The position numbers and the translations under genes were made by a program. A model generated the notes under the pieces. It did not search any database. It saw only the letters and a program-made list of their open reading frames with translations, and had not been told where the DNA came from. A stretch of 64,000 nt of DNA from Anaerolineae bacterium (GTDB lineage Bacteria > Chloroflexota > Anaerolineae > Anaerolineales > Villigracilaceae): the NCBI GenBank assembly GCA_003130845.1, contig QEXW01000013.1, positions 1-64,000 on the forward strand. The letters run 5' to 3'. Shown here piece after piece: positions 1 to 64,000 of the stretch (positions are counted from its first letter, which is position 1; each line of letters begins with the position of its first letter).

Positions 1-25
1 GCTCTCAATACCCGAATCTAAACAA

Positions 26-49
26 AAAAGGGCGCTTTCGCACCCTTTT
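26..49 (+). terminator. Rho-independent terminator of an upstream gene outside the window
   Basis: A stem of seven pairs (AAAAGGG with CCCTTTT), one C/A mismatch and two further pairs closes a TTTC loop, and the right arm runs into a T-rich tail. The gene it ends lies before position 1. From here to 183 I see no gene. A TAAAAT hexamer at 171-176 could be the -10 of the next gene, but it has no convincing -35. Confidence 0.6.
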
Positions 50-183
50 CTTGTTCGTTTCTCTTTCCCGACTTTGCTCAAAGAGCCAAAGTCGAGGTTT
101 ATATTTTGCAACAAACGATGCTCAATGATTTTCATACACTAAATTAGGGAATCGTTCTGCTTGGCAGTGATAAAATACGTACT

Positions 184-573
184 ATGAAACTCGGTCCTTT
201 GCAAATCAATCTTCGCCGGGTGGGTGTGTTTGTGGCGCTTGGCATTTTGTTGGCACTGGTCATGGACTTTAATAGCCGCATGGAAGAACTCACTCGCTTG
301 CAAAATCAGGCTGCGACCGTGCGCGCAGAGGGGACGGCTGTCATGGTCACGCAGGTTGCGCTACAAACCAAAGCCGCCGAGGCCACCTCTGTAGTTGCCG
401 TGGAGCAATATGCGCGTGAACAAGCGCGCTTGGCCCAGCCTGGTGACAGAGTCGTCATCCCCTTACCTCTGCCTGGCAGCACGCCTCCCCCTACTCTTAC
501 ACCCACACCTGCTTATGCCAACATGTCCAATTGGGACATCTGGATGCTGTACTTATTTGGCAAATCAAAATGA
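184..573 (+). CDS. Septum formation initiator family protein (FtsB/DivIC-like)
   Basis: A 129-residue bitopic membrane protein. A short basic N-terminus is followed by one transmembrane helix (about 13-27), a coiled coil (about 28-75) and the motif EQYAREQARLAQPGDRV (about 74-90), which matches the FtsB/DivIC end-of-coil signature. The last 35 residues are a Pro/Thr-rich tail ending in an aromatic WDIW segment. FtsB-type proteins bridge FtsQ and FtsL in the divisome. Here the gene is separated from the dcw cluster and its stop overlaps the start of lysA by 4 bp (ATGA), so the two are probably translationally coupled. The family call rests on the motif and topology. Confidence 0.8.
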   Translation: MKLGPLQINLRRVGVFVALGILLALVMDFNSRMEELTRLQNQAATVRAEGTAVMVTQVALQTKAAEATSVVAVEQYAREQARLAQPGDRVVIPLPLPGSTPPPTLTPTPAYANMSNWDIWMLYLFGKSK

Positions 574-1871
574 TGACCATCCAAGCCCGCCTGGCACTGT
601 TTCCTCGTTCCACCCGTATTGAGCAAGACACGCTCTGGATTGGTGGTTGTAACATCGAAGCACTGGCCGAAGCATACGGCACGCCGCTCTATCTCTATGA
701 CCGCGCCGAACTTGACTGTGCCGCCGAGGCATACCGCCGTGCTTTATCCGAGAATTGGGCCGGTGACTGGGGCATTACATACGCCGGTAAGGCTTTCTTA
801 AACTTAATGATTGCCCAATGGGCTGCCGGACAAGGGTTCAAAGTAGATTGCACCGGCGCCGGAGAAATTGCGATTGCAGTGCAAGCCGGCCTTGCGCGAG
901 AACAAATTCTTGTACATGGGGTCAACAAAAGCCGCGAAGATTTGCAATTTGCTCTGCGCTATGCTGGGACAATCGTGGTAGATAACCTTTCGGAACTGCA
1001 CAAAATCATCGCGCTGGCCGATGGAGAGAACCTACCTGCTTTGTGGCTGCGCTTTCAACCAGGGCTGGCTGTGCAAACGCACCATGCCGCTACGCAAACG
1101 GGTCAGGAAGGCAGCAAATTTGGAATGAGCGAAGCCCAAATTATGGAAGCGGCTGCTTTTTGCCGCACACACGGCTTGCCCCTGCAAGGGCTTCACTTTC
1201 ATCAAGGGTCTCAATTTCGCGACCCCTCTCCTCTTCAACCGGCCATTGAAAAAGCGCTCGACTTGGCCCAGGAAATAGGTTTCCGCGGTCACTGGCATTT
1301 TTCACCAGGGGGAGGCTGGGGTGTAGCCTACCATGAAGATGACTTGCCGCAGCCAGATGTGCAGACATACATCCGCGCAGTGACCGGGTGGACACAAGCA
1401 GCCTGCCAACGGCGTGGCATAGATTTACCTCATTTGCATTTGGAACCGGGGCGCAGCCTGGTAGCGCGCGCTGGCGTTGCAGTATATCAGGTCGGCACGG
1501 TCAAACATACCGGACAACGCACTTGGCTGTTGGTAGATGGTGGTATGGCCGATAATCCGCGCAAAGCCTTGTATGGAGCACGCTACTCTTGTCTGCCGGT
1601 AAAACATGTGTTTGAACCATTGACCGAACGAGTCTCGATTGCTGGCCCTTATTGTGAGAGCGGTGATGTCTTGATAGATGAAATTTCACTTTCGCCGGTT
1701 CAAGAAGGTGAATGGATTGTAATTCCTGTCAGTGGGGCGTATCATATCAGCATGGCAAGCAATTACAACGGTGCCCGTCGGCCAACCGTTTTAATGCTAG
1801 AAAATGGTCAGGTATATCCCATCGCCACCCGAGAAACAACGGCCGATCTGATGCGTCAGATGCGGGTCTGA
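570..1871 (+). CDS. lysA: Diaminopimelate decarboxylase
   Basis: PLP enzyme of the alanine racemase/group IV decarboxylase fold that converts meso-diaminopimelate to L-lysine in the cytoplasm. Visible motifs are PLYLYD near the N-terminus, YAGKAFLN with the PLP-binding lysine, HFHQGSQ, the glycine-rich GGGWGV phosphate site, EPGRSLV, the CESGD active-site cysteine of the partner subunit, and a C-terminal GAYHISMASNYNG. About 433 residues, normal for the family. Two tandem ATGs (570 and 573) overlap the stop of the ftsB-like gene. An in-frame ATG at 531 lies inside that gene and is unlikely to be the start. DAP is also a peptidoglycan residue in many bacteria, which links this gene to the wall genes nearby. 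Confidence 0.93.
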   Translation: MMTIQARLALFPRSTRIEQDTLWIGGCNIEALAEAYGTPLYLYDRAELDCAAEAYRRALSENWAGDWGITYAGKAFLNLMIAQWAAGQGFKVDCTGAGEIAIAVQAGLAREQILVHGVNKSREDLQFALRYAGTIVVDNLSELHKIIALADGENLPALWLRFQPGLAVQTHHAATQTGQEGSKFGMSEAQIMEAAAFCRTHGLPLQGLHFHQGSQFRDPSPLQPAIEKALDLAQEIGFRGHWHFSPGGGWGVAYHEDDLPQPDVQTYIRAVTGWTQAACQRRGIDLPHLHLEPGRSLVARAGVAVYQVGTVKHTGQRTWLLVDGGMADNPRKALYGARYSCLPVKHVFEPLTERVSIAGPYCESGDVLIDEISLSPVQEGEWIVIPVSGAYHISMASNYNGARRPTVLMLENGQVYPIATRETTADLMRQMRV

Positions 1872-1925
1872 CTTAAGCCAAAACAGGTTTAGGCCAAGGG
1901 GTGGTATAGAAACCAAGGGACCAAA

Positions 1926-4900
1926 ATGCAAAAGCGCTTGTTGGATTGGCTGATTCCAGAAGCTCAAACACCCGAAGAACAAGCGGCCAATCGAACTTGG
2001 CTGCAAGTTCTGGTATTCAGTGCGCTCACGGCGATTATTCTCTACCTTGCTTTGAATTGGAACGCCGATATTCCAAGAGAATATATTGTCTTTTTGGTTC
2101 TCTTGGGTCTTTTTTTGCTTGTCTTGCTTCTTTTTTTCAATCGCCATGAATATACGCGATTGATTATTGCCATCTTAAGCCTGACCAACCTAGCGGCGAT
2201 GCTGCTTGCTACTTATGCGTTTGGTGGGGTGCGCAGCAATAGTTATGTGGGCATTCTGGTTGCCTTGGTCATCATTGCGATGTTTTTACGCGGATGGGTG
2301 ACCATCCTCTCGACTGCCTTGGTGATTGTTTTTGGTGGTGTGCTGGCGCTGGGCGAAACGCAAGGGTGGTATCAACCTACACAGGAAAGCTCTCCAATTC
2401 GTGATTGGGCCAGTATCTCGCTGATTTTTGCCCTAATTTCTACCTTGATTGGTGTAGTGAGCCAAAAGGCCCGGCAGATTTTTGCACGCAACTACCAAGA
2501 AATCTTGGAGCGCCGCAGAGCCGAAGCCACACTGCAAGAGCAAACCCGTTACCTGGCGGTTTTGCACGAAACAACCCTGGCGATTATCAATCGACTGGAA
2601 CTCAAGCCGTTGCTCGAATCGATTTTACAAGCAGCGTTGGAACTCACCGGGACGGAACACGGTTACGTAGATATGTATCTACCCGAACGGCGCGGCTTTT
2701 TGAAACATGCTACCCGCGGCATCTTTGCCCAATGGCCCAACCAGTTTCTGAGTCAAGACCAGGGTATCACGGGAGAAGTATTTCGCACCGGGAAATCGGT
2801 CATGATTGCCGATTATCCTTCCTGGCCAAATCAGGTGCCGCTTTATGCGAGCGGTTTCCATGCCATTGCTGCCGCTCCCATGAAGGTACGGGGCGAAGTG
2901 ATTGGCATCATCGGCTTGGCCTACACCGAGGCGGGGCGCGTGTTCAGCGCAAGACAAATGCAATCACTGGAACAATTCGCTGAACTCGCCTCCTTGGCAG
3001 TAGATAATGCCCGACTTTATGAATCGGCGCGCCAAGAATTGACAGAACGCAAACGGATTCAAGAATCACTGGCACAATCGCAAGAAAATTTGCGTCTCGC
3101 CCTAGATGCTGCTCAAATGGGCATTTGGACTTGGAACATTCAAACCAACGAAGTCAGTTGGTCTGATTCGGTCTATAAAATCTTTGGCATCGAAAAAACA
3201 GCCGCTCCTATTACCTACCAACACTATCTGAGTTTTATACCCCCCAGCGACAGGCTCAAAGTGCAAGAAACGATAAACAAATCGCTGGCAGACCCCAACC
3301 AATTTTATTTCATTGAGCATCCAATTATCTTACCGGATGGTACGACGCGCTGGATTTCAGCCCAAGGGCGAGTTTACACAGACGAAGCAGGGCGCCCGGT
3401 TCGGATGGGCGGAACCGTGATGGACATCACCGCCCGCAAATTGTCTGAAACTGCCCTCTACGAAGCACACCATCAACTGGAAGTCAATGCGCACATCCTC
3501 GAACGGCGTAGCCAACTGTTGCAGGTAGCCGCCGAGGTCTCTCGCGTAGCCAGCGCTATTCTTGACCCCAGCGACCTGAGTCAGCAGGTGGTAGAACTGG
3601 TGCAACAGCGTTTTGGGTTGTATTACGTTGGCCTATTTCTTATTGATGAGCAGGGGGAGGATATTGTTCTACGGGCAGCGACGGGTGAGGCTGGTCGTGA
3701 AATGCTCAAGGCTGGGCATCGTTTCCCGATTGGCAACTCTTCTATGGTCGGTTGGTGTGTTGCTAATCGCCGTGCACGGATTGCCTTAGACGTTGGCGAA
3801 GATGCCGTCCGCTTTAACAATCCCTTGTTACCCAATACACGTTCCGAATTGGCCCTGCCCCTCATTTCACGTGGGCAAATCTTGGGTGCGCTCACCATTC
3901 AAAGTGACCAAGAAGCCGCCTTTTCGGATGAAGACATCGAAACCTTCCAGACGATGGCCGACCAATTGGCCAACGCAATCCAGAATGCACGCCTTTACGA
4001 CCAATTGGAGCGCGAATTGGAAGAACGCAAACGTGCCGAAATGCAAGTTCGCCAGCTGAACGCAGAACTAGAAGAACGCGTAGAACGTCGGACCCTGGCA
4101 CTTAAGGCGAGCGAAGAACGCTTCCGTGCTTTGGCCGATAACAACCCCCTGCGCATTCGCCGCTACGACCGCGAATGTCGTTATCTCTACGCCAACCGGG
4201 TAAGTAATGACCCCGATTTTGAACCGCAACAAATCATTGGCAAGACCATCCGCGAGGTGGTAGAGAATCCGGAACTGGTAGAGTTAGCCGAACGCTGCAT
4301 TCGCCAAGTGTTTGAAACCGGTCAACCCATGCAGACCGAGTATCAGTACGATGAACATTCGTTTGCATTATGGTATTTAGCCCCAGAATTTGGTCCGGAT
4401 GGGCAAGTCATCTCCGTTGTCACTACCACGCTTGATATTTCAGAGCGCCGCCGCATGGAGGATGAATTGCGTGCGCGCACCCTAGAATTGCAGGCCAGCA
4501 ACCGCGAGTTGGAATCGTTCTCCTATTCCGTGTCTCATGACCTGCGCGCGCCGTTGCGTGCGCTCGATGGTTTCAGTCGCATTCTATTGGAGGATTTTCA
4601 AGCCTATCTACCCGAAGAGGCTCAGCAGTATCTCAAACGGATCCGCGAAGCCACCCAGCAAATGTCGCAATTGATTGATGATATGTTGCGTCTTTCGCGC
4701 ATCAGCCGGGCTGAACTGCGCCGTGACCCTATCAGTCTGACGGAACTCGCTCGGCAAATTGTCGAAAATTTACAATCTCAAGAGCCAGAGCGTTCTGCTC
4801 GCATTCTCATTCAAGAAAATCTGATTGCTAATGCAGACCAGGGGTTGTTACGCTTGGCCCTGGAGAACTTATTCAACAACGCCTGGAAGTTCAGCGCCAA

Positions 4901-5162
4901 ATCCAACCCCACTGAAATTGAATTTGGAAAAACCTTGGTGGATGGCCGGGAAACGTTCTTCATTCGAGATAACGGCGTAGGTTTTGATATGGCCTATGCC
5001 GATAAACTCTTTGGCGTTTTTCAACGCTTACATAGCCCAAGTGAATTCCCAGGCACGGGGGTAGGGCTAGCTATCGTTCAGCGTGTTATTCATCGGCATG
5101 GCGGACGAATCTGGGCCCAAAGTGCGCCTGGTCAAGGAGCAACGTTCTACTTTACCCTTTAA
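1926..5162 (+). CDS. Membrane sensor histidine kinase with two GAF and two PAS domains
   Basis: A 1078-residue kinase. The N-terminal 180 residues hold about six hydrophobic helices. They are followed by GAF (about 210-360), a PAS-fold domain (about 385-505), a second GAF (about 540-690), coiled coil, a second PAS-like domain (about 735-850), HisKA with the phospho-acceptor His871 (SVSHDLRAP), and HATPase_c with a FIRDNGVGFD box and a GTGVGLAI box. There is no receiver domain, and no response regulator gene lies next to it, so the partner is elsewhere. The kinase core belongs to the bacteriophytochrome-like subgroup and is very similar to that of the kinase at 42882-44735. An AAGGGA ribosome site precedes the ATG. 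The ligand is unknown. Confidence 0.9.
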   Translation: MQKRLLDWLIPEAQTPEEQAANRTWLQVLVFSALTAIILYLALNWNADIPREYIVFLVLLGLFLLVLLLFFNRHEYTRLIIAILSLTNLAAMLLATYAFGGVRSNSYVGILVALVIIAMFLRGWVTILSTALVIVFGGVLALGETQGWYQPTQESSPIRDWASISLIFALISTLIGVVSQKARQIFARNYQEILERRRAEATLQEQTRYLAVLHETTLAIINRLELKPLLESILQAALELTGTEHGYVDMYLPERRGFLKHATRGIFAQWPNQFLSQDQGITGEVFRTGKSVMIADYPSWPNQVPLYASGFHAIAAAPMKVRGEVIGIIGLAYTEAGRVFSARQMQSLEQFAELASLAVDNARLYESARQELTERKRIQESLAQSQENLRLALDAAQMGIWTWNIQTNEVSWSDSVYKIFGIEKTAAPITYQHYLSFIPPSDRLKVQETINKSLADPNQFYFIEHPIILPDGTTRWISAQGRVYTDEAGRPVRMGGTVMDITARKLSETALYEAHHQLEVNAHILERRSQLLQVAAEVSRVASAILDPSDLSQQVVELVQQRFGLYYVGLFLIDEQGEDIVLRAATGEAGREMLKAGHRFPIGNSSMVGWCVANRRARIALDVGEDAVRFNNPLLPNTRSELALPLISRGQILGALTIQSDQEAAFSDEDIETFQTMADQLANAIQNARLYDQLERELEERKRAEMQVRQLNAELEERVERRTLALKASEERFRALADNNPLRIRRYDRECRYLYANRVSNDPDFEPQQIIGKTIREVVENPELVELAERCIRQVFETGQPMQTEYQYDEHSFALWYLAPEFGPDGQVISVVTTTLDISERRRMEDELRARTLELQASNRELESFSYSVSHDLRAPLRALDGFSRILLEDFQAYLPEEAQQYLKRIREATQQMSQLIDDMLRLSRISRAELRRDPISLTELARQIVENLQSQEPERSARILIQENLIANADQGLLRLALENLFNNAWKFSAKSNPTEIEFGKTLVDGRETFFIRDNGVGFDMAYADKLFGVFQRLHSPSEFPGTGVGLAIVQRVIHRHGGRIWAQSAPGQGATFYFTL

Positions 5163-5228
5163 TGAAAAACCAACCTTGGGGGAGTATAATCATGACCTGT
5201 TTACTCCTCTTGCAGGTTCGATTTTCCT

Positions 5229-6386
5229 ATGATTTATCTGGATTACGCTGCCACTACTCCACTCGATTCGCGCGTTTTCGATGCGATGTTGCCCTATTTC
5301 ACCGAAAATTTCGGTAACCCCTCCTCCACACACCGCTATGGGCAAAAAGCCGAGGCTGCCGTAGAGACTGCCCGTGAAACCATCGCAGGCATTCTGAATT
5401 GTCGCCCGGATGAATTGATTTTCACATCATGCGGGTCAGAATCGGACAACTTGGCTTTACGCGGTGTGGCACTTGCACGGCGCAAGCAGAGTGGCGCCAA
5501 CCGTATTCTCACTGCGCGCGCCGAGCATCATGCCGTCAGTAAAACGGCTGAACGCCTAGAAAAAGAAGATGGATTTCAAGTGGAATGGCTGCCGCTCGAT
5601 GAATTTGGGCGGGTGACTGCCCAAGCGGTTGAGCAGGCGCTCTCTGCGGATACCGCCTTAGTCTCGGTGATGTATTCGAATAACGAAATCGGCACCATTA
5701 ACCCGATTTGCCAGATTGCGGAAATCTGTCGTAAATACGCAGTTCCTTTGCATACAGACGCAGTCCAGGCAGCGGCTTACTTGCCGGTTGATGTAGAAGC
5801 CTTGGGTGTGGATTTGCTTTCCTTGGGCGCGCATAAATTCTATGGCCCGAAAGGCATTGGAGCGCTTTATATCCGTAAGGGCACACCCATTCAGTCCATA
5901 CTCACCGGTGGCGGGCAGGAGTTCGGTCTGCGTGCCGGAACGCACAACGTTCCACTGATTGTGGGTTTGGCCGAGGCTTTACGCTTGGCCCATGTGGAGC
6001 GCCCACAGCGTGTTGCGCACCTTTTGCCCCTGCGGGATGCCATCATTGCCACCGTGCAGGAAACAATCCCTGATGTACGATTAACGGGACACCCGACAGA
6101 GCGCGTCCCCAACCATGCGAGTTTCGTCTTCAAAGGCGTGGATGGAAACTTGCTTATCAACTTGCTGGATGCGGCTGGCTTTGCTTGCTCTTCTGGTTCG
6201 GCTTGCAAAACAGGCAACCCACAGCCTTCGGAAGTGCTAACCAGCCTCGGCTTGCCCAGGGAATGGGCGTTGGGGTCTTTGCGTGTCACGCTCGGCCTTG
6301 GAACCACATCGGAGGACGTACAGGCGTTTTTGCAAACATTACCAGAGGTTGTAGAAAAGGCACGGGAGTTGAGCGTTCCCCGATAA
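5229..6386 (+). CDS. Cysteine desulfurase (NifS/IscS family)
   Basis: PLP enzyme that moves sulfur from L-cysteine to a protein persulfide. The start MIYLDYAATTP is the classic N-terminus. His100 stacks on PLP, Lys203 (AHKFYGPKG) forms the Schiff base, and Cys326 in SSGSACKTG is the catalytic cysteine in the IscS-type loop. At 385 residues it has full length. mnmA follows after 22 bp, so the likely main job is to feed sulfur into tRNA 2-thiouridine; no iscU or other Fe-S scaffold gene lies next to it. A TATAAT hexamer sits at 5185-5190 upstream without a good -35. Confidence 0.93.
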   Translation: MIYLDYAATTPLDSRVFDAMLPYFTENFGNPSSTHRYGQKAEAAVETARETIAGILNCRPDELIFTSCGSESDNLALRGVALARRKQSGANRILTARAEHHAVSKTAERLEKEDGFQVEWLPLDEFGRVTAQAVEQALSADTALVSVMYSNNEIGTINPICQIAEICRKYAVPLHTDAVQAAAYLPVDVEALGVDLLSLGAHKFYGPKGIGALYIRKGTPIQSILTGGGQEFGLRAGTHNVPLIVGLAEALRLAHVERPQRVAHLLPLRDAIIATVQETIPDVRLTGHPTERVPNHASFVFKGVDGNLLINLLDAAGFACSSGSACKTGNPQPSEVLTSLGLPREWALGSLRVTLGLGTTSEDVQAFLQTLPEVVEKARELSVPR

Positions 6387-6408
6387 ACTCTTGTGCCACA
6401 GGTGAAAC

Positions 6409-7479
6409 ATGCCCAAAGTCGTTATTGCTATGTCTGGAGGGGTGGATTCCTCCGTTGCGGCTGCCTTGCTCAAGCAGCAAGGATATGAAGTGATTGGGAT
6501 GATGCTGCGACTGTGGAGCGAACCCGGGAAAGAAGACTCGAACCGTTGTTGCACGCCCGATTCCATGGCCATGGCACGGCGCGTGGCGGCCAAATTAGAG
6601 ATTCCTTTTTATGCTGTAGATGCTAAAGAGATTTTTCGAAACACGGTGGTGGAATCTTTCCTGCAAGGTTATGCACAAGCCGAAACACCTAATCCTTGTC
6701 TGGTCTGTAACCGCCATATTCGGTGGGAGTTCCTCTTTAACCACGCCAAAGCCATGGGCGCAGATTTTATGGCAACAGGCCATTATGTGCGGTTGCACCA
6801 TGAAGGTACATGCGTGCAACTGCTGAAAGGGGTGGACCCAACCAAAGACCAAAGTTACGTTTTGCATGTGCTGACGCAAGAAAAACTCAAGCAAGCGCTC
6901 TTTCCGGTGGGTCATTACCCCAAGTCTGAAATTCGCGCCATGGCCGAACGGATGGGATTGGCGGCAGCCAAGAGACCGGATAGTCAAGATTTGTGCTTTT
7001 TGGCCGGGGATGATTACCGGAACTTCTTACAGCGTCATGCGCCTCACCTCAACCGCCCAGGTGACATCATGACACGCGATGGGCGCGTGTTGGGTCAGCA
7101 TACCGGCTTGGCCAATTACACCATTGGTCAGCGCAAAGGTCTCAACCTCGCCTCCTCGGTGCCGCTGTATGTGTTGGAAAAGCGGGCTGCAGAAAACATT
7201 CTTGTGGTCGGACCAGCCCAGGAATTGGGAACACAAGAGTTGTTGGCACATAACGTCAACTGGACGAGCGGCACGGTCCCAACAGCGCCATTCTATGCAA
7301 TGATTAAAAGCCGCTACACTGCGCGTGAAACGCCCGGTTGGGTTACCCCTCTCGATGGCGGGAATCGTGTCCACGTGCGTTTTGACCTTCCTCAGCGCGA
7401 TATTACCCCCGGACAGGCGGCGGTTTTCTACCAAGACGACCTGGTTTTGGGCGGCGGAATCATCACCCAAGCCAGATAG
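6409..7479 (+). CDS. mnmA: tRNA 2-thiouridylase
   Basis: Catalyses 2-thiolation of U34 in tRNAs for Glu, Gln and Lys. The ATP-pyrophosphatase P-loop SGGVDSS is at residues 9-15. The catalytic cysteines are Cys97 (PNPC) and Cys196 (DSQDLCF), at the spacing known from E. coli MnmA. The GHYVR and YTIGQRKGL motifs are intact. 356 residues, a normal length. The upstream cysteine desulfurase is the natural sulfur donor and the pair is probably one transcript. Confidence 0.96.
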   Translation: MPKVVIAMSGGVDSSVAAALLKQQGYEVIGMMLRLWSEPGKEDSNRCCTPDSMAMARRVAAKLEIPFYAVDAKEIFRNTVVESFLQGYAQAETPNPCLVCNRHIRWEFLFNHAKAMGADFMATGHYVRLHHEGTCVQLLKGVDPTKDQSYVLHVLTQEKLKQALFPVGHYPKSEIRAMAERMGLAAAKRPDSQDLCFLAGDDYRNFLQRHAPHLNRPGDIMTRDGRVLGQHTGLANYTIGQRKGLNLASSVPLYVLEKRAAENILVVGPAQELGTQELLAHNVNWTSGTVPTAPFYAMIKSRYTARETPGWVTPLDGGNRVHVRFDLPQRDITPGQAAVFYQDDLVLGGGIITQAR

Positions 7480-7487
7480 GAGAATGT

Positions 7488-7754
7488 ATGCCTTTGCCGA
7501 CCATCGTTTTCGGCATTTTGCTTTCTACACTGTACGGCGGCTTATACCACCTGATTCGTGGCGGCAAGACCCGCAAACTGCTCCTCTACCTAGCCTTAGC
7601 ATGGGCCGGCTTTTGGATGGGGGATACCATTGGCTGGCTCTTGAATTGGACGTTCGCTCCGGTGGGGATGATGAATGCCGGGATGGGAACACTAGGAGCG
7701 TTCTTTTTTCTGGTTGTGGGGGATGTGGTGGGAATGATTATGGCTCGCAAATAG
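7488..7754 (+). CDS. Small membrane protein of unknown function
   Basis: An 88-residue protein with three predicted hydrophobic helices (about 3-20, 31-50, 62-85) and a basic GGKTRK loop. It starts 8 bp after the mnmA stop behind an AGGAG-like site (taggagaATG), so it is almost certainly translated with mnmA. I do not recognise the family. The glycine-rich helices (GAFFFLVVGDVVGMIMARK at the C-terminus) resemble a small helix-packing membrane protein. Nothing visible ties it to tRNA thiolation beyond operon position. Confidence 0.7.
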   Translation: MPLPTIVFGILLSTLYGGLYHLIRGGKTRKLLLYLALAWAGFWMGDTIGWLLNWTFAPVGMMNAGMGTLGAFFFLVVGDVVGMIMARK

Positions 7755-7773
7755 TAGTCAGGCAACACCAAAC

Positions 7774-7824
7774 TGTGCGTCACGCCTGCCATGCCGCTCA
7801 GCCAACCCGCAGGCGTGACGCACA
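7774..7824. terminator. Bidirectional hairpin between convergent genes
   Basis: A perfect 16-bp inverted repeat (TGTGCGTCACGCCTGC at 7774-7789 and its complement at 7809-7824) surrounds a 19-nt loop. It sits between the mnmA operon (+) and the acylase gene (-). There is no long T-run on either side, so it may act as a stem that blocks read-through rather than as a textbook intrinsic terminator. Confidence 0.65.
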
Positions 7825-7840
7825 ACCAATCTGCATGATG

Positions 7841-10399
7841 TTATGGCGTTAGACGCAAGTGTGCTTTGCTGTCTGGCAAAACCGCCTGCTCGCTCCATCG
7901 CATGGGGTAATATTGTCCTGTACTCCACAAGTCGGCCAAGTCAATGTAGTGTGGGTGGTAAGCATGGCCAGATTGCCCGGTGGTGTGGACCGTGAGAGAG
8001 TTATCCCAATTGCTCAAATCTACAATCATGCGCATCGAAGGCAGCCAATTGACCTCGAATGACACCCCTACATCCCAGGCGGTAGCGTTCACAATGCCAT
8101 CCCCGCCACCGGTAGCAAACGGACCACGATTGAAGAGTGCTTCCAACGGGGCGATACCGGATTTGCCAAGCGTGGCATTTCGGAACATGGCACGATGTTC
8201 CGCACCCCACACCGGCCAGCGGGTGTAATCTTTCCCGTACTTCTCTTCCCCAACGTTGACCGTCACTTCTAAGGCGCGCAGCAGGATATCGTCGCGCGTT
8301 TCGATTTTATCCGTGGTGTTTTTATCATCCCACCAGGCAGAATTAGGTTGCTGCAATAGGTTTTGAACAACGGCATACCAGCGTGCACCGCCTGCGGGTT
8401 GATATTCTACTGGAATGGCTTCGTCGCCAAAGATTTCCATTAGCAAGTTCCACCAATAGCGCTCGAAGAACAAGGCCGCTTGCGAATCTGCCGTTTCCTG
8501 ACGGTTCCAACTTTTTAGAAAGTAATCACGTACCTCGGCAGTTCGTCCTTGCGCGGGCAGTGCTAGCACCAGGGGAAGCAGGTTGCGCGCGTTAAGACTT
8601 TCACTATCAGTTTGCATGGTTTGGAAATAGGCCGCATCTATTTTACCGGGAGCATTTTCAATCATTTCCACAATGCGTGCTGCGCGGTAGCCGTAATCCC
8701 AATCAGTAGAGATGAGATAGGGATAATCATCAGGAGGCACTTGATTGTTGGCAGTGACGATATAGCCCGAGGCAGGATTGAAAGCCCAGGGCAGTTGCTC
8801 AAAGGGAATATAACCTGTCCAGGCGTATTCATCCGTCCAGCCTGGCACGGGCAAGCGTCCATCTCCTTTGTTACGAAGAGGGATATTGCCCGGCATCTGA
8901 TAACCGATGTTTCCCTCAACATCGGCATAGAGCAGGTTTTGGGCCGGCACAGTAAATTTGCGCGCGGCTTGTCGAAATTCCTCCCAATTTTGGGCTTTGT
9001 TGAAGCCCCAAATCGCCTCAAAGACGGGGTTAGGTTCCAGCGCCGTCCAGCGCAGGGCAATTGCATACGATGTGGGGAGTTCAATGCCGGCTTGGTCCTT
9101 GAAAGGGGTAGCCTGAGAATCAGGCTCAACTTCATCTTTTAGTGGCCCGTATGTATCTGAAATGACCGGGCCAAAGCGTGAAACCCGCACGTTTACTTGC
9201 ACTGATTCGCCTCCGGCGACCTGTAGCATTTCGGTGCGTGTTTCAAAGTCTATCCATTGTCCGTTGAGTTCATATTGGTTCAGGTTGGCTGGGTTGAGCT
9301 TAAGAACATACAAATCCATCACATCTGGCCCAACGTTGGTGAACCCCCAGGCAATGCGCTCATTGTGCCCGATAACCACGCCCGGTACGCCTGCAAATGA
9401 AAACCCGGCCACCTCGAACGGACACATGTCCGATTTTGGGCGGCAATGTAAACTGATTTGATACCAAATGGAAGGCATCTGAATTCCCAAGTGCGGGTCA
9501 TTGGCCAGCAAGGGTTTACCGGTTAGGCTGCGCTCACCCGAAATGACCCAACTGTTTGAACCGATACCAGCCCCCCCTGGGCCGAGCACGCCTGCCAGCG
9601 AATTTAAGTTGATTGCGGCTTGGTCCAATGCATTGAAGTGCAACACGGTAGTGGCTGGTGAGCCGCTTTGGCGCCCGGAGAACGCCTTGGGCATTTCTGG
9701 CACAATGCGCGGATGTTCTGCCGGATACGGTGGAAAGAGTTCGTTGACTTGTTCGGGCGAGAGCGTCTTGAGCAGGATGGCGCGCTCAATTTCCGCTCCC
9801 ATGTTGCCCCGCAGGTCCCAGGCCATGGCTTTGGCCCATGTCAGGCTGTGGATGGGTGTCCAGGGTTCAATGGTATAAGTTCGGTTGAGCAAGGTCGTCA
9901 GGATGGCGTATTCTAGGCTCACCTCCACGGGGGTACGGTTCGCAAGGTAGGCATTGACACCTTCGGTATAGGCGTCCAAAATGGCTTTTGATTCTGAAGA
10001 AAGCATCTGATATTCTTGTTCGGCCAATTGCCGCCAGCCCAGGGTGCGCAAAAAAGCATCTGTTTGTACCTGGCTTGCACCGAACATTTCGGAAAGCCGC
10101 CCCGAACCGATATGCCGCCAAAAGTCCATTTGCCAAAAACGGTCTTGCGCATGGACATAGCCTTGTGCCATGAACAGGTCGTGGAGAGTAGTCGCGTAAA
10201 TGTGCGGAATGCCCATCGAATCGCGGTACAAATCCACCGGGCCTTGTAATCCGGTCAAGCGGAGTTCGCCCTCGACTTGTGGAAAAGACTTTTGAGCGGT
10301 TTGCGGCACCCAGACGAAATTCAGGTAGCCTACCAAGAGGGCCAGGATAACGAGAATGCTAAACGCCACCGTCAGAATACGGCGCAAAACCAGAGACAT
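7841..10399 (-). CDS. Penicillin acylase family N-terminal-nucleophile hydrolase
   Basis: An 852-residue secreted or membrane-anchored amidase. An uncleaved signal/anchor helix covers about 8-30. The alpha-chain region is followed by a linker and Gly280-Ser281 in GIGSNSWVISG: Ser281 is the expected autocatalytically exposed nucleophile. The GKPLLANDPHLG and GHNERIAWGFTN motifs of the beta chain follow. Family members cleave amide bonds in beta-lactams or N-acyl-homoserine lactones. The substrate here cannot be read from sequence, though acyl-amide scavenging or quorum quenching are possible. A clean AGGAGG site precedes the ATG. Transcribed alone, divergent from the 68-residue gene. Confidence 0.9.
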   Translation of the reverse strand: MSLVLRRILTVAFSILVILALLVGYLNFVWVPQTAQKSFPQVEGELRLTGLQGPVDLYRDSMGIPHIYATTLHDLFMAQGYVHAQDRFWQMDFWRHIGSGRLSEMFGASQVQTDAFLRTLGWRQLAEQEYQMLSSESKAILDAYTEGVNAYLANRTPVEVSLEYAILTTLLNRTYTIEPWTPIHSLTWAKAMAWDLRGNMGAEIERAILLKTLSPEQVNELFPPYPAEHPRIVPEMPKAFSGRQSGSPATTVLHFNALDQAAINLNSLAGVLGPGGAGIGSNSWVISGERSLTGKPLLANDPHLGIQMPSIWYQISLHCRPKSDMCPFEVAGFSFAGVPGVVIGHNERIAWGFTNVGPDVMDLYVLKLNPANLNQYELNGQWIDFETRTEMLQVAGGESVQVNVRVSRFGPVISDTYGPLKDEVEPDSQATPFKDQAGIELPTSYAIALRWTALEPNPVFEAIWGFNKAQNWEEFRQAARKFTVPAQNLLYADVEGNIGYQMPGNIPLRNKGDGRLPVPGWTDEYAWTGYIPFEQLPWAFNPASGYIVTANNQVPPDDYPYLISTDWDYGYRAARIVEMIENAPGKIDAAYFQTMQTDSESLNARNLLPLVLALPAQGRTAEVRDYFLKSWNRQETADSQAALFFERYWWNLLMEIFGDEAIPVEYQPAGGARWYAVVQNLLQQPNSAWWDDKNTTDKIETRDDILLRALEVTVNVGEEKYGKDYTRWPVWGAEHRAMFRNATLGKSGIAPLEALFNRGPFATGGGDGIVNATAWDVGVSFEVNWLPSMRMIVDLSNWDNSLTVHTTGQSGHAYHPHYIDLADLWSTGQYYPMRWSEQAVLPDSKAHLRLTP

Positions 10400-10659
10400 G
10401 CTTGCTCCTCCTATGGATTTTTGTTTCTCATGCGGAACGGTCGTGCCAGCGTAGCGTTCTTGGTGTAGAGAGAGTAATCACACTGCATTCTTTATCTAAT
10501 TAGTACGCCTTCTCCCGCCCCAGATGACATGAGTGACTTGCAATTGGGAGAATTATAGTCTGATTGCGGACGGATTTACAAATCGTTTACCTTGTGTTGC
10601 TCTTGTTTTTACATTTTGCTGATACAATGCATGGAGTTTTTGCAGAAAGGAGGAGAAAT

Positions 10660-10866
10660 ATGCAAACGATTGAGACTTACTTGAACGACGGTTGGTTTAT
10701 CTCAGAAGCTGCGACTGTTTTGGCGCATGGGGTGAATGACGAAAACGGCGGCTACATTCTGACCTTGGCTGACCCCAGCGGGCATTTTGTCCGCGAAACG
10801 TTTGTCCCCCGTTCTGCCGATGTGGATGAACTTCTTAGACAGCAGCGCGTGCCTATGGCGGCCTGA
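10660..10866 (+). CDS. Small soluble protein of unknown function (68 residues)
   Basis: The start at 10660 is chosen because AAGGAGGAG lies directly upstream; a longer frame from 10564 would place that ribosome site inside the gene. The product is acidic with no membrane segment. It reads like a small beta-rich fold with a repeated aromatic/glycine pattern (YLNDGWF, NGGYIL, GHFVRETF), ending in a helix DVDELLRQQ. A TACAAT hexamer at 10623-10628 is a plausible -10. I do not recognise a family. A terminator follows at once, so it is monocistronic. Confidence 0.7.
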   Translation: MQTIETYLNDGWFISEAATVLAHGVNDENGGYILTLADPSGHFVRETFVPRSADVDELLRQQRVPMAA

Positions 10867-10902
10867 AACGCGCGGAAGCAGTCCTCTACCCAACATGCTC
10901 TT

Positions 10903-10925
10903 TCCCCGTGAGGGGATATTTTTTT
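10903..10925 (+). terminator. Intrinsic terminator
   Basis: The stem TCCCC-GTGA-GGGGA is followed by TATTTTTTT. It ends the 68-residue gene and lies between it and the convergent GAF/PP2C gene, whose stop is at 10931. Confidence 0.8.
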
Positions 10926-10930
10926 AAGTC

Positions 10931-13900
10931 TCAAGCCTCGCGCCGCACTACAATCAGGGTCACATCGTCGGAAACCTGGGCCTCGGCAACAAAGTCCAAA
11001 ATGGCGGCATCTATGGCGTTCAAAACTTCATCGGCAGATGCACCGGGGAGCCGTTTTAACAAATCGAATAGCCGCTCTTCGCCAAACATCTCTTCTTGTG
11101 GTGAAAAGGCTTCGGTCACGCCATCGGTATAAAAGACAAGCAGGTCGCCGTGCGATAAGTACAAACTGGCTTCGCGCATCTCTACACCGGTATCTACGCC
11201 CAAAGCCATACCGGTACGGAGCAGGGGTTGAATGTGCGCTTTTCCCTCGGTATCTTTGACCCATAAGGGCGGGTTGTGGCCCGCATTGGCATAAGTAAAG
11301 GCGCCGGTGTGGGAGTCTAATACGCCATAGACGGCCGTAACAAACATGCCTTGCTCGGCATCGGGGTAAAGCAAGTCATTCACTTGACGCAAGGCTTCGG
11401 CAGGAGATTCGGTTTGCAGGACGGCAGCCCGCACTAGGGTGCGGGTGAGGGCCATAAATAATGCGGCCGGCACGCCTTTATCGGCTACATCTGCAATGAA
11501 CAGACCGAGTTTGCCATCGGGAAGTTGGAACAAATCATAAAAATCACCACCCACTTGCCGGGCAGTGCGCCAGCGCGCAGCCAGGTCCCAGCCGGGCAGA
11601 TGTGGTAAGGCTTTGGGCAAAAAGGTCTGTTGAATTTGGCGGGCCAATTGAATTTCGGTCTCCAGGCGCTCGCGGGCGACCATTTCATGTTGGAACAAGT
11701 CGTTTTGAATTGCAATGGCTGCTTGTTGGGCAATGCCGGTCAGAATCTCCAAGCGTCGGGCGCGGAAACGTCGCCCACCGGGGGCTTCTTCGACTATCAT
11801 GACGCCGAACGTTTCACCTTTGACCATCAGGGGCAGGGCAATCAACAAACGTTCGTCAGTATAGGTAATCGCCTCGACCTGTTGTGGAGGGCAGGGTTGT
11901 ATTTCAAGCCAAGCCGCCGGGCCGCGATAGGCCTGTGCACTCATGGACACCTCGCCGGTCTCAATGGCGGCGGCTAAGAGCGGAATGTCGCTGCGCATCA
12001 ATGGACGCCAAACCACAGGACGAGCCTCTTCGGGCAAGCCGTAGGATTGTGCGGGTTGTAGCAGGCCGGTTTCGGCATGGTAAATATAAATGGCGGCACG
12101 TTCCACGCCAATCAGGATGGGCATGATGCGCACGATGGCGGCCAAGATGTCTTCTAATTCGGATAGGCTGACGACTGCTTGCGCGACTTGTAACAAAGCG
12201 GCAGAAGCATAAGCTTGCTCTTGCGCTGCATCGTATAGGCGGGCATTTTCGATGGCAACGGCTGCATAACTGGCAAAGGTGGTTGTCATGGCTTGGGCTT
12301 CATGCCCGTAGCGTCCTGGCGTGTGGTGCGCCAGAGTAAGAATGCCCACGGCTTGCTCGCCAATCCGCAAAGGGGCCGCAATAGCCGAATGGTCTGGAGC
12401 AAACCTTGCCGAGAGTGCCGAGGGGCCGCTGGGGTCGCTGGGTTTGCGAATAAACGGCTGACGCGAAAGTAAGGCGGCTGCCAGCATGGTGTTGGCTTCG
12501 GGGTATAGCTCGCGAGCTTGTTCCAGGTCGGCGGCGCGCGCACCATGTACGGCAGCGCAATATAAGTTCTCCTCGTCCAATAACCAAATGGCGGAAATAT
12601 CGGAGGGCAAGTTGCGTTCCAGCTCGGTCAAAATGGCGTCGAGCACTTGTTCTAAACTGGCGTTGGCCGAAAGGAGTACAGCCACTTCCCGTAGGCTATC
12701 GGCCACTTGTCGCCGCCATTGTTCAGAGCGATACAAGTCGGCATTACGGATGGCAGCCGCGATAAAATCGCCAAGCGTTTCGATGATGAATTTGTCTTGT
12801 GTGCTGAAAGCGTTTAACTGGTCGGATTGCACATCGAGAATACCCAGCACCTGGCCGCTGAAAACGAGCGGCACGGTGAGTTCAGAACGTGTATTGGCGG
12901 GGGGCAAAGGGGAGGGCTGATAGCGTGGCTCTTCGTCCACATTGTTGGCTAAAACAGTTTGTCCGTTGCGCGCTACCCAGGGAATAATCCCTTCCGGCTC
13001 ATCTAGGTCAATCACGTACCCTTCGAGGGCTTCGGAGCGCGCGCCTGAGCCTGCTTCATAGTGAATTTGCCGCCGGTTGGGATGCACGGTGAACAAGTGG
13101 ACGTATGGAAAGCCAAACTCAGTGTGGATGAGTTCGGCGACATGTTGCATGAGTTGATGCAAATCCAAGATAGATGTGATTTGTTTGCTCACTTCGCCCA
13201 CGGCGCGTAATTGATTGGCCTGACGCTCTAAACTGCCGTAGAGATGTGCTCCCTCAATGGCAACGGCCACGCTATCTGCCAGCGCGCGCAAGACGAGCAA
13301 GTCATAGGGGTGAAACGCATCTCGCTTGTCTGATTGCACATCCAGCACCCCTAGCACCCGTTCCTCGATTTTGAGTGGCAGAACCGCTTCAGCGCGGGTT
13401 TCGGGCAAACTATCAATTAACCGATAGGCCGGTTCGGTCTGGACATCATTGACGATTCGTTCCTCCCCGGTGAGAGCGACCAAGCCGACCAAACCTTGCC
13501 CGAGTTCGACGCGGAAAGCCAGTTCTTTGCGTTTGCCGCGCCGACGGGTGGCGCCACCGGAACCAGAACGAAAGGTGAGAACCTTTTGACCAGGCTCTAC
13601 TGTGAAAATGCCCACATAGTAGTACTTGAAAGTAGATTGAATGAGACGGGTGACTTTGTGTGCCAGTTCATCCAGGTCGGGCTCGTTGGCAATCTGGGCG
13701 GCGACGGTGCGCACCAGCCCCAATTGGCCAATGCGCCAGCGCTCCACGGTGATGCGGTGCCAAGCGATAAGCGCGATGGAAGCGGTTCGTGCCAAGCCTT
13801 CTAGAAAATCGAGCTCGCGTGGTTTGAAGGCTTTCCCCGAACTGCGTCGCACTTGAATGACGCCCAGGCCGATTTCCTCGTGCCGCAGCGGAATTGCGAC

Positions 13901-14593
13901 GCTGTGACCTGTTTCATCCTGCCTCGAAAGGAGTTTTTTCTGCTCTATGGCCAGGCGCATTAGTGCTTCAGGTGGCTCAGCCGGGAAAACGTTTTCCACC
14001 CAATCGGGCAAGCGAAAAGCGGTTTCATTCAGCCATAGGCACACTTCTCCCGGCACCAGACGGTTGGTAGTTTCTAGAATCAGGTCACGCTGTGCGGCAA
14101 AGGTGGTTGAGGCCAAAATCTGTTCGCCCAGGTCGAACAGGTCGTGGTAACCGGCTTTGGTGCGCGGCGTGCTTTTTTTGGCCCCCCCCAGGCGCTTAAC
14201 CATCGTCAGCAGGTTGCCTTGTCCTGGCGTGTGGACAAAGCGCACCTCGTCCATCAGTTTGCGCATGAAGAACAACCCTAACCCGCCGATTGGGCGGTCT
14301 TCGAGGGCGGCTTCTACATCGGGTTCTGCAATTTCATCGGGGTTAAATGGCTTGCCTTGGTCTCGAATTAGAATCGTGAGCGCTTCGCGCGTTGCCAGCA
14401 CGGTGATTTCAATCTGCCCATCTGGAATGCCCTCGTAGGCATACTCGATGATGTTAGAGCAGGCTTCGTCCACTGCCAATTGCACGTTGTAAATTTCGCG
14501 CTCATCCATTTTGGCCTGGCGTGCAATCTCTCCGACGAAGTCACGAATCAGGTCGAGGTTCTCAAATTGCGCAGAGAAAGTGCGGGAAGGCAT
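10931..14593 (-). CDS. Fused anti-sigma kinase / multi-GAF / SpoIIE-type PP2C phosphatase
   Basis: About 1220 residues. The N-terminal ~135 residues form an RsbW-like GHKL ATPase with intact boxes: DEACSNIIEYAY (N box), IRDQGKPFNP (G1) and GGLGLFFMRKL (G2). Five GAF domains follow, then a coiled coil (LETEIQLARQIQQTFLP) and a C-terminal SpoIIE-type PP2C domain with the metal aspartates in GGDFYDLF, IADVADKG and VFYTDGVTEA. It should both phosphorylate and dephosphorylate a STAS antagonist, and a STAS gene lies just upstream. The ATG at 14593 is preferred because the ATPase domain begins right after it; a GTG at 14641 would add 16 residues and neither has a good ribosome site. The GAF ligands are unknown. 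Confidence 0.88.
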   Translation of the reverse strand: MPSRTFSAQFENLDLIRDFVGEIARQAKMDEREIYNVQLAVDEACSNIIEYAYEGIPDGQIEITVLATREALTILIRDQGKPFNPDEIAEPDVEAALEDRPIGGLGLFFMRKLMDEVRFVHTPGQGNLLTMVKRLGGAKKSTPRTKAGYHDLFDLGEQILASTTFAAQRDLILETTNRLVPGEVCLWLNETAFRLPDWVENVFPAEPPEALMRLAIEQKKLLSRQDETGHSVAIPLRHEEIGLGVIQVRRSSGKAFKPRELDFLEGLARTASIALIAWHRITVERWRIGQLGLVRTVAAQIANEPDLDELAHKVTRLIQSTFKYYYVGIFTVEPGQKVLTFRSGSGGATRRRGKRKELAFRVELGQGLVGLVALTGEERIVNDVQTEPAYRLIDSLPETRAEAVLPLKIEERVLGVLDVQSDKRDAFHPYDLLVLRALADSVAVAIEGAHLYGSLERQANQLRAVGEVSKQITSILDLHQLMQHVAELIHTEFGFPYVHLFTVHPNRRQIHYEAGSGARSEALEGYVIDLDEPEGIIPWVARNGQTVLANNVDEEPRYQPSPLPPANTRSELTVPLVFSGQVLGILDVQSDQLNAFSTQDKFIIETLGDFIAAAIRNADLYRSEQWRRQVADSLREVAVLLSANASLEQVLDAILTELERNLPSDISAIWLLDEENLYCAAVHGARAADLEQARELYPEANTMLAAALLSRQPFIRKPSDPSGPSALSARFAPDHSAIAAPLRIGEQAVGILTLAHHTPGRYGHEAQAMTTTFASYAAVAIENARLYDAAQEQAYASAALLQVAQAVVSLSELEDILAAIVRIMPILIGVERAAIYIYHAETGLLQPAQSYGLPEEARPVVWRPLMRSDIPLLAAAIETGEVSMSAQAYRGPAAWLEIQPCPPQQVEAITYTDERLLIALPLMVKGETFGVMIVEEAPGGRRFRARRLEILTGIAQQAAIAIQNDLFQHEMVARERLETEIQLARQIQQTFLPKALPHLPGWDLAARWRTARQVGGDFYDLFQLPDGKLGLFIADVADKGVPAALFMALTRTLVRAAVLQTESPAEALRQVNDLLYPDAEQGMFVTAVYGVLDSHTGAFTYANAGHNPPLWVKDTEGKAHIQPLLRTGMALGVDTGVEMREASLYLSHGDLLVFYTDGVTEAFSPQEEMFGEERLFDLLKRLPGASADEVLNAIDAAILDFVAEAQVSDDVTLIVVRREA

Positions 14594-14670
14594 GGAATAT
14601 GCGGGTGAAAGGATAAAAAAGGATAAGCCCGAGGCGCGCACAAGGAGAACAGGTGCGCTGTGCTTTTTTT

Positions 14671-14698
14671 GAAAGAAAGCCGCCTGTTGCTGGCGGCT
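14671..14698 (-). terminator. Terminator after the STAS gene
   Basis: On the minus strand, AGCCGCC pairs with GGCGGCT around a 7-nt loop, followed by TTCTTTC. It lies between the STAS gene and the kinase/phosphatase gene, so the two may be only partly co-transcribed. Confidence 0.55.
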
Positions 14699-14723
14699 CT
14701 AGGATGCATCTAAGATGGAATGT

Positions 14724-15059
14724 TTACAAACTGCCTACTGCGGTTGTGACATCGGGGTAAACCTTGAACAGGCTGGTGAACCCCGCTAGTTCGAGGGCTT
14801 TGTGGATGGTTTCTGGCACGGCAGCCAGCACGACCTCTCCGCGGTTGAAGCGTTTGCAGTTGCGCTGGGCAGCAATTAGGGCACGAAAGCCTGCACTGGA
14901 CATGTACTCTAGGCCAGACATGTCAATCACGATTTTGAAGCGGCTTTCGTTGTTGAGGGCTTCCAGGGCTTCGGCCAGTTTGGGGGCAGTGGCGCTATCT
15001 ACGCGTCCTTTGACGGTCACCAAGTCGCAATGCTTAAATTGTTTGGTCGTGACTTCCAT
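14724..15059 (-). CDS. STAS-domain anti-sigma factor antagonist
   Basis: A 111-residue protein consisting of one STAS domain of the SpoIIAA/RsbV type. The phosphorylatable serine lies in the motif DMSGLEYMSSAGFRAL. Start 15059 is fixed by TTGGAGGAACG just upstream; a longer in-frame extension to 15278 runs through the structured RNA region and is rejected. In this family the unphosphorylated form sequesters the anti-sigma kinase and frees its target. The neighbouring gene carries both the kinase and the phosphatase domain, which makes a compact partner-switching module. No sigma factor gene is in the window. Confidence 0.9.
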   Translation of the reverse strand: MEVTTKQFKHCDLVTVKGRVDSATAPKLAEALEALNNESRFKIVIDMSGLEYMSSAGFRALIAAQRNCKRFNRGEVVLAAVPETIHKALELAGFTSLFKVYPDVTTAVGSL

Positions 15060-15087
15060 CGTTCCTCCAAAAGTCTTTTTAAAGAAA

Positions 15088-15262
15088 GTACCCCGCACAT
15101 GCCGTGAGCCGTAGAGTTCTGAACCTGCATAAGCAGGTTGGGCTTCTGACGCACATTCCCGCCTTGGCCGAGGCCTATCGCGTTCCTGCCGCGAAATGGA
15201 AGCCCTTTCAGAGGGTGTTGGCTCAGAACCGGTGAGACGGCAACACGCACACAGCAGGGTGC
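15088..15262 (-). ncRNA. Structured RNA: 6S-like candidate or 5' leader of the STAS gene
   Basis: About 175 nt with nested complementary segments: 15088-15096 with 15254-15262 (8 of 9 pairs including one wobble), 15101-15105 with 15237-15241, 15116-15122 with 15223-15229, and 15140-15146 with 15199-15205. Inside are a perfect hairpin AACCTGC/GCAGGTT (15122-15139) and a small TCGCG/CGCGA hairpin. Length and rod shape with internal loops resemble 6S RNA. On the minus strand a TGG-TATAAA extended -10 lies 4 nt upstream and the STAS gene 28 nt downstream, so it could instead be a regulatory leader. On the plus strand seven T residues follow the outer stem, so that orientation is not excluded. Confidence 0.4.
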
Positions 15263-15266
15263 TTTT

Positions 15267-15275
15267 TTTATACCA
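15267..15275 (-). promoter_or_regulatory. Extended -10 promoter for the structured RNA / STAS gene
   Basis: TGG followed by TATAAA on the minus strand matches an extended -10 element. No good -35 is visible. It is the only promoter-like signal between the tRNA terminator and the STAS gene. Confidence 0.45.
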
Positions 15276-15365
15276 CAAAACTTAATCCCTAGGGAAGAGG
15301 TGAAGTGTCATCAATTCGTAAAACGGCACATTGCTTGGCGGACTTGCTGGAAGGGTAGTGGAAAT

Positions 15366-15395
15366 AAACACACGCTCGGTCATGAGCGTGTGTTT
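15366..15395 (-). terminator. Terminator downstream of the serine tRNAs
   Basis: A perfect 12-bp inverted repeat (AAACACACGCTC and its complement) surrounds a 6-nt loop. On the minus strand the right arm ends in TGTTT and continues ATTTCC. It lies 5 bp after the tRNA-Ser(GCU) gene in its direction of transcription. Confidence 0.7.
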
Positions 15396-15399
15396 CAGG

Positions 15400-15490
15400 C
15401 GGGAAGGGCGGGATTCGAACCCGCGGCGGAGGTTTAAGCCCCCGCACTCACTTAGCAGGCGAGCCCAATCGGCCTCTCTGGCACCTTCCC
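15400..15490 (-). tRNA. tRNA-Ser (anticodon GCU)
   Basis: Full cloverleaf: acceptor GGGAAGG/CCTTCCC, anticodon stem CTCGC/GTGAG around loop CTGCTAA giving anticodon GCU, a long class II variable arm (TGCGGGGGC...CCTCCGC), T arm with GGTTCGAATCC, and discriminator G. The 3' CCA is not encoded. It decodes AGC and AGU. It lies 28 bp downstream of the second tRNA-Ser in the same direction, so the two are likely co-transcribed. Confidence 0.96.
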
Positions 15491-15518
15491 AAGTGTAGAT
15501 TTTTGTGGATGACCTTAG

Positions 15519-15603
15519 CGGAGGGAGTGGGATTCGAACCCACGTAGGTGTTACCCTAACATGTTTTCAAGACATGCGCCTTAAGCCGCTCGGCCATCCC
15601 TCC
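15519..15603 (-). tRNA. tRNA-Ser (anticodon UGA)
   Basis: Acceptor GGAGGGA/TCCCTCC, serine D arm (GCCGAGCGGCTTAAGGC), anticodon stem CATGT/ACATG around CTTGAAA giving anticodon UGA, a class II variable arm, T arm GGTTCGAATCC, and discriminator G. CCA is not encoded. It decodes UCA and probably other UCN codons. Confidence 0.96.
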
Positions 15604-15717
15604 CTGGTCTCAAACGACGCGTGTTCGAGTGAGAGCGCAGCCGATTTTACCATAAAAGTTGGGAAGAATATCCAAACTTTTGGTTTCCGCAAGGGAGGTT
15701 TTGGTTGCTTTGCTCTT

Positions 15718-16302
15718 CTACTTGTTTTTTAACGCGGCACGATATATTTCAAGCAGGATTAAGAAATAGGCCGGAGTGGAGAGGATGGCTGGTAACAATT
15801 CGCTTGTCCCTCCCAAGGCCTTCGTGAAGAAAAAGACCGCTGCTCCGAGCGCTGCAGCACCTAGCACAGCCACCTGCACAAGCATTAAAAACCCCAGGCT
15901 ATTTGGTTTAAGGAGTGGCGGTGCAGCCGGCATGCGCCAACGGATGGCTTCTGCCAATTCAGGGTTGCGGCGGATGGCATATTCTTTAATGGCGTTCATG
16001 GCCTGCAGGCTTTCGTACCATGCTAAGCGTAGGCGTGCCAATTCCAATGTGGTCACCAAACCCATAATCGCTAATGTGGTGAATAAGCCACAAAAACCCC
16101 AATCAAGCCAAAGAATGGTTTGTTTCGACAAATCAATTTGTGCTGAAATCAGCGCTGCAATGAAACTGCCAAATGTGACGAGATAAAACGATGTAGCACG
16201 CGAGCGGTCTTCATTGGCTTGGAAAGCCGTTTGGGCAATGTATTCGAACTCTGCAAGCAGAATTTCAGTAGATTCATCAGCCGATGGGACTTTACGACGC
16301 AT
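15718..16302 (-). CDS. Four-helix membrane protein of unknown function
   Basis: A 194-residue protein. An acidic N-terminus (about 1-30) with the segment AFQANEDRSRATSFYL precedes two hydrophobic helices (about 38-60 and 68-92). A 40-residue charged loop carrying LARLRLAWYESLQAMN and RWRMP follows, then two more helices (about 132-160 and 165-187). The 2+2 helix layout with a cytoplasmic middle loop recalls small two-hairpin membrane proteins, but I do not recognise the family. It lies between the ftsZ terminator and the tRNA genes and is probably its own transcription unit. Its ribosome site is weak. Confidence 0.7.
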   Translation of the reverse strand: MRRKVPSADESTEILLAEFEYIAQTAFQANEDRSRATSFYLVTFGSFIAALISAQIDLSKQTILWLDWGFCGLFTTLAIMGLVTTLELARLRLAWYESLQAMNAIKEYAIRRNPELAEAIRWRMPAAPPLLKPNSLGFLMLVQVAVLGAAALGAAVFFFTKALGGTSELLPAILSTPAYFLILLEIYRAALKNK

Positions 16303-16313
16303 AGCAGGTACCC

Positions 16314-16355
16314 AAAATAGGCGTTGGGACGGTAATCCGATGACCGTCCCAACGC
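16314..16355 (-). terminator. Terminator after ftsZ (end of the dcw cluster)
   Basis: A perfect 13-bp inverted repeat, GCGTTGGGACGGT at 16321-16333 with its complement at 16343-16355, surrounds a 9-nt loop. On the minus strand a TATTTT tail follows at 16314-16319. It lies 22 bp after the ftsZ stop and separates ftsZ from the membrane protein gene. Confidence 0.85.
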
Positions 16356-16376
16356 AAGCCGCCTCACCGGTTCCAT

Positions 16377-17579
16377 TTAGCGGCGGTTTCTCAAGAAGGT
16401 GGGAATATCCAGGTCTTCCTGGTAGGAGGTTTGGGGTTTGAAATCAGGCTGTTTGACGGCTGGCGGAGGTGGTGTGACCGGCGCGGTGTTAATGCTGACG
16501 GTTTCACTGGGCCGCTCCACCGGCACAGAGGGTGGAATGATGGGGCGTTGGGGTTCCGCGCGGTGCTCCAGGCGTGACTCAACGCGTGAAACGGGCGTTG
16601 AGCGTTCGATAATGCGGCGGGGAATGCCGGCGCGCTCGAAGCCGGTGGCAATGACGGTGATGCGGATTTCATCGCCCATGTTCGGGTCAATGACGGCACC
16701 GAATATCATGTTCACATCGGGATGCGCGGTTTCGCGAATGATGGCTGCTGCCTGGTTGACCTCGAATAAGGTCATGTTCGGGCCGCCGGTGACGTTAAAC
16801 AAGACGCCGCGTGCGCCGTCAATGGTAATATCGAGCAGTTGGCTAGAGATGGCCTGTTCGGCTGCTACGCGGGCGCGGTCTTCGCCGGCGGCATGGCCAA
16901 CCGCCATCAGGGCTGCTCCGCCTTCGGACATGATGGCTTTGACATCGGCGAAGTCCAGGTTAATCAGGCCAGGCACGGTAATCAGTTCGGAAATGCCCTG
17001 AATACCCTGTCGCAGCACATCATCGGCCATGCGGAAGGCATCTTGTAAACTGGCGCGTTTATCTACGATTTGCAGCAAGCGGTCATTCGGGATGACAATG
17101 AGAGTATCGGCATGGTCTTTTAGTTGTTCCATGCCCGCTTCGGCGGCTTGCATACGCTTGGCGCCCTCGAAGGTGAAGGGGCGGGTGACGACGCCGATGG
17201 TGAGTGCGCCGCACTCTTTGGCAATTTGTGCCACAATCGGAGCGGCGCCGGTGCCTGTGCCGCCACCTAGCCCGGCGGTGACGAAGACCATGTCCGAGCC
17301 TTTCAAGACGTTATATAGTTCATCGGCGGTTTCCTCGGCCGATTTCCGACCGATTTCGGGATTGCCGCCTGCGCCCAGGCCGCGCGTGAGTTTGTCGCCG
17401 ATTTGCACTTTGGTGGGGGCTTTAGACAGGAGGAGCGCTTGGGCGTCTGTGTTGACGGCGACAAAATCAACGCCCTGAATGCCCTCCTGAATCATGCGGT
17501 TGACGGCGTTCGTGCCGCCGCCGCCCACCCCAACGACTTTGATGCGGGCAAAGGTTTCAGCGTTTTTGTTGGGTTCCAT
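16377..17579 (-). CDS. ftsZ: Cell division GTPase FtsZ
   Basis: Tubulin homologue that forms the Z ring. The N-terminal [15 protein letters not shown] nucleotide site is at about 15-29 and the tubulin signature GGGTGTG at 106-112. The T7-loop region and the C-terminal linker (about 320-385, rich in Pro, Val and Arg) follow. The tail [12 protein letters not shown] is the conserved peptide that binds FtsA and other tethers. 400 residues. Two adjacent ATGs (17582 and 17579) follow GGAGGAG; the second has the better spacing. The 85-bp gap to ftsA holds a TATACT hexamer, so extra transcription of ftsZ is possible. Confidence 0.98.
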
Positions 17580-17664
17580 CATAACTCCTCCTGAAAATGA
17601 TACCGGTGGATAAATTGACTCCAGTATAAAATCTCTGGCGCGTTTATGAGATTTAGCTTTGAAG

Positions 17665-18900
17665 TTACGGAAGCAGGCGTTTGAGCAGGCTGGCTAAAGT
17701 ATTCCAATTTTGGCTTCCTTTCTGCCCCGCACGTGCCTTCCGTGAGTAGTCGGATAGAGGCAGGGACTGTAACGCGGCTGCCCAGGTGAGCAGGCCAACG
17801 CTGGTGGAATAGGCCGGTGAGTTGAGTTTATCGGCTAAGCCAAGCAGTTTTTCGGGTTGCGCCGTGCGCACGGGCATCCCCAACACCTTAATAGCCAGTT
17901 GGCGAATGCCGGGTAATAGGCTGGTGCCGCCGGTTAGCACCATGCCTGCCGGTAGCAGGTTATCGTAGCCAGAGCGTTTAATTTCTTGCAGCATCAGCTC
18001 GAACATCTCTGCTACGCGTGCCTCAATGATGTGGGCCAAATCGCGGCGGCTCATCTTGACGGGCTGCAATTCACCAAAGGGTTGGATGGTAAAGGTTTCC
18101 TCTAGGCCGATTTCGGATTGGACGGCGTAGCCGTGCGCCTTTTTGACTTCTTCTGCCTGGGGCAAAGGCAGGCGCAAACCATGTGCAATATCTTGTGTGA
18201 TGTGGTTGCCACCCACCGCCAGCACCATGGTGTGCCACACATCGCCATTGACGTAGATGGCCATATCGGTGGTGCCGCCACCAATATCGCAAACCACTGC
18301 GCCCATGTTGCGTTCGCTCTCGGTCAACACGACTTCCGCCGAGGCCAGGGGGTTCAGCACAAATTGCACCACACGCACCCCGGCGGCTGCGACTGCCTGG
18401 CGGATGTTTTCTACGGTGGCCGAAGCAGCGGTAATGACGTGCGCTTCTACTTCTAGCCGATAGCCGTGCATGCCAATCGGTTGGTGAATGCCATCTTCAC
18501 CATCGAGGGTGAAGCCGCGCTGGATGACGTGAATAATTTCGCGGCTAGAAGGAATGGCGATGCTGCGGGCGGCTTCCATGGCGCGTTCTACGTCCATTTC
18601 GCTCACGTTGTGGCCACTCACGGCTACTACACCGCGGCTGTTCACCGAAGAGACATGTGCTCCGGCCAAGCTCACCAAGGCCGAATCGATTTTTAAGCCT
18701 GAGGTTTGTTCGGCTTGGGCCACAGAACGGGCGATGGATTGCGAAGCAGCGGTCAAATCCACAATCACGCCCTTGCGGATGCCCTCTGACGGCTCTACTC
18801 CTACCCCCATGATGCGCAGACGGTCATCGGCCTCCACGCGCGCAACGAGCGTGCAGATTTTGGTGGTTCCAACATCAATTCCGACGACGATATTATCCAT
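17665..18900 (-). CDS. ftsA: Cell division protein FtsA
   Basis: Actin-like ATPase that tethers FtsZ to the membrane and recruits late division proteins. The start [20 protein letters not shown] gives the phosphate-1 motif, the 1C/SHS2 subdomain follows, [13 protein letters not shown] is phosphate-2, and [13 protein letters not shown] is the adenosine motif. The C-terminus [12 protein letters not shown] fits an amphipathic membrane-targeting helix. 411 residues. It starts 3 bp after the ftsQ stop, as expected for a co-translated ftsQ-ftsA-ftsZ set. Confidence 0.96.
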
Positions 18901-18903
18901 AAC

Positions 18904-19926
18904 TCAATCGCTCTTACTCACCCGATAGAACGGGGCATGAGGATATTCTACGCTGATGAGCGTGGGCTGAACGCCGCGTGCTGATAGGTTTTCGACCATG
19001 GCTTGATATACCACGAGCTTAAGCGCTATGTTGCGGTTGTCTTTTCCAAAATACGCTCGCCAACCGCGCGGGTCGCTCCAGCCCAAGCCGTATTGTGGGT
19101 CATACACCAAGGTTGCATCCGGTGGGATGTGCGGAGCAAGGGTTGCGATGGCGGCGGAAAGCTCTGGTCGTAAAAATGGTCGCGCTCCAATGGTTTGGGT
19201 TAAGTCGGCCTCGGGTGGTGGAGGGTTGCCGGTCGCGCTTACCGTCACCAGCCCAGGGGCTTCGCCGCGGGGTGGAAAGGCATAGCCATGCGCATCTATC
19301 CATACCACCTGGCCATCTTGTTGCCAGGCAGCAACCGGTTGCCGCTCTACGACCGTAATTGTCACACGGGCGGGAAGTTCAACTTGAACGTACGCACCGT
19401 AAATTTCAGGGAATGCTGCTTTGATATTGTATTCGATTTGTGCCGGATTGAGAAAGGCTGCCGGCTGGTTCGTTATTCCTAACACGGTGTTAATCTCTTG
19501 CGCCGAAACGCGTCCATTGCCTTGGATGATGGCTTGTTGCACTAAAAAGTATGGCTCTGTGAGGTAAAAATACATCATCGCCACACAGGCAAGCACGATT
19601 AAAAGCGAGAACCAGCGGGGTCCGAAGGTGATGCGTGGCAAAGAAAGCGAGGCGGTTTGCGAATGCCTGGCTGCAAACGGTCGCGCTTGCTCTGGAACAG
19701 GCATAGCGGCGACATCGTAACGCGCACGAAAACGACTCCTGGAAATGGTTGGTGACACACGCGGTGCAATCGGTTCGACCTGCGAAATAGCCGATGGACG
19801 AGAGGCGGCACTCGGTTCTGGTGCGCGGACACGTTTCTGTGTCAGTTTCTCGCGTCGTTTTTGTTCTTCTTCTTTGCGCCGGCGTATGGCTTCGGCGCGG
19901 GTCAGGGTCAGGCGGTCAGGGCTCAT
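18904..19926 (-). CDS. ftsQ: Cell division protein FtsQ/DivIB
   Basis: A 340-residue bitopic divisome protein. A long basic cytoplasmic N-terminus (about 1-100, KR-rich helix EAIRRRKEEEQKRREK) precedes one transmembrane helix (about 107-127). A POTRA-like domain follows, starting YFLVQQAIIQGNGRVSAQEI, then the FtsQ beta domain with PARVTITVVERQPVAAWQ. It overlaps ddl by 4 bp upstream. FtsQ normally recruits FtsL and FtsB; the FtsL gene is in this cluster and an FtsB-like gene is at 184-573. Confidence 0.9.
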   Translation of the reverse strand: MSPDRLTLTRAEAIRRRKEEEQKRREKLTQKRVRAPEPSAASRPSAISQVEPIAPRVSPTISRSRFRARYDVAAMPVPEQARPFAARHSQTASLSLPRITFGPRWFSLLIVLACVAMMYFYLTEPYFLVQQAIIQGNGRVSAQEINTVLGITNQPAAFLNPAQIEYNIKAAFPEIYGAYVQVELPARVTITVVERQPVAAWQQDGQVVWIDAHGYAFPPRGEAPGLVTVSATGNPPPPEADLTQTIGARPFLRPELSAAIATLAPHIPPDATLVYDPQYGLGWSDPRGWRAYFGKDNRNIALKLVVYQAMVENLSARGVQPTLISVEYPHAPFYRVSKSD

Positions 19927-21032
19927 GCGTCCCTCCGATAGACCCGCACCAGGCGGTCACGCTCGCGCTTGCGTTCGATTGCTAGCTCGATGAGCCGCTG
20001 AACCAGTTCTGGGTAGGGTAAGCCGCTGAATTCCCACAATTTGGGGTACATGCTGATTTTGGTAAAGCCGGGAATGGTGTTAATTTCGTTCAAGAACACA
20101 GCGCCGTCTTGACCGATGAAGAAATCTACCCGTGCCATGCCGCAGGCATCTACAGCTTGAAAAGCGCGTAAAGCGTAATCATGCACTTGTTGGGCCTGGG
20201 TTTCGGTTAGGTCTGCCGGGATAAGCAGACGAGAGTTGCCCAAGATGTATTTGGCATCATACGAGTAAAAGTCGGCGCCGGGGATGATTTCACCCGCCAC
20301 CGAGGCTTGTGGCTGGTCATTGCCTAACACGGAGATTTCGATTTCCCGTGCCCCATTGACACCGCGTTCAATCAAGATGCGCCGGTCGTATTGCGCGGCC
20401 TCCAGCAGCCCTTCGGCTAAATCAGACCGGCTGCGGCATTTGGTGACCCCAACCGAAGACCCTAGATTGGCAGGCTTGACGAACAGCGGGTATGGGCTGA
20501 GTGTTTCAGCGCGGCGGATGACCTGTTCCATATCGGCTTCGATTTCTGAACGCAAGACCAAGAGCGATTCAACGACCGGTACTCCCTGCGCACGCATGAC
20601 TTCTTTGAAAATGCCCTTATCCATACCGACTGCTGAACCTACGACCCCTGCGCCCACATAGGCCACATCGGCCATTTCAAGCAATCCTTGGATGGTGCCA
20701 TCTTCACCATAGGAGCCATGCAGAACTGGGAAATACACATCTACATCGGCTAATTTTTCCAGAATTTCGCGTTCACCTTCATTACGAATAAGATACAAAC
20801 CGGGCCGCGAGGGGTCGGGGTGCAAGGTGACGGGGAGTAATCCGTCTAAGTTGCCTTGCTCAAAGGCTTGCAGTGCGTTTTCTCCGGTGAGCCAGGCGCC
20901 CTGGTGGGTGATGCCAATTTCGATGACGCGATAGCGCTCGCGGTTCAGCACCGAAAGCACCGAGCGGGCGGACATGAGCGAGACTTCATGTTCGCCAGAG
21001 CGTCCACCGAAGATGAGCGCCAGTGTTACCAT
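19923..21032 (-). CDS. ddl: D-alanine--D-alanine ligase
   Basis: ATP-grasp enzyme that joins two D-alanines for the pentapeptide stem. The start LALIFGGRSGEHEVSLMSARS is the substrate-site signature. PLFVKPANLGSSVGVTK holds the ATP-binding lysine, ERGVNGAREIEISVLGN the grasp glutamate, and RVDFFIGQDGAVFLNEINTIPGFT the metal-binding Asp/Glu/Asn and the P-loop-like arginine. 369 residues, a full-length form. It overlaps murB (7 bp) and ftsQ (4 bp). I see nothing that points to D-Ala-D-lactate specificity. Confidence 0.95.
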   Translation of the reverse strand: MVTLALIFGGRSGEHEVSLMSARSVLSVLNRERYRVIEIGITHQGAWLTGENALQAFEQGNLDGLLPVTLHPDPSRPGLYLIRNEGEREILEKLADVDVYFPVLHGSYGEDGTIQGLLEMADVAYVGAGVVGSAVGMDKGIFKEVMRAQGVPVVESLLVLRSEIEADMEQVIRRAETLSPYPLFVKPANLGSSVGVTKCRSRSDLAEGLLEAAQYDRRILIERGVNGAREIEISVLGNDQPQASVAGEIIPGADFYSYDAKYILGNSRLLIPADLTETQAQQVHDYALRAFQAVDACGMARVDFFIGQDGAVFLNEINTIPGFTKISMYPKLWEFSGLPYPELVQRLIELAIERKRERDRLVRVYRRDA

Positions 21033-21940
21033 TCTCCAACCAACTCCACTTCTAATTCCAACTTGATGCCGAATTTTTCCAATACCGTTTTTTGTGCCAG
21101 GTCTATCAGGGCTTTCAGGTCGGTTGCGCGCGTTTCGCCGGTGTTTAGGAAGAAGTTGGCATGGATGGTGCTGATTTCAGCATTTCCAATGCGCATTCCT
21201 TTTAGCCCGGCGGCTTCGATCAGGCGTCCGGCGTAGTCGCCGGGTGGATTCTTAAACATCGAACCCATGCTGGCGCCTGGAGGTTGTGTATTCTTGCGCC
21301 GACTCGTGAATTGTTCGATTTTAGCCTGTATCTCGTTGGCAAGGCCGTATTTTAAGTTCAACCGTGCCGAGAGAACCACCGCGCGTATCTGACCACGCTT
21401 GAGAATGCTGGTGCGGTAGCCATATTCCATGCGGTGAGGCGGCCACCACTCCCGCCCTTCAGGCGTGAGCAGTTCTACTTCGAGTAGGTCGTGTGCTATA
21501 TCGCCGCCAAACGCTCCGGCGTTACCGTACACGGCCCCGCCGACCGTTCCGGGAACGGTGACGGCCCATTCTAGGCCGCTCAAGCCCTGTGCAGCAGCAC
21601 GCCGGGCCACGTTCGACAAAATGGCGCCCGATTCGGCCCAGACATGCTTTTTGGCCCCTTCGATGAACTCGACGGTTCTGGCACGGTTCAAAATGACTAC
21701 GCCGCGCATACCCTGGTCGCTGACCAAGACGTTCGAACCGGCGCCTAGCACCAGATAGGTCTGCCCAGTTTGCCAGCAAATTTCTACGGCACGCGCCAGT
21801 TCATCGGCGCTGCGTACCGTGACGAGCAAATCGGCTGGGCCGCCAATGCGCGCAGATGTGTAGGGTGCCAGCAGGACGTTCTCCTGCACCTGTTGGCCCA
21901 AAGCAGCGCGCAAAGCGCTTAGCGCGGCGGGTTTAAGCAT
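21026..21940 (-). CDS. murB: UDP-N-acetylenolpyruvoylglucosamine reductase
   Basis: FAD enzyme that reduces enolpyruvyl-UDP-GlcNAc to UDP-MurNAc. FAD-binding motifs are [20 protein letters not shown] and a middle [11 protein letters not shown]; the catalytic serine lies in [23 protein letters not shown]. 304 residues, the short (type II) class without the extra insertion of the E. coli enzyme. The start at 21940 is 3 bp after the 63-residue gene. Confidence 0.95.
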
Positions 21941-21943
21941 GCG

Positions 21944-22135
21944 CTATTCTTTCTCCTTGATGTGACCAATCAGTTTGCGCACCATGCCACGCGCTTCTTC
22001 TTGGTCTTTGACGCCCTTCACCCGGAACGGGCGATGGCCCTCGCCGGGGTCGGGTTCGGGCAGTTCGCCCAGCACCATTTTGAGTGGCGGCAAAGCCATG
22101 GTTTCCGCTTGATAGAGTTTTTTCTTTTCAGCCAT
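21944..22135 (-). CDS. Small conserved-position protein in the dcw cluster, function unknown
   Basis: 63 residues, no membrane helix, strongly charged at both ends (MAEKKK... and ...HIKEKE). A proline-rich middle (GELPEPDPGEGHRPFRVKGVKD) precedes a short C-terminal helix (QEEARGMVRKLIGHI). Its ATG lies 8 bp inside the end of murC behind a GAGG site, and murB follows after 3 bp, so it is very likely translated. I know no named family. The tight coupling suggests a small partner or stabiliser of MurC or MurB, but that is only inference from position. Confidence 0.65.
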   Translation of the reverse strand: MAEKKKLYQAETMALPPLKMVLGELPEPDPGEGHRPFRVKGVKDQEEARGMVRKLIGHIKEKE

Positions 22136-23537
22136 TGTTTGCCTCGCTTTCTTTTAGGCGGGCCAGCACTTCCGCACTGACCCAATCGGCATCCCCGGCC
22201 GAGAGGACCAAGAGGACATCGCCGGGTTTCAGATGAGCAAGCAAATAATTGCGAATTTCTGGCAAGGTGGGAATGAAGCGTGCGGCGCGGTGATACATGG
22301 CTTGGACTACCTGCTGGGCCGAAAAGTCTTCTTGTGGCTCGCGCGCAGCGTAGATTTCGCTCACAATCACTTCATCTGCCTCGCCAAACGAGACGACAAA
22401 CTCATCAAATAAGGTGCGGGTACGTGAAAAGGTATGCGGTTGCCAAACAACCACTAGCCGACGCGAAGGGTAGCGAGCGCGGGCGGCATCCAACGTGGCG
22501 CGAATTTCAGTAGGGTGGTGTGCATAGTCGTCAATGACGATAACCCCTTTGGCCTCGCCCTTGAGTTCAAAACGGCGCGCGGTGCCTTGAAACTCACCCA
22601 GCGCGTGCCCCGCTGCTTTGATGTCCAAGCCGAGCAGGCCAACTACGGCCAGCACGGCCAATGCGTTCCGTACGTTGTGCAAGCCTGGTACGCGCAGTTG
22701 CACTCCCGAAATATAGGTTGCGTGGCCTGCCAAGCGGATGAGAGCATTAAAAGTGAATCCTCCCTGCTTATTGGCCATCACATTTTGCGCTAACACCCAT
22801 TCACCCGCCTCGGTGCGTTGATTTTCGGCAATCCGGTAGCCTATCACTCGTTTGCGCAGCCGGCGGGCTTCTTCCATCAGCTCGCTGGTGCCTCGGTCCT
22901 CGCCACAGGCAATCAGCGCGCCCTCTGCTGGGATGAGCTTCATGAATTCGCTGAAGGCTGCATGGAAATCTGCTGGGGTCGGAAAGCAATCGGGATGGTC
23001 ATGTTCGATGTTGGTGACGATGGCGTAATGTGGTTGTAAGCCCAAGAACATGCGGTCGTATTCATCGGCTTCAATGACAAAGGCCCGGCCCTGTCCGGCA
23101 TGGGCGTTAATGCCTAGATTTTGCAGTACGCCGCCCACGATGAATGATGGGTCGGCGCCGAGTGCATAAAGCACCCAGGAAAGCATACCGGTTGTGGTGG
23201 TTTTGCCATGTGTGCCGGCAATGGCAATGCCCACTTTGTCACCCATCAATTGGCCTAAAAAATTCGCGCGTTTATACACCGGGATGCCTGCTGCGAGCGA
23301 GGCCTGTACTTCTGGGTTGTCATCGGGAATGGCTGAGGAACGCACGACATAATCCGCGCCGGCGATGTGTGTGGCTGCATGGCCCTCAAAGACCTGCACC
23401 CCTAAGCGTCTTAATTCCAGTGCCAACGGTGAGAGCGCGCGGTCAGAGCCGGTCACCGTATGTCCTTGTTCCAGCAAGAACCGTGCAATTGCCGAGAGGC
23501 CGCTGCCGCCAATCCCAATCAAATGAATGTGTGCCAT
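22128..23537 (-). CDS. murC: UDP-N-acetylmuramate--L-alanine ligase
   Basis: First Mur ligase; adds L-Ala to UDP-MurNAc. The N-terminal Rossmann motif HIHLIGIGGSGLSAIAR starts right after the ATG at 23537, and GTHGKTTTTGM (about 110-120) is the ATP loop. EADEYDRMFLGL and the NIEHDHPDCF segment are typical MurC central-domain motifs, and IDDYAHHPTEI marks the C-terminal domain. 469 residues. The open frame runs 24 codons further upstream, into the CvpA-like gene, but the family N-terminus fixes the start. Confidence 0.96.
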   Translation of the reverse strand: MAHIHLIGIGGSGLSAIARFLLEQGHTVTGSDRALSPLALELRRLGVQVFEGHAATHIAGADYVVRSSAIPDDNPEVQASLAAGIPVYKRANFLGQLMGDKVGIAIAGTHGKTTTTGMLSWVLYALGADPSFIVGGVLQNLGINAHAGQGRAFVIEADEYDRMFLGLQPHYAIVTNIEHDHPDCFPTPADFHAAFSEFMKLIPAEGALIACGEDRGTSELMEEARRLRKRVIGYRIAENQRTEAGEWVLAQNVMANKQGGFTFNALIRLAGHATYISGVQLRVPGLHNVRNALAVLAVVGLLGLDIKAAGHALGEFQGTARRFELKGEAKGVIVIDDYAHHPTEIRATLDAARARYPSRRLVVVWQPHTFSRTRTLFDEFVVSFGEADEVIVSEIYAAREPQEDFSAQQVVQAMYHRAARFIPTLPEIRNYLLAHLKPGDVLLVLSAGDADWVSAEVLARLKESEANNG

Positions 23538-23541
23538 ATCG

Positions 23542-24069
23542 TTAGATGAACACAACCAGAACGAAAATGAATGCAAATGCCAGGGCAAAGAAAATCCACG
23601 GTACACCAAGCAAGTTGGGCGAAAGCAGGGGAATCAGCTGCAGGGCAGCATCCCCTTCTACCGTGCCGGGGACCGGGGCTTTGATGTACGAAAACGGATA
23701 GCCGGCTTCTGCCATGTAAAACCAGACAGCGCCGATAATCAAATACCCATTAAAAGCGCCGAGAATAAACCCCAGCAAACTATCTTGCAGTTTTTCGCGC
23801 GTGGCTTTCGAGGCAAAGCGCTGTAGGGAGACGGTTTGATACCCAAAATAAACCAGCACACCCAAAATGGCGACGCGAATCCAGAATAGGGTCAGGTCGT
23901 TTGCTTCTAGGTTGTTGACGCCGGGGATATACAGTCGCAACAGCAAGTTGACCGTTAGCGCGACAATCACGCTAAAAAAGACCAACAGTTCTTTGGCCCA
24001 ACCGCGAAAGATGCCAATTAGGCCGAACAGAATGACCAACATCCAGAAAACGAATACCAGGCTAACCAT
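23542..24069 (-). CDS. CvpA-like membrane protein inside the dcw cluster
   Basis: 175 residues with four or five hydrophobic helices. The N-terminal pattern GLIGIFRGWAKELLVFFSVIVAL and the SLLGFILGAFNGYLIIGAVWF segment resemble the CvpA (colicin V production) superfamily. The last helix is followed by no cytoplasmic tail. It overlaps the end of murG by 8 bp and stops 4 bp before murC, so it is embedded in the operon. CvpA-type genes are not a standard dcw member; a role in envelope homeostasis is plausible but not shown by sequence. Confidence 0.6.
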   Translation of the reverse strand: MVSLVFVFWMLVILFGLIGIFRGWAKELLVFFSVIVALTVNLLLRLYIPGVNNLEANDLTLFWIRVAILGVLVYFGYQTVSLQRFASKATREKLQDSLLGFILGAFNGYLIIGAVWFYMAEAGYPFSYIKAPVPGTVEGDAALQLIPLLSPNLLGVPWIFFALAFAFIFVLVVFI

Positions 24070-25162
24070 GTTGTTCTCCGGCCAGTTCTAGAATCTGCCG
24101 CGCAATATTTTGGGCGGCGTCGGGAACGCGTAAGGAGGTCATAGCGGCGCGCATGGCCTCCAATTTCTCAGGGGTTTCTAGTAGTTTTTCAAGGGTCAAC
24201 AAGAAACCGCTGTGCAGTTTGGCATCTTCGATGAGCAGCGCAGCACCGTGCCGGGTGAGCATTTCGGCGTTGACGCGCTGGTAGCGCCAGGCGTAAGGAT
24301 AGGGTACCAGGATGGCAGGCAGCCCAAAGTGCGGAAATTCACCCAAGACGGAAGCCCCAGCGCGTGACAGTGCCAAGTCTGCTGCTGCCAGGGCCGCACC
24401 CATATCATCGTGCAAGTAAGGAAAGATATGATACCGTTCTGCTTTTGCAGGCGAAAGCGCTTCGCGTGCGGTTTCTACCATGTGCCAATCGCTTTCTCCG
24501 GTCAGGTGAATCAGTTCAACAAATTCCAACAAGGCGTTCAGGTGGGCTAAAACGGCGAGGTTGAGCGAGTGTGCGCCTTTACTGCCGCCTACGACCAGCA
24601 CAACCGGTTTTTCTCCGCGAATATTGAGACGTTGTCGCCCGCGTGCTTTGGTCCAGTACGCCAATTCAGGCCGTACGGGGTAGCCGGTGACGTGCACATC
24701 GGCTTTTTTGTGGAAGAAAGGACGCGAGGCTTCGACGGAAACCGTAATGCGCTTGGCCAGATAGGAGAGCGCCTTGAGCGCCAGGCCTGGTTCAACATCG
24801 GGGACAAACAGCACGGATGGATAATGCCAACCGGCCAGTGCCACCGGGACAGCCACGTAGCCGCCGGTGAAGAACAAGGCGTGCGGCTTAAAGTCTGCCA
24901 GTATCGCTTCGGCGGCTTTTATCCCGCGTCCAATCGTCGCTAAATTGCCAGGCAGACGCCCCAGGCCAACTCCATGCACACCGGCGGCTGGAATGCCTTT
25001 AAATGCAATTCCGGCTCGTTCAACAAGCCTGGCTTCCATGCCGCCTTCACCGCCTACCCATAGCACTTCGGCGGTGGGGTGAATGGCTTTAAGCGCATCA
25101 TGCACGGCCAATGCGGGATACACTCCGCCGCCGGTTCCGCCGGCGCAAATCAAGAGTCGCAC
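24062..25162 (-). CDS. murG: UDP-GlcNAc:undecaprenyl-pyrophosphoryl-MurNAc-pentapeptide transferase
   Basis: GT28 glycosyltransferase that turns lipid I into lipid II at the inner membrane face. The glycine-rich loop ICAGGTGGGVYPALAV opens the N-domain, VLVVGGSKGAHSLN is the second glycine-rich loop, and LALSRAGASVLGEFPHFGLPAILVPYPYA holds the UDP-GlcNAc-binding motif. 366 residues. The start overlaps the 3' end of ftsW by 65 bp, which is long but the MurG N-terminus leaves no shorter choice. Confidence 0.95.
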   Translation of the reverse strand: MRLLICAGGTGGGVYPALAVHDALKAIHPTAEVLWVGGEGGMEARLVERAGIAFKGIPAAGVHGVGLGRLPGNLATIGRGIKAAEAILADFKPHALFFTGGYVAVPVALAGWHYPSVLFVPDVEPGLALKALSYLAKRITVSVEASRPFFHKKADVHVTGYPVRPELAYWTKARGRQRLNIRGEKPVVLVVGGSKGAHSLNLAVLAHLNALLEFVELIHLTGESDWHMVETAREALSPAKAERYHIFPYLHDDMGAALAAADLALSRAGASVLGEFPHFGLPAILVPYPYAWRYQRVNAEMLTRHGAALLIEDAKLHSGFLLTLEKLLETPEKLEAMRAAMTSLRVPDAAQNIARQILELAGEQHG

Positions 25163-26312
25163 CGAAGTTCCTCCATTCTTCTCTTTCTGTGCCTGGTTCG
25201 GCTTGCCGGGAGACGTTCATCAAAATGCCAATGGCTGCTAGGGAAGCAACCATGTTAGAGCCGCCGGCGCTAATAAAAGGCAAGGCGTTGCCTGCAAAGG
25301 GCATCAACCCCACCATGACAAGCATATTAATTGCGGCTTCTAGCGCTAGCCAAAAGGTCAGCCCGGCTGCCAGCAGACTGCCGAGCATATCGGGGGCTTT
25401 TTCGGCAATGCGTAAGCCGCGCCATACCAACAGAACGTATAGCATCACGGTGCCAAGCGCACCGAAGATACCCAACTCCTCTGCAATAACAGCAAAGATG
25501 CTATCAGTGGGTGGCACGGGTAAGCCGGTGAGTTTGGTGTTGGCGCGCCCAATGCCCACGCCAAACCAGCCACCTTTTACAATCGCCTCGAACGAGCGGC
25601 GCACATGATACGAGGCTTGGGTGGGGTCTTTGAGACCTTCCAGGTAGGCTGCCACGCGTTCTTGCCCTGTGCTGCTTACCTGCACCACCAAAACGCCGGT
25701 GATGATGGCCATGACCAACAGAAAGGCAATTTGCCGTAAATCACCGCCGGCTAGGAAGAAGAGCAGGCCACCCAGTACAAAGACAGTGGCCGTGGCCGAA
25801 AGGTCTGGCTGAATGTAAATGAGACCACCAACCATACCTAGGATGACGGCTAACGGGATGAGGCCCCATTGAATATCATGTAGTTGTTCTCGCTTGGAGT
25901 GCATCCACACGGCCAGGTAGATAATTGTCACCACTTTGGCCAGCTCCGAAGGTTGAATGGAGCCGCCCATCAGCGTTCGCACTGCGCCTAGACGAATTTC
26001 GTTGACGAACAAAACGGCTGCCAACAACCCAATCGTTCCCAGCATGGTAGGCACGGCCAATACACGCCAATTATGATAGTCCAAGCGCGAGAGAGTGTAT
26101 GCGATGACTAACCCTAAGGCGAGCCATAGCACTTGTCGGTTGAACATGCGCATGGGTTCGCCGTACACGGCCAACGAAAAATCCCATGAGGCCGAAAAGA
26201 CCATCAACAGACCAAATACCAGCAGGGCAATCATCACCAGCAAGAGCGGCAAATCTACCGTGCCGCCCACTTTGTGCGCCAGTGGCAGGGAAGGTTCGGG
26301 GGGTGGTTCCAT
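25098..26312 (-). CDS. ftsW: Lipid II polymerase FtsW (SEDS family)
   Basis: A polytopic SEDS glycosyltransferase of about 404 residues with about ten helices. Family motifs include VFSASWDFS after the first helix, GGSIQPSELAKVVTIIYLAVWM, the extracytoplasmic SYHVRRSFEAIVKGGWFGVGIGRANTKLTGLPVPPTDSIFAVIAEELG loop and the C-terminal PFAGNALPFISAGGSNMVASLAAIGIL. The ATG at 26312 follows GGTAGGT and lies 2 bp after the murD stop; an ATG at 26348 would overlap murD and lacks a ribosome site. It works with FtsI in septal wall synthesis. Confidence 0.95.
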   Translation of the reverse strand: MEPPPEPSLPLAHKVGGTVDLPLLLVMIALLVFGLLMVFSASWDFSLAVYGEPMRMFNRQVLWLALGLVIAYTLSRLDYHNWRVLAVPTMLGTIGLLAAVLFVNEIRLGAVRTLMGGSIQPSELAKVVTIIYLAVWMHSKREQLHDIQWGLIPLAVILGMVGGLIYIQPDLSATATVFVLGGLLFFLAGGDLRQIAFLLVMAIITGVLVVQVSSTGQERVAAYLEGLKDPTQASYHVRRSFEAIVKGGWFGVGIGRANTKLTGLPVPPTDSIFAVIAEELGIFGALGTVMLYVLLVWRGLRIAEKAPDMLGSLLAAGLTFWLALEAAINMLVMVGLMPFAGNALPFISAGGSNMVASLAAIGILMNVSRQAEPGTEREEWRNFGATLDLRRRNRRRSVSRIGRA

Positions 26313-26314
26313 AC

Positions 26315-27718
26315 CTACCGCAGTGTCTCGGAAAAGCCGTGTACCCATTCTTTGAACCTTTCTCCACGTTCTTCAAAATCTTTAAACTCATCGAAACTGG
26401 TGCCGCCCGGTGAAAAGAGCACCACAAAACCTGGTTGTGCCAGGCGCGAGGCGGCGAATACAGCCTCTTTGCAGGTTGCTACGCGCGTTAGGCTATAGGG
26501 GCGAGAGCCAGGAATGCGTTGACCGATGGCGGTCTGAATTTTTTCGGCGGCCTCGCCAAAAATCACCACGTGCTCCACCCGCTGGCGCACGAGTTTGCCC
26601 AATTCATCCCAGGGCAGGTCTTTATCGCGTCCACCGAGCAAAAGGATGAGGGGGGCGCTGAAGGACTGGATGGCGGCGATGGTGCGTTCGGGTGCGGTTG
26701 CAATCGAGTCGTTATACCATTGTGCGCCCCGCCAGGTGCGTACATACTCCAGTCGGTGCGGCACGCCCTGAAATCCGGTTACGCCGGCTTCCATATCTTC
26801 GGGCGCAAAACCGGCTGCATAGGCGATGGCACACGCTGCCAGCACGTTCAAACGGTTATGCTGACCACGGAGTTCAATGTGATGTTCTACCGGCAAGCGA
26901 ATGACACGTCCGCTGTTGCGCAGGTAGAATTTTTCGTTTTCAACATACGCGCCGTCCTGTCCTGGGGGCAAGGGGCTAAATCCAAAGGAGAATAGCCGCC
27001 CTTTGACTCGTTCGCGTAGGTCCCAGGCGGTTGAATTATCACGTCCTAAAATGGCACTGTCACTTGAAGATTGAAAATCGAGCAGGCGGGCTTTGGCGGC
27101 GATGTAGGCTTCCATCGTACCATGCCGGTCTAAGTGATTGGGCGTGATGTTCAAGATGGCAGCAACGTTGGGCGAAAGGGTCATCTGCTCGGCTTGGAAC
27201 GATGAAATTTCCAAAATAGCCAGGTCGGAAGGCCCCATCTCGTCCACGTAATTTAGGAGCGGGTCGCCGATATTGCCACCCACCCAGATTCTTCCATACT
27301 TCCCAGCACGGTTCGATTGTGCCATCCGTCCGACCAGGGTGGTGGTGGTGGTTTTGCCGGCCGAGCCTGTGATGCCTAGCGTGCGGCAGGGGGCAACTTG
27401 CAAGAAGATTTGGGTATCATTCGAGAGCGCAATCCCCTGCGCCAGGGCGGCTTGTACGACCGGGTTGGTCAGTGGAACCCCTCCCGAAATACAGAGCAGG
27501 TCGGGGCGTGGTTCCAACAGCGAGAGCGGATGTCCACCCGTCACCCATTCTATGCTTAGCGCCTGCAGCTGTTTCATCTCTTCCTGCAACTCTTCGGCGG
27601 GGCGACGGTCATTCAGCACGACTTGAGCCCCGTGTCGGGCCAGGTAACGCGCTAAAGCCAGTCCCTGTCGGGCTGCGCCGAGGATAACCACACGTTGGTT
27701 TCGCCAGTTGATGCTCAT
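26315..27718 (-). CDS. murD: UDP-N-acetylmuramoylalanine--D-glutamate ligase
   Basis: Mur ligase that adds D-Glu. The N-terminal MSINWRNQRVVILGAARQG gives the UDP-binding domain, GITGSAGKTTTTTLVGRM is the ATP loop, NITPNHLDRHGTMEAYIAAKARLL is the central motif, and YNDSIATAPERTIAAI plus LLLGGRDKDLPWDEL mark the C-terminal domain. 467 residues. ATG 27718 has an AAAGGA site at good spacing; the open frame extends 37 codons further into the gap before mraY and is not used. Confidence 0.96.
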   Translation of the reverse strand: MSINWRNQRVVILGAARQGLALARYLARHGAQVVLNDRRPAEELQEEMKQLQALSIEWVTGGHPLSLLEPRPDLLCISGGVPLTNPVVQAALAQGIALSNDTQIFLQVAPCRTLGITGSAGKTTTTTLVGRMAQSNRAGKYGRIWVGGNIGDPLLNYVDEMGPSDLAILEISSFQAEQMTLSPNVAAILNITPNHLDRHGTMEAYIAAKARLLDFQSSSDSAILGRDNSTAWDLRERVKGRLFSFGFSPLPPGQDGAYVENEKFYLRNSGRVIRLPVEHHIELRGQHNRLNVLAACAIAYAAGFAPEDMEAGVTGFQGVPHRLEYVRTWRGAQWYNDSIATAPERTIAAIQSFSAPLILLLGGRDKDLPWDELGKLVRQRVEHVVIFGEAAEKIQTAIGQRIPGSRPYSLTRVATCKEAVFAASRLAQPGFVVLFSPGGTSFDEFKDFEERGERFKEWVHGFSETLR

Positions 27719-27744
27719 CGTTCCTTTCCAAAAGAATGGCTCGG

Positions 27745-28737
27745 CTATACCATCGCCAAGCCGACGCCAATTAAAGCTGCCATGAGACCAATTAGCCAAA
27801 AGCGCTGCACAATTTGCGTTTCGCTCCAACCGAGTAACTCAAAATGTAAGTGGATGGGCGCCATTTTGAAAAAGCGCCGGCCTTTGGTAGCCTTGAAGTA
27901 CAAAATTTGAATGGTTACACTCAGGGCCTCGCCGACCGGAATAATTGCAATCAGTGGCAAGATAGCCCATTGCCCGGTCATCAGCGCTACAACAGCGATG
28001 GTCGCGCCTAAGGAGAGGGAGCCGGTATCGCCCATAAAGAGCTGCGCCGGATGTGCGTTAAACCACAAAAAGCCGAATAATGCGCCGACCATCGTAAATG
28101 AAAATTTGGCCAAGAAGGATTGGCCTTGCATGAGAGCAATGATGCCGTAGGCTGCGAAAATGGTCGCCGAGATGATGCCCGCCAAACCATCTAGCCCGTC
28201 GGTGAAGTTGATGGCGTTGGACATAGCGACGATAATAAAGGCTGCAATTGGCACATACCACCAATCAAACTCGATTTCGACCGGCACGCCTGGGATGAAC
28301 AAGCCGGGAACATCGAGCAAATATTTGAGCGCCCAGGCGATGACCCCAGCAAGGACCCACTGGAGCAGGAATTTGACGCGGATGGATAGACCGTCCCCTT
28401 TGCGCTTGCCGCGAATTCCTTCCCAGTCATCTATGGCGCCCAATAGGCCAAACAACACCATCGTTGCCAGTGGCACGAAGACCGAGCGACCAGAGAGTTT
28501 GAATCCAATCAGCACTGCGGCATTCAACAAAACGGTCAAGAGCAAGACGGGTGCGATAATCATCACGCCACCCATGGTGGGGGTGCCCATCTTGACCATG
28601 TGCATGCCCGGTTCTTCCACCCGAATCAGTTTGCCTATCTTAAAATGCCGCAAAACGCGCAACAGGGGCGTGCCCCAAATGACGGTCAGCATAAAGCTAA
28701 ATCCGGCGAGCGCAGCGGCTAGGGTGGTATCTTTCAT
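27745..28737 (-). CDS. mraY: Phospho-MurNAc-pentapeptide transferase
   Basis: Polytopic enzyme that loads UDP-MurNAc-pentapeptide onto undecaprenyl phosphate (lipid I). MGTPTMGGVMI, DDWEGIRGKRKGDGLS and NAINFTDGLDGLA hold the conserved basic and magnesium-binding aspartate residues, and MAPIHLHFELLGWSETQIVQRFW matches the HHHFE-type loop (here HLHFE). 330 residues with about ten helices. Its ATG overlaps the murF stop by one base (TAATG). Confidence 0.96.
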   Translation of the reverse strand: MKDTTLAAALAGFSFMLTVIWGTPLLRVLRHFKIGKLIRVEEPGMHMVKMGTPTMGGVMIIAPVLLLTVLLNAAVLIGFKLSGRSVFVPLATMVLFGLLGAIDDWEGIRGKRKGDGLSIRVKFLLQWVLAGVIAWALKYLLDVPGLFIPGVPVEIEFDWWYVPIAAFIIVAMSNAINFTDGLDGLAGIISATIFAAYGIIALMQGQSFLAKFSFTMVGALFGFLWFNAHPAQLFMGDTGSLSLGATIAVVALMTGQWAILPLIAIIPVGEALSVTIQILYFKATKGRRFFKMAPIHLHFELLGWSETQIVQRFWLIGLMAALIGVGLAMV

Positions 28738-30155
28738 TAGAAAGCCTCCAGCGCGGCCACAATGCGGTCCATCCGCAGGCCGTGAGAACCCTTAATGAGG
28801 ACAGCGTCATCCGGGGTTAAATTTTGCAAAAGCCATGCAATAACGGCTTGGATGTCTTCATACTCATGCACAGCAGATTTCTTCATGCCGGCTTTGCGGG
28901 CCGATTCTGCAATCATGTGGGCGCGAAGCCCTAATGTTACCAGAACATCGGCGACTTGCGCGGCGCGCATGCCAACCTTCTGATGGCCTTCCCGTTCGTA
29001 TTGACCCAGTTCCAACATATCACCCAGCACAGCGACCTTGCGACCGGTCATTTCATCGAGTAAGTTCAGTGCGGCCAAGGTTGATTCTGGTGCGGCGTTG
29101 TAGGTGTCGTCAATAATTAGCGCTCCATTGCGCGCGCGCACCGCAGAAAGGCGCAATTGTGCCTGGCTTTCTTGCAAGCCGCGAATGATTTCATCCCAGG
29201 TTAGGTTTTCGACCAGGCCAACAGCGGCAGCGCGCAGGGCAGTTTCAACAGAGTGGCGACCAATCATCGGCACGCGCAGGTAGATGGATTCTTTCTTGTA
29301 ATGTAATCGAAAGCGAATGCCCTCTAACCCCATGCCCTGCACATCATCAGCCCAAAGGTGCGCTTCTGGGCTCAGGCCATAGTAGAAGACACGCGCTTTG
29401 GTGCGTTCTTTCATTGGGCGCACATACGGGTCATCGTAATTCAGAATGGCAATTCCTTCGGGTGCGGGCGGCAGGGCCTCCACCAGTTCTCCTTTGCCTT
29501 GGGCAATGATTTCCTGCGAGCCGGCGCGTTCAGCGTGCACCGTGCCGATGTTGGTAATGACACCGACGTGGGGTAGGGCAATCTCGCAGAGTTGGGCGAT
29601 TTCTCCTAAGACATAGAAGCCCATTTCTAAAACAGCCACTTGATGGCCAGGCGTGAGACGCAAAACGTTGAGCGGCAGCCCAATCTCGTTGTTGAGATTA
29701 GCCAAGCTTTTGAGTGTTTTGTAGCGCTGACTCAACACCTGGGCAATGGCTTCTTTGGTGGTGGATTTGCCCACACTGCCGGTGATGCCAATCACGCGCA
29801 GGTTGAGTCTGCGCCGCCAATAGGAAGCCAGTTGTTGCAGGGCGGTGAGCGTATTCGGTACCAAAAGGCATAACGGCGGTTGAAGTGTCGAAAAATCTAC
29901 CGATGGCAGGCCATTGCGCAGGTCAAGTATCTGGTAACTCCCGTCAATTGGGTGTTCGATGAGCGCCGCAAGCGCGCCCTGCTTGAAGGCTTGTTGGACG
30001 AAGTTGTGACCATCTACCCGCTCTCCCTGAAAGGCTACGAACAATCCCCCGGGAATGACTTGACGCGAATCAATCGCGGCCTCGGTCAGGAAGATGTCCT
30101 TCATCGCCGGGCGGGTGTGCGTTAGTGCCTCGAATACATCTACAAGCGTCAGCAT
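28737..30155 (-). CDS. murF: UDP-MurNAc-tripeptide--D-alanyl-D-alanine ligase
   Basis: Adds D-Ala-D-Ala to complete the stem pentapeptide. The N-terminal domain has IDSRQVIPGGLFVAFQGERVDGHNF; GITGSVGKSTTKEAIAQVL is the ATP loop; NLNNEIGLPLNVL and the C-terminal IDDTYNAAPESTLAALN are diagnostic. 472 residues. It sits directly after ftsI, where most bacteria carry murE between the two. Confidence 0.96.
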   Translation of the reverse strand: MLTLVDVFEALTHTRPAMKDIFLTEAAIDSRQVIPGGLFVAFQGERVDGHNFVQQAFKQGALAALIEHPIDGSYQILDLRNGLPSVDFSTLQPPLCLLVPNTLTALQQLASYWRRRLNLRVIGITGSVGKSTTKEAIAQVLSQRYKTLKSLANLNNEIGLPLNVLRLTPGHQVAVLEMGFYVLGEIAQLCEIALPHVGVITNIGTVHAERAGSQEIIAQGKGELVEALPPAPEGIAILNYDDPYVRPMKERTKARVFYYGLSPEAHLWADDVQGMGLEGIRFRLHYKKESIYLRVPMIGRHSVETALRAAAVGLVENLTWDEIIRGLQESQAQLRLSAVRARNGALIIDDTYNAAPESTLAALNLLDEMTGRKVAVLGDMLELGQYEREGHQKVGMRAAQVADVLVTLGLRAHMIAESARKAGMKKSAVHEYEDIQAVIAWLLQNLTPDDAVLIKGSHGLRMDRIVAALEAF

Positions 30156-30161
30156 AGCCTC

Positions 30162-31913
30162 TCACTGTCCAGCCAGTTGACGGCGTACATTATCCGGCGG
30201 AATGCCCATTAGAACAACGAGCTTTTCGACGACATCGTGAAAGACGGGCGCGGCTACATACGCTGCCCAGTCGGCAGAATCGGGTTTTTCAAACCAGACA
30301 TAGACCATGAAGCGCGGGTCATCTACCGGGCCCCAGCCAATGAATGAAGCGTTGATTTCATCGGGAACGTAGAAGCCATCGGGGCCGGGAATTTGCGCCG
30401 TTCCGGTTTTTCCAGCAATCCGGTATCCTTCCACAACCGAGGCCATTTTGCCCTGCTCCATCGAGGTCGCCAAAATTTCGCTGACCAAGCGCGCGGTTTG
30501 CGGTGAGATAGGTGTGCCGAGCGTCTGGACGGGGGTGGTATATTGATGTCCATTGCTGACCATGCCATATAAGACGTGTGGGTACACCATGCGGCCTTCG
30601 TTCGCCAGTGCTGAAGCGGCGGCCATCATCTGAATGGGCGTCATAGCAACGCCTTGTCCAAACGAATTGGTGCCTAAATCTACGCGATACCAATCGGTAT
30701 CGCCAGGCACTTTGAGACGTCCCCGCGCTTCGTTGGCGAGGTCAATGCCGGTCGGATGCCCAACACCAAAGCGGCGCATGTAAGTATAGAACAAGTCAGG
30801 CCCCATCTGGTCGGCCAAGTGCGTCATACAGATGTTGAGCGAATGCCGCATACAGCCCAGGAGGTCTTGCGGCCCCCAGGCGCCTCGATCCCAGTTGTAG
30901 ACATAAGCCCCGCCTATTTCGTAGAAACCGACATCTAAGTAAGAGAAATTGGGTGAGACAGCACCCGAATCGAGTGCGGCGGCTAAGGTTAGGACTTTGA
31001 ATACCGAACCAGGTTCATATTGCATAGAAACGGCACGGTTAAATTCGCTGGCGTTTTTGTAAATCTCGTTGTATTGCGAAAAGTTGTTCAAATCCATTTG
31101 GGGCGTGGAGGCCATTGCCAAAATTTCGCCGGTGCGCGGGTCCATCACAATAATTGTTCCGGCCTCTGAGCCGGTATCTTCCAGGCTTTCGCGCAATTGT
31201 TCTTCCACCATGGCCTGAATTTCCCGGTCAATCGTCAGAATCAAATCGGCTCCGCGCGGGGTAGCGGGTAATTCGGCGGCGCGGTTCGGGTCTTCCGGCA
31301 CCCACACCGTTACCGGTACACCGGCCAGTAGGTTGTTATATTTCTCCTCCACCCCAAAATAGCCGCGATTTTCGAGCGTGACGAACCCCAACACGTTGGA
31401 AGCCAGTGTCCGCTCTGGATAAGAGCGCATGAGGTGGGCTTTGAAGTGTAACCCGGCCAGGCTGGGGTCGCCTGTGTTGCGGTATTCTTCGGTCAAGCGG
31501 TTTTGTAGCTCCATCAATTCATGAGCCTTTTCCGAGCTGACGTAATCCGTAATCACCAGGTATACCAATTCGGCAGGCGGGTTGAGCAATTGGTTGTATA
31601 CTTTTTCGTAATTAAGCCCCAGCACGGTGTTGAGTGTCAGCGCGATGGTGTGTGGGTTGCGCATTTCTGCCAGGCTGACGCCGATTTCGTACACGCTTTT
31701 GTTGCCCGCCAGTAAAAAACCATCCCGGTCGAAGATACGCCCACGCTCTGGATACAGTGTGACATACTTGCCCGCATAGCGCTCGGCCTGCTTTAGGAAG
31801 GTGGCGGCCTCCGCGCTGGTTTGGATGCGCACCATTTGAAAGATAACCATGCTGGCCAGCACGGCAAACACGATAGCGAGAGAGAGCGAGCGAACCTGAA
31901 ATTGACGTTTCAT
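30162..31913 (-). CDS. ftsI: Septal penicillin-binding protein (class B transpeptidase)
   Basis: 583 residues. A single N-terminal membrane helix (about 9-28) precedes the PBP dimerisation domain (from YPERGRIFDRDG at 54) and the transpeptidase domain with Ser303 in GSVFK (SxxK), S358-L-N (SxN) and K502-T-G (KTG). Cross-links septal peptidoglycan together with FtsW. No PASTA repeats are present at the C-terminus. It lies 8 bp downstream of ftsL and 6 bp upstream of murF. Confidence 0.95.
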   Translation of the reverse strand: MKRQFQVRSLSLAIVFAVLASMVIFQMVRIQTSAEAATFLKQAERYAGKYVTLYPERGRIFDRDGFLLAGNKSVYEIGVSLAEMRNPHTIALTLNTVLGLNYEKVYNQLLNPPAELVYLVITDYVSSEKAHELMELQNRLTEEYRNTGDPSLAGLHFKAHLMRSYPERTLASNVLGFVTLENRGYFGVEEKYNNLLAGVPVTVWVPEDPNRAAELPATPRGADLILTIDREIQAMVEEQLRESLEDTGSEAGTIIVMDPRTGEILAMASTPQMDLNNFSQYNEIYKNASEFNRAVSMQYEPGSVFKVLTLAAALDSGAVSPNFSYLDVGFYEIGGAYVYNWDRGAWGPQDLLGCMRHSLNICMTHLADQMGPDLFYTYMRRFGVGHPTGIDLANEARGRLKVPGDTDWYRVDLGTNSFGQGVAMTPIQMMAAASALANEGRMVYPHVLYGMVSNGHQYTTPVQTLGTPISPQTARLVSEILATSMEQGKMASVVEGYRIAGKTGTAQIPGPDGFYVPDEINASFIGWGPVDDPRFMVYVWFEKPDSADWAAYVAAPVFHDVVEKLVVLMGIPPDNVRRQLAGQ

Positions 31914-31921
31914 ACAAAGCC

Positions 31922-32476
31922 TTAACGTACCGGCCTGGAGGCTGATTCAATCTGTCGTCCAAGCCACTCGAAGAGCGATTCGTTGTATTCAGGACGTGCA
32001 GCGAGTAGGTCGGTTTCGGCCATTGGTTGAACAAAGGTAGCCGCCTGGGGCGGGAAGTAGCCCGGCACAACGATGTATTCCACTTCGTCCCGTTCAACAG
32101 GTTGGAACCCCAGCGAACGTGCCCGCTGGGAGAGCGATTGATTGGAAAGTAAGGCGGCAATGTGCGTTTGTAAATCGGCATTATCGCGTTTATTGGCGGC
32201 GATTTCTGCCTCTAGGCTTTGAATTTCGCGCCCGGTAATGGCGGTGCGTGCCGTCACGTTAAGGTATAAACCGGCGATTAACCCAGCCATCATCACCAAT
32301 GCCAGGAACGCTGCCAGCCACTCTCGCTGAATACGCAAAGGCATTTCTTGATGATGGCGCAGCGTACCGGCTAGTTCGGCTACCGCTTGGTAGGTGTTGG
32401 TTGGCACTTCGGTCTTTTTTCGTGCGAGCCGCACCGGACGTATAGATGGGTGGAGTAACCGTTGAAGAATGGTCAT
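31922..32476 (-). CDS. ftsL: FtsL-like cell division protein
   Basis: 184 residues. A basic cytoplasmic segment (about 1-53) precedes one membrane helix (about 55-75) and a coiled coil (about 78-115, IQSLEAEIAANKRDNADLQTHI). A conserved-looking SQRARSLGFQPVERDEVEYIVVPGY stretch follows, like FtsL/FtsB C-terminal regions. The ATG at 32476 overlaps the rsmH stop by 4 bp (ATGA); an upstream extension of 50 codons inside rsmH is rejected. FtsL is poorly conserved, so the symbol rests on topology and position. Confidence 0.8.
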   Translation of the reverse strand: MTILQRLLHPSIRPVRLARKKTEVPTNTYQAVAELAGTLRHHQEMPLRIQREWLAAFLALVMMAGLIAGLYLNVTARTAITGREIQSLEAEIAANKRDNADLQTHIAALLSNQSLSQRARSLGFQPVERDEVEYIVVPGYFPPQAATFVQPMAETDLLAARPEYNESLFEWLGRQIESASRPVR

Positions 32477-33390
32477 AGCTTTTCTACGATTCGTAATTTT
32501 GCGCTGCGAGCGCGTGGGTTTTGTTGAATTTCTGCTGAACGCGCCTCGATAGGCTTGCGGTTGATTTCTCGAACACAGGCGCGGTGCCCGCAGGTGCAAA
32601 TGGGTTGACGTGGTGGGCACAGGCAATCGGTGCTTTCCCGGCGGAAGGTCTCTTTGACGATGCGGTCTTCGAGTGAGTGAAAAGAGATGACCGCTAATCT
32701 GCCGCCGGTACGAAGTAACTGAATGGCGATTGGTAACACGCTTTGCACGGCGTGAAGTTCGTCGTTTACGGCAATGCGCAGCGCCTGAAAGGTGCGTGTG
32801 GCCGGATGAATGTGTTCGCGCTTGCCGATTGTCTTGAGAATCAGGTCGGCCAGCTGCCGGGTGGTCATTAAGGGCCGGTTTTGCACGATGGCGCGGGCAA
32901 TGCGCCGGGCTTGGCGCTCCTCGCCATACTGGAAGAGAAGAGCGGCTAGTTCGTCTTCGGGCAAGGTGTTCACCAAGTCGGCGGCAGAGCGTGGCGTTTC
33001 TGGCGAGAAGCGCATATCGAGCGCCGCCTCCTGAAGGAAAGAAAAGCCACGTTCGGCGGTATCTATCTGCATCGAAGAGATGCCTAAATCCAGCACAATG
33101 CCGTCCACGCTATTCCAACCTAGGCGAGCGGCTTGTTCGGCCATTTCCACATAGGAGGCTTGTACAAAATGTACACGTGTGCCAAAGGCTTGTAGGCGGG
33201 CGCGGGCAATCTTAAGCGCTTGGGGGTCGAGGTCGAGGGCTAACACTTCACCGCTGGGGCGACTCGCTTCCAGAATGCCGGCTGTGTGCCCGCCTGCGCC
33301 GAGCGTACCGTCAATGTAACGACCGCCGGGTTGGGGCTGTAAAGCGTGTATAATCTCCTGGTAAAGTACGGGTAGGTGCGGCGCGGTCAT
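32473..33390 (-). CDS. rsmH: 16S rRNA (cytosine-1402-N4)-methyltransferase
   Basis: SAM-dependent methyltransferase (MraW). The N-terminal HLPVLYQEIIHAL and YIDGTLGAGGHTAGIL form the SAM site, DGIVLDLGISSMQIDTAERGFSF is the catalytic region, and the C-terminal LAVISFHSLEDRIVKETF is the family signature. 305 residues. ATG 33390 is preferred over a TTG at 33402. Gene order mraZ-rsmH-ftsL-ftsI is classic. Confidence 0.96.
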   Translation of the reverse strand: MTAPHLPVLYQEIIHALQPQPGGRYIDGTLGAGGHTAGILEASRPSGEVLALDLDPQALKIARARLQAFGTRVHFVQASYVEMAEQAARLGWNSVDGIVLDLGISSMQIDTAERGFSFLQEAALDMRFSPETPRSAADLVNTLPEDELAALLFQYGEERQARRIARAIVQNRPLMTTRQLADLILKTIGKREHIHPATRTFQALRIAVNDELHAVQSVLPIAIQLLRTGGRLAVISFHSLEDRIVKETFRRESTDCLCPPRQPICTCGHRACVREINRKPIEARSAEIQQNPRARSAKLRIVEKL

Positions 33391-33414
33391 GGTGGCGCGC
33401 AAGTCTCGCTTGCG

Positions 33415-33849
33415 TTAGGCTCCCAGGTCTAAAGTCTGGAAGCGTGCTGCATTGGCTTCGGCGTCTTGCAGTGTTTGCATTTGCGTTTGCCATTCGGCAG
33501 GTGTGAAGATTTCAAAATATTCGCCTTGTCCGACGACGATGGCATCGCTCTCTAAGCCGAGGAATTGCCGCAGGTTTTGTGGCACGAGGATGCGTCCGGC
33601 CTTATCTACTTCTACTTGGTACGCCGATGAGAGAATGAGACGGCGCAGCAAACGTGCGGCTGGGTCGGTGATGCTCATGGCCTGAATGCGTGCATAGACC
33701 TGTTGGAAGTAAGCGGACGTCATGACCATCAGGTTGCGGTCGAAGCCTTGAGAGATGAAAGCGCCCTCGGCCAATGCCTCACGGAACGCCGCCGGAATGG
33801 TCAGGCGTCCTTTGTCGTCAAGCGTGTGCCGGTACTGGCCCAAGAACAT
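33415..33849 (-). CDS. mraZ: Transcriptional regulator MraZ
   Basis: 144 residues with two SpoVT/AbrB-like swapped-hairpin domains. The N-terminal MFLGQYRHTLDDKGRLTIPAAFRE is near-consensus, and the second half repeats the motif as YQVEVDKAGRILVPQNLRQFLG. MraZ rings bind direct repeats upstream of their own operon. The start at 33849 is set by the family N-terminus; an ATG at 33861 abuts the AAAGGAG site. It is the first gene of the cluster, and its likely operator lies 53-77 bp upstream of its start codon. Confidence 0.96.
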   Translation of the reverse strand: MFLGQYRHTLDDKGRLTIPAAFREALAEGAFISQGFDRNLMVMTSAYFQQVYARIQAMSITDPAARLLRRLILSSAYQVEVDKAGRILVPQNLRQFLGLESDAIVVGQGEYFEIFTPAEWQTQMQTLQDAEANAARFQTLDLGA

Positions 33850-33873
33850 ACGTTCTATCATCTCCTTTAATGC

Positions 33874-33906
33874 GTGGAACGCCGGACATCCGGCCCGGCG
33901 CTCCAC
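33874..33906 (-). promoter_or_regulatory. Leader hairpin between MraZ boxes and mraZ
   Basis: GTGGAGCGCCGG and CCGGCGTTCCAC (minus strand) pair over 12 bp with one G-U wobble and a 9-nt loop; the loop side can form an alternative GCCGGA/TCCGGC stem. It includes the third MraZ box and ends 25 bp before the mraZ ATG. It may shape mRNA stability or act as an attenuator, but there is no T-run. Confidence 0.5.
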
Positions 33907-33936
33907 TTCGTCCCACTTTCTCCCACTTGCACCCTA
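33902..33936 (-). promoter_or_regulatory. MraZ operator: tandem boxes at 10-bp period
   Basis: On the minus strand GTGGG at 33926-33922, GTGGG at 33916-33912 and GTGGA at 33906-33902 are separated by exactly 5 bp. A degenerate TAGGG at 33936-33932 keeps the same phase. This is the arrangement known for MraZ autoregulation (TGGGN repeats with 5-bp spacers). The boxes begin just downstream of the -10 element. Confidence 0.85.
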
Positions 33937-33965
33937 ATTTTACATCCAATTGGGGTGTATTTCAA
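33937..33965 (-). promoter_or_regulatory. Promoter of the dcw cluster
   Basis: TTGAAA (33965-33960), a 17-bp spacer and TAAAAT (33942-33937) on the minus strand give a near-consensus housekeeping promoter. Transcription would start about 80 bp before the mraZ ATG, across the MraZ boxes, so bound MraZ would block it. Confidence 0.8.
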
Positions 33966-34021
33966 GCGCGAATAGTACTGATTTCCCACTCTAGCATGTG
34001 TTTGTAAGGTTTTGGCAGCCT

Positions 34022-34900
34022 ATGAATATCCTATTGCTTGATTCCCCACATTGGAAAGACTATGAATTGCTCGATACCGGTGCAGGTTGGAAGTTGGAGC
34101 GCTTTGGCCCGTATCGGCTTGTTCGGCCTGAAGCACAGGCCATGTGGAAGCGTGGCCGGCCTGAGGAAACTTGGCGTGATGTGCATGCCGTGTTTCGCCC
34201 AACTGGTGAGGAGAGTGGCGGACACTGGGAACTGAAGCATAAATTACCGGAGAAATGGACGCTGGAGTACAACGGCTTGCGGTTTTCGGTTACCCCTACC
34301 CCTGGCCGGCACTTGGGCGTCTTTCCTGAAACGGCGGCGCACTGGGATTGGTATATGGAACAAATCCGTGCTGCCAGACGACCGATTAAGGTTTTGAATT
34401 TGTTTGGCTACACCGGTATTGCCACTTTGGCGGCGGCCAAGGCCGGAGCAGCCGTGACACATGTGGATGCAAGCAAAAAGTCGGTCATCTGGGCACGTGA
34501 GAACCAGGATCTTTCTGGTCTCACCCAACGCCCCATCCGTTGGATTGTGGATGACGCCCTCAAGTTTGTGCAACGCGAAGCGCGGCGGGGTGTCAAATAC
34601 GATGCAATCATTTTAGACCCACCGAAATTTGGTCGTGGACCGAAAGGTGAAGTATGGGAGGTGTACGAATCGTTGCCCCATTTGCTCCAGGCTTGTTATG
34701 CCGTCTTAAGCCAACATCCCCTCTTTTTCTCGCTGACGATGTATGCGGTACGCGCCTCGGCCATTCATCTGCACCAAACGCTGGATGACATGCTGAAATC
34801 CTTTGGTGGCGTGACCCAAGCAGGGGAACTAGTTACCCGTGAACAGTCGCAGGGCAGGCTGCTTTCACATGCTGTCTATGCACGCTGGAGCCATTTGTGA
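34022..34900 (+). CDS. Class I SAM-dependent RNA methyltransferase (RlmI-like family)
   Basis: 292 residues. The N-terminal 110 residues look like the beta-rich domain of COG1092-type methyltransferases (YELLDTGAGWKLERFGPYRLVRPEAQAMW). The Rossmann core has motif I NLFGYTGIATLAAAKAGA, VTHVDASKKSVIWARENQ for the ribose-binding acid, and LDPPKFGRGPKGEVW as motif IV. Relatives methylate cytosine or guanine in 23S rRNA; no PUA domain is seen here and the exact target is unknown. ATG 34022 fits the family N-terminus better than an ATG at 33998. It is divergent from mraZ. Confidence 0.85.
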   Translation: MNILLLDSPHWKDYELLDTGAGWKLERFGPYRLVRPEAQAMWKRGRPEETWRDVHAVFRPTGEESGGHWELKHKLPEKWTLEYNGLRFSVTPTPGRHLGVFPETAAHWDWYMEQIRAARRPIKVLNLFGYTGIATLAAAKAGAAVTHVDASKKSVIWARENQDLSGLTQRPIRWIVDDALKFVQREARRGVKYDAIILDPPKFGRGPKGEVWEVYESLPHLLQACYAVLSQHPLFFSLTMYAVRASAIHLHQTLDDMLKSFGGVTQAGELVTREQSQGRLLSHAVYARWSHL

Positions 34901-34990
34901 GGCTATCGTTAGGCTTGTGCTGTTTGTTATTTTCAACTAGCAAGAGTACGTCAAGTGTGACTCATCATTCATTCTTCTAGAGAGGTCAAA

Positions 34991-36028
34991 ATGTCATTGC
35001 ACGATGAAATTCGAGAGCAGCCCGAACGTTTGTATCATCTTTTACGCCATCAGCGCCAGACGGCAGAGAAGATTGCTGCCGAAATTCATGCGCGCGAGGT
35101 GAACTACGTTTTTCTTGCGGCGCGCGGCACATCCGATAATGCCGGGCGCTATGCCAATTACTTGTGGGGGGCGCATAATCGTTTGCCGATTGCGCTTGCA
35201 ACGCCTTCGCTCTTTACATACTATGCGCAACCGCCGCGTTTGGAGAAGGCCTTGGTGATGGGCGTTTCGCAATCAGGTCAATCCCCCGACATCGTCAGTG
35301 TGCTAGAAGAAGGCCGGAGACAAGGCTGCCTGACCCTGGCCGTGACCAATGCCCCTAATTCCCCGCTAGCGCAAGCGGCGGACTTGGTATTTGATATTCA
35401 GGCCGGGCCGGAGAAGGCGGTGGCTGCCACCAAAACTTACACCACCGAACTGATGGCTTTGGCGATGATTTCGGCGGCTCTGCGCGGCGCACAAGATGAT
35501 TGGCAAGCATTGGAGAAAGTCCCTGACTGGATTGCGACTCTTCTCACGCAAGATGCCGACATTGAACGCATGGCACAACGCTATCGTTATATGGGGCAAT
35601 GCGTGGTTTTAGGGCGCGGCTTCAACTATGCCACTGCGTTTGAATGGGCGCTGAAGCTTAAGGAGTTAACTTACATCATCGCCGAACCTTATTCTTCGGC
35701 AGATTTTCAGCACGGACCGATTGCCATGATTGAGGGTGGATTTCCGGTGCTGGCTGTTGCGCCACAAGGCAAAGTGTTCCATTCGATGTTTGAGATGCTC
35801 GCTCGTCTCCGAGAGCAGCAACAGGCCGAGCTGGTTGTCATTTCTGATGATGAGCGTGTGCTTGCTTTGGCCCAATCGGCTATGCGCTTGCCTGCCGGCA
35901 TCCCAGAATGGTTGACCCCGCTGGTTGCGATTGTGGCCGGGCAGTTATTTGCCTGCCACCTGACGCGCGCTAAAGGCTACGACACCGAAAAACCACGCAG
36001 CATTACCAAGGTGACGGAGACACATTAA
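34991..36028 (+). CDS. Double SIS-domain sugar-phosphate isomerase/deaminase
   Basis: 345 residues, equivalent to the isomerase half of GlmS without the glutamine amidotransferase domain. The first SIS domain has ARGTSDNAGRYANYLWG and VMGVSQSGQSPDIVSVLEEGR; EKAVAATKTYTTEL follows. The second has VLGRGFNYATAFEWALKLKELTYIIAEPYSSADFQHGP. The C-terminus ends YDTEKPRSITKVTETH, as in GlmS and NagB-II. Most likely it deaminates or isomerises an aminosugar phosphate in the cytoplasm. It faces a GH4 6-phospho-glycosidase, which suggests joint use of imported sugars. AGAGAGG ribosome site. Confidence 0.85.
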   Translation: MSLHDEIREQPERLYHLLRHQRQTAEKIAAEIHAREVNYVFLAARGTSDNAGRYANYLWGAHNRLPIALATPSLFTYYAQPPRLEKALVMGVSQSGQSPDIVSVLEEGRRQGCLTLAVTNAPNSPLAQAADLVFDIQAGPEKAVAATKTYTTELMALAMISAALRGAQDDWQALEKVPDWIATLLTQDADIERMAQRYRYMGQCVVLGRGFNYATAFEWALKLKELTYIIAEPYSSADFQHGPIAMIEGGFPVLAVAPQGKVFHSMFEMLARLREQQQAELVVISDDERVLALAQSAMRLPAGIPEWLTPLVAIVAGQLFACHLTRAKGYDTEKPRSITKVTETH

Positions 36029-36032
36029 ATCA

Positions 36033-36077
36033 TCTTTCCTCTTTCGTCTTTTTTGGAAGAGGACGAAAGAGGAAAGA
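36033..36077. terminator. Bidirectional terminator
   Basis: A perfect 16-bp inverted repeat (TCTTTCCTCTTTCGTC and its complement) surrounds a 13-nt loop. It lies between the SIS gene (+) and the GH4 gene (-), which converge here. Confidence 0.75.
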
Positions 36078-36104
36078 ACAAAAAGCTGTGGTATGTCAAA
36101 CGGT

Positions 36105-37403
36105 TTATTTCCAAAACTGGGGCAGATATTCGCGGTGTGTTTCGAGCATATCCTCTAGCACGGCTTGCACTTGGTTGCCTTTTGGACCAAGGGGATGAAC
36201 TAGCAACGCTTGGTAGGCAGCATCGCGGTCGCCATGCACTGCCGCTTCGACGGTGAGCAGTTCATAGGCTTTGACAGCCGCCAACAGCCCAAATTGTGCC
36301 GGGGGTAACGGTTCGGTTGGGATGGGCTTGATGCCGCTTTTGTGGACAGTGGCGGGCATTTCCAGTACCCATTCCTCTGGCCAGCCTGGCACCGCGCCGG
36401 CGTGTTTTAGATTGACGATGTGCGTTTCGCCTAGGTCGTTGTAGTGTGCATTGAGCAGCTGCGTGGCGACGGTGGAATAATAGGCTCCGCCCCGCTTCAT
36501 TAAGTCAGCCGGTGGCTCTTGCAGGTTGGGGTCGGCATATTGCGCCAGCAGGCTTTTTTCGACTTCGATGACTTCTTCGGCGCGGGAGGGCGGCCAGTGT
36601 TGCTGGGCAGCGACTTTTTTCTCTGTATAGTAAAAATATTGCAAGTAATAGTTGGGAATCATGCGCGTAATTTCAATCATGCGCGGGTCCCATTCGGGTT
36701 CGGGCATGGCGCGCAGTTCGGCCAGGAAGCCGGCCAGCACCTGTGGCCAGACATCTTCGCCATCAATCGTAAATCCGCGATGCCAGGACAGGTGGTTTAG
36801 CCCAAGAGTCTTGAGTTCGGCGCGCGAGAGTTCAATGTGTCGGCCTGTGGCTTTTTCTAGTCCTTCTATAATTTTCATTTTGGCCCCAATCGGGACGTTG
36901 CACACACCGACCGCCGGGGTTTCTGGCGCATATTTGCTCAAGGCCTGTGTGACCAGCCCGGCTGGGTTGGTGAAATTCACCAGCATGGCGCCGGGTTTGG
37001 CGAGTTTCTGCATTTCATGGGCAATCTTCAGGATAACCGGAATGGTGCGCAAGGCTTTGGCCATGCCGCCTATGCCGGTTGTTTCTTGTCCTACCAGGCC
37101 ATGCCGTTTGCCCAAATACTCATCGCGGCGGCGGGCTTCCATGTGACCCACCCGCAATTGCGTGGTGACGTAATCGGCGTTTTTGAGGGCTTCATGTAAA
37201 TCGGTGGTCAGGACCACTTTGAATGGATTGCCTTTAAACGCAACCATGCGTTGGGCAAATCCGCCGACGACCTCAAGCCGCTCTTTGTCAATGTCCATCA
37301 GCCAGAGCTCATCGAGTGGGAATTGCTCTTTTCGTTCTAAAAACCCGTTCACCAATTCTGGCGTATATGTGGAGCCGCCGCCAAAAACCGCTACTTTCAG
37401 CAT
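36105..37403 (-). CDS. GH4 family 6-phospho-beta-glucosidase
   Basis: 432 residues. GH4 enzymes use NAD+ and Mn2+ to cleave phosphorylated disaccharides by an oxidation-elimination route. VAVFGGGSTYTPELVNGFL is the NAD site, QLRVGHMEARRRDEYLGKRHGLVGQETTG the substrate region, GVCNVPIG holds the metal-binding cysteine and GLNHLSWHRG the metal-binding histidine. The sequence resembles the CelF/LicH/BglT (beta) branch more than the alpha-galactosidase or alpha-glucosidase branch. It follows a LacI-type regulator by 28 bp. No PTS genes are in the window to supply its phosphorylated substrate. Confidence 0.9.
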   Translation of the reverse strand: MLKVAVFGGGSTYTPELVNGFLERKEQFPLDELWLMDIDKERLEVVGGFAQRMVAFKGNPFKVVLTTDLHEALKNADYVTTQLRVGHMEARRRDEYLGKRHGLVGQETTGIGGMAKALRTIPVILKIAHEMQKLAKPGAMLVNFTNPAGLVTQALSKYAPETPAVGVCNVPIGAKMKIIEGLEKATGRHIELSRAELKTLGLNHLSWHRGFTIDGEDVWPQVLAGFLAELRAMPEPEWDPRMIEITRMIPNYYLQYFYYTEKKVAAQQHWPPSRAEEVIEVEKSLLAQYADPNLQEPPADLMKRGGAYYSTVATQLLNAHYNDLGETHIVNLKHAGAVPGWPEEWVLEMPATVHKSGIKPIPTEPLPPAQFGLLAAVKAYELLTVEAAVHGDRDAAYQALLVHPLGPKGNQVQAVLEDMLETHREYLPQFWK

Positions 37404-37431
37404 GTTCTATCCTTTCTAAATGGTTGCACTT

Positions 37432-38487
37432 TTATCGAACTACATCTTGAAATGGTTCGCCAGGATTTTCGTATGTGCAGCCGCACGAGCGGCGCAAAAC
37501 AATTTCGGTGGATAGCAGTGTGCAGGTTTCAACAGTACGTTCTTGCAATAGGTCAAATAAAATCGAGGCGGCGGTCTGACCTACCAACTGGGTAGGCGCT
37601 CGCACCGTAGTTAGCGGTGGATTCAAAAATGTGGATAGGCGCGCATCATCAAAGCCGACGACCGAAACGTCTTCTGGAATGCGCAGTCCGGCTTCCCGCA
37701 GCGCTTTATATACTCCAATGGCTGCATCGTCATCACCGCTGAAGATGGCATCAAAGGGTGGGTGTCGGCGCGCGAGAAATTTCTTCAGCGCCGTGTAAGC
37801 GCCGTGCCGATTGAACTCTCCGCACAACATCAGGTCTGGATTGAATGAAATGCCATGTTCTTCCAGTGCATCGCGGTAGCCTTGTTCGCGCCAGCGGGAA
37901 TCTTCTTGTTCGTGCGGGCCACGCAAAAAGATAATTGAACGGCGCCCATGCGTTTCTATCAAGTGTGAAATGAGTTTATAGGTGGCCGCTTTGTTTTCTA
38001 CGGTGACAAATGGTACGCGCAGCTGAGGCGGTGCGGTGCGATGAATAAGCACTACGGGAAATTTGACACGGCACAGGTCGGTGAGTTGTTCTTCGTTGAG
38101 GCAATCCGCATAACTCAATAGCCCATCCGTATTATGCGGGCCAATTGGCAATGGACGGTGATGGTGGGTCTTGTAGTCGTAGGTGGCCACCAGCAGGTTA
38201 TACTGATTTTCGCTGACCACCGCTTCGATGCCGCTGAGCAGCGGTGCAAAGAAATCGGTGTGCATGTTGTGAATGACCAGCCCAACGGTTAGGGTGCGAC
38301 GGGTAGCCAGTTGGCGCGCAGCAACATGCGGCTTGTAATTCAGGTCTAGCATGACCTGTTGGATGCGCTCCGCAACTTCTTGTGAGACCGGCGCAGTGCG
38401 GTTGATAAAGCGGCTGACCGTGGCAACAGAGACAGCAGCATGGCGGGCAACATCACGAATGGTAACGGAGGATGATTTTCGGGTCAT
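37432..38487 (-). CDS. LacI family transcriptional regulator
   Basis: 351 residues. Helix-turn-helix TIRDVARHAAVSVATVSRFINRTAPVS at about 8-34, then the hinge helix (PHVAARQLATRR), then the periplasmic-binding-protein fold with VSVVGFDDARLS and PLTTVRAPTQLVGQTAA. A perfect palindromic operator overlaps its own promoter, so it should repress itself and the GH4 gene until a sugar or sugar phosphate binds. First gene of a two-gene operon. Confidence 0.93.
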   Translation of the reverse strand: MTRKSSSVTIRDVARHAAVSVATVSRFINRTAPVSQEVAERIQQVMLDLNYKPHVAARQLATRRTLTVGLVIHNMHTDFFAPLLSGIEAVVSENQYNLLVATYDYKTHHHRPLPIGPHNTDGLLSYADCLNEEQLTDLCRVKFPVVLIHRTAPPQLRVPFVTVENKAATYKLISHLIETHGRRSIIFLRGPHEQEDSRWREQGYRDALEEHGISFNPDLMLCGEFNRHGAYTALKKFLARRHPPFDAIFSGDDDAAIGVYKALREAGLRIPEDVSVVGFDDARLSTFLNPPLTTVRAPTQLVGQTAASILFDLLQERTVETCTLLSTEIVLRRSCGCTYENPGEPFQDVVR

Positions 38488-38511
38488 GCGATGTGCCTTT
38501 GTGATAAACTG

Positions 38512-38527
38512 ATGTAACCGGTTACAT
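38512..38527. promoter_or_regulatory. LacI-family operator
   Basis: ATGTAACCGGTTACAT is a perfect 16-bp palindrome with the central CG and half-site form of LacI/GalR operators. It overlaps the last bases of the -10 box of the lacI-type gene and lies 25 bp before its ATG. Confidence 0.85.
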
Positions 38528-38554
38528 TAAAGCATAATTAACAAGGTGAGTCAA
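38526..38554 (-). promoter_or_regulatory. Promoter of the LacI/GH4 operon
   Basis: TTGACT (38554-38549), a 17-bp spacer and TTTAAT (38531-38526) on the minus strand. The operator overlaps the -10 and the expected start site, which fits autorepression. Confidence 0.8.
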
Positions 38555-38620
38555 TAGACTTTCAGAAATGGTTCTTGCCAATCATCAAAGGGTCATTCTC
38601 AAAGGCTCGCTCTAGACGGG

Positions 38621-38648
38621 TTGAACTCGCCGAGGGGTAGATTATAAT
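38621..38648 (+). promoter_or_regulatory. Promoter of the S9 peptidase gene
   Basis: TTGAAC, a 16-bp spacer and TATAAT. The start codon lies about 170 bp downstream, so the mRNA would have a long leader. Apart from this and the lacI-type promoter, the 334-bp gap 38488-38821 holds only weak complementary pairs (for example TATCAC and GTGATA). Confidence 0.65.
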
Positions 38649-38821
38649 CTGCTGATAATTGCCCGCCGCCATGTCTCGTCTGTTTTTGGCGTGTTTTATC
38701 ACCCAGGGTAGGATATAGGAAGTTAGCAATGTGATAACGCATCAGATGGTCTGCTAGAGAGATTTGAGAATACACAAAATCGTCTGCCTTGCGCACCAAA
38801 ACCAGGAAACGGAGTCTTTGT

Positions 38822-40747
38822 ATGCCCGAAATTGCTCCTTATGGAAGTTGGAAATCGCCCATCACACCAGAACTGATAACTGCGCAAACCATTGGCCTGG
38901 CGCAGGTAACGATAGACGGCCGGGATGTTTATTGGCTGGAAAGTCGTCCGCTTGAAGGCGGGCGGAATGTTTTGATGAAACGTGCTCCGGGCGGTGAACC
39001 GGTGGAGTGTCTGCCGAAAGAGTTCAACGTTCGTACCCGCGTCCATGAATATGGTGGCGGGGCGTACGCTGTCTTTGATGGCGTCATCTATTTTGTCAAT
39101 TTTGCCGACCAGCGGCTGTATGTTCAACCGCCGGAGGGGGTACCCCGCGCTCTGACGGTCACGGAAGGCTTTTACTATGCCGATTTTGTGCTCGATTGGC
39201 TTCATCATCGTCTGATTTGTGTGCGCGAAGACCACACGACCGGCGCCGAGCCGGTCAATACACTCGTGGCCATTCCGCTCGATGGTGCGAACGATGGTCA
39301 AGTTTTGGTCTCTGGTCATGATTTTTTCTCTACTCCCCGCCTAAGCCCGGATGGCAAAACGCTGTGTTATTTGAGTTGGGATCATCCTAACATGCCTTGG
39401 GATGGAACGGTTTTGTGGATGGCCGATGTGTGCGCGGATGGCACCTTGGGAGAGCCCAGGCAGGTGGCAGGTGGCATGGCCGAATCAATTTTTCAGCCGG
39501 AATGGTCACCGGAGGGGGTTTTGCACTTTGTCAGTGACCGTTCTGGTTGGTGGAATCTGTACCGCTTGACCCAAGACCAGCCCGAAGCGCTGTACCCGGC
39601 TGATGCAGAGTTTGGAATGCCACAGTGGGTGTTTGGCATGCGCACGTATGCTTTCCTGAATGCGCGTGAGATTGTCTGTGCTTTCACCCAAAATGGATTG
39701 TGGACTCTGGCGCACTTACAGACTGAGCGCAAGACCCTGACGCCCCTGCGCTTGCCGTTTACGGCCTTTTCGGCGGTTTGCGCCGGCGGGCAGGGAGAGG
39801 TGGCCTTTTTGGCCGGCTCTCCGACGCAACCGTTGGGTGTATGGCGGTGGAATGCGGTGACGAATGCGCTCGAGGCGCTAAAGCGTTCGTTTGAGCCGAC
39901 ACTTCCTGATGGTTATTTTTCGGTGCCGAGGCCGGTGGAATTTCCTACGGAGAATAGGTTGACCGCGCATGCCCTGTTTTATCCACCCACCAACCCGGAT
40001 TTTGTTGCGCCTGAGTCCGAGTTGCCGCCTCTGCTTGTTCTCAGCCATGGTGGGCCGACGGCTGCCACCAATGCGGTGTTAAACTACCGCATTCAATACT
40101 GGACGAGCCGCGGTTTTGCTGTGTTGGATGTCAATTACGGTGGGTCAACAGGCTATGGACGTGCTTACCGTGAGCGCTTGAAGGGGAATTGGGGCGTTGT
40201 GGATGTGGATGATTGCTGCAATGGCGCACGCTGGTTGGCAGCACAAGGACTGGTAGATGCGAAACGTATGGCCATTGCCGGCGGCAGTGCGGGTGGTTTT
40301 ACTACGCTGGCTGCGCTGGTGTTTCGGAATGTCTTTACGGCTGGGGCTAGTCACTATGGCGTGAGCGATTTGGAGGCCCTAGCACGTGAGACGCACAAGT
40401 TTGAAAGCCGTTACCTAGATAGCCTGGTTGGACCCTACCCTGCCTGCCAAAGCCTGTATATCGAACGCTCTCCTATTCATCACACCGACCAACTGAAGAC
40501 GCCCATTCTCTTGTTGCAGGGGGATTCTGACCTGGTTGTGCCGCCCAATCAATCGGAAATGATGTTCACTGCCGCCAAAAGGCGTGGCGTGCCGACCGCT
40601 TATCTCGTATTTGCGGGTGAACAGCATGGCTTTCGCAAGGCCGAAACAATCCGACGCGCTTTGGAGGCTGAGCTATACTTTTATTCTCGGATTTTCGGTT
40701 TCACACCGGCAGACGAGATTGAGCCGTTTGAGATTGTTAATCTGTAA
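38822..40747 (+). CDS. S9 family prolyl oligopeptidase-like peptidase
   Basis: 641 residues. An N-terminal beta-propeller (about 1-370, with LSPDGKTLCYLSWD and WSPEGVLHFVSDRSGWWNLYRL blades) precedes an alpha/beta hydrolase domain with Ser489 (GGSAGGF), Asp570 (GDSDLVVPP) and His602 (GEQHGFR). The form resembles acylaminoacyl/dipeptidyl peptidases of family S9C. No signal peptide, so it probably acts on peptides in the cytoplasm. ATG 38822 follows ACGGAG at 7 bp; an in-frame ATG at 38789 lacks a ribosome site. Confidence 0.92.
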   Translation: MPEIAPYGSWKSPITPELITAQTIGLAQVTIDGRDVYWLESRPLEGGRNVLMKRAPGGEPVECLPKEFNVRTRVHEYGGGAYAVFDGVIYFVNFADQRLYVQPPEGVPRALTVTEGFYYADFVLDWLHHRLICVREDHTTGAEPVNTLVAIPLDGANDGQVLVSGHDFFSTPRLSPDGKTLCYLSWDHPNMPWDGTVLWMADVCADGTLGEPRQVAGGMAESIFQPEWSPEGVLHFVSDRSGWWNLYRLTQDQPEALYPADAEFGMPQWVFGMRTYAFLNAREIVCAFTQNGLWTLAHLQTERKTLTPLRLPFTAFSAVCAGGQGEVAFLAGSPTQPLGVWRWNAVTNALEALKRSFEPTLPDGYFSVPRPVEFPTENRLTAHALFYPPTNPDFVAPESELPPLLVLSHGGPTAATNAVLNYRIQYWTSRGFAVLDVNYGGSTGYGRAYRERLKGNWGVVDVDDCCNGARWLAAQGLVDAKRMAIAGGSAGGFTTLAALVFRNVFTAGASHYGVSDLEALARETHKFESRYLDSLVGPYPACQSLYIERSPIHHTDQLKTPILLLQGDSDLVVPPNQSEMMFTAAKRRGVPTAYLVFAGEQHGFRKAETIRRALEAELYFYSRIFGFTPADEIEPFEIVNL

Positions 40748-40785
40748 GCAAAGGCCTGCAAGGTGCTGCTCTCCAGGCCTTTGCT
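40747..40785. terminator. Bidirectional terminator
   Basis: A perfect 12-bp stem AGCAAAGGCCTG / CAGGCCTTTGCT with a 15-nt loop, followed by CTGTTTG. It starts at the last base of the peptidase stop codon and lies 16 bp before the end of the convergent folD gene. Confidence 0.75.
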
Positions 40786-40800
40786 CTGTTTGCGGGTGGT

Positions 40801-41682
40801 CTAGCCATCTTGCTGAATTTCTGCTGCGCGCAGGGTGTTTTTCATCAGCATGGCAATCGTCATGGGGCCCACGCCTCCCGGGACGGGGGTAATCCAGCCG
40901 GCTACCTCTTTGGCTTCGTCGAAATGGACATCACCGACCAGGCGGTAGCCGCTTTTTTTGCTCGCGTCAGGTTTGGAGTTGATGCCAACATCAATCACTG
41001 CTGCGCCGGGCTTAATCCAATCGCCGCGTACAAATTCGGCCTTGCCGATGGCTGCAATCAGGATGTCGGCTTGGCGCACCGTGTTCGGTAAATCACGCGT
41101 GCGAGAGTGACAGACCGTAACAGTGGCATTTTTGCCAATTAACAACAAGGCGGCAGGCATGCCGACAATATTCGAGCGCCCCAAGACGACTGCGTTGCTG
41201 CCCTCGATTTTAACTCCCGCTTGCTCTAGCAGGTAAATGCAGCCATACGGTGTGCAAGGTACAAAGAGCGGTTCCCGTCCTTTTTGGGCCAGGCGGCCAA
41301 TATTGAGCGGTGAAAAGCCATCTACATCTTTTTCGATGCTGATTAGATTAAGCACCCGCTCTTCATCCAAGTGTGCTGGAAGGGGTAACTGCACCAGGAT
41401 GCCGTTCACTTTTTTGCTGCGATTCAAACTTTTGATGAGTTTTTCCAATTCTTCTTGTGATACATCTGCTGGAAGGTGGTGGCTGATGGAACCCATCCCC
41501 AGTTCCTCACACGCTTTGCCCTTCGAGCGGACATACGTAGCCGAATCGACTCGGTCGCCGACCAAGACGGTTGCCAGAGTCGGCTTGGGTTTGCCGGCTG
41601 CCAGGCGGCGTGCCACTTCGGCGGCCACTTGTTCACGGACTTGCTGTGCAATTGCTTTGCCGTCAATCAGTTGAGCAGTCAT
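40801..41682 (-). CDS. folD: Methylenetetrahydrofolate dehydrogenase / methenyltetrahydrofolate cyclohydrolase
   Basis: Bifunctional C1-folate enzyme, 293 residues. The substrate motif SATYVRSKGKACEELGM holds the conserved Tyr and catalytic Lys; GILVQLPLPAHLDEERVLNLISIEKDVDGF is the central signature; VVLGRSNIVGMPAALLL is the NADP loop; TPVPGGVGPMTIAMLMKNT is the C-terminal signature. ATG 41682 is preferred over the extension to 41712. A promoter is visible about 128 bp upstream, leaving a structured leader. Confidence 0.96.
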   Translation of the reverse strand: MTAQLIDGKAIAQQVREQVAAEVARRLAAGKPKPTLATVLVGDRVDSATYVRSKGKACEELGMGSISHHLPADVSQEELEKLIKSLNRSKKVNGILVQLPLPAHLDEERVLNLISIEKDVDGFSPLNIGRLAQKGREPLFVPCTPYGCIYLLEQAGVKIEGSNAVVLGRSNIVGMPAALLLIGKNATVTVCHSRTRDLPNTVRQADILIAAIGKAEFVRGDWIKPGAAVIDVGINSKPDASKKSGYRLVGDVHFDEAKEVAGWITPVPGGVGPMTIAMLMKNTLRAAEIQQDG

Positions 41683-41716
41683 ACAGGTGTCCTCTCCACA
41701 TAACGCGTGCATCGCA

Positions 41717-41762
41717 CCGGCGGATAGCGGCCGGCTTAGGCGAACAATCAGCCGCTGACCGG
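41717..41762 (-). promoter_or_regulatory. Imperfect hairpin in the folD leader
   Basis: AGCGGC (41726-41731) pairs with GCCGCT (41751-41756), flanked by a CCGG/CCGG pair. On the minus strand it lies in the 5' leader between the promoter and folD. It may be a regulatory fold or a remnant of a dispersed palindromic repeat. I could not match it to a known folate-related riboswitch. Confidence 0.3.
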
Positions 41763-41809
41763 CTTGTCTTTATCTCTGGCGCGACTCACCTTCGGATATG
41801 AGCAAAGTC

Positions 41810-41839
41810 ATTATACAACGTTGGAATCGTCAGAACCAA
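41810..41839 (-). promoter_or_regulatory. Promoter of folD
   Basis: TTGGTT (41839-41834), an 18-bp spacer and TATAAT (41815-41810) on the minus strand. The leader to the folD ATG is about 120 nt. Confidence 0.6.
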
Positions 41840-41859
41840 GTGACACCTGACACTTCCTC

Positions 41860-42870
41860 TCATGACACTCTTAGAACTGCTTGACCATCGAAGCGGCTAT
41901 ATTTCAAATCTTCTAGGGCAGCATTGGCTTGGGAAAATGGATACAGGTTGACGGTGGCACGAAGATTTGCGGCAACAGCCAGGGCAAGAAATTCTTCCCC
42001 ATCCTGATACGTGGCATTTGCTACCGAGCGGAGTTGACGTTCTCCCCACAATTTGGCGTAGGGGAAAGCAGGAATATCGCTCATGTGAATTGCGTTAATG
42101 GAGACGATTCCGCCGGGGCGAATGGCTTCCAGCGCTTGAATGACCACCTGACCGGCTGGCGCAAACACCACGGCTTTATCAAGCAGCACCGGGTTGTTGC
42201 CTGGTTCAACCGCCTGTACCGCGCCCAAAGCCAGGGCATGTTGCCGGTGCGAAGGCGAACGGCTAAACACATAGACTTCACAACCCCAATACCGCAACAC
42301 TTGCAAGCACAAGTGCGCACTGGCGCCAAAGCCAAACAGCCCAACCCGTTCGCCGGGCTGAATTTCGGCTTTCTTGAGGGCGCGGTAGCCCACGATTCCT
42401 GCGCATAAGAGCGGTGCGGCTTGCTCATCTGGAATTTCATCAGGCAGGGGTAAAAGGTAGCTGGTTTCGGCTAAGACGTACTGTGCAAAGCCGCCATTTA
42501 CGCTAAAGCCGGTGAAACGCGCCTGGGGGCAGAGATTCTCCAGCCCACGTTGGCAAAATTCACACTGACCACAAGCCCAATGCAGCCAAGGAAGCCCCAC
42601 GCGCTGTTGTATTTGTATTTGCTTGGGCTGTGCAGCAGAGAGAGACGGGCCAAGTGCATCCACTTTGCCGACAACCTGGTGTCCGGGTGTGAGTGGATAG
42701 CGGGGGGCAGTGATGTCGCCTTCGACGATGTGTAAATCGGTGTGACACACTCCGCATACCAGCACCCTCAGCCGCGCTTGGTTTGGACCTGGTTCGGGGA
42801 GTGGCATGTCGACAGGCTGTAGGGGGTGGCTCTCGATGGGCGCAGGGGAGAATACTTGATAGGCGTGCAT
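41860..42870 (-). CDS. Zinc-dependent alcohol dehydrogenase family protein
   Basis: 336 residues, medium-chain dehydrogenase fold. Catalytic zinc ligands appear as Cys42 (VCGVCHTD) and His64 (GHQVVG); the usual GHE is GHQ here. A CGQCEFCQRGLENLC cluster supplies the structural zinc. The Rossmann motif GLFGFGASAHLCLQVLRYWG binds NAD(P). The sequence resembles the AdhA-like zinc ADH group, and substrate specificity is not readable. It lies 11 bp after the histidine kinase gene and may be cotranscribed with the lipoprotein/kinase pair. Confidence 0.88.
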   Translation of the reverse strand: MHAYQVFSPAPIESHPLQPVDMPLPEPGPNQARLRVLVCGVCHTDLHIVEGDITAPRYPLTPGHQVVGKVDALGPSLSAAQPKQIQIQQRVGLPWLHWACGQCEFCQRGLENLCPQARFTGFSVNGGFAQYVLAETSYLLPLPDEIPDEQAAPLLCAGIVGYRALKKAEIQPGERVGLFGFGASAHLCLQVLRYWGCEVYVFSRSPSHRQHALALGAVQAVEPGNNPVLLDKAVVFAPAGQVVIQALEAIRPGGIVSINAIHMSDIPAFPYAKLWGERQLRSVANATYQDGEEFLALAVAANLRATVNLYPFSQANAALEDLKYSRFDGQAVLRVS

Positions 42871-42881
42871 AGCGGTTTGTG

Positions 42882-44735
42882 TTAGGAGAGTTGTTCAAAG
42901 GTTGACACATCGGGCGGTAAGGTAAAGAAAAAGCAGGCTCCCTTCTCTACTTCGGCCTGAGCCCAAATGCGTCCACCATGCCGCTCAATAATTCGCCTGA
43001 CGGTGGCTAGCCCGATGCCGGTGCCTTCATACTTGCTTTCGGTATGTAAGCGTTGAAAGACTCCAAACAGTCGGTCGGCATAGCGCATGTCAAAGCCGGC
43101 GCCATTATCTCGGATGAAATATGCGCCGTCTTCAAAGCCGATTTCAATGAGCGCTGGTGAGCGCTCGCGGGTGTATTTAAAGGCGTTGTTTAGCAGGTTG
43201 ATGAACACTTGCCGCAGCAAGGTCAGGTCAGCCGCACAGGGGGGCAAATCGTTTACCCGCCACTCCACCTGGCGTTCTGGCTCGTTGGAGTGCAGTGTTT
43301 CAATGATTTCCTGCACCAAAGTTTTTATCTGCTCGGAGGAGACGGGTTGAATGCGTAAGGCATGGCGACCGACGCGAGAAAGCGCCAGCAACCCATCAAT
43401 CAACTCTCCCATGCGCTTGGCCTCGGTGCGAATGTAGGCTAGGTGCTGGCGTCCTTGGTCATCCAGCAATTCAGCCGAAGAATCTTGTAAGATAGCAGAA
43501 AAGCCATTGATGGCCCGCAAAGGGGCGCGCAAATCGTGCGATACAGAATAAGAAAACGACTCAAGCTCTGAATTGGCTTTCTGAAGTTGCATGGTGCGCT
43601 GTTCGACCATTTGCTCTAGCGAAAGGCTCAATTGGCGATAGCGCTCTTCCGCATTGCGAATTTCTTCCACTTCCTCTTGCAAGCCGGCGGCCATCTGGTT
43701 GAATGTCTGGGCCAGGAGGCCAATTTCGTCTCTCGTATGCACTTGTACCCGCGCCGAAAGGTCACCGCTCATTAAGCGGCGGGCGGCTTGAGTCAGCTGG
43801 TTGATGGGATGCGAAAACCGGTTGGCGGCTATCAGCGCCACCAACAAGGTGATTACCAGCACGCCCAATGAAATCAGCAAAACCATGGAAAGATGCGAAA
43901 TGACATACGCATCTATGGCGGTTTCAGGTTGAACGTACAAGACGTGCAGTGGAGCGTTTTTTAAGCGGTGATGGGCGATTGCGTAGGTCCAGCCGGCGAG
44001 GTTGGCGCGCCGAATGCCTTGGGGATCGGCGAGCAAGTTCAGTTCCACACGTTGCAGAGTGGGGATGATTTGACGGTTCCACGAAAGCACTTGCCCGCTT
44101 TCATCTACCAGGATGGCAAATGAGCCTTCCCCGGCCAAATTGGCCGATTCCCAGGCCAGCAATCGTAAGATTCCTGCGTTGTATCGCAAGGCCAATAGGC
44201 CTATTTTGTAGCCGGCTTCGTTCCAAATCGGCACGGCAAAATAAATATAGCGTTGGTCTGTCTCATTGGATTGGGTCAAGGTCACTTGCCCTTCGCCGCT
44301 CTGCCAAGTTTGTCTGAAGAAAGGTTCGGTCGCTACGTTTTGTCCGATGCTCAGTTGGGTTTGGTCATATATGACGGTGCCGTTGGGGTCAATCAACATG
44401 TAGGATTGGATATAGGCCTGGTTGGAAGAACGTCCAAGTGCTTTGAACAAGATACTGAGCGTTGGTTCAGAAAGGCGGCGATATTTTTCGTCACGCACGA
44501 GATAAGAGGAAAAATCTGGTAACTGCGCCTGCGAGCGTAAATTGACCAGAGTTTCAGCAAAAAATGTATCTAACCATAAGGCAGTTTGCTGCGCGCCTAC
44601 CTGCAACTCACGCTCGGCGGAAGCAAGCAGCGTTTTGTAGAGTGTATCAAAATATAAGGTGCCCATCACTCCCAAGGGAAGCAACGCGACCAACTGGAAC
44701 ACTAAAATCAACTTAAATCGAAGTGATTGTTGCAT
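42882..44735 (-). CDS. Sensor histidine kinase with extracytoplasmic Cache-like domain
   Basis: 617 residues. One helix at about 8-28, an extracytoplasmic sensor domain (about 30-280) with Cache-like features such as SYMLIDPNGTVIYDQTQLSIGQNVATEPFF, and a second helix at about 284-305. HAMP follows (to about 360), then a coiled coil, HisKA with His400 (SVSHDLRAPLRA) and HATPase_c with FIRDNGAGFD and GTGIGLATV. The C-terminal half closely matches the kinase at 1926-5162. No response regulator is adjacent. A substrate-binding lipoprotein gene ends 9 bp upstream, so the two probably work together. Confidence 0.92.
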   Translation of the reverse strand: MQQSLRFKLILVFQLVALLPLGVMGTLYFDTLYKTLLASAERELQVGAQQTALWLDTFFAETLVNLRSQAQLPDFSSYLVRDEKYRRLSEPTLSILFKALGRSSNQAYIQSYMLIDPNGTVIYDQTQLSIGQNVATEPFFRQTWQSGEGQVTLTQSNETDQRYIYFAVPIWNEAGYKIGLLALRYNAGILRLLAWESANLAGEGSFAILVDESGQVLSWNRQIIPTLQRVELNLLADPQGIRRANLAGWTYAIAHHRLKNAPLHVLYVQPETAIDAYVISHLSMVLLISLGVLVITLLVALIAANRFSHPINQLTQAARRLMSGDLSARVQVHTRDEIGLLAQTFNQMAAGLQEEVEEIRNAEERYRQLSLSLEQMVEQRTMQLQKANSELESFSYSVSHDLRAPLRAINGFSAILQDSSAELLDDQGRQHLAYIRTEAKRMGELIDGLLALSRVGRHALRIQPVSSEQIKTLVQEIIETLHSNEPERQVEWRVNDLPPCAADLTLLRQVFINLLNNAFKYTRERSPALIEIGFEDGAYFIRDNGAGFDMRYADRLFGVFQRLHTESKYEGTGIGLATVRRIIERHGGRIWAQAEVEKGACFFFTLPPDVSTFEQLS

Positions 44736-44744
44736 GAAATCATC

Positions 44745-45743
44745 TCAAGGCAGGGAGTGAATAAAGGATGCATCAATATATTCGTCCAAGTTCAGCGATT
44801 TGCTCAGCACGCCTTTTCGAAGAAAAAAATCTACATACACTTGCGCTGCGTAATATACCGAAGAGAAATCCTCTCCCTTGCGAAAGAATTCCTTGTTGCG
44901 CGCCAAAGTCAATAATTCGAGACCCTGCAGCGATAACTCTTCTGGCTTAAGCCCAACTGCTTGTGAAATGACTTGTTCTGCTTCGCTTGGGTTGGCCAGC
45001 CAGAAATCTACCCCGCGAAACCAGCCACGCAAAAAAGCGCGGATGTCATCAGGTCGTTGTTGGACAACCTCCCCGTGAAAGGCAACGCCATCGGGAATTA
45101 ACCCCGGTATATCGGCGCCGGTGAAAATGACGTGTGCTCCTTCGGCTACGGCACGCGACACAAATGGCTCCCAGGTCTGAAAGGCATCCACCCGTCCATC
45201 TTTGAGCATTCGCAAGGTTTCACTTTCGTTTTGCATCGGAACCCAAATAATATCGTCTGTTTTCAGGCCGGCTTGTTGCAGCATCACGCTTACCACCACC
45301 TCACCATAGCCTGCGGCTCCAAGCACAATGCGCTTGCCTCGTAAATCGGCAATAGACCGTATTTCAGGACGCGCTACAACTGCATCGCCCGTTGTGGAAA
45401 TATCGGTTAGCATAACAATGCGCGTATCAGGCGCTTTGGCGCCGACTGCAATCAGCGAGCCCAGCGCCAGCATAATGCCATCATACGCGCCGGCTTCAAA
45501 CTCTAGGCGTTGTTGGCGGCTGCTTTCGCCATACACATATTGTACATTGACCCCTTCTGCATCGAAGAATCCCTTCTCTTTGGCTAGGACCACAGGCATG
45601 AATCCGACCCAGGGGTTGACCGCAATCACAAGGGGTGTACGTTGGGAGACGGCGAGAGATTGCTGATTTGTTTCACCCGAACATCCCCCTAACGGAAGCG
45701 TCACCATGAAAACGACCAGGCACAAACGCCAAAAGGTTTTCAT
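44745..45743 (-). CDS. Substrate-binding lipoprotein, NMT1/SsuA-like
   Basis: 332 residues. A signal peptide with lipobox LPLGGC (Cys21) anchors it to the membrane. The mature part is a type II periplasmic-binding fold of the nitrate/sulfonate/thiamine-precursor group (VIAVNPWVGFMPVVLAKEKGFFDAEGVNVQYVY; DLRGKRIVLGAAGYGEVVVSVMLQQAGL). No ABC permease or ATPase gene is nearby. A histidine kinase gene follows after 9 bp, so it may act as a ligand sensor for that kinase rather than as part of a transporter. TAGGAGAG ribosome site. Confidence 0.88.
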   Translation of the reverse strand: MKTFWRLCLVVFMVTLPLGGCSGETNQQSLAVSQRTPLVIAVNPWVGFMPVVLAKEKGFFDAEGVNVQYVYGESSRQQRLEFEAGAYDGIMLALGSLIAVGAKAPDTRIVMLTDISTTGDAVVARPEIRSIADLRGKRIVLGAAGYGEVVVSVMLQQAGLKTDDIIWVPMQNESETLRMLKDGRVDAFQTWEPFVSRAVAEGAHVIFTGADIPGLIPDGVAFHGEVVQQRPDDIRAFLRGWFRGVDFWLANPSEAEQVISQAVGLKPEELSLQGLELLTLARNKEFFRKGEDFSSVYYAAQVYVDFFLRKGVLSKSLNLDEYIDASFIHSLP

Positions 45744-45780
45744 ACTCTCCTACTTTCTGGTGCATATCCTGACCGCTCAG

Positions 45781-45807
45781 CATAAATTTGAAAATGCTAT
45801 GTTACCC
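45781..45807. repeat. AT-rich direct repeat, left copy
   Basis: Contains TTTGAAAATGCTATGTTAC, which matches the copy at 45934-45960 at 16 of 19 positions in the same orientation. The copies flank a GC-rich palindromic element and lie in the 330-bp divergent gap between the lipoprotein and the L,D-transpeptidase genes. Confidence 0.55.
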
Positions 45808-45848
45808 AGATTTATGAAGTAAGAGGAACTATTCTTGATTTCCCTTAT

Positions 45849-45890
45849 CCCCAACCCCTCTCCCGCCCCAAGAAGGGCCGGGGTGAGGGG
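45849..45890. repeat. GC-rich imperfect palindrome (REP-like)
   Basis: CCCCAACCCCTCTCCCGCCCC faces GGGCCGGGGTGAGGGGG with an 8-nt centre and several mismatches. Such C-rich/G-rich palindromes are common as dispersed intergenic repeats. Only one copy is visible in this window, so the repeat status is inferred. Confidence 0.4.
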
Positions 45891-45933
45891 GAAAAGCCTG
45901 CTAACAACAACGCTTTATCTGTGTTTGCAATAG

Positions 45934-45960
45934 CATAATTTGAAAATATTATATTACACG
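45934..45960. repeat. AT-rich direct repeat, right copy
   Basis: Contains TTTGAAAATATTATATTAC, the partner of the copy at 45781-45807. About 125 bp separate the two copies. Confidence 0.55.
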
Positions 45961-46013
45961 CCAAACTCTTTTTGTGCGTTTTACGGTGCAAGCAAGGCAA
46001 ATTGCGACCAAAA

Positions 46014-46043
46014 TTGTACATTTCAGAAATTGTGGCGTAGAAT
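46014..46043 (+). promoter_or_regulatory. Promoter of the L,D-transpeptidase gene
   Basis: TTGTAC, an 18-bp spacer and TAGAAT, ending 30 bp before the ATG. Confidence 0.6.
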
Positions 46044-46073
46044 AGAGGAGATTGAACAACGACCGGGTTGAAT

Positions 46074-47084
46074 ATGAAATCCTCAAGTCAGGCAGCGATT
46101 CACCAAGCCGCTCAGGCGCTCAAGCGTGGCGACAAGCGTGCAGTTCGCTATTGGGCCGAGCAAGCCCTGGCGGATAACCCATCACAAGAAGAAGCCTGGC
46201 TCTTGTTGGCCGCTGTCTCTACACCGCGCGCCAGCCTGGAGTACTTGCAACGTGCCTTACAAATTAACCCGCAGAGTGAACGAGCCAAACAAGGGTTGGA
46301 TTGGGCGCGTAAACGTCTCGAACAGCCTCTTCCGGTGAACAAGTCTCAAACCTGCAGCCTCTCGGTTGACGAATCCCCTGTAAAACCAGCACCGACTCGC
46401 ACCCGTACATTCTCTTTTGGTGTATCTCTGCTTGTTTTAGGGGTGATTGTGTTTTTGATTTTTGGAAAGGTTACGCCGGCTCGTGGTTTCTTCTACCGCC
46501 TAAGATACCCTCCGCAACCAACACCGCAGAGCATCACTGTACGCAGCATAGATACTGTCCCCTCAACCGAACCAGTTTCGGCGCCTCCAGCCACACGCAT
46601 GGCTGATGTCTCTGCTCCTTTCTCTGCGCAACCGACGGCCACACTTTGGCCCACCCCTTTACCAACCGACACGCCTGACCCGCAACAACCTGCCCCTAAT
46701 TTTGCGAGTGGCAAACAGATTGTGGTGGATATTTCGGAGCAGCGCATGTACGTGTACGAAAATGGGACATTGATATACAACTTTGTGGTCTCAACCGGTA
46801 TGAATGGCGGTACACGGGTTGGCACCTTCAGCGTGCTGGAGAAAATCCCGAATGCGTATGGTTCGACTTGGAACATCTGGATGCCCAACTGGCTCGGGAT
46901 TTACTGGTCGGGACATTTACAAAATGGCATTCACGCTTTGCCTATTCTGCCGAATGGGCAACGTTTGTGGGCAGGGTATCTTGGCACGCCGGTTTCGTAT
47001 GGCTGCGTGGTATTAGGAACCTATGAATCTGAATTGCTTTACAATTGGGCCGAAGTGGGAACGCCGGTGATTATTCAATATTGA
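46074..47084 (+). CDS. Membrane-anchored L,D-transpeptidase (YkuD family) with TPR-like N-terminus
   Basis: 336 residues. The cytoplasmic N-terminus (about 1-90) looks like one or two tetratricopeptide-type helical pairs (AVRYWAEQALADNPSQEEAWLLLAAVS; YLQRALQINPQSERAKQGL). One helix (about 120-138) and a Pro/Thr linker (to about 210) follow, then the YkuD domain (about 217-336) with His287 (NGIHALPI) and Cys311 (SYGCVVL). It forms 3-3 cross-links or attaches ligands to peptidoglycan outside the cell. The cytoplasmic helical repeats are unusual and could connect the enzyme to other proteins. ATG 46074 is chosen over an in-frame TTG at 46068. Confidence 0.9.
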   Translation: MKSSSQAAIHQAAQALKRGDKRAVRYWAEQALADNPSQEEAWLLLAAVSTPRASLEYLQRALQINPQSERAKQGLDWARKRLEQPLPVNKSQTCSLSVDESPVKPAPTRTRTFSFGVSLLVLGVIVFLIFGKVTPARGFFYRLRYPPQPTPQSITVRSIDTVPSTEPVSAPPATRMADVSAPFSAQPTATLWPTPLPTDTPDPQQPAPNFASGKQIVVDISEQRMYVYENGTLIYNFVVSTGMNGGTRVGTFSVLEKIPNAYGSTWNIWMPNWLGIYWSGHLQNGIHALPILPNGQRLWAGYLGTPVSYGCVVLGTYESELLYNWAEVGTPVIIQY

Positions 47085-47209
47085 AAGCCTGCCGAGCTCA
47101 GGCGCATCAAATACGACAAGTTTCTTTCAGACACACTACCAATCGTAGGATATAATTCAAGTGGCTCCGGTCTCCTACCCCTTCACCTAATTTGACAAGG
47201 AAAACGTTC

Positions 47210-48064
47210 ATGAAGCGAATTGCCATCCTGACCGATAGTACTGCTTATTTACCCTCTGATTTGCTTAAGCGCTATGAAATTGCTGTCATTCCGTTGCAAG
47301 TAATTTGGGGTGAAGAGACTTTCCTGGATGGGGTGACTATCCGTCCGGCCGAGTTTTACCAGAAACTGCAGACCGCAAAAACCATGCCCAGCACTTCTCA
47401 ACCCTCGGCAGGCGCCATGAAAGAAGCCTTTGCGCAGCTGCTTGCGCAGGCCGAGTTTGTCCTTGGCATTTTTATTTCGTCGAAGCTCTCCGGCACCATT
47501 CAATCGGCCATTCAGGGGCGTGAAATGCTTGGACCGGACGCCAAACGGGTTGAAATCTTTGATAGCCAAACAACCACCATGGCGATGGGCTTTCAGGTGT
47601 TGGCTGCCGCTCGCAGCGCTGAGCAAGCCGCCTCGGTGCAAGATTGCATATTGGCTGCGGAACAAGCGCGTCAGCATAGCGGGGTGTATTTCGTTGTAGA
47701 TACGCTGGAATTTCTCCATCGTGGGGGTCGCATTGGTGGCGCGCAACGTTTTCTAGGCACAGCGCTTAATCTAAAGCCACTGTTGACCATTGCCGACGGC
47801 AAAGTGGAAGCTGTTGAGCGAATCCGTACCAAGACCAAAGCGTTGGACCGACTGATTGAGGTTGTGGCCGAGAAAACGCGCGGCAAGACTGCTCGGCGCT
47901 TGGCGGTTCTCCACGCCAATACTCCCTTGGAAGCGCAGGCTGTATTGGAAAAAGCCGCTGCTGTGCTTCAACCGGAAGAAACCTTCACCAGCGATCTCAG
48001 CCCGGTGATTGGCACGCACGTTGGGCCTGGCACGATTGGCCTGGCATACCAAGCAGGAATCTGA
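47210..48064 (+). CDS. DegV family fatty-acid-binding protein
   Basis: 284 residues. The start RIAILTDSTAYLPSDLL, the TMPSTSQPSAGAMKEAF motif and LGIFISSKLSGTIQSAI form the lipid head-group site of DegV/FakB proteins; FVVDTLEFLHRGGRIGGAQRFLG is the second signature. FakB-type proteins hand fatty acids to a FakA kinase for phosphorylation; no fakA gene is in the window. ATG 47210 has an AAGGA site at 8 bp. Confidence 0.92.
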   Translation: MKRIAILTDSTAYLPSDLLKRYEIAVIPLQVIWGEETFLDGVTIRPAEFYQKLQTAKTMPSTSQPSAGAMKEAFAQLLAQAEFVLGIFISSKLSGTIQSAIQGREMLGPDAKRVEIFDSQTTTMAMGFQVLAAARSAEQAASVQDCILAAEQARQHSGVYFVVDTLEFLHRGGRIGGAQRFLGTALNLKPLLTIADGKVEAVERIRTKTKALDRLIEVVAEKTRGKTARRLAVLHANTPLEAQAVLEKAAAVLQPEETFTSDLSPVIGTHVGPGTIGLAYQAGI

Positions 48065-48085
48065 CCCGGATGGTGGAACCTCGAC

Positions 48086-48712
48086 ATGGCAACTTTGCCT
48101 ACACCGATTGTGATTGGCATTGCCGGTGGTTCTGGCTCCGGCAAAACCACTGTCGCCCAGGAAATTCTCAATCGGGTGGGGCCGGCGCGCATTGCGTACT
48201 TGCCACACGATGCCTACTACCGAGACTTGAGCGGTCTGCCGCCAGCGCAACGTGCCGAAGTCAACTTCGACCATCCTAACGCGCTTGAAACGGAATTGCT
48301 GGTTCAACACGTTTTGCAACTCAAAGCGTATCAGCCGGTCGAATTGCCGGTGTACGACTTTTCTGTTCACACCCGCACCGACCGCACCATCACGATTAAG
48401 CCTCAGCGTGTTATCATGGTTGAGGGAATTCTCATCTTCGCTGAACCAGAGTTACGTAAGCTATTTGATATTCGCATTTTTGTAGATACGGATTCTGACC
48501 TGCGCTTTATTCGCCGCTTGCAGCGCGACCTGACCGAGCGCGGTCGCACGACCGAATCCGTTATTCATCAGTACCTCAAAACGGTGCGCCCGATGCACTT
48601 GGAATTTGTCGAGCCTTCCAAGCGCTATGCCGACATCATCATCCCTGAAGGGGGATTTAATACACCCGCTCTGGATATGGTCGTCGCGCGCATTGAAGAG
48701 ATGTTACGCTGA
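48086..48712 (+). CDS. udk: Uridine kinase
   Basis: Phosphorylates uridine and cytidine for pyrimidine salvage. P-loop GGSGSGKTT at residues 14-22, YLPHDAYYRDLS, NFDHPNALETELL and YDFSVHTRT are the nucleoside-site motifs, and FVDTDSDLRFIRRLQRDLTERGRT is the lid. 208 residues, a standard length. It starts 21 bp after the DegV gene. Confidence 0.96.
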   Translation: MATLPTPIVIGIAGGSGSGKTTVAQEILNRVGPARIAYLPHDAYYRDLSGLPPAQRAEVNFDHPNALETELLVQHVLQLKAYQPVELPVYDFSVHTRTDRTITIKPQRVIMVEGILIFAEPELRKLFDIRIFVDTDSDLRFIRRLQRDLTERGRTTESVIHQYLKTVRPMHLEFVEPSKRYADIIIPEGGFNTPALDMVVARIEEMLR

Positions 48713-48793
48713 CCTAGCCCAGGTGGCATTTGGCGCTTGGCAAGCATGGCGCTCCCGGGGGCGCCCCTCTCTTTTTATCATCAGGAGGTAATA

Positions 48794-49301
48794 ATGAAAC
48801 AATGGAATACACCGCCCGCAATGCAAATTGACCCCAAAAAGAAATACACGGCTACTATCTCTACTGAGCAAGGTGACATCGTTTTAGAATTGTTTGCCGA
48901 TAAAACCCCCCTGACGGTCAACAACTTTGTCTTTTTGGCGCGGCAAGGTTTTTATGATGGCACCATTTTTCATCGCGTCATTGCCAATTTTATGGCGCAA
49001 GGCGGTGACCCAACCGGCACCGGACGCGGCGGCCCGGGCTATCGCTTTCAGGATGAGTTTCACCCCACCCTGAAACATAATAAGCCTGGCATCCTTTCGA
49101 TGGCCAACGCCGGCCCCAACACCAACGGCTCACAGTTTTTCATCACACACGTCCCGACCCCCTGGCTCGATCAAGCATAGCGTCTTTGGACAAGTGATTA
49201 AAGGGATGGATGTGCTTATGTCTATTCCGCCGCGTGACCCCTTGCGGCCGGAATATCCAGGAATAAAAATCAAGACCGTTACTATCGTTGAAAGCGAGTA
49301 A
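48794..49301 (+). pseudogene. Cyclophilin-type peptidyl-prolyl isomerase, frameshifted near the C-terminus
   Basis: Starts [11 protein letters not shown] behind AGGAGG. The first frame encodes 128 residues with the cyclophilin core ([51 protein letters not shown]) and then stops at 49178-49180 right after WLDQA. A second frame from about 49172 continues [18 protein letters not shown] to a stop at 49299-49301, which is the normal end of the family. Restoring two bases (GAT-GG-CAAG, giving WLDGKHSVFGQ) after 49171 makes a perfect 169-residue protein. It is either a real 2-bp deletion or a sequencing error. Neighbours are intact. Confidence 0.85.
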
Positions 49302-49307
49302 AACCAC

Positions 49308-49856
49308 ATGCCTACCCAGCGCCGCACCACCATTCTACGCATTCTAGTTCTGATGGGTGTTGCGGCGCTGATTGTTTTACTGTTTGTTTATCGTGAACAG
49401 GTCCTCGCTCTGCAACAATACGGCTATCTGGGCATTTTTCTCATTTCGATTGCGGCCAATGCCACTATTATCATTCCCTTGCCCGGCGTTGCCATTACAA
49501 CCGCTATGGGCGCCATCTTCAACCCGTTGGGGGTGGCCATTGCGGCTGGGTTGGGTGCGGCGCTGGGTGAACTTTCCGGCTATCTGGCCGGTTTCAGTGG
49601 ACAAGCGATTGTCGAAAAAACTGCTTTTTACGAGCGGCTGACCGGCTGGATGCAAGCGCATCCGCGCCTGAACATGTTCGTCATCCTGGCTTTGGCGTTC
49701 ATTCCCAACCCCCTTTTTGACGTGGCCGGCTTCGCTGCCGGCACTCTCAAATTACCGCTCTGGCAATTTTTGCTCCCCTGTGCCATTGGCAAAATTCTGA
49801 AAATGTTGATGTTTGCCTACGCCGGAGCCTTGTCTTTTGATTGGCTCATGAAATAG
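49308..49856 (+). CDS. VTT-domain (DedA/TVP38-like) membrane protein, copy 1
   Basis: 182 residues with about five hydrophobic segments. The VTT signature shows as LPLPGVAITTAMGAIFNPLGVAIAAGLGAALGELSGYLAGFSGQ and, near the end, ALAFIPNPLFDVAGFAAGTLKLPLWQFLLPCAIGKILK. Family members are scramblase- or flippase-like, and DedA relatives are linked to undecaprenyl phosphate or other lipid transport. It starts 6 bp after the cyclophilin gene. A paralogue lies at 51433-52050. Confidence 0.85.
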   Translation: MPTQRRTTILRILVLMGVAALIVLLFVYREQVLALQQYGYLGIFLISIAANATIIIPLPGVAITTAMGAIFNPLGVAIAAGLGAALGELSGYLAGFSGQAIVEKTAFYERLTGWMQAHPRLNMFVILALAFIPNPLFDVAGFAAGTLKLPLWQFLLPCAIGKILKMLMFAYAGALSFDWLMK

Positions 49857-49872
49857 CCCCATAGGAGTATGC

Positions 49873-51237
49873 ATGTCCTACGAAAACATTGATGCTTACC
49901 TGGCATCGCATCTTGACCATTCGATTGCCGAACTCTCGCAGCTGGTTGCTCAGCCTTCGGTTGGCGCGCAAAACTGGGGTTTAGAAGAGTGTGCTGCGCT
50001 GGTGGCTGAAATGCTGCAAAAGCGAGGCTTTCAGACCGAAGTTTTGCCCACCGGTGGCGCGCCGGTTGTCTTTGGTGAGCGCCGCGGACGCAATCCGAAT
50101 AAAACACTGCTCTTCTACAATCACTATGATGTTCAGCCGCCTGAACCGCTTGATTTGTGGGAAACGCCACCCTTTGAGCCATCCTTGCGGGAAGGAAAAC
50201 TGTACGGACGTGGGGTGAGCGATGACAAAGCCCACATCACAGCCCGTCTGTTCGCCATTGATGCTCTCTTAGCCACCGAAGGCGAACTTCCTTGCAACAT
50301 CAAATTCATTATTGAGGGTGAAGAGGAAATCGGTTCGGTGCATTTTCCCGCCTTTATTCGCACTCACCAACAAAAACTTGCAGCCGATGCCTGTATTTGG
50401 GAATTTGGCGGGGTGGACCACCGCGAAATTCCTATGCAATACCTGGGCTTGCGCGGAATTTGCTATGTTGAACTTTCGGTGGAGACTGCGGCGATAGATG
50501 TCCACAGCGGTTTGGGTGGCAGCATCTTTCCGAATGCGGCTTGGCGCTTGGTATGGGCGCTCAATACCCTTAAAGGCCCTGATGAGCGCATTCGTATCCC
50601 CGGTTGGTATGATGACATCCTTCCGCCGACAGACCGCGACCGGCAACTGTTTGCCCGTCAGCCCGATTTGGCCGAAGAATACAAACAACGTTATGGGGTG
50701 CGGGAATTTCTCAAAGGCGTAACAGGTGGTGTAGAACTGGCCATGCAAGAAGTTTTTGAGCCGACATGCACCATCTGCGGTCTGACAAGCGGCTATCAGG
50801 GGCCAGGGTCGAAAACCGTTTTACCGGCCAAGGCCTCGGCTAAGGTGGATTTCCGCCTTGTTCCTGGCCAAACCATTGAAAAATGCCTAACCCTTTTGCG
50901 CCAGCACTTGGACCGCGAAGGATTTTCCGATGTGCAGATTCAATTCCTGGGAGGTGGACCGGCTGCTCGCACCAATCCTGATGACCCGTTCATCCAACTG
51001 GTGGTATCTACCGCTGAACAAGTATATGAAAGCCCGATGGAGTTGATTCCTATGGTCGGCGGCAGTGGGCCGAATTACCCCTTTGTGCATGACCTAAAAC
51101 TGCCAGTTGCAACAGCCGGGCTGGGCTACCCGGATACCCGCGCTCATGCTCCCAACGAGAATATTCGCTTAGACCTGTATCTTAAACATGCCCGTCACAT
51201 GGCACGTGTGCTGCGAGAATTTGCCAACGCGGCATGA
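49873..51237 (+). CDS. M20 family dipeptidase (carnosinase-like metallopeptidase)
   Basis: 454 residues. Zinc ligands are in NHYDVQP, GRGVSDDKAH, EGEEEIGS (catalytic and metal glutamates) and in the lid-side motifs; the C-terminal GLGYPDTRAHAPNENIRLD carries the last histidine. SKTVLPAKASAKVDFRLVPGQTIE is the dimerisation-domain signature. No signal peptide. Most similar in form to CNDP/PepV-type di- and tripeptidases with a cytoplasmic role. It is 16 bp after VTT copy 1. Confidence 0.92.
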   Translation: MSYENIDAYLASHLDHSIAELSQLVAQPSVGAQNWGLEECAALVAEMLQKRGFQTEVLPTGGAPVVFGERRGRNPNKTLLFYNHYDVQPPEPLDLWETPPFEPSLREGKLYGRGVSDDKAHITARLFAIDALLATEGELPCNIKFIIEGEEEIGSVHFPAFIRTHQQKLAADACIWEFGGVDHREIPMQYLGLRGICYVELSVETAAIDVHSGLGGSIFPNAAWRLVWALNTLKGPDERIRIPGWYDDILPPTDRDRQLFARQPDLAEEYKQRYGVREFLKGVTGGVELAMQEVFEPTCTICGLTSGYQGPGSKTVLPAKASAKVDFRLVPGQTIEKCLTLLRQHLDREGFSDVQIQFLGGGPAARTNPDDPFIQLVVSTAEQVYESPMELIPMVGGSGPNYPFVHDLKLPVATAGLGYPDTRAHAPNENIRLDLYLKHARHMARVLREFANAA

Positions 51238-51432
51238 GCGAAATTCAAAACACAACCGTTACCAAGCCGGTTTCAGGCGTGTTCCTGTTGCTTGCACAGA
51301 GTGCGAGGGCTTTTTCTGCTTTTCTTAACAACCTGTTGAACTGAAACATTTTCTGTTGTGGCAGCCCTTCTTTGACCGGAGAAGAAATCTTTGTGACCAG
51401 AAGGGGCAGAAATTTATCGTTAGGTAGCTTGT

Positions 51433-52050
51433 ATGACTGAATTGCCTGTCGAAGCGCCGGAAAGCACGCCTCATACGACTGAGATTGTGCCGATTGCTCC
51501 ACCACGTCACGCCTTCTCTGGGTGGAAAGTTAACTTATTGCGGCTGATGATGTTGCTAGGGGTGGTTTTGCTTAGCCTGTGGCTCATTCAACAACGGGCG
51601 CACATTCAACAGATGGCGGGTGTTGGTTATCCTGGCATCTTTATCACGGCGATGATTTCGAGCGCTACTGTGCTGGTGCCTGGTCCTGGTTTGGCGGTTG
51701 TGTTTACGATGGGGGGAATTTTGCATCCATTCGGCGTTGCTCTGGCTGCGGGTAGCGGCGCGGCTGTGGGGGAAGTTTCCGCTTACTTAGCCGGCATCAG
51801 CGGCCGAGCGGTCATCGAACGCATGGATTTGTATCGGCGAGTTAAGCCGCAGGTGCTTAAATATGGACCGCTCGCCATCTTTGTCTTGGGGGCTATTCCT
51901 AATCCGGTCTTTGATTTAGCCGGGATTGCCGCTGGCGCTCTGCAAATGCCGTTTTGGAAGTTCTTGCTTGCCGTATGGGCGGCTCAGGTGGTTAAAATGA
52001 CCTTTATTGCCTTTGCCGGCTCGTTTTCCCTGAACTGGTTGACGGGATAG
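51433..52050 (+). CDS. VTT-domain (DedA/TVP38-like) membrane protein, copy 2
   Basis: 205 residues. A polar N-terminus of about 35 residues precedes the same helix plan as copy 1, with VPGPGLAVVFTMGGILHPFGVALAAGSGAAVGEVSAYLAGISGRAVIE and LGAIPNPVFDLAGIAAGALQMPFWKFLLAVWAAQVVKMTFI. The two copies share the P-N-P-x-F-D core and are clear paralogues, though diverged enough to be an old duplication. A 195-bp gap separates it from the M20 gene; I see no further gene there. Confidence 0.85.
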   Translation: MTELPVEAPESTPHTTEIVPIAPPRHAFSGWKVNLLRLMMLLGVVLLSLWLIQQRAHIQQMAGVGYPGIFITAMISSATVLVPGPGLAVVFTMGGILHPFGVALAAGSGAAVGEVSAYLAGISGRAVIERMDLYRRVKPQVLKYGPLAIFVLGAIPNPVFDLAGIAAGALQMPFWKFLLAVWAAQVVKMTFIAFAGSFSLNWLTG

Positions 52051-52181
52051 TATAATAAGATTAAGTTAAAAAGCCTTTTGGCCCGAACGCGAAGCCAAGC
52101 AACAGTGCCTAAGTTTTGCTGGTTGCCTTCATCGTCAACCTATTTGTCTGATTACCTAATTCTAAGTTTAAGGAGGCCCCC

Positions 52182-52820
52182 ATGCTCGTCGGCGAACGAA
52201 TGTCTAAGCCCGTCATCACCATTTCCCCTGATTTACCCATCCCAGAAGCCATCAACCTGCTCAAAAAAGAGCGCATCCGCCGCGCACCGGTTGTCAAAAA
52301 TGGCAAGTTGGTTGGCATTGTGTGTGATGACGACTTGCTCAACGCTTCACCCTCTCCTGTCACTACGCTGAGCATTTGGGAAATGAATTACTTGTTGAGC
52401 AAAATCACCGTTGCCGAAGTGATGACCAAAAATGTCCTAACCGTTACCGAAGATACGCCCATCGAACAGGCTGCGCGCATCATGGCGGATAACAAAATTG
52501 GCGGCTTGCCCGTTATGCGCGATGGCTATGTGGTTGGTATTATCACCGAGACCGATTTATTCAAAATCTTTTTGGAACTGCTTGGCGCGCGTGAGAGCGG
52601 GGTGCGTGTCACAGCACTTATCGAAGATAAGCCCGGACAGCTGGCACGCTTCACCGAAGCCATCGCCGAAAAACGCGGCAATTTTGTCGCGTTTGGCGTG
52701 ATTGCGGGCGAAACTCCTGCCGATAAGCTGCTCACTTGCAAGATTCAAGGCCTAACCCAAGAGGAAGTGCGGACGACCCTCCAGCCAATTGTCAAGCAAA
52801 TTATAGATATTCGTGCCTAA
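52182..52820 (+). CDS. Tandem CBS domain plus ACT domain protein (AcuB-like)
   Basis: 212 residues. CBS 1 (about 1-60: MLVGERMSKPVITISPDLPIPEAINLLKKERIRRAPV), CBS 2 (about 78-140: VAEVMTKNVLTVTEDTPIEQAARIMADNKIGGLPV) and a C-terminal ACT-like domain (about 142-210: RVTALIEDKPGQLARFTEAIAEKRGNFVAFG). CBS pairs bind adenine nucleotides and ACT domains bind small ligands, so this is probably an energy- or metabolite-sensing regulator. AAGGAGG ribosome site. Not in an operon. Confidence 0.9.
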   Translation: MLVGERMSKPVITISPDLPIPEAINLLKKERIRRAPVVKNGKLVGIVCDDDLLNASPSPVTTLSIWEMNYLLSKITVAEVMTKNVLTVTEDTPIEQAARIMADNKIGGLPVMRDGYVVGIITETDLFKIFLELLGARESGVRVTALIEDKPGQLARFTEAIAEKRGNFVAFGVIAGETPADKLLTCKIQGLTQEEVRTTLQPIVKQIIDIRA

Positions 52821-52822
52821 AC

Positions 52823-52862
52823 AAACAGCGTCCCGAAAGGCTCAACTTTCGGGACGCTGTTT
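52823..52862. terminator. Bidirectional terminator
   Basis: A perfect 17-bp stem AAACAGCGTCCCGAAAG with its complement and a 6-nt loop; T-rich on both strands at the ends (TTTTATTTC on +, GTTTAGGC on -). It lies exactly between the CBS-ACT gene and the convergent pseudouridine synthase gene. Confidence 0.9.
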
Positions 52863-53719
52863 TATTTCTTGACTGTTTTTTGTTGAAGTTTGGTGTTGCC
52901 CGAAGCGGCAGGTTTTGGCTTGCGCTCGGTCACGCTTGTGGCGCGCGTCATCGCTTTGGGGGGAAGGCGATGGGCTGTTTGGGGGCGTCGGATGGGCCTT
53001 GGCGATTGCCCTTTCAATGCAATCACTTCTTCTGGCGTAAGAACGCGCCACTCTCCTGGTTTGAGATTGCCTAATCGGAGCGTGCCAATCCGCACGCGCA
53101 CAATCCGCACCACAGGCAGGTTTAACTTGGCACCGATTTCACGAATCTGGCGTTTGCGGCCTTCACGCATGATGACTCTCAGCCACATGCCTTTGCCTGC
53201 CTGCGATTCAACTCGCACTTCGGCGGGTTGGGTTTTGTAGCCGTCATCTAGAACGACGCCTCGCCGCCAAATGTCTAGCTGCTCTTGGTCGGGATGGCGG
53301 GCTACCAGTACACGGTATTCTTTTTCATGTCCATGCGAGGGATGAGTCAATTTTTGTGCTAAGTCACCATCGTTGGTCATCAGCACCAACCCCTCGCTAT
53401 CAAAATCCAGCCTTCCTACCGGAAAGAGTCGTTCAGGAACTCCTACTAAATCGCGCACGGTGCGGCGGGTATCGCCTGCCTCTGGTTCGACTGTGGTCAG
53501 GACGTAACGGGGCTTGTGCAACGCAATGTACACTTTTTGTTCGGGTGGCTTAATTTCCCGACCATCTACGGTAATCTTGGCCGTCGTCGGGTCGGCCTTT
53601 TGGCCAATTTTTGCTACTTGGCCATCTACGCGCACGCGCCCGGCTAAAATCAATTCCTCACAATCACGGCGGGAACCTAGACCGGCTTGGGCCAATATTT
53701 TTTGTAATCGTTCTTCCAT
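52862..53719 (-). CDS. Pseudouridine synthase, RsuA/RluB family
   Basis: 285 residues. An S4 RNA-binding domain at the N-terminus (EERLQKILAQAGLGSRRDCEELILAGRVRVDGQ), then the catalytic domain with the aspartate in VGRLDFDSEGLVLMTNDGDLAQKL and a C-terminal basic tail of about 55 residues (RPIRRPQTAH...KTVKK). RsuA acts on 16S U516 and RluB on 23S U2605; sequence alone does not choose, though the charged tail is like RluB. It starts 9 bp after the zinc-ribbon gene. Confidence 0.9.
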   Translation of the reverse strand: MEERLQKILAQAGLGSRRDCEELILAGRVRVDGQVAKIGQKADPTTAKITVDGREIKPPEQKVYIALHKPRYVLTTVEPEAGDTRRTVRDLVGVPERLFPVGRLDFDSEGLVLMTNDGDLAQKLTHPSHGHEKEYRVLVARHPDQEQLDIWRRGVVLDDGYKTQPAEVRVESQAGKGMWLRVIMREGRKRQIREIGAKLNLPVVRIVRVRIGTLRLGNLKPGEWRVLTPEEVIALKGQSPRPIRRPQTAHRLPPKAMTRATSVTERKPKPAASGNTKLQQKTVKK

Positions 53720-53728
53720 AGGTTCTTG

Positions 53729-54190
53729 CTACATCTCCAATTCTCGTTTCACGCCTGGGGCTGGTGTGCCGCAATAGGGGCAAATGTTCCAGGGGAGTTC
53801 CATCAATTTACCACAGTGTGTGCAAATTTTTTTCAAGCGAGTATGGCAGTTGGGGCAAACTTGCCAATCCTCGCGGATGCGGCGTTCGCAGCCAGGGCAA
53901 AGGGCTTGATCTTCGATCGAGGCGAGTAGGGCTTCTTCTTCCAATGTGCGTTGATAGTCTTCTTCCAGGGTGTGTGGTGGACGCAAAATCAGGTAAACCA
54001 AGATGCCTGGCAGGTTGAGCGCGGCTACCACCAAAACGGCTAGGACCTGGGCTAATGGGTCACGGGCGCGGGAACGGATGTCACGCCAGGTCCAGATGAC
54101 GAGCGCAAGCCAGAGCGCTGCCAGGAAGGCCCCGCCAAAGGCTGTTGCGATGAGAAGAAGGCTGTTAAGCAGGGTTGGGTCTAAGGTCAT
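53729..54190 (-). CDS. Membrane protein with double zinc ribbon
   Basis: 153 residues. Two hydrophobic helices (about 8-32 and 45-68) precede an acidic segment and two tandem zinc-ribbon units with four CxxC pairs: CPGC, CPNC, CTHC and CPYC. Double zinc ribbons bind nucleic acid or protein. Such TM-plus-ribbon proteins often lie near RNA-processing genes and their function is unknown. The gene is directly upstream of the pseudouridine synthase and 37 bp after selB, so all three may form one transcript. Confidence 0.75.
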   Translation of the reverse strand: MTLDPTLLNSLLLIATAFGGAFLAALWLALVIWTWRDIRSRARDPLAQVLAVLVVAALNLPGILVYLILRPPHTLEEDYQRTLEEEALLASIEDQALCPGCERRIREDWQVCPNCHTRLKKICTHCGKLMELPWNICPYCGTPAPGVKRELEM

Positions 54191-54227
54191 ACGGGTAGTT
54201 TAGCATATTTCCGGCCAGATGCCCGGC

Positions 54228-56117
54228 TCATTTGTCTGAGCGCAATCTGCGAATGTCGCCCTCGCGGCGGGTGATGCCGATGGCATCTAAATGTTCTAGC
54301 AAACCCAATGCATATTTACGGCTGGTATTGAACAAGTCCCGCACTTCAGCAGCCGTCGTCTGTCCGTTTTGCAGGATTAAATTGCGAACCGAAGCCACCA
54401 TCTGTTCGTAATCGGCTTGGCGAAAAACCACTTCTGGTGAGACTTGAATGAGTTCGCCCAGTTCAAGCATTGCCGCATAGACCTCCTCGCCGACTTCGGC
54501 TTGGCATTCTTTGACGGAGGGAGGGGCGTAGGGATTGGCGGCAAATTTTTTGAGCAGGGTGTGCTTTTTTATCTGTTGTTCTGGCGAAAAACGGATTTCG
54601 TGCGAAGGTAGAGCTAGCCAGTGAGCAGTTTGGATTACATCCAGGTGTTTAAGCAGTGCTTGGAACAGGCGTGGGGATAGTTTCAGACGGCTTTTGAGTT
54701 CTTCGCGTGGCATTCCTCGCCGTAGCGGATGGGCTTTGTGGTAGTGCGCCAGCGCTTGCAACAGCGAGTCTTTCAGTGATGCCCACAACGGCTGTGGCAC
54801 CAGCAAAATATCTGCGGTGGGGGTGATTTCTCCTGCTTCGAGTGCGATTAGCATTCCAGATTGTAGGCATTCTTGCAAGGCGTGCGCAGCAGATTCAGGC
54901 TGTAGGCGGGCTTTTGTGACGATTTGGCGGGCCGGGGCGGCACCCAGGCTGACGGCTGCCAGGTATAGCACTTCGGCTGGTGTACCTTGGGAAAGCGATT
55001 CTAACCCGGCCAGCACGGTCGCATCGAACCGTTTGTGTCGCTTTGGTGGATGTGGGTCAATCACCTGCCCTCCACCCAGTGTTTCCGAGGGGGATGGCCG
55101 ACGCAGGATGTAACGGTCGCCACGTGCCGCCACGAAGGGGGTGTGCAATTCCAGTTGAATCCAACTTTGTTGGCCGGGTTGCAGCGTTTCTACGTCTAGC
55201 AAACGTAAGGTGGCGATGGTTTCTGCTGCTCCAAGAAAAATTTTGACTTGTGTGCCGTGCCGCAGGGGGGCTGAAACGTCTGGGAGCAAGCGCAAGCGCG
55301 CATCGAGACGGCGGGTGGCTTGGTAATGCCCTGGGGTGACCAGCACCTCGCCGCGTTGAATCTCCTCGACAGCAATTCCGCTGATATTGACGGCGGTGCG
55401 GCTGCCGGGGATGGCGACCTCCTGTTTCTTTTTGTGGGTTTGCAAGCCGCGCACCCGTCCGCGTTTGCCGGAGGGCAGAATTTCTACCTCGTCACCGAGA
55501 AAGAGGCGCCCGTCGCTTAAGGTGCCGGTAACTACAGTGCCGAAGCCCGGCATCGAAAAGACCCGGTCAATGGGCAGGCGCGGGCGTCCCAGGTCAGGCC
55601 GAGGGGAGGTTTCTCCCCGAACGCGTTCTAGCGTGCGCAGCAAATGGTCTAAACCGAAGCCGGTGCGTGCCGAGACGCGCACCACAGGTGCGCCCTCTAG
55701 GCAAGTTCCTGCCAGGACGCGGTGGATGTCTTCTTCCACCAGCGAAAGCCAGTCTTCATCGTCAACCATGTCCACTTTGGTAATGACGACCACACCTTTT
55801 GGGATTTGGAGCAAGTCTAAAATGGCGAGGTGTTCGCGGGTTTGGGGCATGATGCCCTCATCGGCTGCGATGACGAGCAAGGCGGCATCTATCCCGCCAA
55901 TGCCGGCGAGCATGTTGCCAATGAAGTCACGATGGCCGGGCACGTCAATGATTCCCACTTCTTCGCCGCCGGGCAGGGTAAGCCAACCAAAGCCAAGTTC
56001 AATCGTCATCTCGCGCGCCTGTTCTTCTTTCAGGCGGTCGGGATGTACACCTGTTAGGGCTGCAATCAGGGTAGATTTGCCGTGGTCAACGTGTCCGGCA
56101 GTGCCGATGACGCGCAT
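54228..56117 (-). CDS. selB: Selenocysteine-specific elongation factor SelB
   Basis: 629 residues. A GTPase domain with AGHVDHGKST (G1), DVPGHRDFIGNMLAG (G3) and TKVDMVD (G4) is followed by EF-Tu-like domains II and III, including the MPGFGTVVTGTLSDGRLFLGDEVEILP motif, and four C-terminal winged helices that bind the SECIS hairpin. The final segment (TAAEVRDLFNTSRKYALGLLEHLDAIGITRREGDIRRL) is the SelB WH4 signature. It implies a selenocysteine system, yet selA, selD and a tRNA-Sec gene are not in the window, nor do I see an obvious selenoprotein. Confidence 0.95.
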   Translation of the reverse strand: MRVIGTAGHVDHGKSTLIAALTGVHPDRLKEEQAREMTIELGFGWLTLPGGEEVGIIDVPGHRDFIGNMLAGIGGIDAALLVIAADEGIMPQTREHLAILDLLQIPKGVVVITKVDMVDDEDWLSLVEEDIHRVLAGTCLEGAPVVRVSARTGFGLDHLLRTLERVRGETSPRPDLGRPRLPIDRVFSMPGFGTVVTGTLSDGRLFLGDEVEILPSGKRGRVRGLQTHKKKQEVAIPGSRTAVNISGIAVEEIQRGEVLVTPGHYQATRRLDARLRLLPDVSAPLRHGTQVKIFLGAAETIATLRLLDVETLQPGQQSWIQLELHTPFVAARGDRYILRRPSPSETLGGGQVIDPHPPKRHKRFDATVLAGLESLSQGTPAEVLYLAAVSLGAAPARQIVTKARLQPESAAHALQECLQSGMLIALEAGEITPTADILLVPQPLWASLKDSLLQALAHYHKAHPLRRGMPREELKSRLKLSPRLFQALLKHLDVIQTAHWLALPSHEIRFSPEQQIKKHTLLKKFAANPYAPPSVKECQAEVGEEVYAAMLELGELIQVSPEVVFRQADYEQMVASVRNLILQNGQTTAAEVRDLFNTSRKYALGLLEHLDAIGITRREGDIRRLRSDK

Positions 56118-56171
56118 GGTTCTCCGTTCTGAGTTAGAAGCGGTGGGTTGGATAGTGATGGAACGCTAGCG

Positions 56172-57359
56172 TTAGCGGGTAGGCCGGGTGCGCCCCATGA
56201 TGCGCTCATAATTTGTCAGGAAGGCGTGTGTCCAGTTCATCAGTTCTTGTAACTGGGTTTCGGTGGCTTCCATGGTTTGCTGCACCAAGTCTTGCGTGCT
56301 TTGCGTTGCATCATCCAGCGCAGCAAGGTGTTGGTTGAGTTTATCCAGTTCACTGTGCAAGTCTTTGTTGAGTTCGTCTTGGGTCAAAGTGTAATTGGTC
56401 CAGCGTTTCTGGTCATCTGCTTTAAAGGTGACCCACTCTTGGCGAAAGCGGTCTTCGGCCAGGCGCTGCATTTCGGTAATTTCATTGATGCGCCGCTCTA
56501 GGCGGGTGTTCATTTCTTCAAAGGCTTCTTGTGAGCGTTTAACCGAGCGTTGGGTTTCTTCTAATGTGAGCAATTGTTGGTCAAGCGTGGCGGTTTGGCG
56601 GGCAAAGGCCTCAAAACGGAGTTGCATTTCTTTCCAAGCACGTTCTCGGTCCACTTGCGCCAAGTTTTGCTGTTCGATGAATTGCATTTGTGCCAGGCGG
56701 CGGTCGGTTTCGGATGCCATCAATTCATTAATACGGGCATCGAGTTGACGAATGGTATCGGTGTTTAGGTCAGAGCGCTCGCGGGCTTCATCGGCTCGTT
56801 TGCGAATGGCAGCCAATTCGCCCTGAATGTCGGTGATGCGGCGTGCATCCTGCTTGCGGGCATCTTCCGTCATGCGAATGCCGCGCCGCAGTTCGTCATC
56901 GATTAGCGTGAAATCTTTGATTTTCTTTTCCAATTCGGTAATCAAACGTGCCAGACGGCCATCTTCTTCGACTCTTGCCTGAATGCCACGCCGCAGTTCA
57001 TTGAAGGCTTCTAAACTGGTGCGGATTTCGAAGATGGATTTGTTGAGCGCTTCTACTTCGGCACGGCGGCGGTCTTCCACTTCGCGCTCGTGTTTGAGAC
57101 GACGCTTTTCGACTTCGTCAATGGCTTTGTTGGACTCGCTGCGATATTGTGCGATGACGTTTTCAAACTGTTCCACACGGGCCGTCAGAGGCGTCAGGCG
57201 TGAGATTTCTCCGCCGGTTTCTTTGATTTGAGCCTTGAGCCGCTCGATTTCCCCTTCATACGAAGTCAGTTTTTGTTGTAAATCGGCAATCAGAGCATGG
57301 CTTTTGCGGTGTTCTCGTTCGAGCCAATCTAGCCTTTTGGCGAGGTCGTCAATTTCCAT
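56172..57359 (-). CDS. Long coiled-coil protein of unknown function
   Basis: 395 residues, almost entirely heptad-repeat helix from about 4 to 380, with no membrane helix and only short breaks. Composition is rich in Glu, Arg, Gln and Leu with few aromatics. The last ten residues (RIMGRTRPTR) are basic. It looks like a structural or tethering rod, similar in style to SMC-arm-like or myosin-tail-like sequences, but it has no ATPase head. A TATAAT lies at 57392-57397 on the minus strand about 33 bp upstream. It precedes selB by 54 bp. No family assigned. Confidence 0.75.
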   Translation of the reverse strand: MEIDDLAKRLDWLEREHRKSHALIADLQQKLTSYEGEIERLKAQIKETGGEISRLTPLTARVEQFENVIAQYRSESNKAIDEVEKRRLKHEREVEDRRRAEVEALNKSIFEIRTSLEAFNELRRGIQARVEEDGRLARLITELEKKIKDFTLIDDELRRGIRMTEDARKQDARRITDIQGELAAIRKRADEARERSDLNTDTIRQLDARINELMASETDRRLAQMQFIEQQNLAQVDRERAWKEMQLRFEAFARQTATLDQQLLTLEETQRSVKRSQEAFEEMNTRLERRINEITEMQRLAEDRFRQEWVTFKADDQKRWTNYTLTQDELNKDLHSELDKLNQHLAALDDATQSTQDLVQQTMEATETQLQELMNWTHAFLTNYERIMGRTRPTR

Positions 57360-57501
57360 TTGTTAATCTCCAAATACGAAATCTTGCCATGATTATACCT
57401 ATGCCTGGAGTGAAATCGGCTGGTGTACCCAAATTCCTTGCGCAAGGTCTGGGGCGCTTGACCGGTGCGGTGCTGGAGGGGTGGAAAAACAGTTGGCCAA
57501 G

Positions 57502-58932
57502 TTATTTTCCTAAAAATTCGAACATGGTAGGCAGGCTAGTGAGTACAGGCTGTGCGAGTTGGGGAAAAGACCCCAAAAGGAATAGCGCCAGCAGGCCAAT
57601 GCTGAGCAGAATGCGTTGCGGCCAGGTTTCCTGCGAATTCCATTCCACGTTGTCGGGTGACATGGTGAGAACGGCTAACGTGCGCAGGGCAATCAGCCAC
57701 AAGCCCAGGCTGGCTATGCCGAACCAAAACGCCAACGGAAATGATTGGAGCGCCAAGCGTTCCCATAGTGTTTGCCGAAAAGGAAAAGCTGCTAATAGGG
57801 GGGTGCCTGCTAAACTCAGGTTGGAAAAAATTACGCCGGCCGTAGCCAGTGGGTATCGGCGCACCAAACCTTGTACTGCAGCAAAGCGTAGGTCGCCGGT
57901 TTGTGTTTGCAGAATATTGATAGACATTGTCCATATCCCCAGCGCCAGTGTGCGCGGCAGGAGCAGAGAAAACAAGATTTGTAACCCGATTTGTCGGTCG
58001 GGCAGGCTGATGGCGAGCAGCGAGACGCCAATCTCGGCCAGAAGCCCGTAGGCTGCAATCCGTGCCAAGTGACGTTGAAAGGCGGCCCATACGCCGGCTG
58101 TCACCAGGGTAAGTATGCCGATGAATTGCAGGACCGTTGGTAATTGAGTTGAATTGCGCAGCCAGGAAAAACGGTCAATGAAATTTAGAGCTAGCACCAG
58201 TCCAAAGGTGCTCAACATCGTCAGTAAAAAGCCGACCGTATAAGGCGAAGTTTCTTCTGCTAGCAGCGGTAGCCAAGTGTTGAGCGGAAAAACCGCTAAC
58301 AAGAAAGCAAATCCCAGCAGAAGTAAGAGGCTGGCTTGAATGACCTGCGCAACATCGGCTGGCCCGGCTTCAATCCCAGAGAGTAAAAAACCGGCCAGCA
58401 GGATGAAAGGCATACCCAGCGTTTGCGAAATGAGAAAACGGAGCAATCCCCGGACGGAGGGTTGAGCAGCTGAACCGTGTGCTTTTTCTTTTATTTTGGC
58501 AGAAGCCAGCAGAGGAACCGACATCAAAACGGCGACTTGGATGAACAGAGCGGAATATAGAAAAGGGCGCACGGCCAGGGAGGCCATCAATAACGCAATG
58601 ATTGCCATGCCGAGTGCTACTATCTGCCGCGCTTGGCCCACTGCGAATGTGCCGAAAAACCAGAAAGCCGCCGTTCCATAGACGAGCATAAGCAAGGTTT
58701 GGTCACCGGCATCTAGAGTAATCTGACGGCCGAGCAAGGTCAGGGATGGTTCGATACGTAAGGAGAGTGAACCTAGGCGTTGTGTTGTGTCGGGTGGAAG
58801 CCAATATGCAATACCTGTGAGCAGCAAGGCACTTACAGTTCCCAACGCTGTCACCAGCCGTTCACGGGGCAAGAGCAATAGGAAGACAGCCAGCATCAGG
58901 GGCAAGCCAATCCATATGAGAGGCGCGCTCAT
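57502..58932 (-). CDS. NuoN/MrpD-like membrane antiporter subunit, diverged
   Basis: 476 residues with about 13-14 hydrophobic helices. The central region FAFLLAVFPLNTWLPLLAEETSPYTVGFLLTMLSTFG aligns with the AFK..PFHxWLPDxxEGAPTPVxA motif of complex I antiporter subunits, but the motif lysine is not there. The next helix reads RHLARIAAYGLLAEIGVSLLA, where the normal motif has a lysine (RNLKRLLAYSSI). The broken helix is recognisable. The gene is translationally coupled (ATGA, 4-bp overlap) to the preceding gene; start 58932 chosen over 58947 for this reason. Quinone or proton coupling is doubtful. Confidence 0.75.
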   Translation of the reverse strand: MSAPLIWIGLPLMLAVFLLLLPRERLVTALGTVSALLLTGIAYWLPPDTTQRLGSLSLRIEPSLTLLGRQITLDAGDQTLLMLVYGTAAFWFFGTFAVGQARQIVALGMAIIALLMASLAVRPFLYSALFIQVAVLMSVPLLASAKIKEKAHGSAAQPSVRGLLRFLISQTLGMPFILLAGFLLSGIEAGPADVAQVIQASLLLLLGFAFLLAVFPLNTWLPLLAEETSPYTVGFLLTMLSTFGLVLALNFIDRFSWLRNSTQLPTVLQFIGILTLVTAGVWAAFQRHLARIAAYGLLAEIGVSLLAISLPDRQIGLQILFSLLLPRTLALGIWTMSINILQTQTGDLRFAAVQGLVRRYPLATAGVIFSNLSLAGTPLLAAFPFRQTLWERLALQSFPLAFWFGIASLGLWLIALRTLAVLTMSPDNVEWNSQETWPQRILLSIGLLALFLLGSFPQLAQPVLTSLPTMFEFLGK

Positions 58933-59519
58933 TCGTTTGTCTCCCAAGCGGTTAGACTAATCAGATAAGACCCTGCAAGCGCCAACCCCAGCGTGATGGT
59001 TGAAAGTAAGCCGGCCACGAGAATAGAATTTTCAATGGCTGCATACAGGGTTTCGAAGCCAAGCAGAAAAGTCAGTAGCCCGATTGTTGCTCTAAAAGGA
59101 TTGGCTGTCATGCCGAGATGGAGCAAGCCAAGGCTGATGAGAATCAGGGCTCCGCTCGCATTCGGGAGTTCTAGCCCCGGCAACCAGCCGGCCATTTGCT
59201 GTGCAGTGGCTAAGGCAGCCAGCAACACCAACCCAGCCGCAAGCAGACGAAAGGTGCGGCCTTGGGGCCAGGAAGGTTCGTTTGTCAGGGTTGGCTGGGC
59301 GTGAAGTTGTGTCATGCCCAGGACTGCCGCAGCCATCCAGCCAGTGACAAGTTTGGCGGCAGACATGGTGAACGGCCAATGGAATTCCACCAACCAAAAG
59401 GCTGCGAGATATTGTGCAGCCAAGAAGGCAATGCTCCAGCGCCATTCTCGGCTGAGCAGCAGACTTGTCGAAGTGATGGCGAGAAAAAAAACAGAAGCCC
59501 ACAACAACACATCAGGCAT
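58929..59519 (-). CDS. HyfE/NuoK-like membrane subunit
   Basis: 196 residues with about six or seven hydrophobic helices; LLTFLLGFETLYAAIENSILVAGLLSTITLGLALAGSYL near the end matches the HyfE/MrpC/NuoK group, in which a glutamate in the middle of a helix is functional (here FETLYAAIE). The N-terminal part also resembles membrane subunits of group 4 hydrogenases. Start 59519 overlaps the upstream stop by one base (TAATG); an upstream ATG at 59570 would overlap more and is not needed. Confidence 0.7.
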   Translation of the reverse strand: MPDVLLWASVFFLAITSTSLLLSREWRWSIAFLAAQYLAAFWLVEFHWPFTMSAAKLVTGWMAAAVLGMTQLHAQPTLTNEPSWPQGRTFRLLAAGLVLLAALATAQQMAGWLPGLELPNASGALILISLGLLHLGMTANPFRATIGLLTFLLGFETLYAAIENSILVAGLLSTITLGLALAGSYLISLTAWETNE

Positions 59520-61084
59520 TACAACCCTCGCAATGCGGTGATAAGAATAAGCAACAAGAGTAAGGTCCACAGCAAGCCGCCATCACCTTCTAATAAACTC
59601 GAAACATACTCCACCAGACGTCTAAATAAGCGATATATGGCCCATAACAGCCTTGCCAAGAACTCTTGGAAGCGGACGAAGTGGGAAACTTGTGCTAGTG
59701 TAGATTGCTCTTCGGGCGTTGGTAAAAACCGATTGAGTTTCCAGTACGCAATGCCAATTGGTATGGTTAGCCCAACCATCAACAAGGCAACGGACCAGTT
59801 GCCAATTTGCAGGCTGCCAGGCCAACCCCACAAACCAGTCAGTAAGACTGTAATCATCAATGTTGCCAAACCAAGCGGGTAAGACACCTGAGACCAGCGT
59901 GGTAGTTCGCTGAGCGGCGTATCGCCACTGCGTGAGAGGTGTCTAATGTATCCTGCAATCAGCATGACATGTGCAGTTAGAAACAATGGCCAGAACAGCG
60001 CCGGCCAGGGAAAATTACCCAGCCAGCCGGAAGCCGTGAGGGTAAAGGGCAATGAAAGCAAGCAAAGCAAGAAACCTGCTAGTAACCGTGTCAGCCAAAT
60101 TTGCCGGGAAGAATATAAAAATAACAACCCGCCGAACAAGACCAGCGACACGCCCCAGGCCGCACTGCCCTGTGGGTTGCCCCGCAAAGCGGCAGCCAGG
60201 GAAAGTGCACTCATCCCAATAATCCAATAAGGACGCGCGCTGATTTCATCTGACGAAGAAAACCATTTCCAGGCGGCATATATGGCTGCAAGCGCTACCA
60301 ATGCCAGCAAAAAGATGCGTATCGTTTCATCTACGTCGCCAGCGGGCAGACGTGCTAAGACGACCAGGCTGGTGGCGGCGGCGGTCAGGCGCAGCGAAGA
60401 GCCTATACCGCGTCGTAGTGCTAGGTCCTGCCGATAGGGTAGGTGTAAGGGGATGACCCCCAGGCGTAACCCAACTGCCAATAATAAAAACAGCCAAGCT
60501 TCGGGTGGAGTTTGTTGTAAAGAGGTGGGTAAGCCTGTGCGTGCGCTGATAACGGCAGCCCATAATGCAAAGCCTGTGCCTGCAGCGCGAAAAGCCAGGG
60601 AAATGACCGCTCGCTCGCTGTTAGAAGACGAGCGAGTCATGCGGAGCGTGTTCAAATACTCAAGCAGGTCAATTGCCATCCACATTAACGATAAGGTCAG
60701 GATGTTATCGGCCATAACAGCCAATAATCCAACCAACCCCAGTGCAACAGCGCCAAACCAAGAAATCGGGCTAAGCACAGCCAGGCGTGCCGGCGAGGTC
60801 AACACCACAGCGCTTGCCAATGCGACCAAACTGATGGCGTACAGCCAGGAGAACGAATCGGCTTGCAAAGCGGGCGTGGTGTGAAATAATGTGCTGAACG
60901 GCCATGAGCTGACAGGTAGACGCGTAGGCAGGTCAATTTGCCAAAGCGGAGTGCTCGCCCAGCTCAACAAAGCACCCAGCGCTGCTGCCAGCCATGAAAA
61001 AGCCGCCGGGCGGCGCGTCAACCGCAAGACGGCCATGACGAGTAATGTAAGGAGCAGGATGCTCAGAGATAAGATGACGAACAT
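59519..61084 (-). CDS. NuoL/NuoM-like membrane antiporter subunit, diverged
   Basis: 521 residues with about 14 hydrophobic helices. LSLMWMAIDLLEYLNTLRM corresponds to the helix with the proton-path glutamate, and GLRLGVIPLHLPYRQDLALRRGIGSSLRL to the K-x-P-x-H-x-W-L-P segment; there the lysine is replaced by Arg and the AH...AP part is absent. A C-terminal amphipathic stretch and a last helix (LLWTLLLLLILITAL) recall the lateral helix of NuoL. It is first of three overlapping genes with no dehydrogenase, hydrogenase or quinone-site genes around them. Confidence 0.7.
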   Translation of the reverse strand: MFVILSLSILLLTLLVMAVLRLTRRPAAFSWLAAALGALLSWASTPLWQIDLPTRLPVSSWPFSTLFHTTPALQADSFSWLYAISLVALASAVVLTSPARLAVLSPISWFGAVALGLVGLLAVMADNILTLSLMWMAIDLLEYLNTLRMTRSSSNSERAVISLAFRAAGTGFALWAAVISARTGLPTSLQQTPPEAWLFLLLAVGLRLGVIPLHLPYRQDLALRRGIGSSLRLTAAATSLVVLARLPAGDVDETIRIFLLALVALAAIYAAWKWFSSSDEISARPYWIIGMSALSLAAALRGNPQGSAAWGVSLVLFGGLLFLYSSRQIWLTRLLAGFLLCLLSLPFTLTASGWLGNFPWPALFWPLFLTAHVMLIAGYIRHLSRSGDTPLSELPRWSQVSYPLGLATLMITVLLTGLWGWPGSLQIGNWSVALLMVGLTIPIGIAYWKLNRFLPTPEEQSTLAQVSHFVRFQEFLARLLWAIYRLFRRLVEYVSSLLEGDGGLLWTLLLLLILITALRGL

Positions 61085-61138
61085 GTAAGGTGTATTTTAT
61101 CAGGTTTACTGCTCGCCAAACGGTTTATAATTTTAGCG

Positions 61139-62476
61139 ATGAACACATCACGGCTCAAACTCTTGGCTCTAGGGGTATGGACAGCGGTTTTCTTATGTGG
61201 CATCATGTTGGCCATCGCCTTGTTAGTGGGCGATAAAATTTCGGCTGCGCCCAGCCGAAACACAACGCTTACGCCCCAGGCAGTGCGCAATACACTCACC
61301 CCCTCTCGAACGCCGACTCGGTTGCGCGAGGTGATTTACTTGCCTTCTGCCACGGCTCGGCCGGTTTCTCCCACGCCCATCCTACCTACAGCAACTCCTT
61401 TTCCGACCCTCTCCATCAGCCAATTCTACCCTGCGCAAAATGCCAATCCACTCACCGGTTTGCAAGCCGACCCAGCTTTGCTAGAACGTCGTCCGGTTGT
61501 AGTGAAAATCAGCACGTTTCCGCGAGGTGTACGCGCTTATCAATCTGGGCTCAGCCTGGCGGATGTAGTCTATGAATACTACATTGAAGATGGCCTGACG
61601 CGTTTTGCGGCCATTTTTTATGGGCAAAATGCCAATCGTGCCGGCCCGGTGCGCTCTGGACGCTATTTCGATGAACACCTGATGCGTATGTATCATGCCG
61701 TGTTGGTGTTTGCGAATGCCGATGAACGTGTGGAAACCTATCTGATAGAACAAGCGGAACTGCGCCCGTTGTTGTTTGTGCCGCGCCCTGACAATTGCCC
61801 TCCGCTCTGTCGGGATACCACCATCAGTGGCTACAATAGCATGTTCGTAGATACGGCCGGTGTTGGAGCAAAAATTCTGGATAACACCCGTCAGGACCTG
61901 CGTCAGACCGTTTTCGGCCCTTTAATTTCCCCAGGCGGGTACCCAGTCATTACCAAGATTTTCACCCACTATTCCGAGTTTAGTTACAACTATTGGGAAT
62001 ACGACTCGGCCAATTACTCCTACTGGCGTTTTTCGGATGCCCAAGATGCCGAAGCCCTGGCTATCAATGAAGTATATCAGCCCCATATTGACCGTTGGAA
62101 TAACCAACAAATTTCTGCTCAGAATGTGGTCGTTCTGGTTGTTCCTCACATGTTTAACAACGAATTCGACCGGGCGGACCAAGTATTCAATATTCGCTTG
62201 CTTGGGGCGGGGACTGCTTACATTTTCCGCGAAGGACGAATGATTCTCGGCGCCTGGTTGCGTGACCGGCTGGACCAACCCATTCAATTGGTGGATAAAG
62301 ACCGCAATCCCATCCCGCTTCAGCCGGGCGTCACCTTTTACCAAGTCATCAACCCAGAGAGCGCTTACCGGCAGAATGGCGAAATCGCAGAGTTTTTCTT
62401 CTTCATTCCACCGCGCGTGGTGACTCTGACACCTACCCCTTTTGGTTTTAAACCCAGTCTAACGCCCAAGAGGTAA
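61139..62476 (+). CDS. DUF3048 domain lipoprotein-like secreted protein
   Basis: 445 residues. An N-terminal helix (about 8-30) acts as anchor or signal, a Thr/Pro-rich linker covers about 38-95, and the DUF3048 domain starts at NPLTGLQADPALLERRPVVVKISTFPRGVRAYQSGLSLADVVYEYYIEDGLTRFAAIFYGQN. RAGPVRSGRYFDEHLMRMYHAVLVFANAD is diagnostic, and the C-terminal half is the second DUF3048 lobe. It is related to Bacillus YerB. The function is unknown; an extracytoplasmic envelope role is likely. Confidence 0.85.
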   Translation: MNTSRLKLLALGVWTAVFLCGIMLAIALLVGDKISAAPSRNTTLTPQAVRNTLTPSRTPTRLREVIYLPSATARPVSPTPILPTATPFPTLSISQFYPAQNANPLTGLQADPALLERRPVVVKISTFPRGVRAYQSGLSLADVVYEYYIEDGLTRFAAIFYGQNANRAGPVRSGRYFDEHLMRMYHAVLVFANADERVETYLIEQAELRPLLFVPRPDNCPPLCRDTTISGYNSMFVDTAGVGAKILDNTRQDLRQTVFGPLISPGGYPVITKIFTHYSEFSYNYWEYDSANYSYWRFSDAQDAEALAINEVYQPHIDRWNNQQISAQNVVVLVVPHMFNNEFDRADQVFNIRLLGAGTAYIFREGRMILGAWLRDRLDQPIQLVDKDRNPIPLQPGVTFYQVINPESAYRQNGEIAEFFFFIPPRVVTLTPTPFGFKPSLTPKR

Positions 62477-62494
62477 TCGTTGAGTAGTACTCTG

Positions 62495-62526
62495 TTGCCA
62501 ACATGCATAAGGCGTTGTCGTTGGCA
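62495..62526 (+). terminator. Probable terminator after the DUF3048 gene
   Basis: A 7-bp stem TGCCAAC/GTTGGCA with a 17-nt loop is followed by GGCTTTTCTCTC. It lies 18 bp past the stop. Confidence 0.5.
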
Positions 62527-62634
62527 GGCTTTTCTCTCTCCTGTCCTCTCCCATCAAAAAAAAAGGGCGAAGGGAAATAGCAGTTGACCAATACGAAGGT
62601 AAGTGGAGCAGCACGAATTCAAAAAGGATATCCA

Positions 62635-63303
62635 ATGTGCGGACGTTTTACGCTGACCGTTGAGGCAACCGAATTGCAACAAGCCTTTCCTGGATACACC
62701 TTTCCCGCGCAATTCAAGCCCCGTTTCAACATCTGCCCGGGGCAGCCCGTTCTAGCAGTTCTGAATACCCCTGCCCTAACCGTAGATTCTCTTGTGTGGG
62801 GCTTGATTCCGGCCTGGGCCAAAGACCCCCAAATTGGTTCGCGGCTTATCAACGCACGCGCCGAAACTCTGGCCGAAAAACCATCGTTTCGAGGGGCATA
62901 CCGCTACAAACGGTGTCTTATCTTTGCCGATGGCTTTTATGAATGGCAGATTCGACCAGAATCAAAATTCAAAGTCCCGCATTACATCCGTCTAAAATCG
63001 GGTCAGCCGTTCACTTTTGCCGGTTTATGGGAGGAGTGGCACGCATCCGATGGCTCGTTAGTCAAATCTTGCACCATCATCACCACTGAACCCAACGCCC
63101 TGATGTCGGCCATTCACAATCGGATGCCGGTCATTTTACCGCCAGCCGCCCATCAGCAATGGCTAGACCCTACGCCGCAAACGCCACAATCTTTGCAACC
63201 CCTGCTATTGCCTTACCCCTCCGAGGAGATGATGGCTTATCCCGTCTCCACTCTTGTTAACAAACCAGAGAACGACCGCCCTGAACTGATTCACCCAGCC
63301 TAA
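62635..63303 (+). CDS. SOS response-associated protein, YedK/HMCES family
   Basis: 222 residues. The start MCGRFTLTVE places catalytic Cys2 at the N-terminus after Met removal; it forms a thiazolidine link with abasic sites in single-stranded DNA. INARAET, FYEW and AIHNRMPVIL hold the conserved Asn, Glu and His. AAAGGA precedes the ATG at 62635; the frame opens 17 codons earlier without a good start. It protects abasic sites during replication. Confidence 0.94.
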   Translation: MCGRFTLTVEATELQQAFPGYTFPAQFKPRFNICPGQPVLAVLNTPALTVDSLVWGLIPAWAKDPQIGSRLINARAETLAEKPSFRGAYRYKRCLIFADGFYEWQIRPESKFKVPHYIRLKSGQPFTFAGLWEEWHASDGSLVKSCTIITTEPNALMSAIHNRMPVILPPAAHQQWLDPTPQTPQSLQPLLLPYPSEEMMAYPVSTLVNKPENDRPELIHPA

Positions 63304-63309
63304 ACCTAC

Positions 63310-64000
63310 ATGTCCGTCAAAGAATCTGTCCTTCGTCGTTTCCCGGCTTTGGGTTCGCGTGATTTTGCCATCTTTTGGGTTGGACAATTCATTTCCCTAA
63401 TCGGTACATGGATGCAAAGTACAACACAGCCCTATCTGGCCTACCGCATCTCCGGTCAACCGCTCGACTTGGGGTTGATTGGCGCTGCTGCCACACTGCC
63501 GACCTTTTTGCTGGCCTTACCCGGCGGTGTGCTGGTCGAACGACTGGATAAGCGTCAAACCGTCATTGCGCTGCAAGTTGTGATGATGCTGCAGGCGCTG
63601 GCCATGGCAGCACTGACGCTTTCGGGGCATATTCAAATTTGGCATATCGTGGCACTGTCCTTTCTATTGGGCATTGCCAACGCCATTGAAATCACGGCGC
63701 GCCAAGCCATGCTGATTGAACTGGTTGGTAAAGACCGCTTGCCAAACGCCATCGCTCTGCAAGCCACCATTTTTAACGCCGCGCGTGTGCTGGGGCCGAT
63801 GGTTGCGGCGCCGTTCTTGGTGTTCGTTGCAGAAAACGGCGAGGGTTGGGCCTTCTTGGCCAATGGCATCAGTTATCTCTTCGTTGTGATTGGCTTGCTG
63901 TTTGTAAATACGCCTTTCAAAACCACCCGACCGGTAAAGCGGGATAGTAGTGCGTTTGAGGAGTTTCTTGAAGGACAACGCTATATTCTTGCCCGGCCTG
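63310..64000 (+). CDS. MFS transporter (EntS-like), truncated by the window edge
   Basis: The reading frame is open from ATG 63310 to the last base: 230 residues with no stop. Helices are visible from about residue 20 (DFAIFWVGQFISLIGTWMQ), and the signature loop LVERLDKRQTVIALQ lies between helices 2 and 3. AITARQAMLIELVGKDRLPNAIALQATIFNAARVLGPMVAAP is typical of the MFS_3 (enterobactin exporter-like) group. It starts 6 bp after the YedK gene stop. Substrate unknown. Confidence 0.85.
   Translation, partial: MSVKESVLRRFPALGSRDFAIFWVGQFISLIGTWMQSTTQPYLAYRISGQPLDLGLIGAAATLPTFLLALPGGVLVERLDKRQTVIALQVVMMLQALAMAALTLSGHIQIWHIVALSFLLGIANAIEITARQAMLIELVGKDRLPNAIALQATIFNAARVLGPMVAAPFLVFVAENGEGWAFLANGISYLFVVIGLLFVNTPFKTTRPVKRDSSAFEEFLEGQRYILARP

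Follow-up and report, generated by a model that had tools for sequence, protein, structure and literature searches.

A 6S RNA gene upstream of a STAS-domain gene in an Anaerolineae bacterium

The window, the whole 64,000-nucleotide stretch of DNA that was analysed, contains a structured region on the minus strand, with two tRNA-Ser genes upstream and a STAS-domain gene downstream. The genes and elements of this neighbourhood are the following.

10931..14593, minus strand: fusion of an anti-sigma-type ATPase, GAF domains and a SpoIIE phosphatase, the next gene downstream (PF13581, GAF families, PF07228)
14724..15059, minus strand: STAS-domain gene of the anti-sigma factor antagonist family, outside the 6S gene (PF01740, 61.2 bits; TIGR00377, 72 bits, over cut-off)
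15086..15263, minus strand: 6S RNA gene (ssrS), from its match to RF00013, the sole match in the genome at E <= 0.001
15268..15277, minus strand: extended -10 of the 6S promoter, TGTGGTATAA, from the sequence and its conservation in relatives
15292..15299, minus strand: CTCTTCCC, the window version of a CYCTACCC box at the -35 place, from position counts in relatives
15366..15395, minus strand: hairpin of 12 bp followed by a T-rich tail, located between the 6S promoter and tRNA-Ser(GCT), seen by eye

The hairpin at 15366..15395 is not listed by the terminator scan and, judging from its sequence, is perhaps the end of the tRNA transcript. ARAGORN places a tRNA-Arg at 15383-15451 on the plus strand, antisense to tRNA-Ser(GCT), which is probably spurious, the tRNAs over the Rfam threshold being on the minus strand only. 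Among relatives, the same-strand protein upstream of 6S is homologous in 12 of 30 loci (single-linkage BLAST, L001-L030); the one scanned member of this family (L008) is an asparagine--tRNA ligase, a possible ancestral neighbour of 6S. On the other side, the fusion gene at 10931-14593 (minus strand) joins the ATPase, several GAF domains and the SpoIIE phosphatase in one protein of 1220 amino acids, a compact partner-switching module.

The original prediction described 15088-15262 as a structured RNA that could be a 6S RNA, and proposed an Infernal search against Rfam as a check. This search gives a match to the 6S RNA family (RF00013) at 15263..15086 on the minus strand, with 66.2 bits against a cut-off of 46.4 and an E value of 1.3e-12, covering positions 1-187 of the 187 of the model and extending beyond the predicted region by one base and two bases at its ends. 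Three matches exceed the threshold in the whole window, the 6S RNA and two tRNAs, and 6S is also the top match in a permissive Rfam scan of the region. Weak matches to plastid elements, isrK and sX4, all under their cut-offs, lie on or around tRNA genes and were dismissed as chance hits. The RNA is 178 nt long by the model, within the range of about 160-200 nt given for 6S RNAs in a passage of PMC9130861, and its 5' end is likely A15260 or G15262, judging from the distance to the -10.

The predicted fold and the Rfam model contain the features of the 6S family, namely a rod with a closing stem, a central bubble and an apical stem. For 15088-15262, the predicted minus-strand folding energy is -76.1 kcal/mol, compared to a shuffle mean of -63.45 (sd 4.08, z -3.10), and 1 of 200 dinucleotide shuffles is as stable, which agrees with the claim of a fold beyond that of random DNA. 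The four nested long-range pairs of that claim reappear in the minus-strand dot-bracket as four nested long-range helices; internal hairpins are present as claimed, but the computed fold has four small local ones instead of two.

The opposite strand had been credited with seven T residues for a plus-strand transcript, and a structured plus-strand RNA ending there would be an alternative to 6S. The T run exists, at 15263-15269 after a complementary stem, but it corresponds, on the other strand, to the A run of the conserved promoter, which extends from the -10 to the 6S start. Folding of the plus strand is unexceptional (z -1.19), being equalled by 26 of 200 shuffles, and no Rfam family matches 15086-15263 on this strand up to an E value of 1. 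We consider the chance of a plus-strand RNA to be negligible and read the region as 6S RNA on the minus strand, with the following parts.

15116..15125, minus strand: 3' strand of helix P2 (GGTTCAGAAC), from the alignment consensus and the pair test
15122..15139, minus strand: 3' central-bubble hairpin AACCTGC-TTAT-GCAGGTT, overlapping the P2 3' strand; motif in 30 of 30 sequences
15205..15219, minus strand: central bubble, 5' side (AACACCCTCTGAAAG), with hardly any pairs in either the Rfam structure or the alignment consensus
15217..15230, plus strand: predicted product RNA (pRNA), 5'-GUUGGCUCAGAACC-3', with its start set by analogy; all 30 rows have the template hallmarks
15220..15229, minus strand: 5' strand of helix P2 (GTTCTGAGCC), the predicted product-RNA template, from the pair test

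Compensatory changes in relatives, which had been named beforehand as a check of the prediction, were searched for in an alignment of 30 6S regions (L001-L030, the window being L001), made by sequence only with MAFFT and leaving out four more matches without a locus. Although the loci themselves had been located with the Rfam model, the structure under test was taken from Rfam and transferred via the window row, and is thus not fitted to the 30 sequences. Changes on both sides are found at 22 of the 47 pairs and in 97 of 1408 cells (shuffled mean 42.8), the covariation score is 0.207 (0.130 shuffled), and 83.1% of the cells are paired (79.0% shuffled), with 0 of 500 shuffles reaching any of these four values. 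The fifth measure, further pair types, gives 61 compared to 54.3 shuffled and is reached by 10 of 500. When the partner is slid by 1-3 columns, 33-51% of the cells are paired, the scores are 0.056-0.124, and at most 19 pairs, a number reached at slide -1, show both-side changes. RNAalifold alone produces a similar rod with both-side changes at 22 of 48 pairs.

The pairing differs between the helices. Helix P2 (columns 37-46 with 154-163) is paired in 99.3% of its cells, with both-side changes in 3 of its 10 pairs, and the upper apical helix is paired in 62.4% over the 30 rows. In the closing stem, the four outermost pairs are paired in just 12-21 of the 30 rows and three more in 18-19. The apical ACGCGATAGGCY...GCCAAGGCGG (15159-15183, minus strand) is nearly invariant in the 30 relatives beside helices that vary, which suggests a contact or a motif beyond simple pairing.

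The region was originally placed between an extended -10 element and the STAS ribosome site on the minus strand, and both elements are present in the sequence. For the promoter, loci L001-L056 were counted after dropping six that could not be anchored (L035, L047, L050, L051, L052, and L055). TGnTAT is found 16-21 nt before the 6S anchor CCCT(A/G)C (CCCTGC) in 48 of the 50 anchored loci, being absent from L037 and L048, and the position counts over the 48 loci read T(A/G)TGGTATAAgaa. The neighbouring genes vary, so that the sequence evidence describes an independent gene carrying its own extended -10.

The same 48 promoters have a CYCTACCC-like box at the -35 place, with T in 44 and C in 41 of 48 at the best positions, and upstream of it a weaker stretch resembling TTAAT (28-34 of 48 at each position); no TTGACA-like hexamer was seen in them. 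The exact pattern CTACC-N13-15-TATGGTATAA was found in 32 of 100 family genomes, with one occurrence per genome, compared to 5 for the reversed control. Of these 32 places, 31 are located at 6S, and the remaining one (L137) is too near a contig end to tell; among the 30 that were fetched, 6S follows in 29, in one case cut at a contig end, and the two in G018 and G345 are 6 nt away from the 6S match of the respective genome. We considered a general regulon for the box and rejected it, the exact pattern having been seen at 6S only (31 of 32 places) with no second target among the 100 family genomes. In the window's genus only variants are found, the exact pattern being absent from 11 of 11 genomes, its own included, and a near-match search of the -10 region in the window genome gave 6 places, as many as in the control. 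By its sequence distribution, the CYCTACCC-type box marks the 6S promoters of much of the family.

The other suggestion made for the region was a riboswitch-type leader or another cis-acting regulator of the STAS/anti-sigma operon. The position lends itself to this, as the RNA lies directly upstream of the STAS gene: 26 nt separate the end of the 6S model from the start codon, with GGAGG at 15068..15064 and ATG at 15059, and the nearest relative has a gap of 24 nt, likewise with a GGAGG. No terminator-like hairpin was found between 6S and STAS, nor was a separate sigma-70 consensus promoter, in a scan that misses the 6S promoter too. The linkage is however not conserved. Among the own genome and 40 relatives, a STAS match is found in 32 of 41 and a 6S match in 34, and only 2 of the 31 genomes having both (G000 and G009, the latter being the nearest relative) have them adjacent. 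The distance is 122 kb in G018 and about 15 kb in G027, and for the remaining 27 the top STAS match and 6S are on different contigs. Likewise, a STAS gene is near 6S in just 3 of 99 6S loci (L001, L016, and L094; the loci are not independent, and 6 have less than 350 nt downstream), and six STAS loci fetched from other relatives (L102-L107) hold no 6S-like sequence. The RNA moreover matches 6S along its whole length, and no cis-regulatory Rfam family matches 15086-15263 up to an E value of 1 in the permissive scan. Since STAS homologues are located away from 6S in 29 of these 31 genomes, we reject the leader, which we regard as highly improbable.

A coding stretch was considered as well, as the STAS reading frame runs without a stop across 6S up to a TTG at 15278. 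This was taken as chance because in the nearest relative (L016) the frame begins after 6S, at 1685 compared to the model end at 1678.

A different relation to the STAS gene is compatible with 6S RNA and would be an addition to it: in the window genome and its nearest relative, 6S could be the 5' part of a 6S-STAS-anti-sigma transcript and be cut from the read-through RNA, so that the 6S promoter would also feed the anti-sigma switch. In E. coli, ssrS and the gene after it are co-transcribed. Neither L001 nor L016 has a terminator-like hairpin within 100 nt downstream of 6S, which makes read-through into STAS possible in the window, and the short gaps of 26 and 24 nt, each with a GGAGG site, fit a shared transcript. 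Such hairpins are found 3' of 6S in 36 of 98 loci compared to 3.7 expected from mononucleotide shuffles (1 of the 99 loci being too short), but by the same simple test the other 62 lack one as well, so that its absence says little, and the downstream genes vary among relatives. We therefore hold read-through only tentatively and judge it somewhat improbable. A stronger version, in which 6S and the STAS/anti-sigma/SpoIIE-phosphatase switch form one transcript in this species and its nearest relative and 6S is at the same time under a dedicated regulator acting at the CYCTACCC-type box instead of a -35 element, appears unlikely to us. If it were true, an RNA silencing the housekeeping polymerase and a protein switch governing a sigma factor would be made together.

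Taken as a whole, the locus is best explained by a single 6S RNA gene with its own extended -10 promoter, encoding a rod with a central bubble, with the STAS gene as its neighbour, to which we give a probability of about 0.98. The suggestion of a 6S RNA in the original prediction is borne out by the end-to-end Rfam match, the covariation, the conserved promoter, and the product-RNA template site; judged by the aligned sequences, fold, promoter, and template site are conserved.

An RNA of about 175 nt would be transcribed from the extended -10 promoter and fold into the rod with its central bubble. The 6S RNAs that have been studied imitate an open promoter and occupy the RNA polymerase carrying the housekeeping sigma factor when nutrients run out; the polymerase then copies a short product RNA from 6S, predicted here as 5'-GUUGGCUCAGAACC, which leads to the release of 6S. 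By analogy with them, we infer transcription, length, polymerase binding, and pRNA synthesis for the 6S RNA of the window. The STAS gene downstream would be a neighbour, possibly reached by read-through, and not an evolved target of the RNA.

The predicted pRNA is of the GUUGGCUC... type and would be templated by the 5' strand of helix P2, its start being placed by what we take to be the analogous position in E. coli 6S. The template base at this start is C or T in 30 of 30 rows (28 C and 2 T), giving a purine start, and by alignment column all 30 rows have the template CC for GG at pRNA positions 4/5, together with an A next to the start. A passage of a paper on lactic acid bacteria (PMC8414754) names as pRNA hallmarks this A beside the start and a GG at either 4/5 or 5/6.

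The 3' side of the central bubble can form a hairpin with the motif CCTG...CAGG, which is present in 30 of 30 sequences. Its stem hardly varies and therefore gives no covariation support for the hairpin. In folding predictions, the mean probability of the CCUG/CAGG outer pair rises from 0.54 in the free RNA to 1.00 when the 14 template nucleotides are masked (in G012, for example, from 0.46 to 0.98). The increase exceeds 0.1 in 28 of the 30 sequences, G035 and G039 having the pair already when free. The hairpin is thus predicted to be partly pre-formed and to be completed when P2 opens: pRNA synthesis would open helix P2 and free its 3' strand, which the hairpin overlaps. A collapse helix of the central bubble is predicted in the window RNA with the template masked (3.19 expected pairs). 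As a general B. subtilis-like feature it was rejected, as more than one expected pair is gained in only 3 of 30 sequences (G000, G009, and G002).

Compared to known systems, the window RNA shares with canonical 6S RNA (RF00013) the length, the rod with a central bubble, the match over the full model, the covarying helices, and the template site (GG at 4/5, A beside the start). It differs in the nearly invariant ACGCGATAGGCY..GCCAAGGCGG and the CYCTACCC-type promoter box, which were compared within the relatives only. GG at pRNA positions 4/5 is found in E. coli 6S (ssrS) as well, according to a passage of PMC8414754. The window's 3'-bubble hairpin could take part of the P2 3' strand like the E. 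coli release hairpin, which has 9 bp in the passage of PMC8876501 describing it, compared to 7 bp possible by sequence in the window, where the hairpin is predicted to be partly pre-formed. The same source describes a B. subtilis 3'-bubble hairpin that is partly formed in the free RNA, with 5-7 bp. The window RNA would resemble B. subtilis 6S-1 RNA in this, and also in its predicted collapse helix, which is different in being limited to 3 of the 30 sequences of the relatives set. The folding prediction thus puts the window hairpin between the E. coli and B. subtilis versions. The Ms1 RNA of Actinobacteria is another polymerase-binding RNA with a central bubble, binding for the window RNA being assumed by analogy; as described in a passage of PMC9130861, Ms1 is about 300 nt long, has two extra hairpins, and binds core polymerase, whereas the window RNA has about 175 nt and matches the 6S model.

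In the window genome (159 contigs, 3.77 Mb), RF00013 has one match at E <= 0.001. Of the own genome and its 40 relatives, 34 of 41 have a match and 31 of 41 one over the cut-off. One genome scored as a miss (G021) has its 6S cut by a contig end, so that an assembly gap accounts for at least one of the misses. Across the phylum, 399 genomes were sampled, with at least 90% completeness asked for; 118 of them have a match and 98 one over the cut-off, and 281 have no match at a stricter filter. Two 6S matches, of which one exceeds the cut-off and the other falls short of it, are present in each of G116 and G378; these genomes belong to the same genus, within a different family of the class, and may possess a second 6S-like RNA. 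A search with the promoter and 5'-end pattern over named genomes found 43 stretches, all in Chloroflexi/Chloroflexota, Anaerolineae, Anaerolineales, Anaerolineaceae, or Leptolinea, Bellilinea, Longilinea, Levilinea, or Anaerolinea, which we take to be Anaerolineales genera; Leptolinea tardivitalis and Bellilinea caldifistulae are among the species with a related 6S. This distribution points to the Anaerolineales (Chloroflexota) for the window genome as well. All 43 match a profile built on the 30 relatives, L074 in part only (positions 122-173). The 99 6S loci are not independent, as at least 7 of these 43 stretches apparently repeat contigs of L001-L030, and L016 and L094 apparently are the same contig.

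Our literature search found no paper on 6S RNA together with Anaerolineae or with the STAS domain and, judged by title, none on a linkage of 6S RNA with an anti-anti-sigma factor. In the passages found on 6S and Chloroflexi, 6S in the phylum is mentioned once, in one sentence, of PMC7726162, which cites Wehner et al. 2014 for 6S genes in Aquificae and Chloroflexi; on the basis of this citing passage, 6S as such is not new for Chloroflexota. A passage of PMC2864571 refers to an expanded 6S collection in an additional file.

The identification of 15263..15086 as 6S removes a supposed new riboswitch, and the unexplained structured region is a standard housekeeping RNA gene, ordinary in kind. Two details may be new, the CYCTACCC-type box at the -35 place of 6S and the possible read-through from 6S into STAS in the window genome and its nearest relative. 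What 6S biology gains is a sequence alignment for one order of the Chloroflexota, together with a promoter box and a prediction of the product RNA.
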